Positions 1 through 64,000 of a stretch of DNA of 64,000 nucleotides are shown here, in pieces (within the stretch, counting starts at the first letter, position 1; every line of letters begins with the position of its first letter). Below the pieces are notes generated by a model. The model ran no database searches. It was given only the letters and a program-made list of their open reading frames with translations, and had not been told where the DNA came from. The translations under genes were made by a program, and so were the position numbers. Source of the DNA: Dyella acidisoli (lineage in GTDB: Bacteria > Pseudomonadota > Gammaproteobacteria > Xanthomonadales > Rhodanobacteraceae); assembly GCF_030160295.1 (NCBI RefSeq), contig NZ_BSOB01000046.1, positions 316,673 to 380,672 of the forward strand, given 5' to 3'.

Positions 1-38
1 TAACACCGCGAAAAATCTCAGGCTTGCCTTGCTTGTCG

Positions 39-108
39 CAGGTTGGGGTGCAAACCCCAACATGGCGATGCATGGGTATCTCCGTGTTGGGGTTTGCACC
101 CCAACCTG
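39..108. repeat. Palindromic repeat, TTGGGGTGCAAACCCCAA family
   Basis: Two 24-base arms (39-62 and 85-108) are perfect reverse complements around a 22-base spacer, so the transcript or single strand can form one long hairpin. The core TTGGGGTGCAAACCCCAA recurs near 26657, 43331 and 47790. The rest of 1-297 shows no gene I can support. Confidence 0.85.
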
Positions 109-297
109 CAATCGCGGCATTGCCGCACAAACGGCAAAACCCGAGCCCTACCCCACCCCTGACCTTTGACACTTTGCCCACCATGACTTACGGCCTAGCG
201 TGGAAGGTCATGGCTGCGAAATCACCACGCCCGTGACCGGCCAGCATGAATGGGAACGCCTGCGGGCAATTCATCGACATCTTTCAGAGGGATATTC

Positions 298-2418
298 ATG
301 ACCTACAAGCATTTGAAGCCGCTGCTGCTCGCCGCGAGCGTCACCTTTGCCCTGGCCGCGTGCGGCAAACAGGAACAAGCGCCCGCGCCAGCACCGGCCT
401 CCACTGCGCCGGCCCCGGCATCCACAGCCGCCAGCGTCGCCAAGCCCGTCAACGTCTTCGACGTCGCTGAGCTGGATAGCGGCATTAATGCCTGCCAGGA
501 CTTCAACGGCTTCGTAAATGCCAAATGGATCGGCGCCAACCCGATTCCGCAGGACCGCACCCGTTGGGGCGCGTTCGACGCGCTGGCCGAGCAGAGCCTC
601 AACACCCAGCACGACATCGTCGAAGCCGCCGCCAAGAATGTCGCGCAGGCCAAGCCAGGCTCGATCGAGCAGAAGATCGGCTCCCTGTACCAGGCCGGCA
701 TGGACCAGGACACGATCAACAAGCTCGGTTACGACCCGATCAAGCCGCAGCTCGATCAGATCGCCGCACTGAAGACGCCGACCGACGTTGCCAAGTACAT
801 CACCGACCGCTTCGCCGACGGCGACAGCCAGGTGTTCGACTTCGGCTCCGGCGCCGACTTCAAGGATGCCAAGATCCAGATCGGCTTTGCCAACCAATCG
901 GGCCTCGGTCTGCCCACGCGCGACTACTATTCCGACAAGAAGTACGCCGATATCCGCGAAGCCTACAAGGGCTACATTGCCAAGTCGCTGGAACTGACCG
1001 GCGTTTCCGAGGCCGATGCCAAGAAGCAGGCCGATGAGGTGCTGGCGTTCGAGACCAAGCTGGCGCAGGCCTCGCTCTCGCCCACGGAAATGCGCGACCT
1101 GGACAACCAATATCACTTCGTGAGCGTGGCCGATGCGGACAAGATCACCCCGCACTTCAAGTGGGACGACTTCTTCAAAGCCCAAGGCGTGACCATCGAC
1201 AAGGGCTTCTCGCTGTCGCAGCCGAAGTTCTTCGCCGAGTTCGACAAGCTGCTGGCCACCGCGCCGATCTCACAATGGCAGTCTTACCTGCGCTTCCATG
1301 CCATCAGCAGCGCTTCGCCCTATCTGAGCACGGCCTTCCAGGACAACCGCTTCGATTTCTACGGCAAGACGCTTTCCGGCCAGCCGGAGCAGAAGCCGCT
1401 GTGGAAGCGCGTGCTCGGCGCCGTGAACGGTTCGATGGGCGAAGCACTGGGTCAGCTGTATGTGGCCAAGGAATTCACGCCGGAAGCCAAACAGCGCGCA
1501 CAGGAATTGGTGACCAACGTGCGCGGGGCGCTGAAGGATCGCATCCAGCATCTGGATTGGATGAGCGACACCACCAAGCAGAAGGCGGTGGAGAAATGGG
1601 AAAAGTTCCTGCCCAAGATCGGCTATCCGGACCACTGGCGTAGCTGGGATGGCCTGGACATCAAGCAGGGCGACTACTACGACAGCCTGCAAGCTGCCGC
1701 CAAGTTCAACTATCAGTGGGACATCGGCCACATCGGCAAGCCCACCGATCGCACCGAATGGGGCATGACGCCGCAAACGGTGAACGCGTACTACGATCCC
1801 AGCACCAACACGATCAACTTCCCGGCCGCGATCCTGCAGCCGCCGTTCTTCTATGCCAACGGCGACGACGCGATCAACTACGGCGGCATCGGTGCAGTGA
1901 TCGGCCACGAAGCCAGCCATGGTTTCGACGACCAGGGCGCGCAGTTCGACGGCGACGGCAACAAGGCCGACTGGTGGACGGCGCAGGACAAGTCGCAGTT
2001 CAAGGCCCGCACGGGCAAACTGGTCGACCAGTTCAGCGGCTATGCACCGCTCAAGGACAAGCCGGATCTGCACGTGAACGGCCAGCTGACGCTGGGCGAA
2101 AACATCGCCGACCTCGGTGGCCTGAACGTGGCCTACGACGCGCTGCAGGAAGCGCTGAAGAAGAACGCCACCGAGTCGCAGCAGAAGATCGACGGCTACA
2201 CACAGGATCAGCGCTACTTCCTGAGCTGGGCACGCGTGTGGCGCAACAATACGCGTGAAAAGCAGGCAGAGCTGTATCTCAACATCGATCCGCATGCCCC
2301 CGCTTCGCTGCGCGCCATTGGTGCGCCGTCGAACATGACGGCCTTCGCCCAAGCGTTCCAGTGCAAGACTGGCGATGCGATGGTTCGCGATGGCGACAAG
2401 CAGGTCAAGATCTGGTAA
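298..2418 (+). CDS. M13 family metalloendopeptidase, lipoprotein
   Basis: A zinc endopeptidase of the neprilysin/PepO family, about 706 residues, which is usual for bacterial members. The chosen ATG at 298 follows an AGAGGGA Shine-Dalgarno and opens a lipoprotein signal with lipobox LAAC (Cys22), so the enzyme should be lipid-anchored on the periplasmic side. An in-frame ATG at 250 would place extra polar residues before the signal and is less likely. The zinc motif HEASH lies near residue 537, and the downstream ENIADLGG motif supplies the third zinc ligand. The C-terminus ends in VKIW, like the family's conserved terminal Trp. A Rho-independent terminator follows, so the gene seems monocistronic. 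Its substrate cannot be told from sequence. Confidence 0.95.
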   Translation: MTYKHLKPLLLAASVTFALAACGKQEQAPAPAPASTAPAPASTAASVAKPVNVFDVAELDSGINACQDFNGFVNAKWIGANPIPQDRTRWGAFDALAEQSLNTQHDIVEAAAKNVAQAKPGSIEQKIGSLYQAGMDQDTINKLGYDPIKPQLDQIAALKTPTDVAKYITDRFADGDSQVFDFGSGADFKDAKIQIGFANQSGLGLPTRDYYSDKKYADIREAYKGYIAKSLELTGVSEADAKKQADEVLAFETKLAQASLSPTEMRDLDNQYHFVSVADADKITPHFKWDDFFKAQGVTIDKGFSLSQPKFFAEFDKLLATAPISQWQSYLRFHAISSASPYLSTAFQDNRFDFYGKTLSGQPEQKPLWKRVLGAVNGSMGEALGQLYVAKEFTPEAKQRAQELVTNVRGALKDRIQHLDWMSDTTKQKAVEKWEKFLPKIGYPDHWRSWDGLDIKQGDYYDSLQAAAKFNYQWDIGHIGKPTDRTEWGMTPQTVNAYYDPSTNTINFPAAILQPPFFYANGDDAINYGGIGAVIGHEASHGFDDQGAQFDGDGNKADWWTAQDKSQFKARTGKLVDQFSGYAPLKDKPDLHVNGQLTLGENIADLGGLNVAYDALQEALKKNATESQQKIDGYTQDQRYFLSWARVWRNNTREKQAELYLNIDPHAPASLRAIGAPSNMTAFAQAFQCKTGDAMVRDGDKQVKIW

Positions 2419-2447
2419 GCCGCACGATCCCTGGGATCGAAACCGAA

Positions 2448-2477
2448 AGCCCCGTACGCGAGTGCGGGGCTTTTTTT
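2448..2477 (+). terminator. Rho-independent terminator of the M13 peptidase gene
   Basis: The arms AGCCCCG (2448-2454) and CGGGGCT (2465-2471) form a GC-rich stem, followed directly by seven T residues. It lies 29 bases after the stop codon. Confidence 0.9.
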
Positions 2478-2490
2478 CAACCTCGCGTTT

Positions 2491-2513
2491 TAACTGCGCT
2501 AACCCAACCTACG
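2491..2513. repeat. Partial copy of the GGTTGGGTTAGCGCAGCG repeat
   Basis: This stretch matches one arm (GCGCTAACCCAACCTACG) of the palindromes flanking the transposase gene near 34.6 kb. Only a half site is present here. Confidence 0.6.
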
Positions 2514-2646
2514 ATTCATGTGAAGGCATCATCACGCAGCAAACACACGACAAAGCGTGACGCATCATGCTTGCGTTCCATCGCTTACCGCTCAATTATC
2601 AAGCCACTATTTGGTCATCATCCCAAGCCACCATTGCGAGGACGTC

Positions 2647-3489
2647 ATGAACTCACTCGGTGTAGTACGGCGGTTGATGTTGCTGATTGTTGTTGCAGGT
2701 CTTTTCCAAATCCCCAATGCAGCCCTGGCTTCGACCACGAACGATTCGACCAGCTCATCGGAAGGCAGCCTGGCTGTTATTCAAAAGAACGGTGTTTTGA
2801 AAGTCGGTGTAGCCGTCAACGCACCCTGGGTCTTTCGCGATAGCAACGGCCAGTGGAGCGGCCTGGAAATTGACCTGCTCCGGCAACTTGCACAGGACAT
2901 GGGATGGAAGCTCGATCTCGTTCCCGCATCGTGGCAAAACAGTATCGAGGATTTGCGCGCACACCATTTCGACATGCTGGCTTCCGGCCTGAGCATTACG
3001 CCGCAACGTGCGCTCCTGCTGAAATTCAGCCGTCCGTACGGCGACTACGCACTCGGCATGGTGGTGAATCGACAAACCATCGGCATGGATGATGCAACCA
3101 AACTGCAAAGCGGCAGCTCGCACACCATCGGCGTGTTGTCCGGCACAGTGACCGCGGCGACTACCAAGGAATACTTTGGACAAAGCAAAGTGGTCGAGAT
3201 CCACGACGAAATCCAAGCCATCAAGGATGTGCGCGCCGGCAAACTCGATGGATTCATGGCCGAAGAACCGGTACCCACCGCGTTGGCAAAAACCTATCCG
3301 GATCAGCTACGCACGCTTGAAGTACAAACCTATGGCAGAACCGCACACGGATTCGCCGTACGCCGCAACGACGGTGATTTGCTCGATGTGATCAATGCGT
3401 GGCTGACCTATCAGCAGGCATCGGGCTGGCTTCGCTCGCGCGAGGATTTCTGGATCCATCATCCGGATTGGGTGCAGTTGACGCAGTAA
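2647..3489 (+). CDS. Periplasmic amino-acid-type solute-binding protein (SBP_bac_3)
   Basis: About 280 residues. The ATG at 2647 follows GAGGA and opens a Sec signal peptide ending near NAALA; the longer in-frame start at 2557 puts about 30 unlikely residues in front. The mature part begins with the typical LKVGVAV...PWVF and GLEIDLLRQLA segments of the family 3 solute-binding fold, followed by the second lobe (IGVLSGTVTA) and a GFAVRRND segment near the end. Such proteins bind amino acids for ABC importers, serve as sensor domains, or act as secreted cyclohexadienyl dehydratases. No permease or ATPase gene adjoins it, so it is an orphan and its ligand is unknown. Confidence 0.85.
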   Translation: MNSLGVVRRLMLLIVVAGLFQIPNAALASTTNDSTSSSEGSLAVIQKNGVLKVGVAVNAPWVFRDSNGQWSGLEIDLLRQLAQDMGWKLDLVPASWQNSIEDLRAHHFDMLASGLSITPQRALLLKFSRPYGDYALGMVVNRQTIGMDDATKLQSGSSHTIGVLSGTVTAATTKEYFGQSKVVEIHDEIQAIKDVRAGKLDGFMAEEPVPTALAKTYPDQLRTLEVQTYGRTAHGFAVRRNDGDLLDVINAWLTYQQASGWLRSREDFWIHHPDWVQLTQ

Positions 3490-3852
3490 GGAAATCACTG
3501 CGCCTACCTTCACCGAAACTTTTGAAGAAACCTCAGCGTCGTCCCGGCGAAGGCCGGGGCCCTGCGACTTTGCCTTGCAATCGCTAGACGCAAGGCACCT
3601 ACGTTTCTCGCCGCCCTCAAACTCGGGATGCTGATCCACGTCCATGACCCAGCGAGAAAGCTGGGATTGGCCTCCCACGCTACGAATCGCTTCACAACGA
3701 TGTCGCAACATGTAAGAATAAGAACCGTTCTCATTCGTAAAGAACGTTTCAGGGGCAGCAAGCAGGATTGAGCTGACCGCAGATCACTGCGTCGGGCTCA
3801 GGCAGCCAGCCATCCCAAATTCTGGCCCTTCCACTTGCCGACATCGTTGCCC
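3490..3852. other. Intergenic region with degenerate repeat and receptor promoter
   Basis: No gene is supported here. Around 3537-3660 there is a decayed palindromic element: an arm CGTCCCGGCGAAGGCCGGGG, then about 85 bases later a weak counterpart containing AGCTGGGATTGGC. This resembles a common intergenic repeat of xanthomonads. The receptor promoter and Fur-like site are at 3717-3735. Confidence 0.5.
3717..3735. promoter_or_regulatory. Putative Fur box upstream of the siderophore receptor
   Basis: AATAAGAACCGTTCTCATT is a 19-base palindrome that matches its reverse complement at 16 of 19 positions. It has the size, AT-rich ends and inverted symmetry of a Fur operator. It lies about 120 bases before the receptor start, which fits iron repression of the receptor gene. 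Confidence 0.65.
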
Positions 3853-6024
3853 ATGCCTACCCCATTCCGTGCTTCGTCCCTGCAAACCGCCCTGCTCCTT
3901 GCCCTGACTCTGCCAGCCGCCGCAAATGCACAAGGCGTCTCCCCTCCCAGCGACAGCTCCGACGCGCAGACCAAACCGAAAACGCTCACCTCAGTCCACG
4001 TCACCGGCAGCGTGCTCGGCAACGACTACACCGCCGACACGTCCACCGTCGGTGCAAAAGTACCGACCTCGCTGCGCGACATTCCGCAGACCGTCGTGGT
4101 GGTGAACCGCGATCTGCTCGACGCGCAAGGCGCCACCTCCTTGCAGGATGCCCTGCGCAACGTACCCGGCATCACCATCGGCGCGGCAGAAGGTGGACAG
4201 ATCGGCAACAACATCAACCTGCGCGGCTTCACCGCACGCACGGATATCTACCTGGATGGCTTCCGCGATCCTGGTCAGTACTATCGCGACGTATTCGATC
4301 TTGACGCGGTCGAAGTGCTGAAGGGCCCCTCCTCCATGCTGTTCGGCCGCGGCTCGACTGGCGGCGTGATCAACCAGGTGACCAAAGAGCCGGAACTGAA
4401 ATCGTTCGGCACCGTGAGTGCCACAGTGGGTACTAGCGATCGCTATCGCCTGACAGGCGACATCAACCAGCCACTGTCCGATACCTCCGCCGCACGATTG
4501 AATATCTACGGCCAGGACATGCATTCCACACGAGACGTGTTGAACAACCGCGATGCAGGCCTTGCGCCGTCACTGCGCTTCGGCATCGGCACGCCAACGC
4601 AGATCACGTTGTCGGCCTTGCTTCAACGCAATCACGACATGCCCGATTACGGCCTGCCACCGATCAACGGTCGCCCCGCGCATGTGAATGAGAAAAACTG
4701 GTACGGCCTTACCGATGACCGCACCATCCAAAGCGTCAACGCATTCAATGCGCGCCTGGAGCACACGTTCTCGGACAACGTCAATTTGCGCACGCAACTG
4801 CAGTACAGCCAATACCGAACCGATGCACGCGAAACCGCGGCCAACTCCATCGTGACCTCGACTGGCGTGACACTCAATCGAACACTGGGCAACCCCACCA
4901 ACCTCCCGCTGCAGGATCTGTACGCGCAGCTCGCCAGCCACGATCGCGTCATCCACGACAAACTGCTGGACAGCCAGACCGACCTGGTCACCAAGTTCGA
5001 CACGGGAAGCTGGCAGCATACGCTGATCACTGGCGTAGAACTGGCGCGAGAAACCTACAATAACCAGACATACACGCGTAACGGCCTACCGCTTATTTCA
5101 TTACTCGATCCTGTATACGAAGCAACGCCCGCCAACGTGCAAACCACCGTGGGCAACTATGCGCAATCGGTCGGCAAGACGGCAGCCATCTACGCCAACG
5201 ACTCCATCAAGTTCAACGATCAATGGATGGTTGTTGCCGGTGTGCGGCGCGATCGCTTCGATGCACACATCAGTAACACCATCTCAGCGCCGGCGTATGC
5301 ACAACAAACGGCGTCCTTCACCAGCGTGCGCGGTGGCGTGATCTACCAGCCGAGTGAAAAACAGTCGTACTACGTGTCGTACGGCACCTCGTTCAATCCG
5401 GTGCTTGAGCAGCTCACGCTCACCAACGGCACACAGAACCTCGCTCCGTCGAAAAATCGATCCTACGAAATCGGTAGCAAATGGAACCTGCTGGACGACA
5501 TGTTGGCGATCAACGCGGCACTGTATCGCCTGGAACAAACCAACGCACGCACGCAAACCTCATCCGGCGAATACACGCTGGACGGCAACATCCGCGTACG
5601 CGGTGCCGAGCTTGGCGCGGTGGGGCACATCACCAAGCACTGGCAAATCTTCTCCGGCTACAGCTACATGGACGGCAAGATCGTGAAAGCGAGTGATGGC
5701 ACGCAAGGCAACGTACCCGCCAACACGCCACGCCACACCCTCTCCACGTGGAGCACGTATACCTTTGCCGAACATTGGGAGGCCGGCGGCGGTCCCACCT
5801 ATATGTCGCAGCGCTATGCAGCGAATACCGACAAAACGAGCGTGGGCGGCTATACGCGCTGGGATGCAATGGTGGCCTACCATCAACCCAGCTACGACAT
5901 CCGGCTCAACCTGTTGAACCTTGCCAACAAGCGCTATTTCGATGCGGTGATTCCATCGGATGGCGGGCGTGCCGTGCCGGGGATTGGGCGTACGGCGTTG
6001 GCGACGTTTACGTATAAGTTCTGA
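3853..6024 (+). CDS. TonB-dependent siderophore receptor (Fiu/PiuA/FcuA type)
   Basis: About 723 residues. ATG 3853 opens a signal peptide ending at AANAQG; a TTG at 3835 is in frame but has no advantage. The plug domain (about residues 50-170) shows RDIPQTVVVVN, NINLRGF and VEVLKGPSSMLFGRG. The rest is a 22-strand-type barrel ending in the outer membrane signature TFTYKF with terminal Phe. Such receptors take up ferric siderophores, often catecholates, using energy from TonB-ExbBD. The next gene is a PiuC-type dioxygenase, the same pairing as fiu-ybiX and piuA-piuC, which supports a catechol or related ligand. The Fur-like site upstream suggests iron repression. The exact siderophore is not predictable. 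Confidence 0.93.
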   Translation: MPTPFRASSLQTALLLALTLPAAANAQGVSPPSDSSDAQTKPKTLTSVHVTGSVLGNDYTADTSTVGAKVPTSLRDIPQTVVVVNRDLLDAQGATSLQDALRNVPGITIGAAEGGQIGNNINLRGFTARTDIYLDGFRDPGQYYRDVFDLDAVEVLKGPSSMLFGRGSTGGVINQVTKEPELKSFGTVSATVGTSDRYRLTGDINQPLSDTSAARLNIYGQDMHSTRDVLNNRDAGLAPSLRFGIGTPTQITLSALLQRNHDMPDYGLPPINGRPAHVNEKNWYGLTDDRTIQSVNAFNARLEHTFSDNVNLRTQLQYSQYRTDARETAANSIVTSTGVTLNRTLGNPTNLPLQDLYAQLASHDRVIHDKLLDSQTDLVTKFDTGSWQHTLITGVELARETYNNQTYTRNGLPLISLLDPVYEATPANVQTTVGNYAQSVGKTAAIYANDSIKFNDQWMVVAGVRRDRFDAHISNTISAPAYAQQTASFTSVRGGVIYQPSEKQSYYVSYGTSFNPVLEQLTLTNGTQNLAPSKNRSYEIGSKWNLLDDMLAINAALYRLEQTNARTQTSSGEYTLDGNIRVRGAELGAVGHITKHWQIFSGYSYMDGKIVKASDGTQGNVPANTPRHTLSTWSTYTFAEHWEAGGGPTYMSQRYAANTDKTSVGGYTRWDAMVAYHQPSYDIRLNLLNLANKRYFDAVIPSDGGRAVPGIGRTALATFTYKF

Positions 6025-6027
6025 CTA

Positions 6028-6066
6028 CTCCCTCTCCCCTGCGGGGAGAGGGTTGGGGTGAGGGGC
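6028..6066. repeat. CTCCCTCTCCCC hairpin repeat (copy 1)
   Basis: The segment CTCCCTCTCCCC-TGC-GGGGAGAGGG forms a strong hairpin with the invariant tail TTGGGGTGAGGGG. The same unit recurs at 26590, 28846, 28969, 43400, 63520 and 63644. It may shield or end the receptor transcript. Confidence 0.85.
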
Positions 6067-6107
6067 CACACTCGCCATAACCGCCACATCGCGAAGGCTC
6101 TTTCACC

Positions 6108-6794
6108 ATGCTTACCCATATCCCCAACCTGCTTACCACCGACCAACTCGCACACTTCCGTAAACGCCTCGATGCGACAGACGCCCCTTGGGTAGACGGC
6201 CGCGTCACCGCAGGCCATCAAGGCATCCACGTCAAACAAAACCAGCAAATCGCCGAGGGCTCGCCGCTGGCAATCGAACTCGGTCACGTCGTGCTCGCCG
6301 CGCTGGAACGCAACCCACTCTTCATCAGCGCCGCCCTGCCCAACCGCATCTACCCACCCATGTTCAACCGCTATGAAAGCGGCATGCACTTCGGCAACCA
6401 CGTCGACGGCTCCATCCGCCTGCTACCCGGCACCGGCGATAAAATCCGCACCGACCTCTCCGCCACACTCTTCCTCGCACCACCCGAAAGCTACGACGGC
6501 GGCGAACTACTGATCGAAGACACCTACGGCACCCAAACCGTGAAACTCCCTGCCGGCGACATGATTCTCTATCCCGCCAGCAGTCTGCATCGCGTTAACC
6601 CTGTTACACGCGGAGCACGATTAGCTTGTTTCTTCTGGGTACAAAGCATGGTGCGCGACGATGGTCAGCGCACCATGTTGTTTGATCTTGATAACGCTAT
6701 CCAACGACTCACTGCGACGAATGCCGATGAAGCCGCGCGCATACGGCTTGCCGGCTGTTATCACAACCTGTTGAGAATGTGGTCAGGCTTGTAA
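6108..6794 (+). CDS. piuC: PKHD-type Fe(II)/2-oxoglutarate dioxygenase PiuC/YbiX
   Basis: A 228-residue enzyme, the normal length for PiuC/YbiX. The iron triad is visible as His98-x-Asp100 (GNHVDG) and His161 (SSLHRVNP), with Arg171 in the place of the 2-oxoglutarate-binding Arg. The family sits next to siderophore receptor genes and is iron regulated; its substrate in iron uptake is not settled, though hydroxylation of siderophore or antibiotic-conjugate uptake components has been proposed. It follows the receptor by 83 bases that contain a hairpin repeat, so it may share the receptor's promoter or be partly uncoupled from it. Confidence 0.93.
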
Positions 6795-6799
6795 GCCAG

Positions 6800-6820
6800 A
6801 GGCGCCGAAACGCGGCGCCT
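6800..6820 (+). terminator. Possible stem-loop terminator after piuC
   Basis: AGGCGCCG (6800-6807) and CGGCGCCT (6813-6820) form a perfect 8-base stem with a 5-base loop just after the stop codon. There is no T-tract, so it is a weak candidate or only an RNA-stabilising hairpin. Confidence 0.4.
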
Positions 6821-7097
6821 GATTGACGTTGCTCGGAATTTCGGACACTTCAAAACTGGAGCAGAGCCACCCGCGGGCTGAAGGCGACCACAGATTTCCC
6901 CAATCGAGCATGCGCCATGGAGCAAAGGCCAACCAAAACACAATACACACTTGAACTAAGTCACGCTGCAAAAGGTTCGCTGCCGCATGCTGTCCCAAAG
7001 AGTTGTCCCAATAGCCCATCTCGGTTGAGATACCGCCGCCGGAACCATGAAGCGCGGTTCCGTCTTTTTCGTATCCATCGAAACAGGGGTATTGCTC
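6821..7097. other. Intergenic region, nothing recognised
   Basis: No convincing reading frame, repeat or RNA gene is visible. It presumably holds the promoter of the secreted protein gene that follows. Confidence 0.4.
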
Positions 7098-7871
7098 ATG
7101 TCATCCATCCAGCCAAGCAAGCTTCTTGCAAGCGCACTGATCGTCGCTTTAACGTCACTCGGTGCCACAACAACTGTCACCGCCAGCGCAGTCGCACCAC
7201 CGCCAACCACAACCCCGCCGCCGACCGCTTGTTCGTTCTCCAGTACCGTCATCTCCAACTTCAACGGCACGCCAATCGCCGCCGAGAACACGATCTGGTT
7301 CAACAGCGTGATGAAGCTGCAGAACGCGCCCAGCACTTCGCATGCGGTGAACATCTATGTGACGAACGCCACTGTCACTTTCCAAGACAATAGCGGCAAC
7401 ACCTACACCGTAGCCGTGCCGAATGCACAGGTGACCTTTGATCCCAACGCTACGACCGCTACCACGAGCTTCGACGCCAATACCAATACATGGGTTACCG
7501 ATACACCCTATGGCACGGCCGGCAATACCTTCCTCGATGCCGTAGCACTGACACTGGCGAACAGCCTGCCCGGTGGCATCAAACCGGTGACCTGGGACGG
7601 CCAGATCAGTTCAGATACCGCCGGCGTGACGATCAATTGGCAGTGGGCCGCAGCGGTCTACACCAACTTCAGCAGTAACTACGCTCTGCTGGACGTCAAA
7701 CCTACCGATGACACAAAAGCCAGCTCGTATCAGAACTCCGATCACGCCGGTACACCTGAGACCTACAAGCCTTACGTGATTGGTGGTGCCCGCGGCGGTG
7801 GCGGCTCCAATTGGACGGGTTCCTACAGCGGCACAATGAGCCAGACCTGCCAGGCAGACGCCAACTCTTGA
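7098..7871 (+). CDS. Secreted protein of unknown function
   Basis: About 257 residues. ATG 7098 is preceded by AGGGG at 8 bases and gives a signal peptide (hydrophobic LLASALIVALTSLG) with cleavage near TASA; an in-frame ATG at 7047 lacks a good ribosome site. After a Pro/Thr linker (residues about 34-45) the protein is rich in Asn, Thr and Ala with alternating polar and hydrophobic residues, which suggests a beta-sandwich. A Gly-rich stretch (GGARGGGGSN) precedes the C-terminus. There are two Cys, one after the linker and one near the end, which could form a disulfide. I do not recognise the family. It lies upstream of the pilus operons but is separated by 418 bases and a hairpin. Confidence 0.6.
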   Translation: MSSIQPSKLLASALIVALTSLGATTTVTASAVAPPPTTTPPPTACSFSSTVISNFNGTPIAAENTIWFNSVMKLQNAPSTSHAVNIYVTNATVTFQDNSGNTYTVAVPNAQVTFDPNATTATTSFDANTNTWVTDTPYGTAGNTFLDAVALTLANSLPGGIKPVTWDGQISSDTAGVTINWQWAAAVYTNFSSNYALLDVKPTDDTKASSYQNSDHAGTPETYKPYVIGGARGGGGSNWTGSYSGTMSQTCQADANS

Positions 7872-7888
7872 CGCATCCTTCCTTGACC

Positions 7889-7916
7889 GCCCTTCTTTCA
7901 TGCGTGGAAGAAGGGC
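7889..7916 (+). terminator. Stem-loop after the secreted protein gene
   Basis: GCCCTTCTT (7889-7897) pairs with AAGAAGGGC (7908-7916) around a 10-base loop, 17 bases after the stop. No T-run follows, so function as a terminator is uncertain. Confidence 0.45.
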
Positions 7917-8289
7917 TACCAAGTCAACGTTGTTACCGCCCTCGTGTTTCACACGACCCATTTCTGTCACTTATGCAGGTGCCCTCAGCAGTCATGAGGC
8001 CCGCGCCACATTTGTTGATGCCTTTCACGCTTCAACTGACAAGCGGCAGGTTTTATCCGACCAACGGCCGCGAGTGTCAGTCTTTACGTACATTAGAATT
8101 ATCCGACCGCCAGACATTTATTGATGCGACGCCACTTGTCGCATAGGCGGCGGTTGGCTGGGGAAAATTGCAAGTTTCAGGTAATCACAGTCGCCAGGTG
8201 CTCTAGCGTCGCTGCACCTTTGCGTAACCAAAACGATCCGTAACAAAGTCCAGCGCAATCATCGGCTGGAACACATCAGGGGGAAGTCG
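7917..8289. other. Upstream region of pilus operon 1
   Basis: No gene is seen. The sequence TTTTATCCGACCAACGGCCG at 8051-8070 closely resembles TTTTCCTCCGACCAGCGGTC at 16142-16161 upstream of pilus operon 2. TATCCGACC occurs again at 8100-8108. A purine-rich CAGGGGGAAG directly before the fimT start serves as its ribosome site. Confidence 0.5.
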
Positions 8290-8871
8290 ATGAATCGGGT
8301 GCAGCAACCGCGCCGATGCAGCAAAGGGTTCACCGTGCTGGAGTTGATGATCACCCTTTCGGTGGCCATCATTCTCCTCGCCATCGCCATACCCAACTTG
8401 CGTGCGTTCGTCCTCAACAGCCGGCGCGACAGCGCCGTCGATGGACTGGTAGCGTCGCTTAACTATGCGCGCACGCAGGCCATCGATCTGGACCAGTCCA
8501 CATTTTTATGCGCTGGCACAGGTGGTGTCGGCACCGTAGGCGGCGCATGCGCTAGCGGCGGTAGCTGGGCAACCGGCTGGCAACTTATTGCTATACCGCA
8601 GGGCTCCACTACAGCGCAGGTGCTCGCCACGCATTCGCTCACATCCTCAAACACGATTCCCGACGTCAAGGCCGTGGGCGGCAACGTGTATTTTCAATTT
8701 AAAGGCAATGGCACCGTCACCATGGCCACTGGCTCGTCCGAAGTGATCACCGTTTGCGATTCTCGTGGTACGAGCCTGGCGCGTGGAGTGGTCATCAACG
8801 CCGCCGGATTTATCCAATCTTCCTCCACTCCCGGCAAAACACCGTCTGGAGCAACCATCACTTCATGCTAG
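8290..8871 (+). CDS. fimT: Minor pseudopilin FimT/GspH, pilus operon 1
   Basis: A 193-residue prepilin that starts the first minor-pilin operon, with a good ribosome site (GGGGGAAG). The prepilin peptidase site is Gly13|Phe14 in KGFTVLELM with the conserved Glu5, followed by a hydrophobic N-terminal helix (about residues 14-36). The C-terminal globular part has the GspH/FimT pattern (LNYARTQAI, then a beta domain) and paired Cys. FimT-like minor pilins join PilVWX in priming pilus assembly, and some bind DNA during natural transformation. pilV follows after 8 bases. Confidence 0.9.
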   Translation: MNRVQQPRRCSKGFTVLELMITLSVAIILLAIAIPNLRAFVLNSRRDSAVDGLVASLNYARTQAIDLDQSTFLCAGTGGVGTVGGACASGGSWATGWQLIAIPQGSTTAQVLATHSLTSSNTIPDVKAVGGNVYFQFKGNGTVTMATGSSEVITVCDSRGTSLARGVVINAAGFIQSSSTPGKTPSGATITSC

Positions 8872-8879
8872 GTGCATCC

Positions 8880-9386
8880 ATGAAGACGATACGCAAGCAA
8901 CGCGGCTTTACGATGATGGAGGTGCTCGTTTCCGTGCTCATCGTTTCGTTCGGCATGCTTGGCATTGCTGCAACACTCTTTACTGCCAATCGCAGCGCGA
9001 CATCCAGCTACGTTCGCCAGCAGGCTGTGCAGGATGCCTATGACATTCTGGATCGCATGCGCGCCAATCATACTGTTGCGGCCGTAGCCGGGGGTTCGTA
9101 TACCACTTCATCTGTGCCGAGCAGCGCGCCATCGCCCAATTGCTCCACTTCCACGTGCACCGGAACCCAAATGGCGGCATACGACGTATGGCAATGGGAA
9201 ACGAATGTCAGTACGAACCTACCGCAAGGTGTGGGCTCCGTAACCATCGCGGCAGGTAGCACCAACACTTATACCGTTACGGTGTCGGTGACATGGAGCG
9301 ATCAGGCCGGCAGCAGTGCCTTTACGCCACAGGGAGCAACGGCATCCAACACCACCCAGACCTACACGGTTGTCAGTGCACTATGA
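8880..9386 (+). CDS. pilV: Type IV pilus minor pilin PilV, operon 1
   Basis: About 168 residues from ATG 8880, 8 bases after the fimT stop. The leader MKTIRKQRG is cut before FTMMEVLVS, with Glu5 present. The N-terminal segment and the QQAVQDAYDILDRMRAN stretch are typical of PilV. The C-terminal half is Thr/Ser-rich beta structure. It should be one of the four core minor pilins that prime pilus assembly and carry PilY1 to the tip. A longer frame opening at 8754 overlaps fimT and is not the true start. Its stop overlaps the pilW start as ATGA. Confidence 0.9.
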   Translation: MKTIRKQRGFTMMEVLVSVLIVSFGMLGIAATLFTANRSATSSYVRQQAVQDAYDILDRMRANHTVAAVAGGSYTTSSVPSSAPSPNCSTSTCTGTQMAAYDVWQWETNVSTNLPQGVGSVTIAAGSTNTYTVTVSVTWSDQAGSSAFTPQGATASNTTQTYTVVSAL

Positions 9387-10462
9387 GATACGGCACTCCA
9401 AGTTATCGCATGGCGGGCTTTGGCCTACTCGAACTCATGATTGCGATGGGCCTTGGCTTGATCGTTACAGCCGGCTTGCTGGTGATTTTTCTTGCCGAAA
9501 GTCAGGTCTACAACAATTCCTCATCGCAGTCGCTGATGCAGGACGCAGACAACGCGATCTCAGCGACCATCACGCCCGTTGCACGCAGCGCAGGATTTCT
9601 CGGCTGCGGCGTACTCAACGCGAATACCCTGAATAATCTCGGCACAGCGCCATCGTCGTTAACGTTCAACACCAGCAGTGCCGTGCAGGGTTACACCGGC
9701 ACCATTTCCAGCAGTTTTTCGTTTACCGATAACGCAGCCAACGTCACCGCTACAAGCGACTGGAGTCCAGCTCTGGATAGTTCCATCGTAAACATGGGTG
9801 GTGCTGAGCAAGGTAGCGATATCGTCGTGCTGTTGGGCGCTACGCCCAATGTGTACGCCGCGGGGTTACCCGGCGGCGTGGTCGGCAGCCCCTTTGCCGT
9901 GAACGATACCTCAGAGTTGACCGGCAGTGGCCCTTGGCCCGTAGCTGTATCGGACTGCAAATCCAGCACGATCTTTCTGGCTAGTTCTGCTGGCAGCGGC
10001 AAACTTTCATATACCGCGGGACCGAACGGCACTCCTCAATACATCACGGGAGCGCAACTGGTTTCTCTGCAGCAGACGATGTTCTACATAGGTAAAGACA
10101 ACGGCGGGCAGAGCACGTTGTATGAGGCGATCATGACCATTCCCAGTGGCGGCAACCTATCCGGCGCAGCATGGACACCCACCGCCATGGTGCCTGGCGT
10201 TACCGCGATGAAAGTGTTGTATGGCGTCGGCAGTAACGGGCAGTCCACACAGTATGTTGACGCCAGCCTGGTCAGCAGCTGGGCGAGTGTCGTATCGGTC
10301 AAGCTGGGCTTCCTGGTCGAAGGGGAAGCTGGCTCTGCGCCACTGCCATCCTCTGCGCAGTCATACCCGCTGTTAAATAGCACTATCAAGGTAGCGCCCG
10401 ACACGCGTATGCGCCACGTTTTCACCATGACGATCAACACGCGGAACACCACGCTATTATGA
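9383..10462 (+). CDS. pilW: Type IV pilus minor pilin PilW, operon 1
   Basis: About 359 residues. The start overlaps the pilV stop (ATGA at 9383-9386), which implies translational coupling. The prepilin leader MRYGTPSYRMAG is cut before FGLLELMIAMGLG, with Glu5 present. The length and the large C-terminal beta domain fit PilW, the minor pilin thought to link PilX/PilY1 to the rest of the priming complex. The C-terminal RMRHVFTMTINTRN segment is typical. Its stop overlaps the pilX start in the same ATGA way. Confidence 0.9.
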   Translation: MRYGTPSYRMAGFGLLELMIAMGLGLIVTAGLLVIFLAESQVYNNSSSQSLMQDADNAISATITPVARSAGFLGCGVLNANTLNNLGTAPSSLTFNTSSAVQGYTGTISSSFSFTDNAANVTATSDWSPALDSSIVNMGGAEQGSDIVVLLGATPNVYAAGLPGGVVGSPFAVNDTSELTGSGPWPVAVSDCKSSTIFLASSAGSGKLSYTAGPNGTPQYITGAQLVSLQQTMFYIGKDNGGQSTLYEAIMTIPSGGNLSGAAWTPTAMVPGVTAMKVLYGVGSNGQSTQYVDASLVSSWASVVSVKLGFLVEGEAGSAPLPSSAQSYPLLNSTIKVAPDTRMRHVFTMTINTRNTTLL

Positions 10463-10998
10463 ATACTCGTCATCGTCCCAGTCAGCGTCGACAAAAAGGC
10501 ATTGTTCTGCCGGTCGTGCTAATCATGCTGTTGGTCATGACCATCTCCTCGGTCGTGATCGTGGAGCAGATCAGCTCGCAAACACGCATGGCCACCAATA
10601 CGCAGGTTCAGCAAATTACCCTGCAGGCTGCCGAAACGGCCCTGAGAACGGTTTCCAACCGACTGTTCACCGGCGCGATTTCATCCGCGACGTCTACCTA
10701 TGTCGCGGACGCCAACGGGTATTACTTTTACTCCCCATCTTCTTACAGCTCGAGCACTCCTCTCCCCTGGAATAGCACGACTGCATGGAGCACTGCGCAA
10801 TCCGACACAACGGCATGCGGCTCACTTTCTTCGCAGGTGATATCGTCCTGTAAATACATGATCGAGATGTTGCCGCAGATCACTTCGCCTGTCCTGGGCA
10901 GGTGCAACGTTTTCCGTATTACCGTGCAGGTTGCCGGGCCAAGCAATCACGGCCAGGTCATGCTGCAAACGATCTACCTGCTGCCAATACTCGCCTAA
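10459..10998 (+). CDS. pilX: Type IV pilus minor pilin PilX, operon 1
   Basis: A 179-residue protein whose ATG overlaps the pilW stop (10459-10462). The N-terminus QKGIVLPVVLIMLLVMTI is the typical PilX prepilin segment, cleaved after Gly14 and lacking Glu5, as is usual in this GspK-like tip position. The helix continues through AAETALRTV. Near the C-terminus SSCKYMIEML and the GRCNVFRITV motif with Cys residues match PilX family members. It should cap the pilus together with PilY1, encoded 17 bases downstream. Confidence 0.88.
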   Translation: MNTRHRPSQRRQKGIVLPVVLIMLLVMTISSVVIVEQISSQTRMATNTQVQQITLQAAETALRTVSNRLFTGAISSATSTYVADANGYYFYSPSSYSSSTPLPWNSTTAWSTAQSDTTACGSLSSQVISSCKYMIEMLPQITSPVLGRCNVFRITVQVAGPSNHGQVMLQTIYLLPILA

Positions 10999-11015
10999 CT
11001 GCATCGGTATATTCC

Positions 11016-14000
11016 ATGAGCACCTTCAAGCGCTCCATCTCCCGTCTGTTCGGTCGCACTGGCAGTACTGCTGGCGCGGTGTTGCTAGTCGGCATGTTGA
11101 ATGCACCGGCTCCGGTGTGGGCCGCCACGCCGCCCCAGCTTTCGATTTCTCAAACGCCAATCATCGTCACCCAGCCGGTGCATCCGCAGGTTTTGATTGC
11201 GATCGGCAATTCAGAATCGATGGACGGAGATTTGTCAGGCGCCATCATGACCGGGTCGGGGGCGCTGAGCAGCAGCTATACGTCGCTGCAGAGCTCCAGC
11301 TCCCCCGTGAACTACTCGATACCCAGCGGCTTCAATCCATCACAATTGGGCGTTGGCGGAAGCAGCTGCTCGGCGCCGGCCGTTTCTTCCACCTCGTCAT
11401 ATCCATATACCTATACCTGCAGCAACACGGAATACGACGTCAGCGCCAGCCGTTTGAATGTGGCCAAGCAATCGATCTACCAAATCCTTAATCAGTATTT
11501 CTACAGTACCGATTTCGGCTTGATGGATTACGCCGAGAACAGCCCATCGCTTTATCAGACCTGGGTGTATTACATGTCCGACAGCTCGAATGGCTTTACC
11601 TTTTCGAGCACGAACACGTCGCCACCAACAGGCGACCGTTATATTGCGAATCCCTGTTACAACTACTCCAACGCCAGCTCTCAGGTAAAGAGTGATTGCG
11701 GCAGCATTGCGAGCGGAAGTTGGTCGAACGTCAACCAACAATACCTATTGATCGGCGCATCCAGTGACGATGCCAGCATCAACGACGTGCTGTATGCATC
11801 CGGTAGGACGTCTGTATCGATTTCATACGGTGGTCCCAACCCATCCAATCCGTATACGCACTACGGTATATCGGATTACGAAAAAGGAGGTATCACCACA
11901 TCGTATAGCAACTCAACACCCAACTTCGTCACTACCACCTCTCCCACGAACGCAGGTTACATCCCGTTTTCACCGCAGGTGATGTATGCCATGCGCGGTT
12001 TCGGTTACGGAGCAACGGACTCCCAAACGGGCGGCAGCGGACAGATCGTTGCCACAGACAGTAGCGGGAATAACATCGTCAGCGCCGGTCAGAGTCCGAC
12101 CACCACCAGCGTAAGCACGGCTCTTGGTTATTTCACGAGCGCATTGAATGCCGAAACCAACAGCACCAGCACGAAGGAAATCAAAGCGCTGGCCGGGCAA
12201 TCACCGTTGGCGGGCCTGATGAAGAGTGCGCTGAGCACCTTGAAGAACGTAACGGCCCCCTCTTACGACTGCACGCAGCCACATAAGTACGTCATCCTGA
12301 TTACCGATGGTTTGCCTACTGAGGATTTGAGCGGCAATTTCTGGCCGCCGCTCGGGAGCGCCTCGGCCACCGGATATGGAGTGACGGCTTCCTTCAACAG
12401 TAACGGCTCGCTCAATACCAATTACACACCTCCCTCAGGCAAAGTCAACGACCAGGCTTTGATCGACACGGTCAACCAGATCACTGCACTGAACAACGCC
12501 GGCATACTCACCTATGTCGTCGGCATGGGCGCCGGTGCCGATCCCAGCAACAGTTCGAACAGTTCGGCGGTTCAAGCACTGGCGGCGATGGCTATTGCCG
12601 GCGGCACGTCATCCGTGAGCACAAACGGCTACCTTCCGGCCACCAGTCCACAGGCGCTAGTCAGCGACTTGGCGTCGATCTTGAACGACATCGCTTCGCG
12701 CAACAACTCCATCAGCGAGGTTGCAGCCAACTCGACTTCGCTTTCGACCAACACCCTTTTCTACCAGGCCTCTTTCAATCCAGGTAGCGCAACTACCGAT
12801 GCGTGGACGGGTGATCTGGATGCCTACTCGGCGTCTGGCGGAACCATCGATACCTCCCTTGCGACCTGGGATGCGCAAAGCCTGCTCGACAGCCAAAGCA
12901 CTCGATATATTGCGACATGGGATCCCTACCATGTACCCACCGGCGGCACCACCGTCACGCCTGCCGGTGTCGCTTTCCAATGGACGAGCCTTTCAACCAA
13001 CCTGCAGACCGTCCTCAACTCCACTGACAGCCTTGGGCAACAGCGCCTCGGCTGGTTGCGCGGCAGCAATACCTATTACCAGTCCAATGGTGGAACGCTC
13101 CGCACCCGACAGCATGTGCTGGGCGATATCATCGATAGTGCACCCTATTACGTCGGTCCGCCTAGCGACTATTTCCCTGATGCCTCATATCAAACGTTCG
13201 TGACCAATAACGCCAGCCGCACGCCCATGATTTATGTAGGCGCCAATGACGGCATGCTGCATGGCTTCAACGCAAGCACCGGCAGCGAACAGATGGCGTT
13301 CGTTCCCTATGGCGTGTTCGCAAACCTGCCTCTGCTTACGAGCCCCAGCTATCTTTACAACCATCACTTCTTTGTAGACGGTACTCCCTATGCGGACGAT
13401 GTGATGTTGAGCGATGGGAATTGGCACACCTTGCTAGTGGGAGGCGAGAACGCCGGTGGCAACAGCATCTATGCCATTGACGTGACCAATCCTTCCAACT
13501 TCTCTTCGGATAGCAACGTAGCGAGCGCCGTGAAGTGGGAATACACGGACTCTGGCATGGGCTACAGCTACAGCTCGCCGACCATCGTTCGCTCCAATGC
13601 GGTAACAGTCACGGACGCAACTAGCGGAGCGACCGTGCAGGGCTTCGCTGTGCTGTTCGGCAACGGCTACAACAGCCCAAGCGGCCAACCGATCTTTTAT
13701 GCAGTGAACGCATCCACCGGCGCCCTGCTAGCAAAGATCAACCTCTGCACCGCAACCGGTGTACCCACTACTGCATGTAGCAGCAGTGCAGCAAACGGCC
13801 TGTCCAGCATTACCGCGGTCAATTCCAGCGGTGTTTCCGGCATTCCACAAGACATGGCCTATGCCGGCGATCTGCAGGGGAATGTGTGGGCCATCAACAT
13901 GAGCAATAGCACGCCTTCGAGCTGGACTGTAAAGTTGCTGTTCCAAGCGCGTGATGGTTCGGGCAATGCACAGCCGATCACCTCCGCGCCGACGGTCGCG

Positions 14001-14777
14001 CCCAATCCGAACTTCCCTTCCTTGAACGGGCAGACCTATCTTGGTTCCATGGTGTATTTCGGTACTGGCTTGTTTCTGCAAACGAGCGATTTGACCAGTA
14101 CCAATACCCAGAGCTTCTACGGTGTGTGGGACAACAGCAGCGATCTGTCGAACTATGCAAGTCCACCGACGCTGCCCTATACGCGCTCGAATCTGGAAGC
14201 ACAAACGCTTTCGACAGGAACGTATACGTCTTCCTCCGGCACAACGACGCAGGTTGTTTATTCGACGAATAATCCCGTCAACCTGACCTACGCATCGGAG
14301 ACGATCAACAACTCTTCGGGTACGGCCGTTACTTACCCGTCCGTCGAAGGCTGGTATTTCGACCTGTCGCCACTGGCCAGCGCCACCGGTGCTCCCGCCC
14401 CGCGTGTCTTCACCAACTCGGAACTGCTGTATGGCGGCATCTTGTTCACGGTCAACATACCGCCCTATTCGACGTCGACATCATGCGGTCTGCCGCTGTC
14501 CTATCTGATGTATGTCAACTACGCCACGGGTGGCCCGTTCTCCAGGCCAGCCCTGAGTTACAGCAGCACTATTACAAGCAGTTCGTCCTACCAGTCTTCG
14601 AGTGGTGCGTACGCAACCGGTGTGGCCATCAATAATGGCTACTCCTCGGCGTCGATCAGCCTGGGTAACAGCCTAGGCTCGACCGGCAATTACCAAGGCT
14701 GCGGTTACCAGCATGTTTGCACTACGTATACCCCAATCGGCCCAGGCACCCGCGCCAGCTGGTGGCAAATCAAGTGA
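11016..14777 (+). CDS. pilY1: PilY1-like type IV pilus tip adhesin, operon 1 (von Willebrand type)
   Basis: About 1253 residues from ATG 11016, with a signal peptide ending near PVWAA. The N-terminal half resembles the von Willebrand A-like part of PilY1, but the MIDAS motif reads IGNSESMD where DxSxS is expected, so the first Asp is Gly. A second acidic site, LITDGLPTED, is present near residue 430. The C-terminal half (from about residue 690) is the PilC/PilY1 beta-propeller, with GDIIDSAPYYVG, YVGANDGMLHGF and AYAGDLQGNVWAINM. The calcium loop expected before AYAGDLQGN is replaced by a Ser/Gly-rich run (about 936-950). PilY1 sits at the pilus tip and affects adhesion, retraction and surface sensing. 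It is the fifth gene of the operon. Confidence 0.9.
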   Translation: MSTFKRSISRLFGRTGSTAGAVLLVGMLNAPAPVWAATPPQLSISQTPIIVTQPVHPQVLIAIGNSESMDGDLSGAIMTGSGALSSSYTSLQSSSSPVNYSIPSGFNPSQLGVGGSSCSAPAVSSTSSYPYTYTCSNTEYDVSASRLNVAKQSIYQILNQYFYSTDFGLMDYAENSPSLYQTWVYYMSDSSNGFTFSSTNTSPPTGDRYIANPCYNYSNASSQVKSDCGSIASGSWSNVNQQYLLIGASSDDASINDVLYASGRTSVSISYGGPNPSNPYTHYGISDYEKGGITTSYSNSTPNFVTTTSPTNAGYIPFSPQVMYAMRGFGYGATDSQTGGSGQIVATDSSGNNIVSAGQSPTTTSVSTALGYFTSALNAETNSTSTKEIKALAGQSPLAGLMKSALSTLKNVTAPSYDCTQPHKYVILITDGLPTEDLSGNFWPPLGSASATGYGVTASFNSNGSLNTNYTPPSGKVNDQALIDTVNQITALNNAGILTYVVGMGAGADPSNSSNSSAVQALAAMAIAGGTSSVSTNGYLPATSPQALVSDLASILNDIASRNNSISEVAANSTSLSTNTLFYQASFNPGSATTDAWTGDLDAYSASGGTIDTSLATWDAQSLLDSQSTRYIATWDPYHVPTGGTTVTPAGVAFQWTSLSTNLQTVLNSTDSLGQQRLGWLRGSNTYYQSNGGTLRTRQHVLGDIIDSAPYYVGPPSDYFPDASYQTFVTNNASRTPMIYVGANDGMLHGFNASTGSEQMAFVPYGVFANLPLLTSPSYLYNHHFFVDGTPYADDVMLSDGNWHTLLVGGENAGGNSIYAIDVTNPSNFSSDSNVASAVKWEYTDSGMGYSYSSPTIVRSNAVTVTDATSGATVQGFAVLFGNGYNSPSGQPIFYAVNASTGALLAKINLCTATGVPTTACSSSAANGLSSITAVNSSGVSGIPQDMAYAGDLQGNVWAINMSNSTPSSWTVKLLFQARDGSGNAQPITSAPTVAPNPNFPSLNGQTYLGSMVYFGTGLFLQTSDLTSTNTQSFYGVWDNSSDLSNYASPPTLPYTRSNLEAQTLSTGTYTSSSGTTTQVVYSTNNPVNLTYASETINNSSGTAVTYPSVEGWYFDLSPLASATGAPAPRVFTNSELLYGGILFTVNIPPYSTSTSCGLPLSYLMYVNYATGGPFSRPALSYSSTITSSSSYQSSSGAYATGVAINNGYSSASISLGNSLGSTGNYQGCGYQHVCTTYTPIGPGTRASWWQIK

Positions 14778-14785
14778 GACCGATC

Positions 14786-15334
14786 ATGCATCAACAACTA
14801 CCAGGCCAATCACCCACTATGACGGTCGAAACGTCATCCCTTCCCGGCGCCGCCTCGGCATGTAGCAATCCAAGCCTGGCATGTCCGCGATCGACACGTG
14901 GATTCTCGATGATCGAATTGATGATCGTTGTGGCAATCGTGGCGATATTGAGTGCCATTGCAATCGCCTCATACTCGAAGTACATCCAGACCAGCCGGCG
15001 CACGGATGCTTATTCTGCTTTGTCGCAGGACCAAGGCATCATGGAGCGCTGCTATCAGCAGACGTACAACTATTCCTATGCCTATAACGGCAACTCGGGC
15101 AATACCAGCGGCGTAAATTGCACGCAGATTGCAACGACCTCACAGAATAGTTACTACACCCTTGCTGCGGCAGCAGGGCCGGCTGGTACTTCCACCAGCT
15201 CATACGTAATCACTGCAACCGCCGTGGGCGCGCAGGCAAAAGATACCGCCTGCGCAACACTCACCGTCGACAATACCAACAAGAAGGGCTGGACACCCAC
15301 GACTACAGCAGCCGGTACTTGCTGGCAGAATTAA
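14786..15334 (+). CDS. pilE: Type IV pilin PilE-like, operon 1
   Basis: About 182 residues from ATG 14786, 8 bases after pilY1; ATG 14819 is an alternative that shortens an unusually long leader (38 residues before cleavage). The site RGFSMIELMIVVAIVAIL with Glu5 is canonical. The body has the PilE pattern: YSKYIQTSRRTDAYSAL, a Cys pair, and a C-terminal GWTPTTTAAGTCW. PilE-class minor pilins of these operons connect the minor pilin complex to the PilA shaft. It is the last gene of the first operon. Confidence 0.88.
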   Translation: MHQQLPGQSPTMTVETSSLPGAASACSNPSLACPRSTRGFSMIELMIVVAIVAILSAIAIASYSKYIQTSRRTDAYSALSQDQGIMERCYQQTYNYSYAYNGNSGNTSGVNCTQIATTSQNSYYTLAAAAGPAGTSTSSYVITATAVGAQAKDTACATLTVDNTNKKGWTPTTTAAGTCWQN

Positions 15335-15357
15335 TCTGTTTCTCGAAGGACTTATGC

Positions 15358-15436
15358 TGCAGCCAGTCTATTGGCGGATAGTTAGCGCCCGCTTTAGTTC
15401 CAATGGCGCACGATGTTCACCCCGGTCAACGCTGGA
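15358..15436 (+). pseudogene. Vestige of the rapA 5' flank and first codons
   Basis: Bases 15413-15436 match the first 25 bases of rapA (from 23742) with one missing A. The upstream stretch also aligns: GCAGCCAG...TCTATTG-GCGGATA here against GTAGCCAG...TCTATTGCGCGGATA at 23680-23707. The similarity stops abruptly at 15436, where the inverted pilY1 fragment begins. Both copies lie just after a pilE gene. I infer a duplicated and broken rapA start. Confidence 0.7.
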
Positions 15437-16020
15437 TAACGAGTTCCAGTTGGCCACGTCCCAATCCCAGATGCCATAGAAGGTCTGAGTGCCGGTGGTG
15501 TTGTGCGTATCGCCCGACGTGGCCGTCTGCGGGATTTTCTGGCCGGTGCCGAAATACAGCATGGCTCGGGTCACGCCATTGGTCTGGATCGCGGCGGCGA
15601 CGATCGCTGTGGTGATCGGCTGCAGGTTGCCGGAAGAATCCTTGGCTACGAACAGCGGTGTTGATGTCCTGTTGCCGAAGGTGGATGCCGCCCAATTGCT
15701 GGCGCTACTGCTGGTCACATCGAAGCGCCAGACATTGCCCTGCAGGTCGCCTGCGTAGAGGTAGTCCGCAATGTTGTCACCATCCAGATCCACCGAGGTG
15801 ACGTAAGCGATGCCGCTGGCCCTGGTGGACGAACCCACCCCGGTATCCAGGAGCTGGAACCTCACCGCTGGCGTACTCGTGGTCGCGTTCCAGCTCACCA
15901 AGCCGATATAGATGCCAGCACTCGTCCCGCTGCCCAGGCCGTTGCCGAAGATGATCGCCCACTGGCCGTTGTGCATGCGCGTGATGATGGGCGAAGCCGC
16001 GCGAGTAAGGCTTACCGGCG
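15420..16020 (-). pseudogene. Inverted, doubly truncated pilY1 fragment
   Basis: On the minus strand this stretch encodes part of a PilY1 C-terminal propeller. It starts with ASPIITRMHNGQWAIIFGNG, continues through the calcium loop VDLDGDNIADYLYAGDLQGN and ends at TFYGIWDWDVANWNSL. Upstream the frame hits a TGA, and no signal peptide or N-terminal half exists. Downstream the PilY1 similarity ends near 15435 at the rapA vestige, and the frame runs on through unrelated codons to 15368. Only about 200 of more than 1200 residues remain, with a continuous frame, which suggests recent decay. It is closer in motif content to the second PilY1 than to the first. Confidence 0.8.
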
Positions 16021-16324
16021 TGCATCACACACCCGCTAAGGATGTGGTCAGAAGTGAGATCTCATGCGGTCACGCTGACTCCTTAACGCCCCCGCCCCTG
16101 TCTTTTTTACGGCACGCCAACATTTCGTCGATAAGCGTCGCTTTTCCTCCGACCAGCGGTCGTTCAATTCAGTAAACCCCTACAACATAATGGTTTCGAA
16201 GCTTATTGCTTCGGCCCATTGCGACAAATTCCGCAATATGGACCGCTGAATAGGCCGGGGGAGCTATGGGGAGCCGGACATCGTCCGGTACATACAGCTA
16301 TCCAATGCGGTACGGGGGCGGTCC
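16021..16324. other. Upstream region of pilus operon 2
   Basis: No gene is seen. It contains TTTTCCTCCGACCAGCGGTC at 16142-16161, which resembles the element upstream of operon 1. A small perfect palindrome CCGGACATCGTCCGG lies at 16274-16288, about 35 bases before the fimT start, and could be an operator or an RNA hairpin. Confidence 0.45.
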
Positions 16325-16942
16325 ATGAGCACGATGCGCACGCATCGCAGACCGGCAGCAGGGTTCACGGTGGTTGAGTTGATGGTGGTAGTCGCCATCA
16401 TCGCTGTCCTCCTTGTATTTGGCGTTCCCTCTTATAAGGCTGTCACCACCCAGAACCGGATGGCTGGCGAGATCAACGATCTGGCTAGCGACATCGCATT
16501 GGCGCGTTCTGCGGCCATCAAACAGGGCTTGACCGTGACCATCTGCCCGTCGGCCAACCCTAATGCCACACCTGCAGCCGCTGCCCCCTCCTGCAGCAAC
16601 AGCACCGAGTGGAACACCGGGTGGATCGTCTTCATCGATGTCGCCGGCAATCAGACCTTCGGCAACGCCAACGGTGACACGCTATTGCGCGTGCATGGCC
16701 CTTTCAGTGGCAGCGATACGCTGGTGTCTACCGCGACTCCAGGAACGCTGACTTACATCGCCTTCAATCGCATGGGTGGCACAAACAGCTTCGGTACCGC
16801 GGCCAATTTTGGCAACACCGGCACGCTGACTTTGCACGATGCCACCAACAATACCACCTGGCGCCGCTGCGCGATCATCTCCGAAGCAGGCACCATCACC
16901 GTGGATTCCGAACAGAACAATACTCAGGCGAGTTGCCCATGA
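16325..16942 (+). CDS. fimT: Minor pseudopilin FimT/GspH, pilus operon 2
   Basis: A 205-residue prepilin opening the second operon. The leader MSTMRTHRRPAAG is cut before FTVVELMVVVAIIAVL, with Glu5 present; ATG 16334 is a possible shorter start. The LASDIALARSAAIKQG and TICPSANP segments are typical FimT/GspH signatures, and paired Cys residues occur in the C-terminal domain. It differs widely from the operon 1 copy outside the N-terminal helix, so the operons are old paralogues or were acquired separately. The stop overlaps the pilV start (ATGA). Confidence 0.9.
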   Translation: MSTMRTHRRPAAGFTVVELMVVVAIIAVLLVFGVPSYKAVTTQNRMAGEINDLASDIALARSAAIKQGLTVTICPSANPNATPAAAAPSCSNSTEWNTGWIVFIDVAGNQTFGNANGDTLLRVHGPFSGSDTLVSTATPGTLTYIAFNRMGGTNSFGTAANFGNTGTLTLHDATNNTTWRRCAIISEAGTITVDSEQNNTQASCP

Positions 16943-17481
16943 TCAATCTTGCCTCTCAACGGATGCGTGGCTTCACTTTGCTAGAAGTGATGGTTGCGCT
17001 GGTGATTCTCTCTATCGGACTGATTGGCTTGGCTGCCATGCAGGCTTCAGCGCTATCCAGTACTCACGGTTCACAACTCGAATCAATGGTGGCGATCCAA
17101 GCACGCAGCCTAGCCGAGGCCATGAGCGCCAACCCCGATTACTGGGCGAACAACTCGCCGACTTTCACCATTACCAGTTCAACCAGCAGCCCAACTACTC
17201 CCGTCTATGGCACCAACACACCAGCCGCTCCGACGGGAGGCTGCATCAACACCGTTTGCTCGCCCGCCAACATGGCGGGCTACGACGTGCAGCAATGGGC
17301 CACACAGTTGTTGCAACAAGTCCCCGGCGCCAGCGCCACCATTACCTGCACAGCAAGCGCCCCGGTAGGTTGCAAAATCGCGATCCAATGGACAGAGAAG
17401 TCGGTAGCGGCCCTCAACAGCGGCACCGCCAACGCGGCAACTACGACAACCATGAACTACACGCTGGTCAACCAGATCTGA
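16939..17481 (+). CDS. pilV: Type IV pilus minor pilin PilV, operon 2
   Basis: About 180 residues. ATG 16939 overlaps the fimT stop as ATGA; a TTG two codons earlier is in frame but less likely. The leader MINLASQRMRG is cut before FTLLEVMVALVILSIGLIG, the typical PilV N-terminus with Glu5. The QLESMVAIQARSLAEAMSANP segment is characteristic. An internal region shared with the operon 1 PilV is MAAYDVWQW here appearing as MAGYDVQQW. It acts with PilW, PilX and PilE in the second tip-priming complex. pilW follows after 3 bases. Confidence 0.9.
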   Translation: MINLASQRMRGFTLLEVMVALVILSIGLIGLAAMQASALSSTHGSQLESMVAIQARSLAEAMSANPDYWANNSPTFTITSSTSSPTTPVYGTNTPAAPTGGCINTVCSPANMAGYDVQQWATQLLQQVPGASATITCTASAPVGCKIAIQWTEKSVAALNSGTANAATTTTMNYTLVNQI

Positions 17482-17484
17482 GCC

Positions 17485-18234
17485 ATGACTATGCATCGCC
17501 ATAACCAGCGCGGCCTCAGTCTTATTTCGCTGATGATCGCATTGCTCATCGGCAGCTTCCTGCTCGCCGGCTTGTTCACCGTGTGGTTTCAAACTCGCAC
17601 GACCTTCAAAACGCAAAACCAGTTGGCGCAAGTGCAGGACAACCAGCGCATGGCGCTGATCATCCTGGGTAACGCGATACAAACGGCCGGCTATTACCCG
17701 GTATCGGCTAACTATGGTGGCAGCCCACCTACTCCGCTCTATACACAGAGCAACGTTTTCACCGTGCTCTCTCCATTTACCGTAGCGGGGCAGACGATTT
17801 ACGGCACGCACCCATCCACGGGCAACGATACGCTGGAAGTGCGCTTCATGGCTGATACGACCCAGGGCAACACGCTCGACTGCTTGGGTCAGAGTGACAC
17901 CGCCAAGACACTTGTTACCAACCTCTTCCAGATAGATGGCAACAACAATCTTACCTGCTCGGTGAATGGTCAGGCGGCACAGAAGATCGTGCCTAATGTT
18001 CAGTCCTTCGTGGTGTACTACGGCGTCTCCACCACGCAAGACAGCTCCGTCAGCGAATACCTCACTGCCGATCAGGTGACAGCCGGCACGCTGTGGGCCT
18101 CTGTGCAATCGGTCAATCTGCAGCTCAAGTTTACCAATCCGTTGTATGGCCAGTCGGGCGTACCCGGCCAAAGCAACTCACCAACGTTACCGCAAGTTAC
18201 CCGAATCGTTTCGTTGACGCAGACGGCGCAGTAA
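17485..18234 (+). CDS. pilW: Type IV pilus minor pilin PilW, operon 2, lacking Glu5
   Basis: A 249-residue protein, over 100 residues shorter than the operon 1 PilW. The N-terminus is RGLSLISLMIALLIG; the family usually reads GLSLVELMIALLIG, so the conserved Glu5 is Ser here. The rest is a good PilW: QVQDNQRMALIILGNAIQTAGYYP, then a beta domain ending in RIVSLTQTAQ. Loss of Glu5 is normal only for the tip-most pseudopilin (PilX/GspK), so this protein may sit unusually in the complex. It is followed after 10 bases by pilX. Confidence 0.88.
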   Translation: MTMHRHNQRGLSLISLMIALLIGSFLLAGLFTVWFQTRTTFKTQNQLAQVQDNQRMALIILGNAIQTAGYYPVSANYGGSPPTPLYTQSNVFTVLSPFTVAGQTIYGTHPSTGNDTLEVRFMADTTQGNTLDCLGQSDTAKTLVTNLFQIDGNNNLTCSVNGQAAQKIVPNVQSFVVYYGVSTTQDSSVSEYLTADQVTAGTLWASVQSVNLQLKFTNPLYGQSGVPGQSNSPTLPQVTRIVSLTQTAQ

Positions 18235-18244
18235 TCGCCGCGCC

Positions 18245-18844
18245 ATGATGCACAAGAGAAGTCTCATGCATAGCAACCCTAAAATCAGCTTCCACAAAGA
18301 AGGTGGCTACGTCTTGATCGCGAGTTTGCTGATGCTACTCGTGATGACAGTGCTAGCTGTCAGCATGTACCACAACTTCACCATTCAGGAAAACGTCGCT
18401 TCGAACACCAAGGAGAAAGGGCGCTCCTTCCAGCTCGCGCAAAGCACGCTGCAGTACGCCGAATACGTGCTAGTGCATAACTCAGCGAGCCTGCCTTCAT
18501 CGGTCAGTTGTACGTCAGGCACGGTGTTTACTGCGCTTACGATCTGTTCGAACTCCTACAGCATCACAAACCCCACCACGGCAACTGGTGTCATGTCGCT
18601 GGCCGCTTATCAGGCGTATACCAGCATGCAACCGGCCATCACGGTATCGACGACGAGCAGCACCGACACGTATTACGCCAATCCGCAGTACTACTTCCAA
18701 TATCTGGGTGGCGCACCGAATGGTGCCGGCCAAATCTATCAGGTCACCGCCCTGAGCTACGGCAGCACACCCAGCGCTGTAGCAGTAGTGCAGAGCACGT
18801 ATGAGTTGTCGACCAACACTAGATGCCTGTCATGCGGACCATAA
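18245..18844 (+). CDS. pilX: Type IV pilus minor pilin PilX, operon 2
   Basis: Up to 199 residues. ATG 18245 is the most upstream start; ATG 18266, with AGAGAAG five bases ahead, has the better ribosome site and gives about 192 residues. The prepilin segment is EGGYVLIASLLMLLVMTVLAV, with no Glu5 as in other PilX proteins. The typical QENVASNTKEKGRSFQLAQSTL helix follows. The C-terminus carries CLSC, a likely disulfide or metal pair. It should form the tip of the second complex and bind the lectin-type PilY1 encoded 17 bases downstream. Confidence 0.85.
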   Translation: MMHKRSLMHSNPKISFHKEGGYVLIASLLMLLVMTVLAVSMYHNFTIQENVASNTKEKGRSFQLAQSTLQYAEYVLVHNSASLPSSVSCTSGTVFTALTICSNSYSITNPTTATGVMSLAAYQAYTSMQPAITVSTTSSTDTYYANPQYYFQYLGGAPNGAGQIYQVTALSYGSTPSAVAVVQSTYELSTNTRCLSCGP

Positions 18845-18861
18845 ATACAGGGTCGAATCAC

Positions 18862-21800
18862 ATGAAAACCACTCGAATATTTGCGAGCTGGCTCGCGCTT
18901 ATTGGTCTCGCCGCATGGCTGCCTACGGCCTATGCGCAAACTTCCACCAACATCGTGCAGGACAACTTTACTGGCACATCAGCCAGCCTGAATTGGCTTC
19001 ACTCCAATGGTGCCTGCCTGACCGCCGGCAACGGCACCGGTAGCGTTCCCGCTTGTAAAGGGCTCGCCTACTACGGCAACCAAACCCAAGCCGGCCTGAC
19101 CAATAACGTCGACGCTCCAGGCAGTGGCGCACTGCGCCTAACCAACGGTTGCGCCGGTGGCTCCAGCGGTACGTGCTATCCCAGCCAGAACGGCGCGATC
19201 ATTTCGAGCACACCATTTTCATCGAGCCAGGGTATCCAAGTCACCTTCACCACCTATACCTACAGCGGGAACCGTGGTGGTGGTGCAGGTGATGGTGCGG
19301 ATGGCATCGGCTTCTATCTGCTAGATGCCTCCAAGGTCCCATCTACCAGCAGCAATGGCACGACCACTTACGCCCCTCAAATTGGCGCATTCGGCGGCAG
19401 CCTTGGTTACAGTTGTTCGAATGTCAACAACCCCTACGACGGGATGGTGGGGGCATATATCGGCCTGGGCATGGACGAGTACGGCAACTATCTCAACGGT
19501 TCCGTGACCAACCTCAGCTATACCTATAACGGTGACAACACAGCATCTGGTCAGCAGGCAACGAACAGCAACGGCGGCAATGGCGTGCAGTATCAGCCAG
19601 GACGCATTGGTTTGCGTGGCTGGGGCAACGTCAACCTCACAACACTGCAGACGTACAACCCACAGGCCAGCGAAGCGGATGTGCAAGCCACCTGTTTGAA
19701 TGGAGGCACTTACCAGTACACCAATGCCTATAACACCTATACGTATACCTACTCCTACCTGGCCAATAGCGCTTACACCACCCTGGTTACCACAACTGAC
19801 GCCTATACCGCCGCGAGTGGCAAGAACAAAGACCAAAAAACTTGCAATAGCGATCAGCCAGCACCCACTTCAACGGGCGGGGCGGGCCCATTGACTGGAA
19901 GTCAGACCCTACTTCCGGCAGGAACGCCGCTGTATCAGCAAAACCAATCGGTATCGAGCGTGACGTCGACTCCGACACCAGGTACCTATACCGATCCGAA
20001 AACTGGGACTGTCTGCGATATTTCACAGACCGTAACGACCACAACCTATAGCTACACGGCCGCGGGTTCAACGGTAGGCCCGAGTACGCAAGCTCTCAAC
20101 GATGGCTACACCGGCACTGGAACCCCGTTCGTACAAATTGGCGGCGCTTATTACCCCGTCGCAATCACAACAACATCAACGACAACCAATAGCGGCATAG
20201 CCAGCATCCCCGACTACCCCGCCATTCCCAACGCATACATCAATCTGCCCAGCAATACGCCGATTGCAAACGAAAGCGCATTGACACGCACTACCGCCAC
20301 ACCTATCGCGTACAAGCTGCAAATCACTCAGACGGGCCTGCTAAGCCTGTGGTACAGCTACAACGGCGGCAACTACGTGCCCGTGCTGACCGCACAGGAT
20401 ATTTCTTCATCCAATGGCGCCATGCCGGCGAATTTCCTGTTTGGCTTCGGCGGCTCCACTGGCGGCAGCCAAAACGTTCACGAGATCACCTGCTTCCAAG
20501 CCACGCCAGCGAACGTGTCGGCCAGCTCGGCCGGCATCAACACACAGCAGACCGGCGAAGTGCAAACCGGTACGCAGGTGTACTTGGCGTACTACCATCC
20601 CAACAATTGGTGGGGTGAGCTGGACTCGCAAAATCTGGTCTACAACGCAACCACCGGCACGGTATCGATTTCAAGTTCTGCGAACTGGGATGCTTCGTGT
20701 GTTCTCACCGGTGGCAACTGTACGGCAACCGGTCAAACCAGCTTGACTGCACAGGGCTCTGGCAGTCGCAACATGGTTACCTGGACTGGCGGCCCGAACG
20801 ACAATGCCAGCAGTGCGGGCGCGGCGCCCTTTAGTTGGAGCCGCCTGACCACGAACGAGCAAAAGTGGCTGGGCTCTAATGACAGTGGCGTCACGAACGC
20901 CAGTCAGGTGGCGCAGGACCGCGTTGTCTATCTGGGCGGCGATCGCACCAACGAAGTGAGCCAGTCGGGGTCGTCGGTGAAGAATGCCGCGGGCTCGTAC
21001 GACAATTTCCGCGCACGTACCAGCGTACTGGGCGACATCATCGATTCCAGCCCCACTTGGGTGGGACCGCCTTTGTCGCCTTATCCGAATACGTGGTCAG
21101 ATCTGCTTTACCCCACGCAAACGATGGCTGAGAACGCTACGGGCACCACCACTTATGGGACGTTCGCCAGCAACGAAGCCAAGCGCTTGAACGTGGTCTA
21201 CGTGGGCGCGAATGACGGCTTCATGCATGGTTTCGAATCGGGTTACTACAACGCCGACGGCACTTACGCATGCGCATCAGCCAACGCTAATGGCATCGAT
21301 AACCTTTGCGCCGATGGCACCGCGAACGACGGCAAGGAAGTGCTTGCTTACATCCCGGGCGCCGTGCTCTCGACGATCCACAATGCTGCCACCTCGACGC
21401 TGGATTACTCATCAGTCAATTACGCACATAACTTCTACATGGATGCCACGCCGGGCACCGGTGATCTGTTCTACGGCAATGCCTGGCACACTTGGCTGGT
21501 AAGCGGATTGGGCGTCGGCGGCAATGCCATCTTCGCGCTCGACATCACCGATCTTGGCACCTCCACCTTCGGCACCGGTAGCGTTATTGGCGAGTGGAGC
21601 ACGGCCGTTACAGGCAGCTCGGTCGCTACCACGCTCGTATGTAAGAACGATACAACCAGCAGCGCGTGCGGCAAGTCGCTAGGCCAGACCGTCGGCTCGC
21701 CGCAGATCAGGCGTCTACACAACGGAAGCTGGGCGATCATTTTCGGCAACGGCTTCGACAGCGTCACGGGCCATGCCGGCATCTATGTCATGTTGGTTAA

Positions 21801-23097
21801 TAGCAGCGGCGCCATCAGCGCCAGCAGCCAAAGCTCGTCCACCGTCTATTTCCTGGACACCGGGGTGGGCAGTGCGAGCAATCCCAATGGTATTGGCTAT
21901 GTTTCCGCCGTCGATCTCGATGGCGATCACATTACCGATTACGTCTATGCAGGCGACGCGTACGGCAACATCTGGCGTTTCGATCTGACCAGCAGCAGCC
22001 CTTCCAGTTGGGGAGTTTCCAACTACGGCAACAGCTCACCCACGCCGTTGTTCACCACGCCGCCGATCAAGACGGTGTATACCACCACCACGACAACCAG
22101 CGGCGGCACCACGACCACTTCCACGTCGTCGCCAACGATCACCGTTCTGTCACCGGTAGCGCCATCGCAACAATCCACCTACGGATACGGCACCACCAGT
22201 ACGACAAGCGGCAACACCACCACTTATACGGTTATCAGTCCGCAGCCGATTACCACCCAGCTGGTCGTGGTTGCAACGACAGAGCCAAGCTCAAGCTCCA
22301 ACACGCCTTACGTATTGGTGGAATTCGGCACCGGCTCCATCGAACCGCAATCCGTGACGTCCAGCGCCATTTATTCGGCAGGTCCTCAAACGCTATATGG
22401 CATTTGGGACTGGAACCTGGGGGCAGCAGGCACAGCAGGCACGGGCTATGCCGGCTTAACCGTTGGCGGAACCGGCACGCCCACTGCAAGTGCGCCGATT
22501 ACTCAAAGCACCTTGGAACAACAGACCATAACCAGTACCACGACAGCCACCGGCTCCACGTCCATTCTGGGCTATCGCACGGTCAGCGAGAACACCGTAT
22601 GCATGCAAGGCTCGACCTGTGCAACGACCGATTCGAACGGCAACCTCGTTAACACGGCCGGCACCATGTTCGGTTGGTATCTGAACCTGCCCGCCTATAA
22701 CGGCGTGTCCTGGGTAGGCGGCAGTAACCAGACCGAACAGGTTATCTACAGCCCGATTGAATCCGAAGGTGCATTTATAGTGAATACCACGATTCCGGCG
22801 AACAACTCACCCCTGAGCTGCACGGTGGTGACAACTGCCGGCTGGACGATGGCTTTGAATCCGGCTACGGGCGGCGGCTTCTCAGCCCAGTCGTTCTTTG
22901 CCGATACCACCGGCACTGTAATCAGCGGCTCCATTAGCGGCATCGCACTGAGCGCAGTGGGCAGTCCATCGGTGGTGACAGCGAATGGCCATCCTTATCT
23001 GGTCAACCAGACTGTTTCGGGTGTTGGCACTGTCAATCAGATCAATCCTCCCGGCGGACAAAAGGGCCAGCGGTTGACATGGCTGCAACTGCGTTGA
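18862..23097 (+). CDS. pilY1: PilY1-like pilus tip protein with N-terminal L-type-lectin-like domain, operon 2
   Basis: About 1411 residues. ATG 18862 opens a signal peptide ending at TAYAQ. Residues about 28-270 resemble an L-type (legume-like) lectin: GADGIGFYLLDAS, IGAFGGSLGYS, GAYIGLGMDEYG. The closing lectin strands (LLSLWYSYNGGNY, FLFGFGGSTGGSQNVHEI) come only at about 485-545, so a Tyr/Thr-rich segment of about 200 residues is inserted. No von Willebrand domain is seen. From about residue 730 the PilC/PilY1 propeller follows (GDIIDSSPTWVG, YVGANDGFMHGF), with an intact calcium loop VDLDGDHITDY near residue 1018 and a low-complexity Thr/Ser insert at about 1073-1135. The lectin-like part suggests sugar binding at the pilus tip. 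Confidence 0.88.
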   Translation: MKTTRIFASWLALIGLAAWLPTAYAQTSTNIVQDNFTGTSASLNWLHSNGACLTAGNGTGSVPACKGLAYYGNQTQAGLTNNVDAPGSGALRLTNGCAGGSSGTCYPSQNGAIISSTPFSSSQGIQVTFTTYTYSGNRGGGAGDGADGIGFYLLDASKVPSTSSNGTTTYAPQIGAFGGSLGYSCSNVNNPYDGMVGAYIGLGMDEYGNYLNGSVTNLSYTYNGDNTASGQQATNSNGGNGVQYQPGRIGLRGWGNVNLTTLQTYNPQASEADVQATCLNGGTYQYTNAYNTYTYTYSYLANSAYTTLVTTTDAYTAASGKNKDQKTCNSDQPAPTSTGGAGPLTGSQTLLPAGTPLYQQNQSVSSVTSTPTPGTYTDPKTGTVCDISQTVTTTTYSYTAAGSTVGPSTQALNDGYTGTGTPFVQIGGAYYPVAITTTSTTTNSGIASIPDYPAIPNAYINLPSNTPIANESALTRTTATPIAYKLQITQTGLLSLWYSYNGGNYVPVLTAQDISSSNGAMPANFLFGFGGSTGGSQNVHEITCFQATPANVSASSAGINTQQTGEVQTGTQVYLAYYHPNNWWGELDSQNLVYNATTGTVSISSSANWDASCVLTGGNCTATGQTSLTAQGSGSRNMVTWTGGPNDNASSAGAAPFSWSRLTTNEQKWLGSNDSGVTNASQVAQDRVVYLGGDRTNEVSQSGSSVKNAAGSYDNFRARTSVLGDIIDSSPTWVGPPLSPYPNTWSDLLYPTQTMAENATGTTTYGTFASNEAKRLNVVYVGANDGFMHGFESGYYNADGTYACASANANGIDNLCADGTANDGKEVLAYIPGAVLSTIHNAATSTLDYSSVNYAHNFYMDATPGTGDLFYGNAWHTWLVSGLGVGGNAIFALDITDLGTSTFGTGSVIGEWSTAVTGSSVATTLVCKNDTTSSACGKSLGQTVGSPQIRRLHNGSWAIIFGNGFDSVTGHAGIYVMLVNSSGAISASSQSSSTVYFLDTGVGSASNPNGIGYVSAVDLDGDHITDYVYAGDAYGNIWRFDLTSSSPSSWGVSNYGNSSPTPLFTTPPIKTVYTTTTTTSGGTTTTSTSSPTITVLSPVAPSQQSTYGYGTTSTTSGNTTTYTVISPQPITTQLVVVATTEPSSSSNTPYVLVEFGTGSIEPQSVTSSAIYSAGPQTLYGIWDWNLGAAGTAGTGYAGLTVGGTGTPTASAPITQSTLEQQTITSTTTATGSTSILGYRTVSENTVCMQGSTCATTDSNGNLVNTAGTMFGWYLNLPAYNGVSWVGGSNQTEQVIYSPIESEGAFIVNTTIPANNSPLSCTVVTTAGWTMALNPATGGGFSAQSFFADTTGTVISGSISGIALSAVGSPSVVTANGHPYLVNQTVSGVGTVNQINPPGGQKGQRLTWLQLR

Positions 23098-23114
23098 GAC
23101 AAGGTGAAACAGCA

Positions 23115-23609
23115 ATGGCTAAGACACTCGACAAAGCATGCACTCATCATCGCTCAACACGCTCGACGTGGCGTCGCTACGGGGGTTTTACGCTGGTCGA
23201 GCTGATGATCGTCGTCGCTATCGTCGCCATTCTGGCGGCGATAGCCTTGCCGCAATATAGAAAGCAAATCCAGAAATCCAATCGCACCACCGCAAAGTCC
23301 GCGCTGCTGGATCTGGCCAGGCGGGAAGAAACGTACTACTCCACGAACAACACCTACACGCTCAATTTGGTGAGCCTCGGCTATTCGAGCATCACCAACA
23401 ACAGCATCCAGGTGCCTAACAGCACGAATCCTTACTACACCATCGCCTTCAGTGCCCCCGCGTCTTCAGGCAGCAGCGCTACTACGTATACGGCCACGGC
23501 CACCGCAACGGGCTCGCAAGCAAGTGACAGTTGCGGCAACTATTCGGTGGACTATCTCGGCAATCAGCAAGCCACTGGCACGTCGAGCGGCGGTACCGGT
23601 TGCTGGTGA
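23115..23609 (+). CDS. pilE: Type IV pilin PilE-like, operon 2
   Basis: About 164 residues. ATG 23115 has AAGGTG eight bases upstream; an earlier in-frame start at 23079 lies inside pilY1. The prepilin leader of 24 residues is cut before FTLVELMIVVAIVAILAAIALPQY, a canonical PilE start with Glu5. The helix continues in YRKQIQKSNRTTAKSALLDLARREE, and a Cys pair (DSCGNY and terminal GTGCW) brackets the C-terminal loop. It ends the second operon and lies 132 bases before rapA, as the operon 1 copy lies next to the rapA vestige. Confidence 0.9.
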   Translation: MAKTLDKACTHHRSTRSTWRRYGGFTLVELMIVVAIVAILAAIALPQYRKQIQKSNRTTAKSALLDLARREETYYSTNNTYTLNLVSLGYSSITNNSIQVPNSTNPYYTIAFSAPASSGSSATTYTATATATGSQASDSCGNYSVDYLGNQQATGTSSGGTGCW

Positions 23610-23741
23610 TGTCACCTTCTCGTCTGCTTCGGCACCTACCTCCCCATGGATTGAATCTCTTTGGCTGTTCTTCTCGGGCGTAGCCAGCCCCTTCTATTGC
23701 GCGGATAATCGACACCCCTCGAAACCACGCAATGCAGGCAG

Positions 23742-26582
23742 ATGTTCACACCCGGTCAACGCTGGATTTCCACCGCCGAACCCGAGCTCGGCCTCGGCAC
23801 TGTGCTGCGCGTCGAGGGGCGCGGGGTGCAGGTGTTGTTTGCCAAGTCAGGGGTGTTGCGCCCCTATGCGGCGGATTCCGCGCCGCTGGTGCGGGCGGAG
23901 TTCCGGGCGGGGCAGCGGGTGGCCGGCAAGGGCATCGCCTTCCTGGTTGAGCGGGTGGAGGAACGCGAGGGGCTGCTGGTCTATCGCGGTGAAGGGCGCG
24001 AGTTGCACGAGGGGCAACTGGATGATGAGCAGGCCGTCAGCCAGGCAGATGACCGGCTGATCGGCGGGCGCACGGACCCGGCTCATCACTTCGATCTGCG
24101 TCTGGAAAGCCTGGAACGCCGGGCAGCAGCGCGGCGTTCGGCGAGTTGGGGCTTGGGTTCAGCGCGCATTGGGTTGGTGCCGCATCAGTTGCGCGTGGCG
24201 GGTATCGCCGCATCGCGCCATCCGCCACGCGTACTGCTCGCCGACGAAGTGGGCCTGGGCAAGACGATCGAAGCGGGCATGATCATCGCCCGCCAGATTG
24301 CAGCCGGCAGGGCCACGCGCGTGCTGGTGCTGTTGCCGGATACGCTGGTCTACCAGTGGTTCGTGGAGCTTTTGCGCCGCTTCAACCTCAGCTTTGCGAT
24401 CTACGATGAAGAGCGCTGCGAGGCGCTTGAGCAGTCCGGCAACGAGGCCAATCCGTTCGAAGACGAGCAGCTGGTCATCGCCGACTTCAGCTTCCTGGAA
24501 CATAACGGCAAGCGCGCCAGGCAACTATTGGAAACGAACTGGGATCTATTGGTGGTGGACGAAGCCCATCACCTGGCATGGACGCCGGAAAACGCCACCC
24601 CGCGCTACACCTTGGTGGAGCAGCTCGCCGCGGCCACGCCTGGTGTAATTCTGCTTACGGCCACACCGGAACAACTGGGACGCAGCGGCCACTTCGCCCG
24701 TCTGCGTCTGCTTGATCCGCAGCGCTATCACGATCTGGAGGCGTATCTCGCCGAATCCGAGCGGTTCCAGGCGCTTTCTCGCATGGCCGATAAATTATTG
24801 GAACGCAAACCACTCGAAGCCGCCGAACTGGAACAGTTGCAAAAGGCCTTCAATGGCGATGTCGCGCTGCAAGCCTGCCTTGCCGATACCACCAAGCCCG
24901 AGCACAGCCGCGAACTGCTCGCAGCGCTGATCGATCGTCATGGCACCGGCCGCTCCATGTTCCGTAATCGCCGCGCCAACATCGGCGGTTTTCCCAAGCG
25001 TGTGCCCGCGTGGGAATTGATCGATGCCGAGCGCCTGGACGAAAGCACTCGTCAGGCGTTGCTGGCCGAGTTCCATGCGGATATCCAGCAACCGGTACCC
25101 ATGCTGGAATTGAATTACGCCAACGATCCGCGCATCGATGCGCTGGTCGCGTTGCTCGAGCGTTACCCGCAGGACAAGTTCCTGCTGATCTGCCGTAGCC
25201 AGGCGAAGGTGTTGGCACTGGAAGAAGCACTGCGTACGCGCACTGGCGCAGGCATCGCACGCTTTCACGAAGGTTTGGGCATCGTGCAGCGCGATCGCAA
25301 CGCGGCGTACTTTGCGCAGCCTGATGGGGCGCGCCTGCTGATCTGCTCGGAGATTGGCTCGGAAGGCCGTAACTTCCAGTTTGCACATCGCCTGGTGTTG
25401 TGGGATCTACCGCTTGATCCGGATCTGCTCGAACAACGCATCGGCCGACTCGATCGCATCGGCCAGAAGCACGACATCAGCATTCACATCATCGCCGCGG
25501 CAGATAGCGCTCAGCATGTACTGGCGCGCTGGTACCACGAAGGCATCGATGCCTTCCGCACCAGCCCGGCCGATGGCCGCGAATTGCTGCGCCGTTTCGG
25601 CGACACACTGGCGCGGCTCGCAGAGGAACACGCAGGCAACGACGACCAACGCGATCAGGAATTGGATGTGCTGCTCGCTGAAACGCGCGCTGCGCACGAG
25701 CAGATGGCCGAACTGATCCGTGCAGGCCGCGATCACCTGCTTGAACTCGCCGCAAGCCGCGATATGCATGCGGATGAATTGGCACAAGCCTTCCGCCGTG
25801 AAGACAACGACCCGTCGCGCGATGCTTTCTTGCAACGCCTGCTGGAATCCTTCGGCATTCACGTTGAAGAACTCAGCAGCAACGTCTTGCTGCTCGATCC
25901 GCAATACCTCTCTACGGATGCCCTGCCCGGCTTTGCCGAGGGCCCCGTTTCCATCACTTTCTCTCGTGATGTAGCGCTCGCGCGCGAGGAGCTTCCGCTG
26001 CTGCGTCTGGATCATCCAATGATCGCGAGCGCCGTCGATCTGGCGCTGTCTCACGAACGAGGCAACGCAGCTTTCATGGTGGACGATACGCTACCGTCGC
26101 GTAGTGCGTTATTGCAGGCGGTATACGTACTGGAATGCGTGGCCGAACGCAGCCTGGATGCGGAGCGTTTCCTACCCACGCAACCGATCGTGGCTACTAT
26201 CGACACTAAACTCACGGAACGCGCGAACTTCCAGCCGAGCGATATCGCTGTGCGCAGAGCCGGCGAACGTTCCATCGAAGTGCCGCGTTACCGCAAATTC
26301 CTCGCCAAACTGGTGCCACCGATGCTGGAAAAAGCCGAAGCTGCGGCAAGCCTGCGCGCGCAGAGCAGCATTGCCGACGCGGTGAATGAAGCAAGGGACA
26401 TGCTGGACGCGGAACTGGCGCGTTTGCACGCACTTCGCGCGGTGAATCCTTCGATCAGCGAAACGGAAATTGCTGGTGTCGAAGAGGAACGTGCGGCATT
26501 GCTTGAAGCGCTGCCGCAGGCGCGCTTGCGATTGGATGCGGTGCGGTTCGTGGTGAGTCCGGATTTTCTGGCGTTGCGCTGA
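23742..26582 (+). CDS. rapA: RNA polymerase-associated ATPase RapA (HepA)
   Basis: A Swi2/Snf2 ATPase of 946 residues (E. coli RapA has 968) that binds RNA polymerase and helps recycle it after transcription. The N-terminal Tudor-like part (FTPGQRWISTAEPELGLGTVL) is clear. The helicase core has the Walker A-containing DEVGLGKTIEAGMI, the DEAHH box, the motif III-like LLTATPEQLG and the final QRIGRLDRIGQ motif. A long C-terminal RapA-specific region follows. It is transcribed in the direction of the pilus operons but has its own upstream gap. Its first 25 bases and flank are duplicated at 15358-15436. Confidence 0.96.
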   Translation: MFTPGQRWISTAEPELGLGTVLRVEGRGVQVLFAKSGVLRPYAADSAPLVRAEFRAGQRVAGKGIAFLVERVEEREGLLVYRGEGRELHEGQLDDEQAVSQADDRLIGGRTDPAHHFDLRLESLERRAAARRSASWGLGSARIGLVPHQLRVAGIAASRHPPRVLLADEVGLGKTIEAGMIIARQIAAGRATRVLVLLPDTLVYQWFVELLRRFNLSFAIYDEERCEALEQSGNEANPFEDEQLVIADFSFLEHNGKRARQLLETNWDLLVVDEAHHLAWTPENATPRYTLVEQLAAATPGVILLTATPEQLGRSGHFARLRLLDPQRYHDLEAYLAESERFQALSRMADKLLERKPLEAAELEQLQKAFNGDVALQACLADTTKPEHSRELLAALIDRHGTGRSMFRNRRANIGGFPKRVPAWELIDAERLDESTRQALLAEFHADIQQPVPMLELNYANDPRIDALVALLERYPQDKFLLICRSQAKVLALEEALRTRTGAGIARFHEGLGIVQRDRNAAYFAQPDGARLLICSEIGSEGRNFQFAHRLVLWDLPLDPDLLEQRIGRLDRIGQKHDISIHIIAAADSAQHVLARWYHEGIDAFRTSPADGRELLRRFGDTLARLAEEHAGNDDQRDQELDVLLAETRAAHEQMAELIRAGRDHLLELAASRDMHADELAQAFRREDNDPSRDAFLQRLLESFGIHVEELSSNVLLLDPQYLSTDALPGFAEGPVSITFSRDVALAREELPLLRLDHPMIASAVDLALSHERGNAAFMVDDTLPSRSALLQAVYVLECVAERSLDAERFLPTQPIVATIDTKLTERANFQPSDIAVRRAGERSIEVPRYRKFLAKLVPPMLEKAEAAASLRAQSSIADAVNEARDMLDAELARLHALRAVNPSISETEIAGVEEERAALLEALPQARLRLDAVRFVVSPDFLALR

Positions 26583-26589
26583 AGCTTTG

Positions 26590-26628
26590 CTCCCTCTCCC
26601 CTTCGGGGAGAGGGTTGGGGTGAGGGGC
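26590..26628. repeat. CTCCCTCTCCCC hairpin repeat (copy 2)
   Basis: CTCCCTCTCCCC-TTC-GGGGAGAGGG followed by TTGGGGTGAGGGG, 8 bases after the rapA stop. It lies between the convergent rapA and permease genes and may end transcripts. Confidence 0.85.
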
Positions 26629-26656
26629 CAACGTCGCCATGCACAACCATTCGAGT

Positions 26657-26680
26657 ATTGGGGTTTGCACCCCAACCTAC
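26657..26680. repeat. Half copy of the TTGGGGTTTGCACCCCAA repeat
   Basis: TTGGGGTTTGCACCCCAACCTAC is one arm of the palindrome seen at 39-108 and is itself a short hairpin. Just after it, at 26701-26726, is a degenerate copy of the GGATTCCCGCTTTCGCGGGAATGACG element. Confidence 0.65.
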
Positions 26681-26772
26681 GAATTGTTCAAGAGCAACAT
26701 GGATCCCCGCTTCCGCGTGAATGACGGCCTACACGCAAGATTGAGGCACGCAAGTTCACTAGGACTGGCTAC

Positions 26773-28140
26773 TCAAACCGCATTCGCATCCGCCGCTGCA
26801 AGATTCATCCTGCGCCCGATGCCAAACACGAAATAAGCCACCGTCAACAACGCCACCCATGCCGCGCCCACATATAGGGCGACGCGCGTATTCGGGTGAT
26901 AACCCAACATCACCACCACAAACAGCAGAAACGCCAAGCAAATTGCACTGGTGAACGGCCAGCCGCGCAACGGAAACTTGGTTTTGCCGTAGCGGCGGCG
27001 GAAGCTGAAGTGTGCAATCAGCACCATCGACCACGTCCACACGGTATTGAACGAGAGAATCGACATCATCATGCCGAAAATGCTCTTCGGCAGCAGATAG
27101 TTGAGCACCACACCCATCATCAGGCAGGCCAGCGTCACCAGCACGCCGCGAATCGGCACGCCATGCGCACTCACGTTGGCCAGCACAGCCGGCGCCTGCC
27201 CCTTGTTGGCAAGGCTATAGAGCATGCGACTACCGCTGAAGGTGGTGCTGTTGAACCCCGATAACGCTGCGGTGATCAATACGAAATTGATCAACCCCGC
27301 TGCTTGCGCAATGCCGAGCTTGTCGAACGTAGTCACGAACGGGCTGCCCTGCGTGCCGATCTGATTCCAGGGATAGATCGCCATGATCACGAACAACGCA
27401 CCCACATAGAAAATCAGAATACGCCACAGTACCGAATTGACGGCGACCGGAATGGTGCGCTCAGGCTGCGACGCTTCGCCCGCCGCCATGCCTACCGTTT
27501 CGATACCGCCGAAGGAAAACACCACCACTGGCAGCGCCAGCACCATGCCAATCACCCCGTTGGGGAACCACCCACCGTGACTCCACAAGTTGGAAAGGCC
27601 CACCGCATGCCCGCCGTTGCCCCAGCCCAGCCAGATCATGCCGGCGCCGCCCAAGATCATCAGCACCACCGTCACCACTTTGATCATGGTGAACCAGAAT
27701 TCCATTTCGCCGTACACCTTCACCGCCATCAGGTTCAAGCCGCCGATCATCACCACGCTGCCGAACACCCAGATCCACTGCGGTAGATCGGGAAACCACT
27801 GCTTCATGTAGATGCCTACGCCGGTGCTTTCGGCCATGCCCACACCCACCATCAGCAGCCAGTAATTCCAGCCGGTCACGTAGCCGGCGAACGGCCCCAG
27901 GTAGCGATGCGCGTAGCTGCTGAAGGAACCGGCCACCGGATCGTGCACGGCCATTTCGCCCAGCGCGCGCATGATGATGAAGATCATCAAGCCGCCAAAC
28001 ATGTAAGCAAACAGCACCGAGGGGCCGGCCACCTGGATCGTGTCGGCCGAGCCGAGGAACAGGCCCGTACCGATGGCCATGCCCAGCGCCATGAAGGTGA
28101 TGTGGCGCGGCATCAGCCGGCGCTGCAAATGTTGCGTCAT
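26773..28140 (-). CDS. APC-superfamily amino acid permease (ProY/AroP family)
   Basis: A 455-residue inner membrane transporter with about 12 hydrophobic segments. The N-terminus LMPRHITFMALGMAIGTGLFLGSA holds the amino-acid-binding GxGLF loop typical of the amino acid-polyamine-cation family, and ALGEMAV and SFSSYAHRYLGPFAGYVTGWNYW are signatures of the proline/aromatic/GABA permease branch. It should import an amino acid by proton symport; ProY-like and AroP-like members share these motifs, so the substrate is undecided. It is 25 bases downstream of the rhomboid gene on the same strand, so co-transcription is possible. Confidence 0.88.
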   Translation of the reverse strand: MTQHLQRRLMPRHITFMALGMAIGTGLFLGSADTIQVAGPSVLFAYMFGGLMIFIIMRALGEMAVHDPVAGSFSSYAHRYLGPFAGYVTGWNYWLLMVGVGMAESTGVGIYMKQWFPDLPQWIWVFGSVVMIGGLNLMAVKVYGEMEFWFTMIKVVTVVLMILGGAGMIWLGWGNGGHAVGLSNLWSHGGWFPNGVIGMVLALPVVVFSFGGIETVGMAAGEASQPERTIPVAVNSVLWRILIFYVGALFVIMAIYPWNQIGTQGSPFVTTFDKLGIAQAAGLINFVLITAALSGFNSTTFSGSRMLYSLANKGQAPAVLANVSAHGVPIRGVLVTLACLMMGVVLNYLLPKSIFGMMMSILSFNTVWTWSMVLIAHFSFRRRYGKTKFPLRGWPFTSAICLAFLLFVVVMLGYHPNTRVALYVGAAWVALLTVAYFVFGIGRRMNLAAADANAV

Positions 28141-28165
28141 GGTTTTCCCGCCCTATGGAAATTGT

Positions 28166-28819
28166 TCAGCGCATCAAACGGCGTTTAGGTTTAATTGGAA
28201 GCTTGCCGCGCCAGTACTCGATCATCAAAAAGCCGCCCAGCATACCCCCAAGATGGGCGAAATGCGCAACGTCCGGCTGCCATCCAGATACCCCTAATGT
28301 CAGCTCTACCGCACCATAGCCGCTTACAAATAACCATGCGGGTATGGGGATCGGTATGAACATCAGCATCAGCTTCTCTTGCGGGTAGAGCATGCCGAAC
28401 GCGAGCAGCAGACCGAAGATGGCGCCGGATGCCCCAAGCGTCGGTTCAAAACCATGCGTGAAGTACTTCACCACCAGCAGTTGTGTCAGCGCAGCAACCA
28501 GCAGGCAAACGAAGTAATACACGATGAAATTGCGCGGACCGAAGGTTTGCTCGAGGATCCCGCCGAACATGTACAGCGCGAACATGTTGAAGAAGATGTG
28601 CAGATAGCTGCCATGCATGAAGGCGTAGGTAACGAGCTGCCACAGCCGGAAACCGATCGCGATCGCGCTACCGTCCCGCGCCTGCGCCAACTGATCCGGC
28701 CCCCACGGCCACAGCGCGAAGTGAGCGATCAGCGTATCGCCCATCACTTGCTGCAGCAGGAACACCGCGATGTTGGCGATCAGCAAGTTGCGGGTGATGG
28801 GAGGCAAACGAGTTGGCAT
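28166..28819 (-). CDS. Rhomboid family intramembrane serine protease
   Basis: About 217 residues from ATG 28819 (an earlier in-frame ATG at 28843 adds eight residues). It has about six membrane segments. The catalytic Ser is in GASGAIFG, the catalytic His in HFAHLGG of the last helices, and the oxyanion Asn in HIFFNMFALYMFG. Rhomboids cleave substrate helices within the membrane. The substrate is not predictable. A hairpin repeat sits just upstream. Confidence 0.92.
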   Translation of the reverse strand: MPTRLPPITRNLLIANIAVFLLQQVMGDTLIAHFALWPWGPDQLAQARDGSAIAIGFRLWQLVTYAFMHGSYLHIFFNMFALYMFGGILEQTFGPRNFIVYYFVCLLVAALTQLLVVKYFTHGFEPTLGASGAIFGLLLAFGMLYPQEKLMLMFIPIPIPAWLFVSGYGAVELTLGVSGWQPDVAHFAHLGGMLGGFLMIEYWRGKLPIKPKRRLMR

Positions 28820-28845
28820 GCAGATTCCGAAGCGGCAACACACAG

Positions 28846-28883
28846 CTCCCTCTCCCCTCTAGGGAGAGGGTTGGGGTGAGTGG
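28846..28883. repeat. CTCCCTCTCCCC hairpin repeat (copy 3)
   Basis: CTCCCTCTCCCCTCTAGGGAGAGGG with the TTGGGGTGAG tail. It forms an inverted pair with copy 4 about 85 bases downstream, a BIME-like arrangement between the NlpC/P60 and rhomboid genes. Confidence 0.85.
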
Positions 28884-28968
28884 CGGAGCTTGCCACGATG
28901 ATACTGATCGCGGTAAGTCCTTATTTGGCTGCTTGCACCGCTTGGAAGTTACATCTCCGCAAGATTGA

Positions 28969-29004
28969 CCCCTCACCCTAGCCCTCTCCCCAAAGGGGAG
29001 AGGG
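28969..29004. repeat. CTCCCTCTCCCC hairpin repeat (copy 4, inverted)
   Basis: CCCCTCACCCTAGCCCTCTCCCC followed by AAAGGGGAGAGGG, the reverse orientation of copy 3. The pair lies just beyond the terminator of the NlpC/P60 gene. Confidence 0.85.
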
Positions 29005-29020
29005 AACAAAAGGCGCTCAC

Positions 29021-29047
29021 AAAAAAAGGCCACCATGGGTGGCCTTT
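29021..29047 (-). terminator. Rho-independent terminator of the NlpC/P60 gene
   Basis: Read on the minus strand, AAAGGCCACC and GGTGGCCTTT form a stem around CAT, followed by a run of T. It lies 24 bases after the stop codon. Confidence 0.9.
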
Positions 29048-29070
29048 CACAATCGTCATTGCTAAAACAA

Positions 29071-29772
29071 TCAACCGTTGTGCGTACCCGCATCGATCTG
29101 CGCCATCGCCTCCGGACGGCGGGCGCCGGCAAAGCGCTTGGCCCAGTAGCTGTCGGCGAGGTTGTCCACGCGCACGGATTCGCCGCGGCGCGGCGAATGA
29201 ATGAAGCGACCGTCGCTCACGTAGATGCCTACATGCGAGATACGACCTTTGCCGCGGCGATCGGCGGTGCGGAAGAACACCAGATCGCCCGGCTGCATGT
29301 CGTTGCGATGCACGATATGGCCGATCAGGTACTGCGAGGCTGAGTTGTTTGGCAGTTCCAGACCGAGCGCGCGCTCGAATACGTAGCGCACGAACCCGCT
29401 GCAGTCGAAACCGGTGGAAGGATCGCGGCCACCGCGCACGTAGCGCACGTGACGCAGCTGCATGGCCATGCCGATCAGCATGTCACGCAGATCCTGGCTG
29501 GTCTTGGCATCACTGAACTGGTCGACACTGAGATCAGCGTCGGCCGTATCGGCCTTGGCGGACGCCAGTGCGGCGATGGGAAGCTGGGTGGGGAGCGTGG
29601 ACTGAGCCAGGGAAGGTGCGGCGCTGAAAGCGGCCAGAGGACTCAACAACGCAGACGAGAATTTGCCGGCAACCTGAGCTTGAACGCTATTGGCGGTATC
29701 GGTGGCGAAGGCGGTGCCTGAAAAGCACAAGGCCGTGGCAAGCGCGGCAAGTACAAGTCGCGTGTTTGGCAT
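29071..29772 (-). CDS. Secreted NlpC/P60 (C40) cell-wall peptidase
   Basis: A 233-residue protein with a Sec signal peptide (MPNTRLVLAALATALCFSGTAFA). After a spacer of about 90 residues the C40 domain (about 100-205) shows the catalytic Cys in GFDCSGFVRYVF, the His in GRISHVGIYV, and the third polar residue in FIHSPRRGE. Such enzymes cut gamma-D-Glu-diamino acid links in peptidoglycan stem peptides. No membrane anchor follows. It is a single gene with its own terminator, and the 259-base AT-rich upstream gap likely holds its promoter. Confidence 0.92.
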   Translation of the reverse strand: MPNTRLVLAALATALCFSGTAFATDTANSVQAQVAGKFSSALLSPLAAFSAAPSLAQSTLPTQLPIAALASAKADTADADLSVDQFSDAKTSQDLRDMLIGMAMQLRHVRYVRGGRDPSTGFDCSGFVRYVFERALGLELPNNSASQYLIGHIVHRNDMQPGDLVFFRTADRRGKGRISHVGIYVSDGRFIHSPRRGESVRVDNLADSYWAKRFAGARRPEAMAQIDAGTHNG

Positions 29773-30031
29773 TCGGTGGTTCTCTGGGCGGTTGCTGTGT
29801 CCGGCCGTCGCCCCCTGCGGCGGCCGTGACGAAGCAGTGAAAGTAACAAAGCAACACCCGCGACTTGTTCGGATGGGGTTAACTGAACCCTATCGTTTGG
29901 AAAATCTATTTCTCGCCAAACTTGAACGTAACTTATTATTTTTTAAAACCATTTTTCGAAAACCGACGTTTACCGGTAAGCAGGCCTGGAAAAATTTTTC
30001 GCTAGCTTTACACCTGCAACGGCTGGAAACC

Positions 30032-30736
30032 CTACGCCACAGGGTACGAACGGCTACCAAAAATGGCGGTTCCGATACGCACCTCGGTCGCGCCTTCGGC
30101 AATGGCGAACGGGAAATCGCCGCTCATGCCCATGGAAAGCCGCGCAAGCAGGTGGCCTTCGGCAGCGCAACGGTCGCGCAGCTCGCGCAGATGGCCGAAG
30201 CAAGCGCGCACCTCGCCGGGGTCCTCGGACAAGGTCGCCAGGGTCATCAAGCCTTTTACGCGGAGCGTGGGATACGCACGCAGGCACTCCAGGAAAGCCG
30301 GCAGTTCTTCGGCGGGCAGACCATGCTTGCTCTCCTCGCGCGCTGTCTTCACCTGCACCAGTACGTCCAGGGTGCGGTTTTCGGCCTCCAGGCGCCGATG
30401 CAGCGCCTCGGCCAATTCCAGCCGGTCCAGCGACTGCACTTCGCTAGCCAGCCGCGCCACGTCCTTGGCCTTGTTGGTCTGCAGGTGGCCGATCACTACC
30501 CAATCGATCGACTCGCCAGCGAGCGCTGTGGCTTTGTCCTTGATTTCCTGCACCTTGTTTTCGCCAAAGCGATTCAGGCCTTGCGCCAGTGCGGCCCGAA
30601 CCACGTCCGGGCCGAACGTTTTGCTGACCGGCAGGATGCTCACCTCGCCCGGATCACGGCCTGCCTCACGGCAGGCCTCGTCCACCCGTCGGCGTACGGC
30701 GTTCCAGTTGGCGGCAAGTTGCACGGTGTCGATCAA
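30032..30736 (-). CDS. yggS: YggS family PLP homeostasis protein
   Basis: A 234-residue single-domain protein of the PLPBP/YggS family that binds pyridoxal phosphate without a known catalytic role and keeps vitamin B6 and amino acid pools balanced. The PLP Lys is Lys39 in ILPVSKTF. The barrel motifs NRFGENKVQE, DWVVIGHLQTNK, VKGLMTLA and LSMGMSGDFPFAI with EVRIGTAIFG are all present. It starts 4 bases after the M20 peptidase stop, so the two are probably co-transcribed. Confidence 0.95.
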   Translation of the reverse strand: MIDTVQLAANWNAVRRRVDEACREAGRDPGEVSILPVSKTFGPDVVRAALAQGLNRFGENKVQEIKDKATALAGESIDWVVIGHLQTNKAKDVARLASEVQSLDRLELAEALHRRLEAENRTLDVLVQVKTAREESKHGLPAEELPAFLECLRAYPTLRVKGLMTLATLSEDPGEVRACFGHLRELRDRCAAEGHLLARLSMGMSGDFPFAIAEGATEVRIGTAIFGSRSYPVA

Positions 30737-30740
30737 AAGC

Positions 30741-32165
30741 TCAGCTCCGTGCGCTTTGCTGGAAATGGCGCGCTACAACGTCGGCGACCACCATCGATAC
30801 CTTCTTGCCGGTGGGAATGTGCAGGAACTCGTTCGGGCCGTGTGCGTTGGAATGTGGCCCCAGCACGCCGGTGATCAGGAACTGCGCTTGCGGGAATTTG
30901 GCGCCGAGCATGCCCATGAAGGGAATGGAACCGCCCTCGCCCATGTACGCAGCCGGCGCGCCGAAGTAATGCTGCGAAGCTTCGGCAACCGCCTGTTCCA
31001 GCCACGGCGAAAGTTGCGGAGCGTTCCAGCCGCTGCCGTCTTTTTCTAGCTTGAAAGTGACCTTGGCGCCGTATGGCGAATCCTTCTCCAGCAGTTGCTT
31101 TACAAATTCGCCGGCCTTCGCACCGTCCAGTGTCGGCGGTACACGCAGGCTGAGCTTTACCGAGGTTTTCGGTCGCAGCACATTGCCTGCGCTTTCCAGC
31201 GGCGGCAGGCCTTCGGCGCCGGTCACGGCCAACTGCGGACGCCACGTGCGGTTGAGCACCAGTTCGGTGAGGTCTTCCGTCACCGGCTGCATGCCTTCCA
31301 CAAAGGGAAACTTCTCATACACCGCCTTGCCAAGCACGCCTGCCGCAGCCTTGGCCTGTTCGATACGTTGTGCCGGAATCTCCGCGTACAGCTCGTTGGG
31401 CTTGATGCGGCCGGTTTCCGGATCCTCCAGGCGCGAAAGCAGCTCACGCAGGATGCGGAAGCTGGACGGCACCACGCCGGAGGCATCGCCCGAGTGCACG
31501 CCTTCTTCCAGCACCTGCACCGTGAGTTCGCCGCCGGTCATGCCACGCAGCGAAGTGGTAAGCCACAGCTGGTCGTAATTGCCGCAGCCCGAATCCAGGC
31601 ACACCACTAGCGAGGGATTGCCGATGCGCGGTGCGAGATGATCCACGTAATACGGCAGGTCGTAGCTACCCGATTCCTCGCAGGCTTCGATCAGAATCAC
31701 GCAGCGCGCGTGAGGAATGTTCTGCTCCTGGAGCGCCAGCAGCGCAGCAACCGAGCCGAAGATCGCATAGCCGTCGTCCGCACCGCCTCGACCGTAGAGC
31801 TTGTCGCCTTTCAGCACGGGCGTCCACGGGCCCAGACCTTCCGACCAGCCGGTCATTTCCGGTTGCTTGTCCAGATGGCCATACAGCACCACGGTGTCTT
31901 CGTTCTGGCCCGGTACTTCGATGTAGATCAGCGGGGTACGTCCTTCCAGCCGCACCACTTCGAGTGTGGCACCGGGCAGCAATGGCAACTTGCTGCGAGC
32001 CCAGGCTTCCATCAGCTTCACCGCAGCATCCATGTGTCCATGCGCCGCCCAATCCTTGTCGAACATCGGCGATTTGTTGGGAATGCGAATGTATTCCACT
32101 AACTGCGGGACGATCTCGGCATCCCACAAATCGCTGATGTAACGGGTGACGCGGGCGGTATCCAT
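30741..32165 (-). CDS. M20 family metallopeptidase (dipeptidase)
   Basis: About 474 residues from ATG 32165, which has GGAG seven bases upstream; in-frame starts further upstream extend into non-coding sequence. Zinc-binding motifs are visible: VVLYGHLDKQPE, GRGGADDGYA with the bridging Asp, the EACEESGS glutamates and a C-terminal GPHSNAHGPNEF His. The lid domain holds the GVHSGDASG segment typical of the carnosinase-like DapE/CNDP branch. It likely hydrolyses dipeptides in the cytoplasm, as no signal peptide is seen. yggS lies 4 bases downstream. Confidence 0.92.
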   Translation of the reverse strand: MDTARVTRYISDLWDAEIVPQLVEYIRIPNKSPMFDKDWAAHGHMDAAVKLMEAWARSKLPLLPGATLEVVRLEGRTPLIYIEVPGQNEDTVVLYGHLDKQPEMTGWSEGLGPWTPVLKGDKLYGRGGADDGYAIFGSVAALLALQEQNIPHARCVILIEACEESGSYDLPYYVDHLAPRIGNPSLVVCLDSGCGNYDQLWLTTSLRGMTGGELTVQVLEEGVHSGDASGVVPSSFRILRELLSRLEDPETGRIKPNELYAEIPAQRIEQAKAAAGVLGKAVYEKFPFVEGMQPVTEDLTELVLNRTWRPQLAVTGAEGLPPLESAGNVLRPKTSVKLSLRVPPTLDGAKAGEFVKQLLEKDSPYGAKVTFKLEKDGSGWNAPQLSPWLEQAVAEASQHYFGAPAAYMGEGGSIPFMGMLGAKFPQAQFLITGVLGPHSNAHGPNEFLHIPTGKKVSMVVADVVARHFQQSARS

Positions 32166-32423
32166 CACGGACTCCATCGGGAAATGTGAAAGCGCGATTT
32201 TAACAGCGTGCGCTATCACACTCTTGCTGCAGGGAAACAATTGCGCCCGATTCCACGCAAAACCGATGCTCACAACCACCACGGCGTCTCGCTGACACTC
32301 ACGTTGGCGCAATCCAGCCATCCCCGCACGCACTGCACCGACTGGGCCATCGCGCAGGCAACGGCGAAAGTGAAGCTGCGGCATGGACATGCCGCTTGGA
32401 TTCCACAAAGGAGAACACCCTTC

Positions 32424-32774
32424 ATGCTGAAAAAATTCATCGCCATCACCGGGTTGACGTTGGCGCTTGCCCTGCCCGCTTTCGCCGCTACGCCGGTCAA
32501 CGTCAATACGGCAGACGCAGAAACCATCGCCAAATCGCTGGATGGCATCGGCCTCGCCAAGGCAAAAGCCATCGTCGCCTTCCGTGACGAACACGGCCCG
32601 TTCAAGAGCGCGGACGAATTGTCGCAGGTCAAAGGCATCGGCGCGGCGACGCTGCAGCGCAATCACGACGCCATTCTGCTAAGCGGCGAAGGCGCCAAGG
32701 CGGAAGACGCGCCAGCCAAGCCCAAACACGCCAAGAAGTCCAAGCCGGCCAAGGAGGAGGCCACTCAAGACTGA
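32424..32774 (+). CDS. ComEA-like helix-hairpin-helix protein
   Basis: A 116-residue secreted protein. ATG 32424 is preceded by AAGGAG, and the signal peptide MLKKFIAITGLTLALALPAFA is clear. The helix-hairpin-helix pair (VNVNTADAETIAKSLDGIG and DELSQVKGIGAATLQRN) binds DNA without sequence specificity. A Lys-rich tail (KPKHAKKSKPAKEE) adds charge. In gammaproteobacteria such small ComEA proteins help pull transforming DNA into the periplasm, which fits a strain with two minor-pilin operons, but a competence role here is inference. Confidence 0.88.
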   Translation: MLKKFIAITGLTLALALPAFAATPVNVNTADAETIAKSLDGIGLAKAKAIVAFRDEHGPFKSADELSQVKGIGAATLQRNHDAILLSGEGAKAEDAPAKPKHAKKSKPAKEEATQD

Positions 32775-32786
32775 TCCGCACCATAC

Positions 32787-32814
32787 CGATACGGTCCTTG
32801 TGTGGACCGTATCG
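32787..32814 (+). terminator. Stem-loop after the ComEA-like gene
   Basis: CGATACGGTCC and GGACCGTATCG form a perfect 11-base stem with a 6-base loop, 12 bases after the stop codon. There is no T-run, so it may act as an RNA stabiliser or a weak terminator. Confidence 0.55.
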
Positions 32815-32963
32815 CCCAGCATCGCTTGCGCTACACTCCGCGGCGCAAAGGGCCTGTTCAATGCCTCAGCGCGACCCGCAAGGCCCCTGAGTGGCCGCCA
32901 TGCGAACCACGCTAAGACATTGAAAAAGCCCTAAACCGAATCCGCCCATCGCAGCCACCTAAC

Positions 32964-33428
32964 ATGATTCTTCCGCGCTACCGCATTGACGCTTCCACCA
33001 TCCGTGGCGCGGGCAAAGGATTGTTTCTGGAAGAAACCGTCGACGCAGGCCGCATCATCACCGCGCCCGACGCCATCGACCACACTTATCGGCTAGACGA
33101 ACTGCTGGCGAACCCCGAACAGATGTACGCCAGTGCCCGTTGGTTCGAAAACCGCTACACGGTGTCGCCGGAGTGGCCGGACGAGTGCTACATCAACCAC
33201 AGCTTCGACCCGACTGGCCTTTGGCATCTGGGTTTTGTGTTCGCCCTGCACGACTTGCCGGTTGGTACCGAGATCACCGTGGATTACCGCCACCTGCTGC
33301 CACCCGGCCAGGAGGAGGACTTTATCGATACCGCCACCGGTGAGAAAATTGTAGGCCTTCCATGGGACGAGAGCCTGATGACCACCACTCGCTCCCTCGC
33401 CAGGGTGTTGGATAGCGCCAGCGACTGA
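32964..33428 (+). CDS. SET domain protein
   Basis: A 154-residue protein with a complete SET fold. The N-terminal IRGAGKGLFLEETVDAG is the cofactor-binding start, ECYINHSFDPT is the NHS motif, and LPVGTEITVDYRH contains the catalytic Tyr. Bacterial SET proteins of this size are putative protein-lysine methyltransferases, with mostly unknown targets. The usual post-SET cysteines are missing, as in other bacterial members. The GNAT gene starts 17 bases downstream. Confidence 0.88.
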   Translation: MILPRYRIDASTIRGAGKGLFLEETVDAGRIITAPDAIDHTYRLDELLANPEQMYASARWFENRYTVSPEWPDECYINHSFDPTGLWHLGFVFALHDLPVGTEITVDYRHLLPPGQEEDFIDTATGEKIVGLPWDESLMTTTRSLARVLDSASD

Positions 33429-33445
33429 CAAGCGACTGATCGGAA

Positions 33446-33988
33446 ATGATCGAGATCCCTACCATCGAAACCGAGCGCCTTCGTCTGACGGCGCTGACCG
33501 AACGCCACTTCAACGACTACGCAGCCATGCTCGCCGACTCGGAGAGCACGCGCTGGATCGGCGACGGCTTGCCGCTCGACCGCACCAACGCATGGCGTTC
33601 ACTGGCCATGCTTATCGGCCACTGGCAATTGCGCGGTTACGGCATGTGGGCGCTGGAACTGCGCGCCACGGGTGAATTCGTCGGCCGCGCAGGTCTTTTG
33701 CATCCGGAAGGCTGGCCGGACGTGGAAATGGGCTGGATGCTCAAACCCGATCATCGCCACCACGGCTACGCCACCGAAGCCGGCACGACCATTCTCGATT
33801 TCGCGTGGAGCCAGCTGCATCTGCAACGCGTGATCAGCCTGGTACGCGTCGGCAACGATGCTTCCGATCGCGTCGCCGAACGCCTCGGCGGCGAGCACAT
33901 CGAAGACATCGACTTCTTCGGCAGCGACAACCACGTTTTTGCCTACTACCCACCACACCGCGACTTGCGCCGTCACGCCTTCGCATGA
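33446..33988 (+). CDS. GNAT family acetyltransferase (RimJ/RimL-like)
   Basis: A 180-residue protein with IETERLRLTAL at the N-terminus, EFVGRAGLLHPEGWPDVEMGWML in the core strands and HHGYATEAGTTILDFAW in the acetyl-CoA-binding helix. This is the RimJ/RimL-like branch of the GNAT family, which acetylates protein N-termini or small amines. The target is unknown. Its stop overlaps the hutD start (ATGA), so the two are translationally coupled. Confidence 0.9.
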   Translation: MIEIPTIETERLRLTALTERHFNDYAAMLADSESTRWIGDGLPLDRTNAWRSLAMLIGHWQLRGYGMWALELRATGEFVGRAGLLHPEGWPDVEMGWMLKPDHRHHGYATEAGTTILDFAWSQLHLQRVISLVRVGNDASDRVAERLGGEHIEDIDFFGSDNHVFAYYPPHRDLRRHAFA

Positions 33989-34557
33989 GCCGACTGCGCC
34001 GGGTGCCGAATGATGCCCTGCATGCGCAGGCATGGGCCAACGGTGCCGGAACCACCACAGTCATCGCTAGTGGACCGGACGAGCCTTGGCAATGGCGCTT
34101 GAGCATTGCCGACATCACGCAAGCTTGCGAATTCTCCGCTTTCCCTGAAACACGCCGGCACTTCGTGGCACTGGATGCGCCGGTGCAATTGCGCTTTGGC
34201 GATCAACGCGAGCTGTCGCTGCTGCGCCTGCAAGTTACCCATTTCGATGGCGCCGATGCGCCACACGCCACCCTCCCGAAAGGTGCAACACGCGCCTTCA
34301 ACGTGATGTTGCGCGGGGAGGCGCAGGGTGAACTGATCGCACGGCCCTTGAACGGAAGCATGTGGTTGCCATCACGCGAAGGATGGCGTTGGTTCCTGCA
34401 TATGCTTAGTGGTCGCGCAGAAATGGAAGCCGGTAACGAACGCCTCGAGATCGACACTGGCGCGAACCTGTGGATCGATACGCGGCCAGGTGAGCGCGTG
34501 CGCATCGAAGGCGGCGGCGAGCTGGTGTTGGTACACCTCGCCGCTATGCACTCGTAG
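33985..34557 (+). CDS. HutD/Ves family protein
   Basis: About 190 residues, starting in the ATGA overlap with the GNAT gene; a longer in-frame start at 33805 lies inside that gene. HutD family features are seen: a start in RRVPNDALHAQAWANGAGTTT, WRLSIADI, RHFVALDAP and TRAFNVMLRG. These are bicupin proteins tied to histidine use in pseudomonads or to cold response (Ves) in enterics; biochemical function is not established. No hut genes lie nearby. The stop codon falls inside the first bases of the palindromic repeat that follows. Confidence 0.88.
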   Translation: MSRLRRVPNDALHAQAWANGAGTTTVIASGPDEPWQWRLSIADITQACEFSAFPETRRHFVALDAPVQLRFGDQRELSLLRLQVTHFDGADAPHATLPKGATRAFNVMLRGEAQGELIARPLNGSMWLPSREGWRWFLHMLSGRAEMEAGNERLEIDTGANLWIDTRPGERVRIEGGGELVLVHLAAMHS

Positions 34558-34629
34558 GTTGGGTTAGCGCAGCGTAACCCAACATGGCTCGCAAAATCCG
34601 TTGGGTCACGCTGCGCGAACCCAACCTAC
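34554..34629. repeat. Palindrome GTAGGTTGGGTTAGCGCAGCG, left of RAYT
   Basis: Two arms of about 30 bases, GTAGGTTGGGTTAGCGCAGCG... and ...CGCTGCGCGAACCCAACCTAC, are near-perfect inverted copies around a short spacer. The hutD stop codon lies within it. Its partner lies at 35189-35256 on the other side of the transposase gene. Confidence 0.88.
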
Positions 34630-34658
34630 GCAAACGACATAACGTCAAGGAGAGATGA

Positions 34659-35192
34659 ATGCGCTACAGACGCATCAAGGCGCCGGGCGCCACTTACTTT
34701 TTCACTGTCAATCTCGCCAACCGTACCAGTTCGCTACTCACTGATCGGGTCGATATCTTGCGGGAAGCAGTTCGACATATAAAAACGCATCATCCCTTCC
34801 ATATCGCTGCCTGGGTCGTACTTCCCGACCACATGCACACCATCTGGAGCATGCCAGATCGTGATCCCGACTATTCAAAACGTTGGCGATTGATAAAGCA
34901 GCGCTTTTCAAAATCCATCGAACGGGAAGAAATAATTCGCCCTTCAAAGCAGAGAAAAGGTGAGCGCGAAATTTGGCAACGCCGTTTTTGGGAACATCAG
35001 ATACGGGATGAAAGAGATTTCCAGACTCATCTCGATTACGTACACATCAATCCTGTTAAACATGGCTACGTAGCCAGAGCAAGAGATTGGCCCTACTCAT
35101 CCATACACCGATATATCCAGCAAGGACTCATCACCTTCGATTGGGCATGCAAGCCTGAAGATGCTTCTCCCAAAGGCGAAGCGGCTCGGTAG
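34659..35192 (+). CDS. REP-associated tyrosine transposase (RAYT)
   Basis: A 177-residue Y1 HuH transposase domain protein with a strong AAGGAGA ribosome site. The HuH motif is in VLPDHMHTIWSMP and the catalytic Tyr in LDYVHINPVKHGY, the order usual for RAYTs. It is flanked on both sides by palindromic repeats of the GGTTGGGTTAGCGCAGCG type, which RAYTs are believed to nick and spread, and its own stop codon lies in the first bases of the right-hand repeat. Its codon use looks AT-richer than the neighbours. It is a single chromosomal gene with no second transposase. Confidence 0.92.
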   Translation: MRYRRIKAPGATYFFTVNLANRTSSLLTDRVDILREAVRHIKTHHPFHIAAWVVLPDHMHTIWSMPDRDPDYSKRWRLIKQRFSKSIEREEIIRPSKQRKGEREIWQRRFWEHQIRDERDFQTHLDYVHINPVKHGYVARARDWPYSSIHRYIQQGLITFDWACKPEDASPKGEAAR

Positions 35193-35256
35193 GTTAGGTT
35201 ATAACCCGACGAGCCGCCTCGAAAATGTTGGGTTACGCTGCGCTAACCCAACCTAC
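35189..35256. repeat. Palindrome GTAGGTTAGGTTATAACCCG, right of RAYT
   Basis: The distal arm GTTGGGTTACGCTGCGCTAACCCAACCTAC matches the left-hand repeat, and its own core is a hairpin. The proximal arm is decayed. Together with 34554-34629 it brackets the RAYT gene. Confidence 0.85.
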
Positions 35257-35264
35257 ATATACTT

Positions 35265-36152
35265 CTACATCACGCGTCGAGCAGGCATCACATCCCGCGC
35301 TACATCCGCCAGCACAAACAAGCGCGCGGTGCGCATCCAGCCGAACGCCAGGACGATGAGTTGGCTCAACAGCAATGCCAGCACCACACCTGCAAAACCC
35401 ACCGCCGTTACATGGATACGCAGCAGTCCGAACACTGATGCCAGCACCAGTCCTACCAGCGTCACCACCAGATAGAACGACAGCGTCCTGACTGGTCGCC
35501 GGAACAACTGCTTGATGCCACGCCACAGCGCGCGCGTTGCCGAACGCAGGGAAGTGTCCGCAATGAATGCGGCCCGCGCCGATTCCACAATCGACTGCAC
35601 CAGCACGAACACGATGATCAGTACCCAATGTGCGATGTCGGCGTAACGATCCGCCTGCGATTCCAGCACTGCCTGTTCTGCGTGCTTATCCCCCAGATGC
35701 ATGCCCATGACGTGCACAGCAATCACCAATCCATAGGGAATCAGCGCCCACAGCATCAAGCGGAACATACGGCCGTATTCCACCAGGCCACTTTGCAGCA
35801 AAGCGCCAAAGCCCAATACACGCCCTGCACGACCACTGCCAACGACCATGCCCGCCAGGAACGGCGACAACAACAAGGTTGTCGCCTGCGCGAGCGCCAG
35901 ATCAGTCACCAGCCACTGCGGATGATCGGAGAAGTTGGCGATCACATCACCGAACATGATGTCGTTGAAACCATTGGCCCAATCCGCGGCGTGTACCGAC
36001 ATGTCGAGCAAGCCGCTCAGCATGCGCCACAGCGGCAGTGCCACGACTGTCACCGGAATCAGCATGATCAGCAGCCACAGCAGCAACAGTCGCCACTGCA
36101 CCGCGGCGCGCATGCCGGAAAACAGAGCCCCAAAACCATTAGAACGAGACAT
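35265..36152 (-). CDS. Integral membrane protein of unknown function
   Basis: About 295 residues. ATG 36152 follows GAGGG, which overlaps the M1 peptidase stop; a GTG at 36167 is an alternative. Six hydrophobic segments are visible: LLLLWLLIMLIPVTVVAL, the LAQATTLLLSPFLAGMVVG region, LMLWALIPYGLVIAV, HWVLIIVFVLVQSIV, SFYLVVTLVGLVLASVFGL and FAGVVLALLLSQLIVLAFGW. No catalytic or transport motif is recognised. It follows the M1 peptidase gene by 11 bases, so the two are co-transcribed, and it may be an accessory factor for that enzyme. Confidence 0.75.
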   Translation of the reverse strand: MSRSNGFGALFSGMRAAVQWRLLLLWLLIMLIPVTVVALPLWRMLSGLLDMSVHAADWANGFNDIMFGDVIANFSDHPQWLVTDLALAQATTLLLSPFLAGMVVGSGRAGRVLGFGALLQSGLVEYGRMFRLMLWALIPYGLVIAVHVMGMHLGDKHAEQAVLESQADRYADIAHWVLIIVFVLVQSIVESARAAFIADTSLRSATRALWRGIKQLFRRPVRTLSFYLVVTLVGLVLASVFGLLRIHVTAVGFAGVVLALLLSQLIVLAFGWMRTARLFVLADVARDVMPARRVM

Positions 36153-36163
36153 GTCTGTGGCCC

Positions 36164-38392
36164 TCACATGGTTGCCAGCGCGGAATAAAGCGCCTGCAGA
36201 AGCGCGCTGATATCAGCCGTCCAGCGCGTCGAAGCTGCGCCATTCGGCTTGGTGGTCAGGCTGTTGTTGAGGCGATCGCGATCCAACAGATTGTGCTGAT
36301 CCGGATCGAGCTCCGCCGATACCACTTTGCTCGGCTTGACGAAATCGAAGCGTACCCAACGGCGGTCGTCGTTCCAGGTGACGTCTTCATGCGTGCCATC
36401 TTCGAAGGTCACGCGCAGCAGCTCCGGCGTGGGGACACCGTCACGTCGCACGCTTACCGTGCTGTGCCAGGGATAGGGTCCGGGTGCACCGGGTTTTGCA
36501 TCGGGATGCGCCTTGTCCCATTCGCTGCGCTTCTTGTCGATCTCCTTGTCCAGTTCCGATGCGACCACTTCGGTCTGCTTGCCGTCCTTCCATGTGACAC
36601 CCGCCTGCGGCAGCACTTCGTAGCTATCGATGTCGCTTACCTTGTCGTCGATGAAAGCAGTGCCGTAGACATATTCGTTGAAGACAGCGTCCACTTCCTT
36701 GGCGTTGCCGGAGCTGTCGATCAGCGCGGCACGCAGATCAGCCACCGAGGGGTGACGGAAATGCCAGCGCTGGTAGTAAAGACGGAAAGCCTTCTCCAGC
36801 GCCGGCCGGCCAAGGCGTTCTTCCAGATCGTGCATGGCCGTGGCGGTGCGCGAATACACGGTGCCGTAGCTAGTGGCAGAAAGACGATCCCAACTGTTCT
36901 GCGCAAGCGGATCGGCCGGGTGAAACAGCGTTGCAGTCATGCGTTCGAAGGTGAAACCGTTGATATGCGGCGTGATGCCCAAGCGCTTGGTAAACGGCGT
37001 AGCCACCACCAGTTCCTGCTTGCGCTCGCGCAGCATGCGGTTGTCCCAATACTCGTTGAGCCCTTCGTCCAGTATCGGCTCTTCGAATTCATTGGAAGCG
37101 AGAATGCCGTAGAAATAGCCGTGGCCGAATTCGTGGATGTTCACGAAATCGCTTGTCATCTGATTGATCGTATCTGGCTCGACCTGCTTGTAGCCTTCCG
37201 AGGTGAAGAAGGTTGGATATTCCATGCCGCCGGCTTCGTCGGCGTTGTACGGCGGGATGACCGCAGTGAGCGTTTCATACGGATAAGGCCCGAGCGTGCG
37301 CGAGAAATAGCCAATCGCATCGATGCTCGACTTCAAGGTCGGCGCAGCACTGGCTTCGTATTCCGCCGGATAGATCACACGCACCGCCACTTTCGGGCTG
37401 CCCGGCCCTTCGTAAGTGCCATCCATGGTCTTGAAACCCTTCGCAGCCACCCATGCGAAATCGTGCACATCACCTTGCACGAAGTGATAGGTGGTCTTGC
37501 CATTCTTCTGTTCTGGCGCTGCCTGCAGCTTGCCGACTGCACCGACGGTGTAATCACTAGGTACGGTCAATCGCACGTCGTACAGGCCGAAGTCCGCGTA
37601 GAACTCGCTGAAGAAATGGAACTCGTGCACGTTCCAGCGCGCCTGGGTGGCACCGCGCTCACCGGGCAATTCAAGTACGCCGATCTTGGGAAACCATTGG
37701 CCGACCAGGTTGAAATCACCCCACCAGCCGGTGCGTTCCACCACGCGCGGCAGCTGACTGAGGAAGTCGATATCCAGCGCCAGCGTGCCACCCGCCGGTA
37801 CCGGTTGCGCCAAATCGATGCGTACTACGGTTTCATCCGTGCTCGGGCCACCGTCAGGATGCACGAAGCTCCATTTCAGCGGCGCACCGTTTTGCTGAAC
37901 ATTTTGCAGGCGGATCCCGCCCCACTGCCCTTTCTCCAACTCCGCGTTTCCACGCAACTGGCCATGCGCAGTGAGCACTTTGCGCTCAGTGAAGAACGTG
38001 CTGCCGTCATTCTGGAAGGCATTGAGGTAGAGATGAAAATAGACACTGCGCACTTCGCGATCGCTGCGATTGCGCCAGGTCATGTGTTCCTTGCCGGTCA
38101 CGGCATGCTTTGCGGCATCAAGATCCGCATCGATGCTGTAGCTCACCACGCGATCGGAAAGCGTCGGTTCGCTGCCGGTACGCTCACCACCCCAGGCGTT
38201 CGTTGCGCTCTGCGTGGTGATGATGGTGTTGTGTGCAGGCGCGAACGGAATGTCTTGCGACACAGCCATGGGTGGCGCGTTGCTTCGCTGCACCTCCCCA
38301 ACTGGCGTGACAGTCTGCGCGATCGCCTGACACGACCACAACGCCACGCATGCGGCGAGCCACCGCCCGCCTCGGTTTGTTGCAAAGCTCAT
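36164..38392 (-). CDS. Secreted M1 family metallopeptidase
   Basis: About 742 residues. ATG 38392 has GGGAGA upstream and gives a signal peptide ending at QAIAQ; a longer frame to 38590 is unlikely. The exopeptidase motif is a variant, AGGMEYP, and the zinc site is HEFGH near residue 417, with the third ligand Glu in LDEGLNEYWD. A C-terminal domain of about 250 residues follows. The family releases N-terminal amino acids from peptides, here in the periplasm. The membrane protein gene downstream is coupled to it. Confidence 0.92.
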   Translation of the reverse strand: MSFATNRGGRWLAACVALWSCQAIAQTVTPVGEVQRSNAPPMAVSQDIPFAPAHNTIITTQSATNAWGGERTGSEPTLSDRVVSYSIDADLDAAKHAVTGKEHMTWRNRSDREVRSVYFHLYLNAFQNDGSTFFTERKVLTAHGQLRGNAELEKGQWGGIRLQNVQQNGAPLKWSFVHPDGGPSTDETVVRIDLAQPVPAGGTLALDIDFLSQLPRVVERTGWWGDFNLVGQWFPKIGVLELPGERGATQARWNVHEFHFFSEFYADFGLYDVRLTVPSDYTVGAVGKLQAAPEQKNGKTTYHFVQGDVHDFAWVAAKGFKTMDGTYEGPGSPKVAVRVIYPAEYEASAAPTLKSSIDAIGYFSRTLGPYPYETLTAVIPPYNADEAGGMEYPTFFTSEGYKQVEPDTINQMTSDFVNIHEFGHGYFYGILASNEFEEPILDEGLNEYWDNRMLRERKQELVVATPFTKRLGITPHINGFTFERMTATLFHPADPLAQNSWDRLSATSYGTVYSRTATAMHDLEERLGRPALEKAFRLYYQRWHFRHPSVADLRAALIDSSGNAKEVDAVFNEYVYGTAFIDDKVSDIDSYEVLPQAGVTWKDGKQTEVVASELDKEIDKKRSEWDKAHPDAKPGAPGPYPWHSTVSVRRDGVPTPELLRVTFEDGTHEDVTWNDDRRWVRFDFVKPSKVVSAELDPDQHNLLDRDRLNNSLTTKPNGAASTRWTADISALLQALYSALATM

Positions 38393-38663
38393 CTTGCGGT
38401 CTCCCCTTTCGATGATCCGTTGAGCCTGCGGCATGGACATCTGTTGCAGCATCGGCCAAACGTCATGTCGGTCGATATGGATTGAGCGTGCCAATCCCCC
38501 ACCCATGTGGTCATGACGCTCACAAGCGGCCCAACAGGACAAGCTCGAGCGCATCTGTGCGAACACCACCACACGCGCTAAGCTGCCCACTGTTCAGCCA
38601 CATCACGCGGAACTCGCTGAAAATCATGGACATACTGCGAAGTTCCAAGGGAGCCTATCGACC

Positions 38664-39338
38664 ATGCGTATCCTGATTGCCGAAGACGACCCCTCCATTG
38701 CCGCCGGCGTCAGCGCGGCGTTGCGCCAGGGCGGCCATGCGGTCGATCACGTCGCTGATGGCGTACGCGCCGATGCTGCGCTGAAGGACACACCTTACGA
38801 TCTGCTGGTGCTCGATCTGGGCCTGCCCAGCCTGGATGGCAGCGAAGTGCTGCAACGCGTGCGCAAGCGCGGCAGTGGGCTGCCGGTGCTGGTGATCACC
38901 GCGCGCGAAGGTTTGCGCGAGCGCGTGCGCGTGCTGGATTTGGGTGCGGATGATTATCTGGTGAAACCCTTCGCACTGGCCGAATTCGAAGCGCGCGTGC
39001 GAGCCTTGCTGCGCCGCTATACCACGCAAGGCGCGCCGGAGATCACGCTGGGCCACCTGCGCCTGGATCTTCCCGGCCATCGTGCGTGGGTGGACGACAA
39101 ACCGCTCGAGCTCACTGCACGCGAATTCGGCTTGCTGGAGGCGCTTGCTGCACGCCCCGATCGCGTCACCAGCCGCGCGCAGCTCATCGAAGCATTGTGC
39201 AGTTGGGATCAGGAGCTCACCGACAACGGCCTGGATATCGCCATCTACCGGCTGCGCCGCAAGCTGATCGATTCCGGCACGCAAGTACGCACCATCCGTG
39301 GATTGGGTTATCTATTGGAAGAGGTCAAGCAGGCATGA
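38664..39338 (+). CDS. OmpR-family response regulator
   Basis: A 224-residue regulator with a receiver domain (residues 1-118) and winged-helix DNA-binding domain (about 125-220). The acidic pocket EDD and phosphoacceptor Asp51 (LLVLDLGLPS) are intact, as is the conserved Lys in DYLVKPFAL. The closest named groups are QseB, PmrA and TctD. The sensor kinase gene overlaps its stop by four bases (ATGA), so they form an operon. The output genes and the stimulus cannot be told from sequence. Confidence 0.95.
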   Translation: MRILIAEDDPSIAAGVSAALRQGGHAVDHVADGVRADAALKDTPYDLLVLDLGLPSLDGSEVLQRVRKRGSGLPVLVITAREGLRERVRVLDLGADDYLVKPFALAEFEARVRALLRRYTTQGAPEITLGHLRLDLPGHRAWVDDKPLELTAREFGLLEALAARPDRVTSRAQLIEALCSWDQELTDNGLDIAIYRLRRKLIDSGTQVRTIRGLGYLLEEVKQA

Positions 39339-40738
39339 GCCAGCGCCTGCGGTGGCGCAACAGCCGCCAGAGCCTGCGTAGACGCCTGCTGACCACGCTG
39401 CTGGTGCCGCTTACCGCGCTGTTGCTGTTGAACAGCCTGATCACCTACATCGGCGCGCTGATCTACGCCAACCACGTGCACGATGTGAACCTGGTCAACG
39501 ACACAGTGACTCTAGTGCAGATGATGGCCACGAAGAGCCCGGATGGCCGCGTCTCGCCGCAAGCGCAATTCCTGCTCGAATACGAACCGGAAGGCCGCAA
39601 TTACTTCAGCGTGTTCAGCGCCCGCCACGGCCTGGTCGCCGGCAATCCTGTGTTGAAGCCACCCGGTGGCCTGTTCATCGACGGTACCCGGCCGCAGCTC
39701 TATGACGTGCAAATCGAAAGACATGCATTGCGCGCGGCAAGCATTCAAATGGCCAATCCGCGTGAGCCCGGCGATCAGCTTGAAGTCACGGTTGCAGAAA
39801 CCCTACGTGATCGCCGCCTCGAAGCACGGCAGATCCTGTTGCTGAGCATTCCCGCACAGGCATTGCTGATCATCGCCGCGTTCCTGTTGGTATGGCTAGG
39901 CGTAAGCACCGGTTTGCGCCAACTCGAACCGCTCACCAATCAGCTCGCCAATCGCGAACACGATCTGGCGCCGATCGGCGATGCCCAAGTACCGGTGGAA
40001 ATCCTGCCGCTTACGCGCACCATCGACGGTCTGTTTGCACGCCTGCGCGGCATGCTCGCCTTGCACGAGCGCTTCATCGCCGACGCGGCTCATCAATTGC
40101 GTACACCGCTGGCCGGCTTAAGCGTCCATGCCGAGCGCGCACAAGCCAGTTCCGATCAGGCGACGATCAAGGATGCACTGAATCACATCCAGCGATTGAT
40201 TCTGCGCGCCAATCGCACGTCCAGCCAGTTGCTGGCGCTGACCCGCGCGCAAACCGCCGAGCACGAAATCGGCGATACCGAACGACTCGATCTCGCAGCG
40301 GTGATCCCCGAACTGGTCGGCCAACGCGTGCATGAAGCGTTGGCGGCGGATATCGACCTTGGCTACGACGGCCCAACAGGCCCACTATGGATCGAAGGTG
40401 ATCGCCATCGCCTGCAGGAAATGCTCGACAACCTGATCGACAACGGCTTGCGCTACGCCGGGCGCGGCAGCCTGATGACCGTCTCGCTCGAACGCGAAAG
40501 CAACGCCATCTGTCTTGCGGTGGAAGATAACGGCCCCGGCGTGCCGCCCACATGGATCGAGCGTCTGGGCGAACGCTTCTTCCGCGTGCCTGGCAGTGAA
40601 GAGCAAGGCAGCGGCTTGGGGTTGGCCATCGTGCAGCGCATTGCGGAGTGGCATAACGCGCGGGTGCGGTATCGGAGTGGAAGCAGCGGGCTTGGGTTGC
40701 GAGTGGAAATTGTTTTTCCGCAAGCGCGCGATGCATGA
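39335..40738 (+). CDS. Sensor histidine kinase (TctE/QseC-like)
   Basis: About 467 residues. Two membrane segments (about 22-45 and 165-190) frame a periplasmic domain of about 120 residues of the TctE sensor type. HAMP-like and HisKA regions follow, with the phospho-His in DAAHQLRTPLAGL near residue 253, then the HATPase motifs MLDNLIDNGLRYAG (N box), VEDNGPGVPP (G1) and GSGLGLAI (G2). It should phosphorylate the regulator encoded upstream. No PAS or extra domain is seen. The signal is unknown; TctE members sense tricarboxylates and QseC-like ones sense other cues. Confidence 0.94.
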   Translation: MSQRLRWRNSRQSLRRRLLTTLLVPLTALLLLNSLITYIGALIYANHVHDVNLVNDTVTLVQMMATKSPDGRVSPQAQFLLEYEPEGRNYFSVFSARHGLVAGNPVLKPPGGLFIDGTRPQLYDVQIERHALRAASIQMANPREPGDQLEVTVAETLRDRRLEARQILLLSIPAQALLIIAAFLLVWLGVSTGLRQLEPLTNQLANREHDLAPIGDAQVPVEILPLTRTIDGLFARLRGMLALHERFIADAAHQLRTPLAGLSVHAERAQASSDQATIKDALNHIQRLILRANRTSSQLLALTRAQTAEHEIGDTERLDLAAVIPELVGQRVHEALAADIDLGYDGPTGPLWIEGDRHRLQEMLDNLIDNGLRYAGRGSLMTVSLERESNAICLAVEDNGPGVPPTWIERLGERFFRVPGSEEQGSGLGLAIVQRIAEWHNARVRYRSGSSGLGLRVEIVFPQARDA

Positions 40739-40765
40739 AAGTCGATTGGCGGGATGCCAATCGTC

Positions 40766-40790
40766 AAAAAAAAGCGGCGCAAAGCGCCGC
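40766..40790 (-). terminator. Rho-independent terminator of the aminotransferase gene
   Basis: On the minus strand, GCGGCGC and GCGCCGC form a 7-base stem with loop TTT, followed by eight T. It lies about 150 bases after the aminotransferase stop. Confidence 0.8.
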
Positions 40791-40877
40791 CATGTTTGTC
40801 AGCTTCCCCTGCATGGGAACATCGACAAAAAGCTTTTGTTCGTAATTACGGAAATAAAAGCTTGGTCGCGAGAGCAG

Positions 40878-40930
40878 CCCCTCGCCCCGCTCCTCTCCCC
40901 CGTCATGGATCAAAGATGGGGGAGAGGGAG
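40878..40930. repeat. Diverged CTCCCTCTCCCC repeat
   Basis: CCCCTCGCCCCGCTCCTCTCCCCC with an inverted GGGGGAGAGGGAG partner. It resembles copies 4 and 7 but has a longer loop. Confidence 0.65.
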
Positions 40931-40938
40931 TAAAGGAG

Positions 40939-42348
40939 TTACATCGCCTTCTTCGCCTTGGTCAGCAGCTGATCGAGCAGCACGATGGCGAGATCGATTT
41001 CCTCATAGCTGATATCGAGCGACGGCGCGAACGTGATGACGTTCTTGTACCAACCGCCGACGTCCAGCACGAGGCCGATCTTCTTGCCGTTGTGCTCGAG
41101 ATCCCCTGCCAGGCCGATGTCAACCATCTTGTCCAACAGTGCCCTGTTCGGCGTGAAACCGTCGTCGGTGCAGATTTCCGCGCGCAGGGCCAAGCCAAGA
41201 CCATCGACGTCGCCGATTTCCTTGTGGCGCTTTTGCAGATCCTTCAAGCCTTCGAGGAAATGAGCGCCCTTCTCCGGCACGGTCTTTTCGTAATCCAGCT
41301 CGTAACCCATCTTGATCACTTCCAGACCCAGCGATGTACCGAGCGGGTTGGAATTGAAGGTGGAATGCGTAGAACCAGGCGGGAAGATGGTCGGGTTGAT
41401 CATCTCCTCGCGCGCCCACAAGCCGGACAGCGGATTGAGACCATTGGTAAGCGCCTTGCCGAACACGATGATGTCGGGCGTAACGCCGAAGTGCTCGATC
41501 GACCACAGCTTGCCGGTGCGCCAGAAACCCATCTGGATTTCATCGACCACCATCAGGATGCCGTACTTGTCCAGCACCTTCTTCAGATCCTTGAAGAAAT
41601 TGCGCGGCGGCACGACGTAGCCGCCGGTGCCCTGGATCGGCTCGACATAGAAGGCAGCGTATTCGGCCTGGTTGACCTTTGGATCCCACACGCCGTTGTA
41701 TTCGGTTTCGAACAGGCGCTCGAACTGGCGCACGCAATGATCGGAATATTCTTCCGGCGTCATGCCTTTCGGGCGACGGAACGGATACGGGAACGGAATG
41801 AACATCGCGCGCTCGCCGAAGTGGCCGAAACGGCGGCGATAGCGGTAGCTCGAAGTGATCGACGATGCGCCCAGCGTGCGGCCGTGATAGCCGCCTTCGA
41901 AGGCAAACATCAGGCTCTTGCCGTTCTTGTAGTTGCGCACCAGCTTGAGCGAATCCTCCACCGCCTGCGCGCCGCCCACGTTGAAGTGCACGCGGCCCTT
42001 CAGACCGAACTTCTTCTGTGCGTCGACCGCGATGGTCTTCGCCAATTCGATGCGCGTCTGATGCAGATACTGGCTGGCCACCTGCGGCAGCACGTCGATC
42101 TGACGCTTCAACGTGTCGTTGAGGCGCTTGTTGCCGTAGCCGAAGTTGACGGCCGAATACCACATCTGCAAGTCGAGGAACGGCACGCCGGCCGTGTCGT
42201 ACATGTAGCTGCCTTGGCCGTGACGGAAGATCTTCGGCGGATCGACGTAGTGCACGGTGTCGCCGAAGGAACTGTATTGAGCTTCGTCGGCGAGGAGTTC
42301 GTCGTCGGGAATGACGTAGGAGGCGGCGTTGGGATCGTAGGTATTCAT
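40939..42348 (-). CDS. Class III PLP-dependent aminotransferase
   Basis: About 469 residues of the class III (ornithine/GABA/beta-alanine) aminotransferase fold. The PLP Lys sits in DIIVFGKALTNGLNP, and the cofactor-binding VDEIQMGFWRTG is clear. The N-terminal FRHGQGSYMYDTAGVPFLDLQMWYSAVNFGYG segment is typical. The GABA, ornithine and lysine 6-aminotransferase branches are all possible. No decarboxylase or dehydrogenase gene adjoins it; the nearest upstream gene encodes an HAD phosphatase about 195 bases away. The start ATG 42348 has only a weak ribosome site. Confidence 0.85.
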   Translation of the reverse strand: MNTYDPNAASYVIPDDELLADEAQYSSFGDTVHYVDPPKIFRHGQGSYMYDTAGVPFLDLQMWYSAVNFGYGNKRLNDTLKRQIDVLPQVASQYLHQTRIELAKTIAVDAQKKFGLKGRVHFNVGGAQAVEDSLKLVRNYKNGKSLMFAFEGGYHGRTLGASSITSSYRYRRRFGHFGERAMFIPFPYPFRRPKGMTPEEYSDHCVRQFERLFETEYNGVWDPKVNQAEYAAFYVEPIQGTGGYVVPPRNFFKDLKKVLDKYGILMVVDEIQMGFWRTGKLWSIEHFGVTPDIIVFGKALTNGLNPLSGLWAREEMINPTIFPPGSTHSTFNSNPLGTSLGLEVIKMGYELDYEKTVPEKGAHFLEGLKDLQKRHKEIGDVDGLGLALRAEICTDDGFTPNRALLDKMVDIGLAGDLEHNGKKIGLVLDVGGWYKNVITFAPSLDISYEEIDLAIVLLDQLLTKAKKAM

Positions 42349-42409
42349 CGAATAAGGAACGGGAATGAAAATGAAAAGGGTTCGACCGCGATGATCTGCT
42401 ACTACCCGG

Positions 42410-42490
42410 CCGTCATTCCCGCGAAAGCGGGAATCCATGTTGCCCTGATGCGAGAGCGAAGATGGATTCCCGCTTTCGCGGGAATGACGG
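42410..42490. repeat. Perfect 29-base inverted repeat (CCGTCATTCCCGCGAAAGCG)
   Basis: Arms at 42410-42438 and 42462-42490 are exact reverse complements with a 23-base loop. The core GTCATTCCCGCGAAAGCGGG is widespread in xanthomonads, and a smaller copy is at 59575-59608. It sits between the HAD phosphatase and the aminotransferase. Confidence 0.9.
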
Positions 42491-42542
42491 CGCGGAGGAG
42501 TCCAACATCACGGAGAAGGTACGGATACGCTTCTGCTCAAGA

Positions 42543-43292
42543 CTAAAAATTCGAAACCGCCGGCAACACCCGCGGTTGATGCTCGGCCAGCAAGCTGCCA
42601 TCCAGCAGACGCGGCAGCAATTCCAGCGCATCCTCGAAGCCGGTGATCGGTACGTAAGGAATGCCGGCGGCGCGGCAGTGTTCGATCAGGCGATGCTTGG
42701 CGAACACAAAATCCACCTGGTCAGCTGCGCAGAAATCCGATGCACCGTCGCCGATCAGCAGGGTCTTGGCACCGCCGCTGCGCGCCTGTGCCACGCATGC
42801 GCACTTGCAGGTGCCGCTACGGCAGCCTTCACTCTGGAATGGCGAGGTGAGCTGCCACTGGCGCGGCGGCGTGCCCGGCGCCAGGTGATTGGCGGCGAGC
42901 GGGAGATGATCCAGATCGTAGCGCCCAAGAATGCGATGGATGGCATAGTCCAGGCCGTCGCTGACGACACGGATCGGCGTGCCGAGTTCCGCCGCACGGC
43001 TCACGAAAGCGGGGAAAGCATGGTCGATCCACAGACCGTCCAGGTGCTCGTCGAGTTCTTTGCTGCTCACATCGAGCAAAGCCACCTGTCCGCTCATGCA
43101 TTCGCGCGAACCGATGCGGCCAGCGCGCCAGTCCTGCTCCAACGCTTCCCACCCAGGACGGCCGAAACGATCCAGCAGCGAGTCGATCACGTCCTCGACG
43201 GAGATGGTTCCGTCGAAGTCGCAGAGGATGGTCCAGGCAGTCACACGCGCCACTCCAACACACACAAGATGAGCATGCATCTTGGCAAGCAT
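42543..43292 (-). CDS. HAD family phosphatase (MtnX-like)
   Basis: Up to 249 residues. HAD motif I is CDFDGTIS, motif II is in RVVSDGLDY, and motif IV is GDGASDFCAAD. The cap segment and Cys-rich loop (GCRSGTCKCACV) match MtnX and related 2,3-diketo-5-methylthiopentyl-1-phosphate phosphatases. The chosen ATG 43292 leaves an extra N-terminal tail of about 18 residues, so ATG 43280 or a GTG nearer the fold may be the true start. Methionine salvage genes are not seen here, so its substrate is unsure. Confidence 0.75.
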   Translation of the reverse strand: MLAKMHAHLVCVGVARVTAWTILCDFDGTISVEDVIDSLLDRFGRPGWEALEQDWRAGRIGSRECMSGQVALLDVSSKELDEHLDGLWIDHAFPAFVSRAAELGTPIRVVSDGLDYAIHRILGRYDLDHLPLAANHLAPGTPPRQWQLTSPFQSEGCRSGTCKCACVAQARSGGAKTLLIGDGASDFCAADQVDFVFAKHRLIEHCRAAGIPYVPITGFEDALELLPRLLDGSLLAEHQPRVLPAVSNF

Positions 43293-43330
43293 CCCCTTTC
43301 GGGCCCCTTTCCGCCTTTAGCGCCCGGGTG

Positions 43331-43390
43331 AAAACCCCAACATCGCGATATATGAGTGCGTGGCAGTGTTGGGGTTTGCCCCCCAATCTA
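43331..43390. repeat. TTGGGGTTTG palindrome, decayed
   Basis: AAAACCCCAACAT and TGTTGGGGTTTGCC form a truncated copy of the palindrome at 39-108, with a larger loop. It lies between the HAD gene and the exporter operon. Confidence 0.6.
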
Positions 43391-43399
43391 CGCTTCTAG

Positions 43400-43433
43400 C
43401 CCTCGCCCCAGCTCTCTCCCCGAAGGGGAGAGG
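43400..43433. repeat. CTCCCTCTCCCC hairpin repeat (copy 5)
   Basis: CCCTCGCCCCAGCTCTCTCCCC with GAAGGGGAGAGG. It lies just upstream of the exporter operon. Confidence 0.8.
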
Positions 43434-43500
43434 AGGTGTGTCACATAAGGCCGACCCGCTATGCTTAGCGTTTGCACGCCTTCATCGACGGTTTCCCCCT

Positions 43501-44973
43501 GTGCACGATCCTGCACTGCGCCATGCCCTCCCTGCGACCCGCCGGCCGAACACCGGGCTGCACCTGCTTTCCGCGCTGGTGCTGACCCTGCTGGCTGGCT
43601 GCGCCGCACCTCCCTTGCCAGCTTTGAAACCACCAGTGCCGCAAACCTGGCGCAATGCACCCGCGACCTACCCGAGCGCCGCGCAGCCAGACCTGCACAA
43701 CTGGTGGCAGGCCCTCAACGATCCACAACTAAACTCACTGGTACAGCGGGCGCTGGACCACAATCTGGACGTGAAGGCTGCTTCTGAGCGCGTACTGGCT
43801 GCGCGCACGCTGTACCGGCACACCAACGACAAATTCCTGCCCAGCCTGCGCTTCGACACTAACCAGGTGATCCAGCCTGACGCCAGCGCCTCCTACTTTA
43901 TCGTCGGCTTCGATGCGCTGTGGGAGATGCCTCTGTTCGGTGCACTCAAGAGTACGCACCGTCTCGCTGCCGGGAATCTCGACGCCGCGAGCGCCCAGTT
44001 GCAGGGCACCTACGTCACCCTGGTGGCCGAAGTGACGCGTTGCTGGGTCGCCCTGCGTACGGCACAGGAACAGGCCCGACTGCTGACGGCCGTGCGCGAT
44101 GCCAATCGCGAAAAACTCCGCCTGCTGGAAGTACGTGAAAAGCTGAAGCTGGTTTCACCCACCGACGTCGGCACCGCCAAAGCCGAGCTGGCCCGCTCCG
44201 ACATGGCCCTGACCGACCCGCAACGCGCCATGAACGCGAACGCACAGCAACTGGCAGTGCTGCTCGGCCAGAGCGAGCCTGATCCGGCATGGCTGGAAGC
44301 AAACGGCGCTCAACCGCAACTTGGCGAATGGCAAATGACCAGCGCGCCGGCCGATCTGCTGCGCACGCGACCGGAAATCGCTGCTGCCGAAGCCGACGTG
44401 CTGCGCGCGGCGGGTGAAGCGGGCATCAGCCGCGCGGCGATCTACCCGCATATTGGGCTGGGCAGTTCGCTGGACTGGTCGACGAACCTGCTCAGCCATC
44501 ACACGTTTATCCGCTCCGGCGACGGCATTTTTTCGGCCGGCCCGGTAGTCGATGTGCCACTGTTCGATTGGGGCATGCGCGTCGCGCAGGCGCGTTCCAA
44601 GCGCCACGAAATGCGTGCCGCCGTGTATGCCTACCGGCAGGCCGTGCTGCAGGGTGTAGCCGAAGCCGAAACGGCGATGGGCGATCTGCAGCAGGCGCAC
44701 ACGCGTGAGAGCGCTGCCATGCAGGCGGCGCAGGCGCTCGACGGCAACGCTGCCGCACTAAGCAAGCGCCGCAATCTCGGCTTGGCCAGCACGCTGGACA
44801 TGCAGGATGCCGTGATCGCCCAACAGAACGCGCAGCTTGAACTCGTTTCCGCGCGCGCAGAACGCGACCTCGCGTACGTAGCGCTGTACAAGGCGCTGGG
44901 CGGCGCACCTCAGCCTCCGGTGAACGTTGCGGCCGACTATAAGGCGCTTGGCAACAAGAAAGAGGCGCACTGA
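43501..44973 (+). CDS. TolC/NodT-family outer membrane efflux lipoprotein
   Basis: About 490 residues if GTG 43501 is used; it opens a signal with lipobox LLAGC (Cys34). An upstream ATG at 43360 extends through repeat sequence and is unlikely, but the start is unsure as no clear ribosome site is visible. Two TolC-type repeats are seen, with DLHNWWQALNDPQLNSLVQRALDHNLDV at the first and DVPLFDWGMRVAQARSK at the second. It should be the outer membrane channel of the exporter encoded next: the permease start overlaps its stop by one base. NodT-type lipoproteins export many small molecules. Confidence 0.88.
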   Translation: MHDPALRHALPATRRPNTGLHLLSALVLTLLAGCAAPPLPALKPPVPQTWRNAPATYPSAAQPDLHNWWQALNDPQLNSLVQRALDHNLDVKAASERVLAARTLYRHTNDKFLPSLRFDTNQVIQPDASASYFIVGFDALWEMPLFGALKSTHRLAAGNLDAASAQLQGTYVTLVAEVTRCWVALRTAQEQARLLTAVRDANREKLRLLEVREKLKLVSPTDVGTAKAELARSDMALTDPQRAMNANAQQLAVLLGQSEPDPAWLEANGAQPQLGEWQMTSAPADLLRTRPEIAAAEADVLRAAGEAGISRAAIYPHIGLGSSLDWSTNLLSHHTFIRSGDGIFSAGPVVDVPLFDWGMRVAQARSKRHEMRAAVYAYRQAVLQGVAEAETAMGDLQQAHTRESAAMQAAQALDGNAAALSKRRNLGLASTLDMQDAVIAQQNAQLELVSARAERDLAYVALYKALGGAPQPPVNVAADYKALGNKKEAH

Positions 44974-46106
44974 TGGTCGCGTTGGCACGCAAGACCCTGA
45001 TCTACGAATGGCGCCGCTTTCTCCCCGCGATTCTCGCGGTGGGTTTTGCGAGCCTGCTACAACTGCTGCAGGCAGCCCTGGTGCTGGGCATCTTCGGTAG
45101 CGCGAGCGTGTACATCACCGGTTCGTCCGCCGATCTGTGGGCGGGTTATCCGGGCACGCAGAGCGTGAACCTCGGCCGCCCCATCAACGAGGACGTAGCG
45201 ATGCGTCTGCGCATGGATCCAGATGTAGTGAAGGTAGAACCCTTCCGCTGGGTGGACGCCGACTGGCGCGGCCCACGCGATACCGGTGGCGTCTCGGTGT
45301 TCGTGTCCGGCATCGATCCGCGCGCCGACGGCATGATGTTTTCGCGCGCCCTGCCCCTGGCATTGCGCGCACGCTTGAACGAACCCGGTGCGGTGATCGT
45401 GGACAAGGCTGATCTCGACAGCCTGGGCGTGAGCATCGGCGATACCGCGGCCATCAACGGCCAGCGTGTGCGCGTGGTCGGTGTGAGCAGCGGTTTGCGT
45501 GCGCTCGGTGGCGTGAACATCGTCGCCTCGCTGGAAACCGCGCGGGTGCTCGACATTGCACCGGAAGACGCCGGCATGATGACCTACTTCGTCGCGAAAC
45601 TACGTCCTGGCGTCAGGCCTAAAGCGGCGGCGAGGCGCCTGAATGGCTCAAACGCGTTCGGGCCTTACACGGTTTGGACGGCCAAAGATTTCGCGCGCGA
45701 ATCGCAGTTGTACTGGATGTTCGACACCGGCGCGGGTGCTGGCGTGTTGTTCCTGGCCGGCATCGTGTTCCTGGTCGGCGCGGTGATCACCAGCCAGACG
45801 CTGATCGCTGCGGTAATCGGTTCAATTCGCGAATACGCCACCTTGAACGCGCTCGGCGTCGGCCGTGGCTCGTTGCGCAAGGTAGTGATGGAGCAAGCGT
45901 TCTGGGTAGGCGCACTGGGCTTGCTGTGCAGCGTGGTCATCGGCGCGATTCTGCTGGTGATTGCGCGTAATCGCAGCGTGCCGATGGAGATGCGCCCGTT
46001 GACCGCCTTGGCATGCCTGACGGTAAGCATGGCGCTGGCCATCGTGTCCGGGCTGGCTTCCGTGCGCAGCCTGCGCCGCGCAGATCCGGCGAGCCTGCTG
46101 AGATGA
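44973..46106 (+). CDS. ABC transporter permease, FtsX/DevC/MacB type
   Basis: A 377-residue inner membrane protein whose ATG overlaps the OMF stop. One hydrophobic helix near the N-terminus (AILAVGFASLLQLLQAALVLGIFG) is followed by a periplasmic domain of about 220 residues (LRMDPDVVKVEPFRW), then three helices in the C-terminal third (GVLFLAGIVFLVGAVI, AFWVGALGLLCSVVIGAILLV and a last segment near MALAIVSGLASV). This is the FtsX-type layout shared by LolC/E, MacB and DevC. With ATPase, adaptor and outer membrane channel genes beside it, it forms a tripartite exporter. The substrate is not given by sequence. Confidence 0.88.
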   Translation: MVALARKTLIYEWRRFLPAILAVGFASLLQLLQAALVLGIFGSASVYITGSSADLWAGYPGTQSVNLGRPINEDVAMRLRMDPDVVKVEPFRWVDADWRGPRDTGGVSVFVSGIDPRADGMMFSRALPLALRARLNEPGAVIVDKADLDSLGVSIGDTAAINGQRVRVVGVSSGLRALGGVNIVASLETARVLDIAPEDAGMMTYFVAKLRPGVRPKAAARRLNGSNAFGPYTVWTAKDFARESQLYWMFDTGAGAGVLFLAGIVFLVGAVITSQTLIAAVIGSIREYATLNALGVGRGSLRKVVMEQAFWVGALGLLCSVVIGAILLVIARNRSVPMEMRPLTALACLTVSMALAIVSGLASVRSLRRADPASLLR

Positions 46107-46858
46107 GCATGTCCGCAATCGCATCGAATCCCTCCGCGAACACACCCACGCTGCAAGCACGCAGCGTGCGCAAATCGTTCGTCTCCGGACGCGTTGAAAG
46201 CACGGTGCTGCACGATCTGACGCTGGACGTGCGTGCCGGCGAACTCACGCTGATCTCCGGGCCCTCCGGCTGCGGCAAGAGCACGCTGCTGGCGATCCTG
46301 AGCGGTTTGCAGCCCGCCGATACGGGCGAAGTCCGCGCCCTGGGGCACGATCTTCATGGCCTGAGCATGCGCGCACTGGAGGCGTTCCGTCTGCAGCACA
46401 CCGGTTTCGTGTTTCAGGGCTTCAATCTGTTCCCTGCACTCACCGCGCTGGAACAGGTGGAACTGCCGCTGAGCTACATGGGGCTGGCCAAAGACGTCGT
46501 GCGCAAGCGCGCGGTGGAATCGCTGGAAGAAGTCGGTCTCGGTCCACGCATGAGCATGTTGCCCATCGAATTGTCCGGCGGTGAAAAGCAGCGCGTCGCC
46601 ATTGCCCGCGCACTGGCCAAACAGCCGGAACTGCTCTTCGCCGACGAGCCCACCAGCGCGCTGGATGCCGCCAACGGACAGATCGTGATCGACATCCTGC
46701 ACCGCATTGCCCGCACACACGGCACCACCGTGCTCTGCGTCAGCCACGACCCGCGCCTGGTCCACCATGCCGACCGCGTGCTGGCGATGGAAGACGGCCG
46801 CATTCTGAGCGACCATGTGCCGCCCGCTGCATCCGCCGCGATCACCGAGCATTCCTGA
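46103..46858 (+). CDS. ABC transporter ATP-binding protein of the exporter
   Basis: About 251 residues from ATG 46103, which overlaps the permease stop (ATGA). Walker A is GPSGCGKST, the signature LSGGEKQR, Walker B LLFADEPTSALD and the switch His in VSHDPR. The sequence is of the LolD/MacB/DevA branch that works with FtsX-type permeases. A longer frame back to 46013 runs inside the permease gene and is not used. The adaptor gene follows after 11 bases. Confidence 0.95.
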   Translation: MSMSAIASNPSANTPTLQARSVRKSFVSGRVESTVLHDLTLDVRAGELTLISGPSGCGKSTLLAILSGLQPADTGEVRALGHDLHGLSMRALEAFRLQHTGFVFQGFNLFPALTALEQVELPLSYMGLAKDVVRKRAVESLEEVGLGPRMSMLPIELSGGEKQRVAIARALAKQPELLFADEPTSALDAANGQIVIDILHRIARTHGTTVLCVSHDPRLVHHADRVLAMEDGRILSDHVPPAASAAITEHS

Positions 46859-46869
46859 GAACCTCACGC

Positions 46870-47775
46870 ATGATTCTGCGCAACCTCCGCCTTCCGCTCA
46901 CCCTGCTCGCCGCCATGCTGTTGGCTGGGTGCTCGCAAGACGAAGCACCGGCTTCCACGTCCAACACTAATACCGCGGCGTATTCCGCGGTGGCGCGTGG
47001 GCGTATCGATATCGAAGGCGGCCTGCTCAAACTCACCATGCCCAGCGAAGGCGTAGTGGCCCAGGTCAACGCGCATGAAGGCGAGCATGTGCACAAAGGC
47101 CAGTTGGTGGCGCAGCTTGAACTTGAACCCGCGAAGCTGGCGCTGGACTCCGCGCTGGCAGAACAACAACAGGCGACGGCGCAGATCGCCGCGCTGGAAG
47201 AGCGCGCGAAATCCGCGAACGTGCGTGCGTCGCGCTTGGAACAGGCCGCCAAGGCTGGTGCCGGCGACGTGCAGAGCGCGGATGATGCACGCCAAGCCGC
47301 ACAACAGACGCAGGTGGAATTGAACAATGCACGCGCGGCTACCGCACTGGCCGCGCAGAAAGTAGCTGGCGCCCGTTATCAGCTCGAATTGCGCAGCTTG
47401 CATGCCCCCGTCGACGGAGAAATCGTGCAGCGTCTGGTCCAACCCGGCGCATCGGTGTCACCCGCGGCGGGCCCGATCTTCGTGATGCTGCCGGACTCGC
47501 CGCGTATCGTGCGCGCCGAACTCAACGAATCCTTCGTTGGCGTGGTGCACGAAGGCATGGCGGCGGAAGTGGACGACGACAGCGGCAGCGGCATGGCCCC
47601 GCTCAAGGCGCACGTACTGCGCATCGGCAATGTGTTCGGCGCCAGCACGCTGGAAGACGATCCGCAGGTGCGCGCCAATACGCGCTCGGTGGAATGCGTG
47701 CTGACTTTTGATCAGCCACCTTCGACGCCGTTGCGCATTGGGCAGCGAGTGTTAGTGAAGTTTGCGCCGAAGTAA
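46870..47775 (+). CDS. HlyD/RND-type periplasmic adaptor lipoprotein
   Basis: A 301-residue membrane fusion protein. The signal ends in the lipobox LLAGC (Cys21), so it is inner-membrane lipid-anchored. Residues about 55-85 form the first lipoyl half (GVVAQVNAHEGEHVHKGQLV), followed by a coiled-coil hairpin of about 90 residues and the second lipoyl half (LELRSLHAPVDGEIVQRLVQPG). A beta-barrel part follows. It links the permease to the outer membrane channel, and is the last gene of the exporter operon. It is shorter than RND adaptors such as AcrA. Confidence 0.9.
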   Translation: MILRNLRLPLTLLAAMLLAGCSQDEAPASTSNTNTAAYSAVARGRIDIEGGLLKLTMPSEGVVAQVNAHEGEHVHKGQLVAQLELEPAKLALDSALAEQQQATAQIAALEERAKSANVRASRLEQAAKAGAGDVQSADDARQAAQQTQVELNNARAATALAAQKVAGARYQLELRSLHAPVDGEIVQRLVQPGASVSPAAGPIFVMLPDSPRIVRAELNESFVGVVHEGMAAEVDDDSGSGMAPLKAHVLRIGNVFGASTLEDDPQVRANTRSVECVLTFDQPPSTPLRIGQRVLVKFAPK

Positions 47776-47789
47776 TCGGCGCACGTTGG

Positions 47790-47830
47790 TTGGGGTGCAA
47801 ACCCCAGCATCGTTGGGGTTTGCACCCCAA
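47790..47830. repeat. TTGGGGTGCAAACCCCA palindrome, end of exporter operon
   Basis: Arms TTGGGGTGCAAACCCCA (47790-47806) and TGGGGTTTGCACCCCAA (47814-47830) are perfect inverted copies with a 7-base loop, 14 bases after the adaptor stop. It probably acts as the operon's transcript end. Confidence 0.88.
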
Positions 47831-47879
47831 CTGACAGGCTCCCTGCTTAGTACCTAATTAGTGTCGAGCCTCGGCTGGG

Positions 47880-48383
47880 TATGTCGTTTGTTGGGGTATT
47901 GCCTGCGGCGCTTCCGGTCGCGAAGCGACCGGGTCACTTTTCTTTGCTGGCCCAAAGAAAAGTAACCCAAAGAAATGGCCTCAAGAGCTCATGGCATTGC
48001 ATCGGTTACAAGCTTGGTGGATGTCGCCATGCTTTGATCGATGGCGAGCCAAGCTTCTACCACCCCGCTATACCGCGAGGCGTCGAGACGCTGAGGACTT
48101 AAGGCAGATCTGGCAGATCTCAGCAAAGCTCAACCTATCGGAAGGCGCGCTTTAAGCCCTCAGTGCTTCGACGCCTCGCGGTATAGCGGGAGCGTCGAAC
48201 CTTGGGCAACCAACCACCTATCTAGCCATACACGTTCAGGCTTTTAGCCTCCCCATGCTGTGAGCCTGTTAGGCCATTTCTTTGGGTTACTTTTCTTTGG
48301 GCCAGCAAAGAAAAGTGACTCGGGCCCTTTAGGGTCCGAAAGCTCCGAAAGCGCCGCAGGCAATGCCCCAACACCACGACATA
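47880..48383. repeat. Large nested inverted repeat (about 500 bases)
   Basis: The outer arms 47880-47980 and 48272-48383 are near-perfect reverse complements, from TATGTCGT..TTGGGG to AAAGAAATGGCC, with a short divergent part near GGTCGCGAAGC. Each outer arm contains its own hairpin ACTTTTCTTTG-CTGGCC-CAAAGAAAAGT. Inner arms 48064-48086 and 48168-48190 (CCCGCTATACCGCGAGG... and its complement) are perfect. The whole region 47831-48440 contains no gene. It separates the convergent exporter and glycolipid operons. Short frames inside the arms are repeat by-products. Confidence 0.9.
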
Positions 48384-48440
48384 CACAGCTGAGGCAAGAC
48401 GCGAATCAGGTACTGATGGAGCCTGAAGTCCACCAAAGCC

Positions 48441-49739
48441 TCATTCGGCTACGACTCCAAATGTACCCAAAGGCTCTGGCGTCCGGGCATGCTGCCCGGC
48501 ATGCATTTCAAGCAAAGTCATGAATTGACATTTCAGCGCATCGACTTCGGCGTGGCTTAAACACTTTTCGTCGCCCAAATAGATAAAACGGAGCTGACCA
48601 TGCAACGAATAGGCGATGATGCCCAAAAGCCTCACGACGAATGAATGCACAAACAGGCGGAAGTCCTTCAACTCAAAGGGCGCATCCTCGTCAATCACTT
48701 GAATATTGCCGAGGTTGGAAAATGAAAATACCCTCCGATTGCCGCGGCCGCTCAAGAAATTCTGCAGCCTCACGATCGATCGCATCTTGCTCTCGGAAGG
48801 CACCTTGATCATCTCAAAGAACTGATGCTTCGCAGGGATATTGACCAGCTCCTGTTCTATTTTCAGGCGGACCTCCGCATGGATCTTGCGCACCCTCTCC
48901 CAGAAATCCTCAGTATCGTTCTGCCCTGACTTGATCTTGAAACTGCCGCCACTGAAAAAGAGCATGTCGCTCTTGATCATGGATAGTCGCCCACCACGCC
49001 GCCCATCGAAAGGATTGTCTATCCATGCCGGGGCTTGCTTGCCGAACGTCGCCTGCAGCGCCTTATCCAACACGGCCAACAAGGCCGTATGCATGGACAC
49101 TCCCTCGAGCTTGCAGCGCTGCCTCAGCAGGGTCGACAACCCCTGGCTTGCGCTCCACTCCCGATAGATTTCCTTATTTTCCACCGGCCTCTGAGAGCCC
49201 GGAACCAACCCGATCACCGCGTTCATGATGCGCGCCGCGCGCCGACGCTTGGGCAGGCCTTCATCGCGCAAATCGCCGATGATGTCGTGAAGGGTCAAGG
49301 GTGCGTAGGGAACCATCGCGTCATCACTGTGCAGCGACTTGAGTATCTCCCTGACCAAGGTGAGCACACTCATGCCATCGCAGATGCGATGCGAGGTCGT
49401 GATAAGCAATTCGTTGCTCAGCCCTGATCTCAACCAGACGACACGCAACTGCGGTTGATGATGCGGAAAGGCCATGATCAGCTCAGCCTCGCGGGCTCCG
49501 GTGCAGTCCTCTTCCGAATTCATCTCGACAATGCGCAGCGGAATAGCCCCGGCCGTATCCGCTTCGTAGTAGAGCTCATCGCCCTGCTGACTGATAAGCG
49601 CCCGCAACGCCGGATGTTTACGCTGCACCCGATCGAGTGCCGAGCGAAGTCGATCCATCGAAAGGTGGCCATCCACGCTGACCCGGCAGGTGATATTGCC
49701 CTCGATCAAATGCTCCACGGTGGAGAGCTTCTGTTTCAT
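48441..49739 (-). CDS. Condensation-domain-fold acyltransferase
   Basis: A 432-residue protein with an AGGAGG ribosome site. It has the two-lobed fold of NRPS condensation and PapA-type acyltransferases: an N-terminal LSTVEHLIEGNITCRVSVDGHLSMDRL, the active-site motif SHRICDG near residue 117 (the HHxxxDG motif with its first His replaced by Ser, catalytic second His kept), and a C-terminal lobe with FSFSNLGN. It lacks carrier and adenylation domains. It is the last gene of the four-gene operon and starts 9 bases after the rhamnosyltransferase. It may add an acyl group to the glycolipid product. This is inference. Confidence 0.8.
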   Translation of the reverse strand: MKQKLSTVEHLIEGNITCRVSVDGHLSMDRLRSALDRVQRKHPALRALISQQGDELYYEADTAGAIPLRIVEMNSEEDCTGAREAELIMAFPHHQPQLRVVWLRSGLSNELLITTSHRICDGMSVLTLVREILKSLHSDDAMVPYAPLTLHDIIGDLRDEGLPKRRRAARIMNAVIGLVPGSQRPVENKEIYREWSASQGLSTLLRQRCKLEGVSMHTALLAVLDKALQATFGKQAPAWIDNPFDGRRGGRLSMIKSDMLFFSGGSFKIKSGQNDTEDFWERVRKIHAEVRLKIEQELVNIPAKHQFFEMIKVPSESKMRSIVRLQNFLSGRGNRRVFSFSNLGNIQVIDEDAPFELKDFRLFVHSFVVRLLGIIAYSLHGQLRFIYLGDEKCLSHAEVDALKCQFMTLLEMHAGQHARTPEPLGTFGVVAE

Positions 49740-49748
49740 GCTCGCCTC

Positions 49749-50717
49749 CTATTCAGCGGTTGCCGATGAATTGTCCTGAATGAGAATCTCTTCGCGCGAG
49801 GACCGCTTGCAGAATGCAGCGATCCTTGGATGCCTGCTTTCGAAGGTTCCTAACACACCGAGCCGTCCATCCACGTAGCCGGCAACCATCGCAACAAGCT
49901 TGCGCAGCTTCTGCGGTTCGAACAGCACGACGCAAAGTGCCCAATGGATGGCCAATGGGCCGCTCAGCCAGTGCAGCGACCATTTTGATCGGTAAAGCCG
50001 TAGCGAATGAACGGCGTTGCGCGTGCCGTAATAGCGCCGCCATGCTGCATGATTAGTGGTAAACAACTTTCCGTGTCGCTCGATATTCCCCGTGGTTTGC
50101 CGCATCGTCACCGCGGCATTCATATAAACCGGGACGCCCAGACTCGTTGCACGAAGGCCATATTCGACATCAATGCATTCGATGAAATAGTCCTCCTTGA
50201 AGGCGCCCACCGTCCGGTATGCTTGTGCAGATATGGCTGAGCCAGAGGAGATCACGAAGAGGGTGGGAAACAACCCCTCGATTTCCTTATCAATGCGGAA
50301 CGGCTTGGGAAACCTTCGCCCTGGCGGCGTCACCGGCATGCATCGCTGCAAATGAATTTCGTAAATCTTAGGACCCATGATGAATATATCGGTGCCAAGC
50401 CCCGAGCATGCCTTCATCATTTTTACGAAAAATTGCTCATCAATATCCGAATCCTGATCGAGCAGGAAAATCACCTCACAGCCCTGCTCTAGCAGCAGAT
50501 CCGCACCTCGATTGTAGGCACCAGCCAGGCCACCTTGATTGCGATTGAAGATCACAGTGGTGCCAGCCTGTCGCAGCGTCTCGTGAAGATGCAAGTTCGG
50601 CTCGGGCGAGTTATCGACAGCAATGACGTTTCGACATAGCGCCGTTGCTTTGTGAAGATTGCTCACGAATTCGGCAGTGGGCTGGTAGAGCACAAAGATC
50701 AAGCCAAAGGTTTCCAT
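49749..50717 (-). CDS. GT2 rhamnosyltransferase (RhlC-like)
   Basis: About 322 residues from ATG 50717, which has GGAGGGAA upstream. It closely follows the RhlC pattern: FVLYQPTAEFV, VIAVDNSP, RNQGGLAGAYNRG, FLLDQDSD (the DxD-type metal site near residue 87), FVISSGSAIS, YFIECIDVEYGLRA and a C-terminal RRYYGTRNAV segment. RhlC adds a second rhamnose in di-rhamnolipid synthesis, from dTDP-L-rhamnose, at the inner membrane. The similarity is judged by eye. It is co-transcribed with the acyltransferase (9-base gap) and follows the RhlB-like gene by 91 bases. Confidence 0.88.
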   Translation of the reverse strand: METFGLIFVLYQPTAEFVSNLHKATALCRNVIAVDNSPEPNLHLHETLRQAGTTVIFNRNQGGLAGAYNRGADLLLEQGCEVIFLLDQDSDIDEQFFVKMMKACSGLGTDIFIMGPKIYEIHLQRCMPVTPPGRRFPKPFRIDKEIEGLFPTLFVISSGSAISAQAYRTVGAFKEDYFIECIDVEYGLRATSLGVPVYMNAAVTMRQTTGNIERHGKLFTTNHAAWRRYYGTRNAVHSLRLYRSKWSLHWLSGPLAIHWALCVVLFEPQKLRKLVAMVAGYVDGRLGVLGTFESRHPRIAAFCKRSSREEILIQDNSSATAE

Positions 50718-50808
50718 GGCATTCCCTCCGGTATCAATGACAACTCGCCACGTTGTTGCACCATCCAGGCTGAAGAAGAACCTTCGCCGGCCACACAAGC
50801 CGCCGATT

Positions 50809-52134
50809 TCAACCCACGTTACGCAATGGTTCGATAGCCGACTCATCCACAATCGGCGACAAGAAACCCCAGGCTTGCAGGCAACGCAATGCGACAGCTA
50901 CGCCATCTTCTGCTCGCACGCGCTCGCCCAGTGCCGCAGCGGATCGACGCATAGGCTCCTGCAGCGTGCTCTCGATGGCGCCCGCCAGTGCTTCTGCACT
51001 TAGCTGTTTGCGATCCAGCGCGGGCGGTGCCATACCTTCACGCTGCAAGCAGCGCGCCCAGAACGGTTGATCGCCATAAAACGGCACGATCACGGAGGGA
51101 ATGCCAGCACGGACAGCCGCCGCGGTCGTGCCGGCGCCACCGTGATGAACCGCGGCAGCTATGCGCGGGAATAGCCAATCATGCGGCGCACCTTGGGTAA
51201 TGAAGATCCGCTCGTCTTGCGCTCCCTCTTCAGCCGCCAGGCCGCCCCAGCCAGTCGCGAGCACGGCACGCTGACCACTGCGGCCGATGGCGTCGAGCAC
51301 GCAAGCCGTAAACTGTTCCGCCTGTGCGCTCACCATGCTGCCGAATCCCACGTAGATCGGCTTGGGTCCCGCATCGAGAAAATCACGCAAAGCATGCGAT
51401 GGCTGCCAGTACCGCTCATCAAGAAACCAGTAACCGGTGATCTGTGCGGCGTCAGGCCAATCGACTGGCCTGGGCACGATGTGGCGACTGAAACCGTACA
51501 GCACGCGCTGCTGCCGGCTGTGGAAGTAAGGCCCGTACCACGGATAACGCGGCAAGCCGAGCTGCGAACGCACGGTATCGTTGATGGCCGGCTTCATGAC
51601 ATACCACACCAGCAGGCGCAGCACGTTGTACAAGGGCATGTTGAGGAACTGCGGTAACGTGCCTGCGCCTGACAGCACCAAGGGCGGCATAAAGCGCGAT
51701 GGCGTCAGCGGTTGCAACTGCGCAGCCACGAAGGGAATGCCGCGCGCCTCGGCCACCGCTTTGGCCAGCAAGGTGCTGTTGGCCACGCCGATCAGCAAGC
51801 CGGCACCTTCCGCGGCAGCCATCCCTTCACGCGCCCAGTGCACAGCCCAATCGCTATAGAAACGCCGCGAGATACGCGCCATGGCTGCCATGTTCAAGCC
51901 TTGCTCGGTCATCTCGCGATTGGAGTCGAGCAAGTGCTGGAAATTGGCGGTCAGCGGGAAGAAGTCCAGCCCCGCTGCACGCACCATGCTTTCAAAGTTG
52001 TCGCTGGTGACGATGCGGACCGGATAACCCGCACGCCGCAGGCCGGCACCCAACGCCACGCAAGGTCGGATATCGCCTTGCGTGCCTACGGTGAAAATGG
52101 CGATGGGCGCGCCGTGCGCGATGATGTCACGCAT
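50809..52134 (-). CDS. GT1 glycosyltransferase (RhlB/UGT-like)
   Basis: About 441 residues. ATG 52134 has GGAGAA upstream and overlaps the NRPS stop by eight bases. The N-terminal domain begins IAIFTVGTQGDIRPCVALGAGLRRAGY, the acceptor-side Rossmann fold of GT-B enzymes. The nucleotide-sugar motif AAAVHHGGAGTTAAAVRAGIPSVIVPF is near residue 330. This matches the UGT/MGT/RhlB group, which glycosylates lipids, sterols and polyketides. RhlB transfers the first rhamnose to the lipid in rhamnolipid synthesis. With an RhlC-like gene next in the operon, sugar transfer to the NRPS product is the simplest reading. Confidence 0.85.
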   Translation of the reverse strand: MRDIIAHGAPIAIFTVGTQGDIRPCVALGAGLRRAGYPVRIVTSDNFESMVRAAGLDFFPLTANFQHLLDSNREMTEQGLNMAAMARISRRFYSDWAVHWAREGMAAAEGAGLLIGVANSTLLAKAVAEARGIPFVAAQLQPLTPSRFMPPLVLSGAGTLPQFLNMPLYNVLRLLVWYVMKPAINDTVRSQLGLPRYPWYGPYFHSRQQRVLYGFSRHIVPRPVDWPDAAQITGYWFLDERYWQPSHALRDFLDAGPKPIYVGFGSMVSAQAEQFTACVLDAIGRSGQRAVLATGWGGLAAEEGAQDERIFITQGAPHDWLFPRIAAAVHHGGAGTTAAAVRAGIPSVIVPFYGDQPFWARCLQREGMAPPALDRKQLSAEALAGAIESTLQEPMRRSAAALGERVRAEDGVAVALRCLQAWGFLSPIVDESAIEPLRNVG

Positions 52135-55100
52135 AGGCCGCGTTCTCCGCAAATGGCTGTCCAGCATCCATCGCCGGCAAGGCTGCAGCAGCTGGAACGC
52201 GAATGGATTGCAGCGCATGCATCCGTTGCATCACCCGTTTGCCGACATGCGTGGCGTATTCGGCGTCCAGCATCGCCTGGTGATGGCAAGGCACGTCGTG
52301 CACATCCAGCCGGCCATCCACATAGGGACGCCAGGCTTCAGGCTTGTCATGCAACTGGCCGCTTAGATCGACCTCACCCTTGATCGCCGCGTTCAGGAAC
52401 ATCACGTCAGCATCGATCCGCTGTGGCACATGCTTGCGTGCCAGCAGCAAGTTATTGAGCGTGACAGCGGAGACGTGCTCGATCAGATGCGAATCCTTGC
52501 GGGTGATTTCCTGCACCAGCGGCATGTCGAACACCCCATATTCCTTGCACAGCAGATCGGTCAACGCAGCGAAGTCCGCCGGTGGATTTTCCACCGCGTG
52601 ATGATGGAAACCCAGGAAGCGAAGGATCGACCGGATCTCGTGCGACGGATTGGCATCTGCCTGCGCGTCGTCGATAACGAACGGATACGCATCCAGCAGG
52701 GCGAGAAATTCAACCTGCTCGCCGGCACGCTGCAATTGCGCAGCGACCTCATGCGCAATCAAGCCGCCCAGGGACCAGCCCAGCATGCGATAAGGACCTT
52801 CCGGCTGCACTCGCCGCATCTGCACCAGATAATCTGCCGCGATCTCCGCGATGCTCTCGGGCAGCACGCCACCGCGCAAGCCGCGCGACTGCAAGCCGTA
52901 CACCGGCAGCTTGTCATCCAGATAACGCAGCAGGCCACCATAGCCCCAGCTCAAGCCCACGGCCGGGTGGATGCAGAACAGCGGACGTTCGCGCCGTGCT
53001 ATCCGTAGCGGCAGTACGATGCCGAGCGGATCGCTGCTGCTTTCCGCGCGTTGCAGATACGCGGCCAGACTACCGATGGTGGAAGCTTCGAACAGGCTGG
53101 CCAATGGCAATTCCATACCGAAGTGCTCGGGAAAGCGTGCGACCATTTCTGCCGCTTTGAGCGAGTCGCCACCGAGCTGAAAGAAATTGTCGTGCAGACC
53201 GATCCGTTCCACACCCAGCACCTGCTGCCATAGCACGGCCAGCTTCTTCTCGATCCCGGTCACTGGCTCGGCATATGCCGTCTTGCTGGAACGTGCGGGC
53301 AGCGGCAGGGCCTTGCGGTCGAGCTTGCCACTGGACGTCAACGGCATGGCGTCGAGCACGATAAGCTGTGCGGGAATCATGTACTCGGGAAGGAACTTCG
53401 CCAGATGCTGGCGCACCGCATGGATGCTGGCATCCATACCTGTCCGCATCACCACGTAGCCGGTGAGCGAGGGGACACCGTCCTGCTCGCTATGTACTGT
53501 CACTGCCGCCTCGGCAATGGCAGTGTACCGCACGAGCTGGCATTCGATTTCACCCAGCTCGACGCGATGGCCACGGATTTTCACCTGGCCATCGGCACGG
53601 CCGACGAAGTGGAGCAACCCTTTGTCGTCCCAGTACACCAGATCGCCAGTGCGATACATGCGGGTGCCATCACTGATGAAAGGATCAGCCAGAAAACGCG
53701 CTTCAGTGAGCTGGTGATGATGCAGGTAACCCTTCGCCACACCCGCACCGGCGATATACAACTCGCCCACCGCGCCGGTCTGCACAGGGCGCTGGTAGGC
53801 GTCGAGAACGTAGAGCCGGGTATTAAGGATGGGACGGCCAATGGGTGGTGCACTAACACCGTCCGCAGCATCAAGTTCAAATACGGTGGACCATACCGTC
53901 GTTTCGGTCGGCCCGTAGAACTGAATGACACGTGCAGCACGGCGCTTTAGCTGTCCAGCCAGTTCGGCGTTAAGTGCTTCGCCGCCAATCAGCACGTTCA
54001 CCTGCTGCAAATCCAGATTCGGACTTGCCAGCAACACCCGCCAGAGCGAAGGCGTGGCTTGCATATACGTTGCGCGATGCTGGCGGATCAGTCGAGCCAA
54101 TGCGGGAGGCGTACGAACGTCCTCGCTACCGGCCATGATCACGCAAGCGCCGATTGTCAAAGGAAAGAAAACCTCCAGAACGGAGATATCAAATGTCATG
54201 GTCGTCACGGCCAGGAAACGATCGCTGGCCTGCATGCCCAAAGGCGCGCGCATACCTTGCAGAAAATTGGCAAGGTTACGATGCGTCACCTCGACACCTT
54301 TCGGCTTGCCCGTTGAGCCGGAGGTGTAAAGCACATAGGCGGTCGCATCAGCACTGACCAAGTCAGGCTCGCTTGGCGCCGCCTCCGATGACACGTCCAG
54401 GTCCTCGGGATGCAAGATCATCATGCCGCCAACCGCAAATTGCTCGCAAAGTTCGCGCGTAGCGATCAGGGCAATGGGTGACGCATCGCTCAGCATCATG
54501 GCAATGCGATCCCTTGGTCCATTCGGATCCAAAGGCAAATAAGCCGCGCCCGTGCGCATGATGGCCAGCAATACAACGATCCACTGTTCGCTACGCGGCA
54601 GCATGACTGCAACGATGTCGCCGGGGAGAATGCCGTCGGCGATAAGCTGCCTGGCTTGCTTTACGCTTCGCTCGTGAAGTTCCCGATAAGTCACGGTCGC
54701 GTCCTCGAAGATCAGCGCCGGAGCGTCTGGATTCAAGGCTGCCTGAGATGCAACCAGCGCAGGAAGGCTGGTCAATGAAAGGAGAGCTTCGGTTGCATTC
54801 CATTCGTGCAACAGACGACGGCGCTCGTCGATGCCCAATATGTCGATATCCTGCAATGCTTGGGACGGATCGGCCAGCACCGCCTCTACCAGCAACGCCA
54901 GCCGACGGCGATGCTCATCCAGTTCGGGCATGCTATAGAGCGCAGGATTGGCGTCGAAGTCGAAGCGCAATTCGCTGTCATCGCCCCGATCGTAGACGAA
55001 TACCGTCAAATCCTCGGCCGATCCATTCGACACATTGTGTGAAATGGCCGGAGCCCCTGCGAAACTCAGTTGGTAATCGAAAGGCTCGATGTTCACACCC

Positions 55101-56146
55101 AGCCATGCAAGGTGCTGGCCTTTGGTGACCAGGCCAACATCCCGCCGGACATCTTCGTAACGGTATTGCTGGTGCCGCAGCGTCTGCCTTACTGCCTGGG
55201 CGACTTGCGCAAACAGGTCGACAGTCGTCATGCCTGGCGTAAAGCTCAGCCGAATCGCTACTGCGTTGGCGACCATACCGGGGCAGTTGCGCAACTGCGC
55301 ACTCATACGTGCCGACACCGGCATGCCAATGACAAGGTCGTGGGCACCCGTTGCGCGATGATAATAAGCCGCCACCAGCGCGATCAGCATTTGAGGAAGA
55401 CTGGTGGAGGTCTGCTTGCCCAACTTACGCAAGCGTTCTACCGTCGCTATCGAGAAGTGTCCAATACTTCGCCGCAAGCCACCCATGCTGCTGCGGTGAT
55501 TTCCACGTGCTAGCGATACGGCCTCGGGCAGATCAGCAAGCTTTCCCTTCCAGAATTCTCGGTCTCGATGGAAGCGGCTCGAATCTCGATAGCTCGCCTC
55601 GGCTTCGAGCAGATCCTTCAGTGGACCAAACTCGCAGGGTTCAGGTTCGCGTCCTTCCATGTACGCTGTGTAAAGCTCAGCCAATCGGCGCGCGATCAGG
55701 CCACCGCTGTAGCCGTCGTAAACGATGTGATGGGCGCGCTGATACCAGTAATAACGATCGTCGGCAGCCTTGAACAACGCGCTGACAAACAAGGGATCGT
55801 TGGCCAGATCGACCGGACGGCTCAATTCCTCCAGCATCCACGCTTCCGCCGCGGCACGTGGATTGGCCTCGCGACTCACATCCAGAAAAGGGAAATGACC
55901 GTTGTACACGGCCCTCACAATCTGTCGGGGCTGGCCGTGATGCTCCACCACGGCTACGCGCAAGGTCTCCGCTTCATGCGTGATCTGCCATAAGGCACGC
56001 ATGAAAAGTTCGGGCTGTACTGGCCCACAGATCTCCAGCATCTCGGCGATGTTCAAGGTGGCATCTGCTGCGCCGATCTTCTGGCCCACCCACAATCCGC
56101 GCTGCGCGGTGGTCAATGGCAGCGACAAAAGTGACTCGTGACTCAT
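52127..56146 (-). CDS. Single-module NRPS, C-A-PCP-TE
   Basis: About 1339 residues, from ATG 56146 with AAGGAGAA upstream. The condensation domain (about 1-440) has HHIVYDG at residues 139-145. The adenylation domain (about 455-950) has TSGSTGKPKG, QFYGPTETT near 743 and YRTGDL. The carrier has LGGDSLKA with Ser near 991, and the type I thioesterase (about 1065-1320) has GWSLGG with Ser near 1124. A module that begins with a C domain and has no partner upstream suggests an acyl-CoA or acyl-ACP starter. The reading-frame code D-I-L-Q-L-G-F-V-W-K resembles glycine codes. It overlaps the GT gene by eight bases. No MbtH or PPTase gene is in the window. Confidence 0.92.
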   Translation of the reverse strand: MSHESLLSLPLTTAQRGLWVGQKIGAADATLNIAEMLEICGPVQPELFMRALWQITHEAETLRVAVVEHHGQPRQIVRAVYNGHFPFLDVSREANPRAAAEAWMLEELSRPVDLANDPLFVSALFKAADDRYYWYQRAHHIVYDGYSGGLIARRLAELYTAYMEGREPEPCEFGPLKDLLEAEASYRDSSRFHRDREFWKGKLADLPEAVSLARGNHRSSMGGLRRSIGHFSIATVERLRKLGKQTSTSLPQMLIALVAAYYHRATGAHDLVIGMPVSARMSAQLRNCPGMVANAVAIRLSFTPGMTTVDLFAQVAQAVRQTLRHQQYRYEDVRRDVGLVTKGQHLAWLGVNIEPFDYQLSFAGAPAISHNVSNGSAEDLTVFVYDRGDDSELRFDFDANPALYSMPELDEHRRRLALLVEAVLADPSQALQDIDILGIDERRRLLHEWNATEALLSLTSLPALVASQAALNPDAPALIFEDATVTYRELHERSVKQARQLIADGILPGDIVAVMLPRSEQWIVVLLAIMRTGAAYLPLDPNGPRDRIAMMLSDASPIALIATRELCEQFAVGGMMILHPEDLDVSSEAAPSEPDLVSADATAYVLYTSGSTGKPKGVEVTHRNLANFLQGMRAPLGMQASDRFLAVTTMTFDISVLEVFFPLTIGACVIMAGSEDVRTPPALARLIRQHRATYMQATPSLWRVLLASPNLDLQQVNVLIGGEALNAELAGQLKRRAARVIQFYGPTETTVWSTVFELDAADGVSAPPIGRPILNTRLYVLDAYQRPVQTGAVGELYIAGAGVAKGYLHHHQLTEARFLADPFISDGTRMYRTGDLVYWDDKGLLHFVGRADGQVKIRGHRVELGEIECQLVRYTAIAEAAVTVHSEQDGVPSLTGYVVMRTGMDASIHAVRQHLAKFLPEYMIPAQLIVLDAMPLTSSGKLDRKALPLPARSSKTAYAEPVTGIEKKLAVLWQQVLGVERIGLHDNFFQLGGDSLKAAEMVARFPEHFGMELPLASLFEASTIGSLAAYLQRAESSSDPLGIVLPLRIARRERPLFCIHPAVGLSWGYGGLLRYLDDKLPVYGLQSRGLRGGVLPESIAEIAADYLVQMRRVQPEGPYRMLGWSLGGLIAHEVAAQLQRAGEQVEFLALLDAYPFVIDDAQADANPSHEIRSILRFLGFHHHAVENPPADFAALTDLLCKEYGVFDMPLVQEITRKDSHLIEHVSAVTLNNLLLARKHVPQRIDADVMFLNAAIKGEVDLSGQLHDKPEAWRPYVDGRLDVHDVPCHHQAMLDAEYATHVGKRVMQRMHALQSIRVPAAAALPAMDAGQPFAENAAYA

Positions 56147-56681
56147 TGCGCGTTCTCCTTGCGAATGCACACACTTCCGTCATGGCCTGGCTGGCTTTCT
56201 CAACTCACACGCATGCGCCTGCCTTGCTGCATTGCATTCGCGTTGTGATGCAAATTCGGTTACCCCTAGACACACTCTCCCGACGCAGATGGCTGCGCTC
56301 TTGTTTTTCAAGGCACTAGCAGCCCGTCACGGCTAACTGCAGCCATGAAAGAGACGCTTGCACGATGAGTGCCGCAAAAAAACGTGACGATGGCTGAAAT
56401 GCGATCAGCAATCGTCAGCCACTTGGTTTACTCACATAGGCGACGACACGGAGAGACCAGCATTCCGCCTCGCATCCGCCGTTCCGCTGCAACCAATCCC
56501 GCACACAGGCGTAGCCATGTGCACAACATCACGCTGCCTAACACCACGCAGCGCTTATGTTGCGATGTAACAATTCGCGGATGAAAGAAGCGTCAACAAT
56601 TATTGACGTGTATGTTTCCGCGCGCTGACTTGAGAACCAAGCCACAAAGAAACAGTTGTCACGAATCGACGAACGCCATGC
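56147..56681. other. Upstream region of the NRPS operon
   Basis: No gene is supported in this 535-base gap. It should hold the operon's promoter and regulatory sites, as the NRPS reads away from it. The palindrome at 56591-56608 is described separately. The rest has no clear repeat. Confidence 0.5.
56591..56608. promoter_or_regulatory. Palindrome CGTCAACAATTATTGACG upstream of the NRPS operon
   Basis: An 18-base near-perfect palindrome, matching its reverse complement at 16 of 18 bases, with outer arms CGTCAA and TTGACG and an AT-rich centre. It looks like a dimer operator. It is about 450 bases from the NRPS start and 75 bases past the Rieske stop. TTGACG on the minus strand could also be a -35 element, but no good -10 follows. 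Confidence 0.45.
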
Positions 56682-56999
56682 TCAGCGATCGTCGCGCGTC
56701 CAGATCAACCCGTTTTCTTCACGCACAGGAAAACGATGAATCGGCTCATAGGCCGGCGGACAAGTCGGCTCGCCCGTGCGCAAATCGAAACGCGCGCCGT
56801 GGCGTGGACACTCCACCTCGTGGCCATGGATCTCGCCACCGGCCAACTCGCCGCCGTCGTGCGTGCAGATATCTTCCACCGCATACAGATCGCCGTCGAC
56901 GTTGAACACGGCGATGGCGGTGTCGCCATCCCATACCACCTTGAATTCGCCGGGCAGCAACTCCGAGCGCGTGCCGACTTCCACCCATGCTTCGCTCAT
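56682..56999 (-). CDS. Rieske-type [2Fe-2S] ferredoxin
   Basis: A 105-residue soluble ferredoxin with a Rieske cluster: CTHDGGEL (Cys and His) and CPRHGARF (Cys and His). The length and sequence match the ferredoxin subunit of non-heme iron oxygenases and the stand-alone Rieske proteins often found beside suf genes in xanthomonads. It overlaps the GNAT stop (ATGA) and lies about 3 kb from sufS on the same strand. Whether it takes its cluster from the Suf system or serves an oxygenase is not known. Confidence 0.92.
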   Translation of the reverse strand: MSEAWVEVGTRSELLPGEFKVVWDGDTAIAVFNVDGDLYAVEDICTHDGGELAGGEIHGHEVECPRHGARFDLRTGEPTCPPAYEPIHRFPVREENGLIWTRDDR

Positions 57000-57544
57000 C
57001 GTGCCGCTCCCGCCAGATCCTTCACCATCAATTCGAAACGTAGATCGTCGCGGCGCGGCAGGCCGAAGCGTTCGTCGCCGTAAGGGAAAGGCGAATATTC
57101 GCCAGTGCGGTGATAACCCCGACGCTCGTACCAGGCCATCAGGTCGCTACGAACGTCGATCACCTTCATGTGCATGGCCCTGCACTGCCAGATTTGCTGC
57201 GCATATCGTTCCGCTTCCGCCAGCACCAACCGGCCGAGCCCGCTGCCTTGGCGCGGGGGATGGACGGCGAACATGCCGAAATAGGCCGACTCGCCATGTC
57301 GCTCGATATGGCAGCAGGCAAGCAACTCGCTATCGATCGACGCCAGCAGCACGGCACTGTCCGGCGCGGCCAGCACCTCCGCCACGTCGGCGGGATCAGT
57401 ACGCGGTCCATCGAGCAGATCAGCTTCGGTCGTCCAACCCTGGCGACTGAATTCGCCGCGGTAGGCGGAGTGCACTAAGGCGACGATGGCATCGATGTCG
57501 GCCTCGATGGCCTTGCGGAAAACGGGAGCGATGACGGTATTCAT
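56996..57544 (-). CDS. GNAT family N-acetyltransferase
   Basis: A 182-residue protein with FRKAIEADIDAIVALVHSAYRGEF at the N-terminus, FGMFAVHPPRQGSGLGRLVLAEAERYA in the acetyl-CoA motif A region and SDLMAWYERRGYHRTGEYSPFPYGD in motif B. It is a small-molecule or protein acetyltransferase of unknown target. The stop overlaps the Rieske start by four bases, so they form a translationally coupled pair. Confidence 0.9.
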   Translation of the reverse strand: MNTVIAPVFRKAIEADIDAIVALVHSAYRGEFSRQGWTTEADLLDGPRTDPADVAEVLAAPDSAVLLASIDSELLACCHIERHGESAYFGMFAVHPPRQGSGLGRLVLAEAERYAQQIWQCRAMHMKVIDVRSDLMAWYERRGYHRTGEYSPFPYGDERFGLPRRDDLRFELMVKDLAGAAR

Positions 57545-57592
57545 CCGCCCATGATAATCCGCGCTGTGATTCCGCCAAAGTCACCCGCATAG

Positions 57593-57961
57593 CTAAGGCA
57601 TGATTTGCGAACCGGGGTGCCCGCCGTGAAAACGCATGCCAGGCCGGTAGGCGTGGAAACGGCACAGGTCGAAGTTGCTGGCGAAGATCCTGCGTCCGTC
57701 CGACAGTACCGTGCGCAGATCGCGCAAGCAGCCATCGTTGTCGTGAAACTGCAGCATGGCGGCCTGCTGATGATCAAACGACGACTCCCACATGGGCGGC
57801 TTGAAGTCCACCTCGGTCCAGCGGTCGCTGCCGGCCGGAGCCATCGAAAACGAGTCGATACGGCTGTGGGTATCGTTGATGACCTCGATGATATGTACCG
57901 AGTTAGCCAGCGCGCCAGGAGGAAGACAGGCAAGGCACATTGCCGCTAAGCAGGGACGCAT
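57593..57961 (-). CDS. Small secreted protein of unknown function
   Basis: About 122 residues. ATG 57961 is preceded by AAGGAG at eight bases, and a signal peptide (MRPCLAAMCLACLPPGALA) is clear; an earlier in-frame start at 58084 is not needed. The mature part, about 103 residues, has two Cys, in NDGCLRDL and SNFDLCRF, which may form a disulfide. I recognise no family. It lies alone on the minus strand, diverging from the small membrane protein gene at 58162. Confidence 0.6.
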   Translation of the reverse strand: MRPCLAAMCLACLPPGALANSVHIIEVINDTHSRIDSFSMAPAGSDRWTEVDFKPPMWESSFDHQQAAMLQFHDNDGCLRDLRTVLSDGRRIFASNFDLCRFHAYRPGMRFHGGHPGSQIMP

Positions 57962-58161
57962 GACGATCTCCTTTTGAAAGGCGCAGTAAACCCTTGGCGG
58001 CATGCATGGCATGCGACCGTATGGACGGCTGCAACGGATTACGGAGAGGTAGATGCGGCTGGAGGGCAAACAGTTGCAAGACATTCGCCTGCAACCGATC
58101 GGTGGCCGGCCGTATCTCTATACTCATCGGTGCCCAATCCGGCGCCCTTTATCTGGAGTAG

Positions 58162-58512
58162 ATGATGGACAAAGGCGTGTTAGGCGAGATGATCCCGATT
58201 GTGCTCTTCCTTTGCATCACCTTCGGGATCACTTACATAGTCAGGCTATTGGTCAACGCGCGCTTGCGCGTCAAGATGCTGCAAGTCTCCGGCTCGAAGG
58301 AGCTGGTGGAGTCTGTGGTGCAAGGCGATATGCATCGCGACCAGATGACAGCCTTGCGCTGGGGCATTGTCACCGTCATGGAAGCCATCGGTTTTGGCGT
58401 CATCCAGGCCATGGGCTGGACCGACATCAACGCTGGCGTGGTGGCAATGCTATTGGGAGCCTTCGGGCTTGGTTACCTATTGTTCTTTGTGCTCGCGCGA
58501 CGTTTCGGCTGA
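58162..58512 (+). CDS. Small membrane protein upstream of a sigma factor
   Basis: A 116-residue protein (start 58162 or the next ATG at 58165, with GGAG upstream). Hydrophobic segments lie near residues 9-31 (MIPIVLFLCITFGITYIVRLLV) and 92-113 (VVAMLLGAFGLGYLLFFVLA), with a further one near 68-82. The middle is charged. It ends 15 bases before the sigma factor start, and this gene, the sigma factor and the following membrane protein form one operon. It might sense or transmit an envelope signal to the sigma factor. The family is not recognised. Confidence 0.7.
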   Translation: MMDKGVLGEMIPIVLFLCITFGITYIVRLLVNARLRVKMLQVSGSKELVESVVQGDMHRDQMTALRWGIVTVMEAIGFGVIQAMGWTDINAGVVAMLLGAFGLGYLLFFVLARRFG

Positions 58513-58527
58513 TTGGCGCCGCGGCGC

Positions 58528-59097
58528 ATGGATCATCAGGATCGCCAGTTGGTCGAAGCCGTACTGGCGAACGCGCCCGGCGCGTTCGAGCGGCTGGTGC
58601 GCGAGCACCAGGCGCTGTGCTGGCACATCATCTACCGCATGGTCCGCCACCCGGAGGACGCGCGCGAGCTTTGCCAGGATACGTTCCTGCGCGTGCACCA
58701 GCATCTGCGCCAGTACCGCTACGAAAGCGCGCTAAAGTCCTGGATCGGTCGTGTGGCTTATACGGTGGCGCTGCGATATCTGGAACGAAAGCGCATTGCA
58801 GTGCTTGATCCCAGCGAAGATGGGGACGGCTTTGACGTGGCAGAGAGAGCGAGCGACAGCTTCGATCTGGAAAGCGCTTATGCCGATAGCGACATGGCGG
58901 CACATCTACATGCAGCCATCGAAACCCTCCCTCCCCTGCAGCGAACCCTGCTTACGCTCTATCATCTGGACGAGCTGTCCATCGACGAGATCGCCAGCAT
59001 CACCGGCTTGGCTACCGGTACGATCAAAAGCCATCTGTTTCGCACACGTCTTCGTTTGCGCGAACAGTTGCAGACTTTGTACGGAGTTTCACCATGA
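58528..59097 (+). CDS. ECF-like sigma-70 family factor
   Basis: About 189 residues from ATG 58528 (a TTG at 58513 is also in frame). Region 2 is LVREHQALCWHIIYRMVRHPEDARELCQDTFLRVHQHL, which binds core polymerase and the -10 element, and region 4 is LPPLQRTLLTLYHLDELSIDEIASITGLATGTIKSHLFRTRLRL, the -35-binding helix-turn-helix. No region 1.1 or 3 exists, as in ECF factors. The next gene overlaps its stop (ATGA) and could encode an anti-sigma factor. Confidence 0.92.
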   Translation: MDHQDRQLVEAVLANAPGAFERLVREHQALCWHIIYRMVRHPEDARELCQDTFLRVHQHLRQYRYESALKSWIGRVAYTVALRYLERKRIAVLDPSEDGDGFDVAERASDSFDLESAYADSDMAAHLHAAIETLPPLQRTLLTLYHLDELSIDEIASITGLATGTIKSHLFRTRLRLREQLQTLYGVSP

Positions 59098-59531
59098 CCC
59101 GCGAACCACCATCGCCTCACGACGACCGCATGGAACGCGAATGGGCACTGCAGGAACGCGCCGTTCGAGCGGAACGGCTCGGGCTGGACGCCAGCGATGA
59201 TCAGGCGCTGCAGCGCTATCGCTTGGTAGCGCGCGCATTACGACAACCGTTGGATGAAAACCTGCCGGCCGATTTCGCCAGCAAGGTCGCCTTGGAGGCA
59301 CGTCGCCATACCGCTGGCGATACACGGCTGGAGCTCTATCTGAGCCTGGCGCTGCTTGGCGTGCTGGTAGGGATGTTGATTGGTGTGCTGGTTCGGTATG
59401 CGAGCAGTTGGAAACAGCTGGTGCCGCTGGCGCTCTCGCAGCCGTGGCTGCTTGCTATGGCCGGAGTTCTGGCGCTGCTTGCGGCAAGCAAGGTGCTCAG
59501 CGCCCCGCACCATCATTCTGGCAAGCTGTAG
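59094..59531 (+). CDS. Membrane protein, possible anti-sigma factor
   Basis: A 145-residue protein whose ATG overlaps the sigma factor stop, so the two are translationally coupled. Residues 1-75 are soluble and charged, and two membrane helices follow (about 81-101, LYLSLALLGVLVGMLIGVLV, and 112-132). The C-terminus (HHHSGKL) is short. The position directly after an ECF gene and the soluble-then-membrane layout fit an anti-sigma factor, but no zinc-binding HxxxCxxC motif is seen. The role is inferred from position. Confidence 0.6.
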   Translation: MTREPPSPHDDRMEREWALQERAVRAERLGLDASDDQALQRYRLVARALRQPLDENLPADFASKVALEARRHTAGDTRLELYLSLALLGVLVGMLIGVLVRYASSWKQLVPLALSQPWLLAMAGVLALLAASKVLSAPHHHSGKL

Positions 59532-59574
59532 AGCAAAGACGTAGGTTGCTCCATGAAAGTCATCCTTACCTCAC

Positions 59575-59608
59575 GGCCGTCATTCACGCGAAAGCGGGAA
59601 TGACGGCC
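59575..59608. repeat. GGCCGTCATTC palindrome
   Basis: GGCCGTCATTC (59575-59585) and GAATGACGGCC (59598-59608) are exact inverted copies around a 12-base loop. It belongs to the GTCATTCCCGCGAAAGCGGG repeat family and lies between the convergent sigma operon and suf operon. Confidence 0.85.
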
Positions 59609-59666
59609 CTCGGGGTAACTTTCATCTTGGCAAGTACACAATTTGCCGAAGCGCGCGCACGCGTTA

Positions 59667-60914
59667 CTACATCAGCAACTTGCGCACCTTCAACAGCGCG
59701 GCAATGAATGCATCCACTTCCTCACGCGTGTTGTAGAACGCCAGCGACGCACGCAAGGTGGCCGGCACACCGTAGAACTGCATCAGCGGATGCGCGCAAT
59801 GATGGCCCGAGCGCACGGCCACGCCTTCCAGGTCGAGCAGCGTGGCCATGTCCATCGCTTGCGCGCCTTCGACCAGGAAGGAGATCACCGGCTCTTTCTC
59901 CTTCGCTTCGCCGTAAATGCGTACACCCGGGATCTCACGCAGGCGCTCGGTGGCGTACGTCAGCAGCTCGTACTCCCATGCACGAATCGCTTCGAAGCCG
60001 ATGGATTGGTAGTAGTCGATCGCGGCGCCTATGCCGGCAAAGCCGGCAATGTTCGGCGTACCCGCCTCGAACTTGTGTGGAGGCTCGGCAAAGGTGGTGC
60101 CATCGAAGCGCACTTCGCGAATCATTTCGCCACCGCCGAAGAACGGCGGCATGGCCTGCAGGTGTTCACGCTTTGCCCATAGCCCGCCCGTACCGGTGGG
60201 CGCCAGTACCTTGTGCCCGGTAAATGCGTAGAAATCACAACCGATTGCTTGCACATCCACAGGACGATGCGGCAGCGCTTGCGAACCGTCGACGACCAAC
60301 GGAATGCCGCGTTTGCGGCATTCGCGTGCGATCTCGCGCACCGGGTTCACCGTGCCAAGCACATTGGAAACGTGCGCCACACACGCGAGCTTCACATCCG
60401 GCGTAAGCAGTTCGAAGAATTTCTCCACGATCAGTTCACCGTTCTGATCGATCGGCGCAGCTTTCACGATAGCGCCCGTGCGTGCAGCAACAAGCTGCCA
60501 CGGCACGATGTTGGCATGATGTTCCATCACCGTGGTGACGATTGCGTCACCTGGCTTCAGGCGCGGCAGCGCATAGCTGTACGCCACCAGGTTCATCGAT
60601 TGTGTGGTGCCGGAGGTAAGAACCACTTCGTTGCGCGAACCGGCATTGATGAAAGCGGCGAGCCTGTCACGCGCATTTTCATAAGCAGCGGTCGCCTCTT
60701 CGCCCAGCAGATGCACCGCACGCGCTACGTTTGCGTTGTGCTTGCGATAGTGATCGTCGACCGCCTCAATCACCTGTCGCGGCTTCTGGCTGGTATTGGC
60801 GTTGTCGAAATACACCAGTGGCTTGCCGTGCACCGTGCGCGACAGCAGCGGAAAATCCGCGCGCACACGCTGCACATCGAAGTCGACGGAAGGATGGCTG
60901 GGCTTGACGGTCAT
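59667..60914 (-). CDS. sufS: Cysteine desulfurase SufS
   Basis: A 415-residue class II PLP cysteine desulfurase that moves sulfur from cysteine to the Suf scaffold, usually via SufE. The PLP Lys sits in AFTGHKVLAPTGTG and the catalytic Cys in VRSGHHCAHPLMQFYG. Both match SufS well. It starts 8 bases after the sufD stop and is the last suf gene in this operon. A sufE or sufU gene is not adjacent. Confidence 0.96.
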   Translation of the reverse strand: MTVKPSHPSVDFDVQRVRADFPLLSRTVHGKPLVYFDNANTSQKPRQVIEAVDDHYRKHNANVARAVHLLGEEATAAYENARDRLAAFINAGSRNEVVLTSGTTQSMNLVAYSYALPRLKPGDAIVTTVMEHHANIVPWQLVAARTGAIVKAAPIDQNGELIVEKFFELLTPDVKLACVAHVSNVLGTVNPVREIARECRKRGIPLVVDGSQALPHRPVDVQAIGCDFYAFTGHKVLAPTGTGGLWAKREHLQAMPPFFGGGEMIREVRFDGTTFAEPPHKFEAGTPNIAGFAGIGAAIDYYQSIGFEAIRAWEYELLTYATERLREIPGVRIYGEAKEKEPVISFLVEGAQAMDMATLLDLEGVAVRSGHHCAHPLMQFYGVPATLRASLAFYNTREEVDAFIAALLKVRKLLM

Positions 60915-60922
60915 GGTGGCAA

Positions 60923-62236
60923 TCAGGGTAGATGCGCGAGTAGCGCGTCGGAGAAATGGTCGCGCAGGGTTTCGTTGGGGAGCGCGGCGAACACCGCCCG
61001 GCAGAACGCCGATGTAAGCAGCGCGCGCGCTTCCGCATTCGGCAAACCGCGCGAACGCAGGTAGAACAACGCACGCTCATCGAGCTGGCCGACCGTGGCG
61101 CCGTGCGCAGCCTTCACCTCGTCGGCGTAGATTTCCAATTCCGGCTTGGTATCGATCTCTGCTTGCGCGGATAACAACAGGTTCTTGTTATTGAGGCTGG
61201 CATCGCTGCCGTCGGCACCTTCGGCCACCACGATCGCGCCGCGAAACACGCCGCGCGCACGTTCGTCGGCCACGCCGCGCCAGATGGATTCCGAAGCGGT
61301 ATTGAGCGCCTGATGGCGAATCGATAGCTGGGTGTCGACATGCTGACGTCCACGCAGCACGAACACGCCGCGCGTATCGAGGCGTGCCTGATCACCGCGC
61401 AGTTCTGCGTGCAAGTCATGCCGAACCAATGCGCCGCCCAGTTCCAGCACGTGCAGAGTGGCCTGTGACTTCGCGCCCAAGTGCATACTGCCGCGACGGA
61501 TCAATGTGCTTTCTTCGGCGGCGTTTTGCAGCAACGCATGCTGAAGCTTGGCACCATCGCGCACCACGATATCGCTGACCAGCGTAGCCAGGTGCTTGTG
61601 CTGCGCCGTGGCCAGGTGATGCTCGACCAGATCGAGTTCTGCGCCTTCGCCCAGTTCGATCACGTTACGCACGTGCCACGCCGCATCACCTTGCGCAGGC
61701 GTGCCAGCAAAACACAGGTGAACCGGCTTACCCACACGCACGCCGGGCGCCACACGCAGCACCACGCCATCGCCGGCCAGCGCCGCATTGAGTCGCGCGA
61801 ATGCATCACCCGCTTCCCGATAGTGACGACTGAGGGCGAAGCGCAGTGGCTCTGGATCGTTTTCCAATACACGGGAAAGCGGCTGCAGCGACAAACCCGG
61901 CGGCAAGGCTTCGAGCCGCGACAGGTCGGCGCGAAACACGCCGTTGACGAACACCAGCCGCGGACCATCGATACCCGGCAAAGTCAGTGCATAGGGATCA
62001 ACCGGATGCGAAGCCGCCGCTGCATCGCCCAGCGCGAATCGACGCTGGCCGAGCGCGCGCAGCGCAGTGTACTTCCAGGCTTCCGCGCGCGTATCCGGCA
62101 ACCCGGCCGTGATGAACGCTTCCAGATTTTCGCGCCGTGCTGCATCCAACCATGCCAGACCACTGCCCGGCAGGCGCAGGTTGCCCGCATCACGCAGCGC
62201 GTCGATGAAAGGCATGGGTGCCGGTGACTGGCTCAT
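60923..62236 (-). CDS. sufD: Fe-S cluster assembly protein SufD
   Basis: A 437-residue SufD, the non-ATPase partner of SufB in the SufBC2D scaffold. The right-handed beta-helix region is seen in VSDIVVRDGAKLQHALLQNAAE, LNNKNLLLSAQAEIDTKPELEIYADEVKAAHGATVG, with the typical GQLDERALFYLRSRGLPNAEAR near the end. The start overlaps the sufC stop (ATGA), and sufS follows after 8 bases. Confidence 0.95.
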   Translation of the reverse strand: MSQSPAPMPFIDALRDAGNLRLPGSGLAWLDAARRENLEAFITAGLPDTRAEAWKYTALRALGQRRFALGDAAAASHPVDPYALTLPGIDGPRLVFVNGVFRADLSRLEALPPGLSLQPLSRVLENDPEPLRFALSRHYREAGDAFARLNAALAGDGVVLRVAPGVRVGKPVHLCFAGTPAQGDAAWHVRNVIELGEGAELDLVEHHLATAQHKHLATLVSDIVVRDGAKLQHALLQNAAEESTLIRRGSMHLGAKSQATLHVLELGGALVRHDLHAELRGDQARLDTRGVFVLRGRQHVDTQLSIRHQALNTASESIWRGVADERARGVFRGAIVVAEGADGSDASLNNKNLLLSAQAEIDTKPELEIYADEVKAAHGATVGQLDERALFYLRSRGLPNAEARALLTSAFCRAVFAALPNETLRDHFSDALLAHLP

Positions 62237-63006
62237 GCACGCGCCTCGTTCGCCAAGGCTGGATCGTGATCGTTGACCCAGGCGTAACCGTGTTCTTCCA
62301 GCTTCAGCGCCAGCGTCTTGTCGCCGCTCTCCACGATGCGGCCATCGGCCAGCACATGCACGAAATCCGGCTCGATGTAGTCGAGCAGGCGCTGGTAGTG
62401 GGTGATGACAAGGAATGCACGATCCGGCGAACGCAGCGCATTCACACCCTGCGCCACTTGCTTGAGTGCATCAATGTCCAGACCGGAATCGGTCTCGTCC
62501 AGAATCGCCAGCTTCGGTTCCAGCACCGCCATCTGGAAGATTTCGTTGCGCTTCTTCTCGCCGCCCGAAAAACCTTCGTTGACGGCGCGATGCAGCAACT
62601 CGTCGGAGATCTGCATGATCTTCAGCTTTTCGCGCACGAGCTTGAGGAACTGCATGGAATCCAGCTCCGCTTCACCGCGCTGCTTGCGCTGTGCGTTGAG
62701 TGCGGCGCGCAGGAAATACGTGTTGTTCACACCGGGGATTTCCACCGGATACTGGAACGCGAGAAACACACCGGCAGCCGCGCGATCTTCGGGTTCCAGC
62801 GCGAGCAGATCGCGTCCTTCGAACGTCACGGAACCGGCCGTGACTTCATAGCCATCGCGGCCGGACAGTACGTTACCCAGCGTCGACTTGCCGGCCCCGT
62901 TCGGGCCCATGATGGCGTGCACCTCGCCCGGGTTCACGGTAAGCGTGAGGCCCTTGAGGATGTCCTTGCCCTCGACGCGGGCGTGCAGGTTTTCGATCTT
63001 CAGCAT
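62233..63006 (-). CDS. sufC: Fe-S cluster assembly ATPase SufC
   Basis: A 257-residue ABC-type ATPase, the energy part of the SufBC2D scaffold. Walker A is GPNGAGKST, the signature is EGFSGGEKKRNEI, Walker B is KLAILDETDSGLDIDAL and the switch His is VITHYQR. It has all SufC hallmarks. It starts 15 bases after the LprI-like gene stop and overlaps sufD, which places the LprI-like gene inside the suf transcript. Confidence 0.96.
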   Translation of the reverse strand: MLKIENLHARVEGKDILKGLTLTVNPGEVHAIMGPNGAGKSTLGNVLSGRDGYEVTAGSVTFEGRDLLALEPEDRAAAGVFLAFQYPVEIPGVNNTYFLRAALNAQRKQRGEAELDSMQFLKLVREKLKIMQISDELLHRAVNEGFSGGEKKRNEIFQMAVLEPKLAILDETDSGLDIDALKQVAQGVNALRSPDRAFLVITHYQRLLDYIEPDFVHVLADGRIVESGDKTLALKLEEHGYAWVNDHDPALANEARA

Positions 63007-63021
63007 GGTTAAAAAGTCACA

Positions 63022-63504
63022 TCAAGGTTGATGAGGTACGACGGTGGGGTGAGCCACCAGATCGGCGCATGACGCGTTATCTCGCTCGCCATAGGCATCG
63101 CCGCGTAGAAATTCGCAAAGACGGGCGACGCGTTCGAGCACCAGACCCGTTTGATAAAGATTCCGCGCCATGGGATATGCCGTGCCCGCAGTGCCAGCGG
63201 CCCGATCTTGATCGGCGATGGCAAAGTGAGCGGCGACATCCGCGTCGCGATAAGTCAGCCAGCCGCGCTGGGCTTGGCGGACCTTCGTAGTCATGGCCGG
63301 AAACGCGGCCCATTTCTTCAGCACCGCTTGATAGGTTGCGTTGAGTTGGTGGTTGGCATCGCTCAGCGCAGCGGCGGAACACTCATCCATGTCGCGCTGG
63401 GTATTGGCCTTGGCGCAGTAGCGGTCCACGACCTGCTGATCTGACATGGGTTGGTCGGCGTGTACAGCACCAACCGCACCAAGCAACAGCAAACCAAGCA
63501 ACAT
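63022..63504 (-). CDS. Secreted LprI-like (DUF1311) protein inside the suf operon
   Basis: About 160 residues from ATG 63504, which opens a signal peptide ending at VHADQ; a longer frame upstream runs into repeat sequence. The mature protein has the DUF1311/LprI pattern: YCAKANTQRDMDECSAAAL with Cys pair and conserved Asp, then WLTYRDADVAAHF and Cys residues near the C-terminus. LprI-family proteins inhibit lysozyme in mycobacteria; a similar role here is not established. It lies between sufB and sufC, which is unusual. Paired hairpin repeats lie between it and sufB. Confidence 0.85.
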   Translation of the reverse strand: MLLGLLLLGAVGAVHADQPMSDQQVVDRYCAKANTQRDMDECSAAALSDANHQLNATYQAVLKKWAAFPAMTTKVRQAQRGWLTYRDADVAAHFAIADQDRAAGTAGTAYPMARNLYQTGLVLERVARLCEFLRGDAYGERDNASCADLVAHPTVVPHQP

Positions 63505-63519
63505 CTTCTCGAGTGCAAG

Positions 63520-63557
63520 CTCCCTCTCCCCTCCGGGGAGAGGGTTGGGGTGAGGGG
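63520..63557. repeat. CTCCCTCTCCCC hairpin repeat (copy 6)
   Basis: CTCCCTCTCCCC-TCC-GGGGAGAGGG with the tail TTGGGGTGAGGGG. It is paired with copy 7 in the opposite orientation about 85 bases away, between sufB and the LprI-like gene. Confidence 0.88.
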
Positions 63558-63643
63558 CTGCGCTTGCCATAACAGCTGTAGTCATAACGAAAGGTTTTGC
63601 CTTTTAATTCTTTAGCTAGGAAGCAACTGTCTCGCGAGGTTGC

Positions 63644-63677
63644 CCCCTCACCCCAGCCCTCTCCCCGGAGGGGAGAG
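63644..63677. repeat. CTCCCTCTCCCC hairpin repeat (copy 7, inverted)
   Basis: CCCCTCACCCCAGCCCTCTCCCC then GGAGGGGAGAG, the reverse orientation of copy 6, starting 23 bases before the sufB stop on the map (in the 3' direction of sufB). Confidence 0.88.
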
Positions 63678-63699
63678 CGAGTGAGAAGCTGAGGCATCC

Positions 63700-64000
63700 T
63701 TAGCCCACTGCACCTTCCAACGAAACCTCCAGCAGCTTCTTCGCCTCCACCGCAAACTCCATCGGCAGCTCGCGGAACACCTGCTTGCAGAAACCGTCCA
63801 CGATCATCGACACCGCATCTTCTTCACCAATACCGCGCGAGCGGCAGTAGAAGAGCTGATCGTCCGAAATCTTGGAGGTGGTGGCTTCGTGCTCGACGAT
63901 TGCCGTGGGATTTTTCACTTCCATATACGGGAAGGTGTGCGCGCCGCATTTCTTGCCGATCAGCAGTGAATCGCACTGCGTGTAGTTGCGCGCGCCTTCA
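63700..64000 (-). CDS. sufB: Fe-S cluster assembly protein SufB (3' end only)
   Basis: The C-terminal 99 residues of SufB; the gene continues past the window edge. The segment [48 protein letters not shown] and the final [18 protein letters not shown] are typical of SufB. SufB holds the nascent cluster in the SufBC2D scaffold. Downstream come a repeat pair and the LprI-like gene before sufC, in place of the direct sufB-sufC link common elsewhere. Confidence 0.93.

What the first reader, a model, noticed from the sequence alone, without database searches (positions are those of the whole stretch)
48441..56146. Four-gene NRPS, RhlB-like, RhlC-like and acyltransferase operon: possible glycosylated lipo-amino acid pathway
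The operon joins a one-module NRPS (C-A-PCP-TE) to two glycosyltransferases whose families match those that build rhamnolipids (GT1 like RhlB, GT2 like RhlC) and to a stand-alone condensation-fold acyltransferase. The tight spacing (8-base overlap, 91 and 9 bases) suggests one product. RhlA, which supplies the lipid in rhamnolipids, is missing; the NRPS could supply an N-acyl amino acid instead. The product is then predicted to be a rhamnosylated, perhaps further acylated, lipo-amino acid. Seen: domains and motifs. Known: RhlB and RhlC roles. Inferred: their joint product.
Basis: partly seen in the sequence, partly recalled or inferred. Interest (0 to 1): 0.85.

Follow-up and report, generated by a model that had tools for sequence, protein, structure and literature searches.

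The report
Extended glycine-glycolipid operon in Dyella
A soil-type bacterium carries a four-gene operon that probably builds a sugar-decorated fatty acid linked to glycine; its first two genes belong to a gene pair already described in Xanthomonas and the oil-eating Alcanivorax, and the last two are extra decorating enzymes that usually travel with it.

Summary
In detail: four same-strand genes at 48441-56146 (NRPS C-A-PCP-TE, GT1, GT2, stand-alone condensation-fold acyltransferase) with the stated 8-base overlap and 91/9-base gaps. The adenylation pocket reads DILQLGFVWK, a glycine signature, and the C domain's nearest solved relative is a lipid-loading starter domain, so the core product is likely an N-acyl-glycine. 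GT1 is not RhlB (27.5% identity, separate clade; nearest solved relative a sterol glucosyltransferase). GT2 is a sister of RhlC below that family's cut-off, so rhamnose is not established. The NRPS + overlapping-GT pair is known: Royer et al. 2013 reported it in X. albilineans and A. borkumensis and predicted glycine + beta-hydroxy acid + sugar; A. borkumensis makes a glycine-glucolipid. I found no description of the GT2/acyltransferase extension (10 searches, one open-access library). GT2 occurs in 11 of 147 family genomes, each time in this operon; in the mapped operons the order is NRPS-GT1-[penicillin-acylase-family enzyme]-[ACY']-GT2-[ACY]. In 3 of 18 order-wide genomes GT2 lies without the NRPS nearby. 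The neighbouring exporter is not dedicated. Best reading: an extended glycine-glycolipid pathway, a new variant of a known kind.

The parts
52127..56146 (-). NRPS, single module C-A-PCP-TE, 1339 aa; predicted to load glycine and N-acylate it with a (3-hydroxy)fatty acyl group
54809..56122 (-). C domain, starter (lipid-loading) type; HHIVYDG motif intact
   Evidence: domain limits; nearest solved chains 7c1k/7c1h/7c1p, which are RzmA-Cs, then EntF, ObiF1, CDA-C1
53324..54748 (-). A domain; ten-residue pocket DILQLGFVWK (glycine type)
   Evidence: 5 EntF-like outgroup rows give the serine type DVWH[FM]SLVDK by the same column extraction
53054..53245 (-). PCP domain, LGGDSL with the phosphopantetheine serine
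52244..52987 (-). Thioesterase domain, GWSLGG
50809..52134 (-). GT1: GT-B glycosyltransferase, first sugar; overlaps the NRPS by 8 bases
49749..50717 (-). GT2: family-2 glycosyltransferase, sister of RhlC; second sugar (identity unknown)
48441..49739 (-). ACY: stand-alone condensation-fold (PapA-like) acyltransferase

Best explanation
The operon makes an extended glycine-glycolipid. Steps: (1) the NRPS A domain activates glycine onto the PCP; (2) its starter C domain joins a fatty acyl group, most likely 3-hydroxyacyl from CoA or ACP, to the glycine nitrogen, and the TE releases an N-(3-hydroxyacyl)glycine; (3) GT1 puts a first hexose, most likely glucose, on the free hydroxyl; (4) GT2 adds a second sugar; (5) ACY esterifies a sugar or chain hydroxyl with a further acyl group. 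The product would be an anionic, cell-bound or secreted surfactant-like lipid. Shown here: domain make-up, intact motifs, glycine-type pocket, a C domain closest to starter domains, linkage and gene order across relatives. Inferred: the hydroxylated acyl donor, both sugars, the acylation site, and the order of steps 3-5.
For: Glycine-type pocket in 33 of 44 aligned NRPSs, including the window; the 5 EntF-like outgroup rows read as serine type. C domain nearest to starter domains. The family NRPS forms one group of 39 rows apart from the 5 EntF-like rows (quick tree). Royer et al. 2013 (passages): same C-A-PCP-TE gene overlapping a GT by 4 or 8 bp, glycine signature, starter C domain, also in A. 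borkumensis ABO_1784/1783; predicted product glycine + beta-hydroxy acid + glycosyl. A. borkumensis glycine-glucolipid: four 3-hydroxy acids, glucose at one end, glycine amide at the other. GT2 in 11 of 147 family genomes, all 11 in the operon; ACY at 50% identity or more in 9 of 147, all 9 in the operon; 11 of 18 operon-bearing versus 0 of 129 other genomes, Fisher p 2.7e-12 for GT2 (genomes are related, so p is only indicative). Order NRPS-GT1-[PA]-[ACY']-GT2-[ACY] in the mapped operons. Fold matches of ACY: AzeD, PapA5 and, among others, a mannosylerythritol-lipid acyltransferase.
Against: No product is known to me from any organism with GT2 and ACY. Neither GT has a tested donor; GT1's nearest solved relative glucosylates sterols. 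I could not fetch an Alcanivorax sequence by name, so homology to ABO_1783/1784 rests on Royer et al., not on an alignment made here. In 3 of 18 GT2-bearing genomes of the order sample no NRPS lies in the fetched region (L230 keeps GT1-ACY'-GT2-ACY; L232 and L233 keep only ACY'-GT2). Seven of the 18 operons of the family sample (L031-L036, L045) lack GT2 and ACY, and two more (L037, L044) have GT2 without ACY. Six of the 39 family NRPSs do not have the plain glycine-type pocket (L031-L035, L054). The ACY model is moderate (pLDDT 79.5).
Confidence: 0.7

Rival explanations
1. Rhamnolipid-like pathway: GT1 and GT2 are RhlB and RhlC equivalents, both transferring L-rhamnose, to an N-acyl amino acid.
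For: GT2 is 32-33% identical to RhlC of P. aeruginosa and B. glumae and shares its LDQDS/ISSG pattern. It is the only TIGR01556 match in the genome at 1e-10.
Against: GT1 is only 27.5% identical to RhlB and outside its clade. GT2 is below the TIGR01556 cut-off that two true RhlCs pass. No RhlA-like hit, without a positive control.
Confidence: 0.15
2. Serratamolide/serrawettin-like route: the single-module NRPS dimerises two acyl-amino acid units through its TE, and the glycosyltransferases decorate the resulting cyclic lipopeptide.
For: Same C-A-PCP-TE architecture as the one-module serrawettin synthetase (recalled, no call).
Against: That enzyme loads serine (recalled); the pocket here is glycine type. 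A ring made of 3-hydroxyacyl-glycine would tie up the hydroxyls that the GT needs (inference).
Confidence: 0.07
3. GT2 and ACY act on a different glycolipid or a surface polysaccharide and only share transcription with the NRPS-GT1 pair.
For: L232 and L233 carry ACY'-GT2 with neither NRPS nor GT1 in the fetched stretch. The NRPS-GT1 pair also exists alone.
Against: In the family sample GT2 and close ACY occur only inside the operon, 11 of 11 and 9 of 9, in a constant order. A Bryobacterales MAG contig, nested inside the Xanthomonadales rows of the NRPS tree, carries NRPS, GT1, ACY', GT2 and three ACY together.
Confidence: 0.1

Closest known systems
Short NRPS + overlapping glycosyltransferase of Xanthomonas albilineans (XALc_0364/0365, XALc_1145/1144) and Alcanivorax borkumensis (ABO_1784/1783, with PPTase ABO_1782); Royer et al. 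2013, PMC3849588 (passages read)
   Same: Single C-A-PCP-TE module, starter C domain, glycine signature, GT overlapping its 3' end (8 bp here, 4 or 8 bp there).
   Different: The window adds GT2 and an ACY in the same operon and has no adjacent PPTase. The paper's main text does not contain the words acyltransferase, rhamnosyltransferase or Dyella; its supplements were not read.
Glycine-glucolipid of A. borkumensis (PMC10684412, PMC10710537, PMC6669457; passages read; Cui et al. 2022 not held, its gene work only recalled)
   Same: Predicted building blocks: 3-hydroxy fatty acid, glycine amide, one hexose.
   Different: Two glycosyltransferases and a condensation-fold acyltransferase predict a more decorated molecule; product here not measured.
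Rhamnolipid pathway RhlA-RhlB-RhlC
   Same: Two successive glycosyltransferases of the same broad families; a beta-hydroxy lipid as acceptor.
   Different: An NRPS replaces RhlA; GT1 is not in the RhlB clade; GT2 is a sister of RhlC.
PapA-type and related condensation-fold acyltransferases (PapA5, AzeD, MEL acyltransferase)
   Same: Fold and HxxxDG motif.
   Different: 14-22% identity to these in the fold match; 21.7 bits against the PapA5 model, cut-off 396.

Membership tests
Glycine-type short NRPS + GT pair (Royer et al. 2013) | One C-A-PCP-TE module | tested here: met
Glycine-type short NRPS + GT pair (Royer et al. 2013) | Glycine-type specificity code | tested here: met
   DILQLGFVWK; that this code means glycine is recalled, and agrees with Royer's statement on the XALc_0364 signature (its letters are not in the passages seen)
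Glycine-type short NRPS + GT pair (Royer et al. 2013) | Starter C domain | tested here: met
   the best solved relatives are lipid- or aryl-loading starter domains (that EntF, ObiF1 and CDA-C1 are starters is recalled); no C-domain type tree was built
Glycine-type short NRPS + GT pair (Royer et al. 2013) | GT gene overlapping the NRPS 3' end | tested here: met
   8 bases
Glycine-type short NRPS + GT pair (Royer et al. 2013) | Sequence homology to ABO_1784/ABO_1783 | not tested
   no named Alcanivorax sequence obtained; the X. maliensis, Zhongshania and Spongiibacter pairs are 45-48% (NRPS) and 43-51% (GT1) identical
Glycine-type short NRPS + GT pair (Royer et al. 2013) | PPTase in the cluster (A. 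borkumensis form) | tested here: not met
   the genome's only PF01648 match lies elsewhere, G000:C4:107515. A match to the PPTase of L065 follows GT1 in 9 marine loci
Rhamnolipid pathway | RhlA-type acyltransferase in the genome | tested here: inconclusive
   no match at 1e-5 with B. glumae RhlA; the call had no positive control
Rhamnolipid pathway | GT1 groups with RhlB | tested here: not met
Rhamnolipid pathway | GT2 passes the rhamnosyltransferase TIGR01556 cut-off | tested here: not met
   156.7 bits against 200.55; RhlC controls 220.9 and 393.5
Rhamnolipid pathway | Product contains rhamnose | not testable with these tools
   needs chemistry
PapA-type acyltransferase | Condensation fold with HxxxDG | tested here: met
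PapA-type acyltransferase | PapA5 model cut-off | tested here: not met
   21.7 bits against 396
EntF-type siderophore synthetase | Serine pocket | tested here: not met
   EntF-like rows separate in the tree

The most novel reading that the evidence does not exclude
The window is one state of a modular glycolipid toolkit built on a glycine-loading NRPS-GT1 core. Add-ons in constant order set the fate of the lipid: GT2 and ACY enlarge the head, a sulfotransferase-family gene in marine relatives may sulfate it, and a penicillin-acylase-family enzyme (6 mapped operons, nucleophile serine kept in 6 of 6) cuts the acyl-glycine amide and so releases the glycolipid from the cell. Species without that enzyme, like the window's, would keep the lipid on the cell, as A. 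borkumensis does.
Probability: 0.2. Interest if true: 0.7.

Novelty: new variant of a known kind. Interest (0 to 1): 0.5.

Why it matters
The complete pathway of the A. borkumensis glycine-glucolipid was called not elucidated in 2023 (PMC10710537, passage). This operon family gives a comparative handle: it ties a glycine-type starter NRPS to its own glycosyltransferase in Gammaproteobacteria, Alphaproteobacteria and one contig of an Acidobacteriota MAG, and shows which tailoring genes nearly always travel with it in Xanthomonadales. It makes directly testable who adds a second sugar and an extra acyl group, and whether an operon-borne acylase decides between cell-bound and released surfactant. 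It also warns that 'RhlB-like' labels on such GTs, in A. borkumensis as here, are not evidence of rhamnose.

Tried and rejected
Exporter as part of the unit: the MacAB/Dev-like genes at 43360-47775 lie beside the operon in the genus. I fetched the exporter region of five genus members that have no GT1 of the operon's group. In 4 of 5 (L203, L204, L206, L207) the same exporter lies 342 to 531 bases from the same GNAT gene, too close to hold the operon; the fifth (L205) runs off its contig. Rejected as dedicated to the operon.

GT1 as RhlB: rejected. Siderophore synthetase: rejected, no serine pocket. Sigma-70 promoter scan: nothing useful, 1 hit against 3.8 expected by shuffles. Plasmid collection: no closer relatives, all matches under 60% identity, but it gave named RhlA/B/C controls.

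Rows dropped: four loci with only weak partial NRPS hits (L081, L094, L116, L123) were not counted as NRPS neighbours. GT1-group counts leave out 3 of the 21 genomes, whose only hit was 32-35% identical (G038, G062, G092). Duplicate loci L174 and L183 were left out of the 44-row NRPS set.

One automatic gene-family clustering merged GT2 with ACY; I replaced it by direct matches to named queries. Reading two further X. albilineans papers (PMC4584326, PMC3542200; passages) added no gene beyond the known NRPS-GT pair.
Full report
What is there. Pfam gives Condensation, AMP-binding, PP-binding and Thioesterase in the NRPS, a GT-B transferase, a family-2 transferase and a second Condensation-fold protein. 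The motifs checked in the window read intact. The window is G000:C46:316673-380672.

Which amino acid. Mapping the ten pocket positions onto an alignment of 44 related NRPSs gives DILQLGFVWK for the window. Of the 44, 33 have the glycine-type pattern, 5 (L031-L035, one subclade of the same genus) read DILWLGLVLK, 1 (L054, Lysobacter) DIFQLTLVWK, and 5 EntF-like outgroup rows read DVWH[FM]SLVDK, the serine type, which serves as a control on the column choice. The positions and the meanings of the codes are recalled from the GrsA work; Royer et al. independently call the signature of the X. albilineans relative glycine.

Which kind of C domain. The nearest solved chains are 7c1k, 7c1h and 7c1p (294-299 bits), then EntF, ObiF1 and CDA-C1 (198-208 bits). 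The first set is RzmA-Cs, a lipid-loading starter domain (PMC7804268, passages). So the module most likely opens a chain with an acyl group; it has no preceding module in the operon.

GT1. It matches sterol 3-beta-glucosyltransferase at 184 bits over residues 12-419 of 441 and B. glumae RhlB at 27.5% identity over 360 aa. In a 60-row tree two RhlBs are split from the other 58 rows by a long, fully supported branch. GT1 falls in a mainly NRPS-linked group that also holds GTs with no NRPS hit in the fetched stretch (L058, L059, L061; L115 is basal). Glucose is therefore likelier than rhamnose, but donor specificity is not shown.

GT2. 32.9% and 31.8% identical to RhlC of B. glumae and P. aeruginosa. 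TIGR01556 gives 156.7 bits (cut-off 200.55) against 220.9 and 393.5 for those RhlCs. It may work like an RhlC, adding a second sugar, but fails that family's test.

ACY. Condensation fold with HxxxDG; fold matches are AzeD, PapA5, many NRPS C-type domains and a mannosylerythritol-lipid acyltransferase (pLDDT 79.5, 7 rows in the alignment). The acceptor is unknown.

Conservation. In 147 genomes of the family, 21 have a GT1 hit at 1e-60, of which 18 are of this group and 3 only distant. All 18 have the NRPS beside it (the window, and 17 of 17 fetched). GT2 occurs in 11 of 147 and ACY of 50% identity or more in 9 of 147, always inside the operon; one genome (G028) has a further, 31% identical ACY-like gene elsewhere. 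Fisher p is 2.7e-12 and 7.1e-10, indicative only, because genomes are related. Against strict unity: 7 of the 18 operons (L031-L036, L045) lack GT2 and ACY, and L037 and L044 have GT2 without ACY. In 398 genomes of the order, 18 have GT2 at 1e-50; 15 have the NRPS in the fetched region and 3 do not: L230 keeps GT1-ACY'-GT2-ACY, L232 and L233 keep ACY'-GT2 alone.

Gene order. In the mapped operons with GT2 the genes lie as NRPS-GT1-[PA]-[ACY']-GT2-[ACY], one strand, bracketed genes optional. PA is a penicillin-acylase-family protein (nearest solved: D-succinylase and glutaryl-cephalosporin acylase). The serine that aligns with residue 1 of solved acylase beta chains is kept in 6 of 6 loci (L037, L042, L044, L046, L226, L227). 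Of 12 genomes searched for PA at 1e-20, 4 have it, each inside the operon, one with a second, weak match elsewhere; the window's genome has none. More distant PA-like genes (37-38%) lie on the other strand near three marine loci (L165-L167). A contig of a Bryobacterales MAG (Acidobacteriota) carries NRPS-GT1-ACY'-GT2-ACY-ACY-ACY and nests inside the Xanthomonadales rows of the NRPS tree: horizontal transfer, or a mis-binned contig, which I cannot tell apart. The NRPS tree is a quick one with some long branches.

Wider family. Of 80 loci kept from the named-genome scan, 11 have an NRPS of 41% identity or more beside the GT: Dyella (2), Frateuria, Bryobacterales, Lysobacter, Nitrospirillum, Xanthomonas maliensis, Zhongshania, Rhizobium, Spongiibacter and Acidomonas; in Acidomonas the two genes face each other. 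In 390 genomes of the order of Zhongshania, 23 have an NRPS match at 1e-200 (25 places); 16 of the 25 have GT1 adjacent. There a sulfotransferase-family gene precedes the NRPS in 11 mapped loci and a PPTase follows GT1 in 9, the order NRPS-GT-PPTase that the locus tags of Royer et al. imply for A. borkumensis.

Exporter. The efflux genes at 43360-47775 adjoin the operon but keep their place next to the GNAT gene in 4 of 5 genus members examined without the operon; the fifth is cut by its contig end. They are not counted as part of it.

Literature. Royer et al. 2013 (PMC3849588, passages) describe the core pair and predict glycine linked to a beta-hydroxy acid and a glycosyl residue; its main text has no mention of acyltransferase, rhamnosyltransferase or Dyella. 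A. borkumensis makes glucose-(3-hydroxyacyl)4-glycine (PMC10684412 and PMC10710537, passages). PMC6669457 (passages) says a glycine-free form is thought to be released by an unknown amide-cleaving enzyme; PMC10710537 says later work refuted that form in A. borkumensis. Cui et al. 2022 and the 2006 genome paper were not held; that Cui et al. name an NRPS is recalled. I found no paper on the GT2/ACY extension in searches, which cover one open-access library; only 27, 77 and 94 aimed at it, and I saw their listings only.

Verdict. A real operon, an extended form of a known NRPS-GT core. The likely product is a doubly glycosylated, further acylated N-(3-hydroxyacyl)glycine. The chemistry is untested; sugars and acyl position are open.

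Noticed in passing
window 47849-48414: Nested inverted repeats (arms of 39, 29, 75 and 57 nt, 82-93% complementary) between the convergent exporter and ACY genes; the core motif occurs only here in the window, once in each arm. Possibly a mobile or REP-like intergenic element.
   Followed up: partly
L037, L042, L044, L046, L226, L227 (between GT1 and ACY' or GT2): Penicillin-acylase-family gene inside the operon of relatives, nucleophile serine kept in 6 of 6; a candidate for cutting glycine off the lipid.
   Followed up: partly
L057, L065, L165-L170, L172, L173, L176 (upstream of the NRPS): Sulfotransferase-family gene (PF13469 in the one member scanned, L172) before the NRPS in 11 mapped marine-type loci; in L175 it is on the other strand. 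The lipid may be sulfated there.
   Followed up: partly
L031-L035, NRPS A domain: A subclade of the window's genus has the pocket DILWLGLVLK and lacks GT2 and ACY: amino acid switch and loss of decoration in one lineage.
   Followed up: no
L205:10007-10969: In G092 the site next to the exporter holds the PCP-TE end of a different NRPS (35% identity) running off the contig.
   Followed up: no
L053:12494-16329: Bryobacterales MAG contig with three ACY copies in tandem after GT2; perhaps repeated acylation.
   Followed up: no
L232 and L233: ACY'-GT2 pair without NRPS or GT1 in the fetched stretch, with an amidase-domain and an MFS gene nearby in L232; may decorate another lipid.
   Followed up: partly
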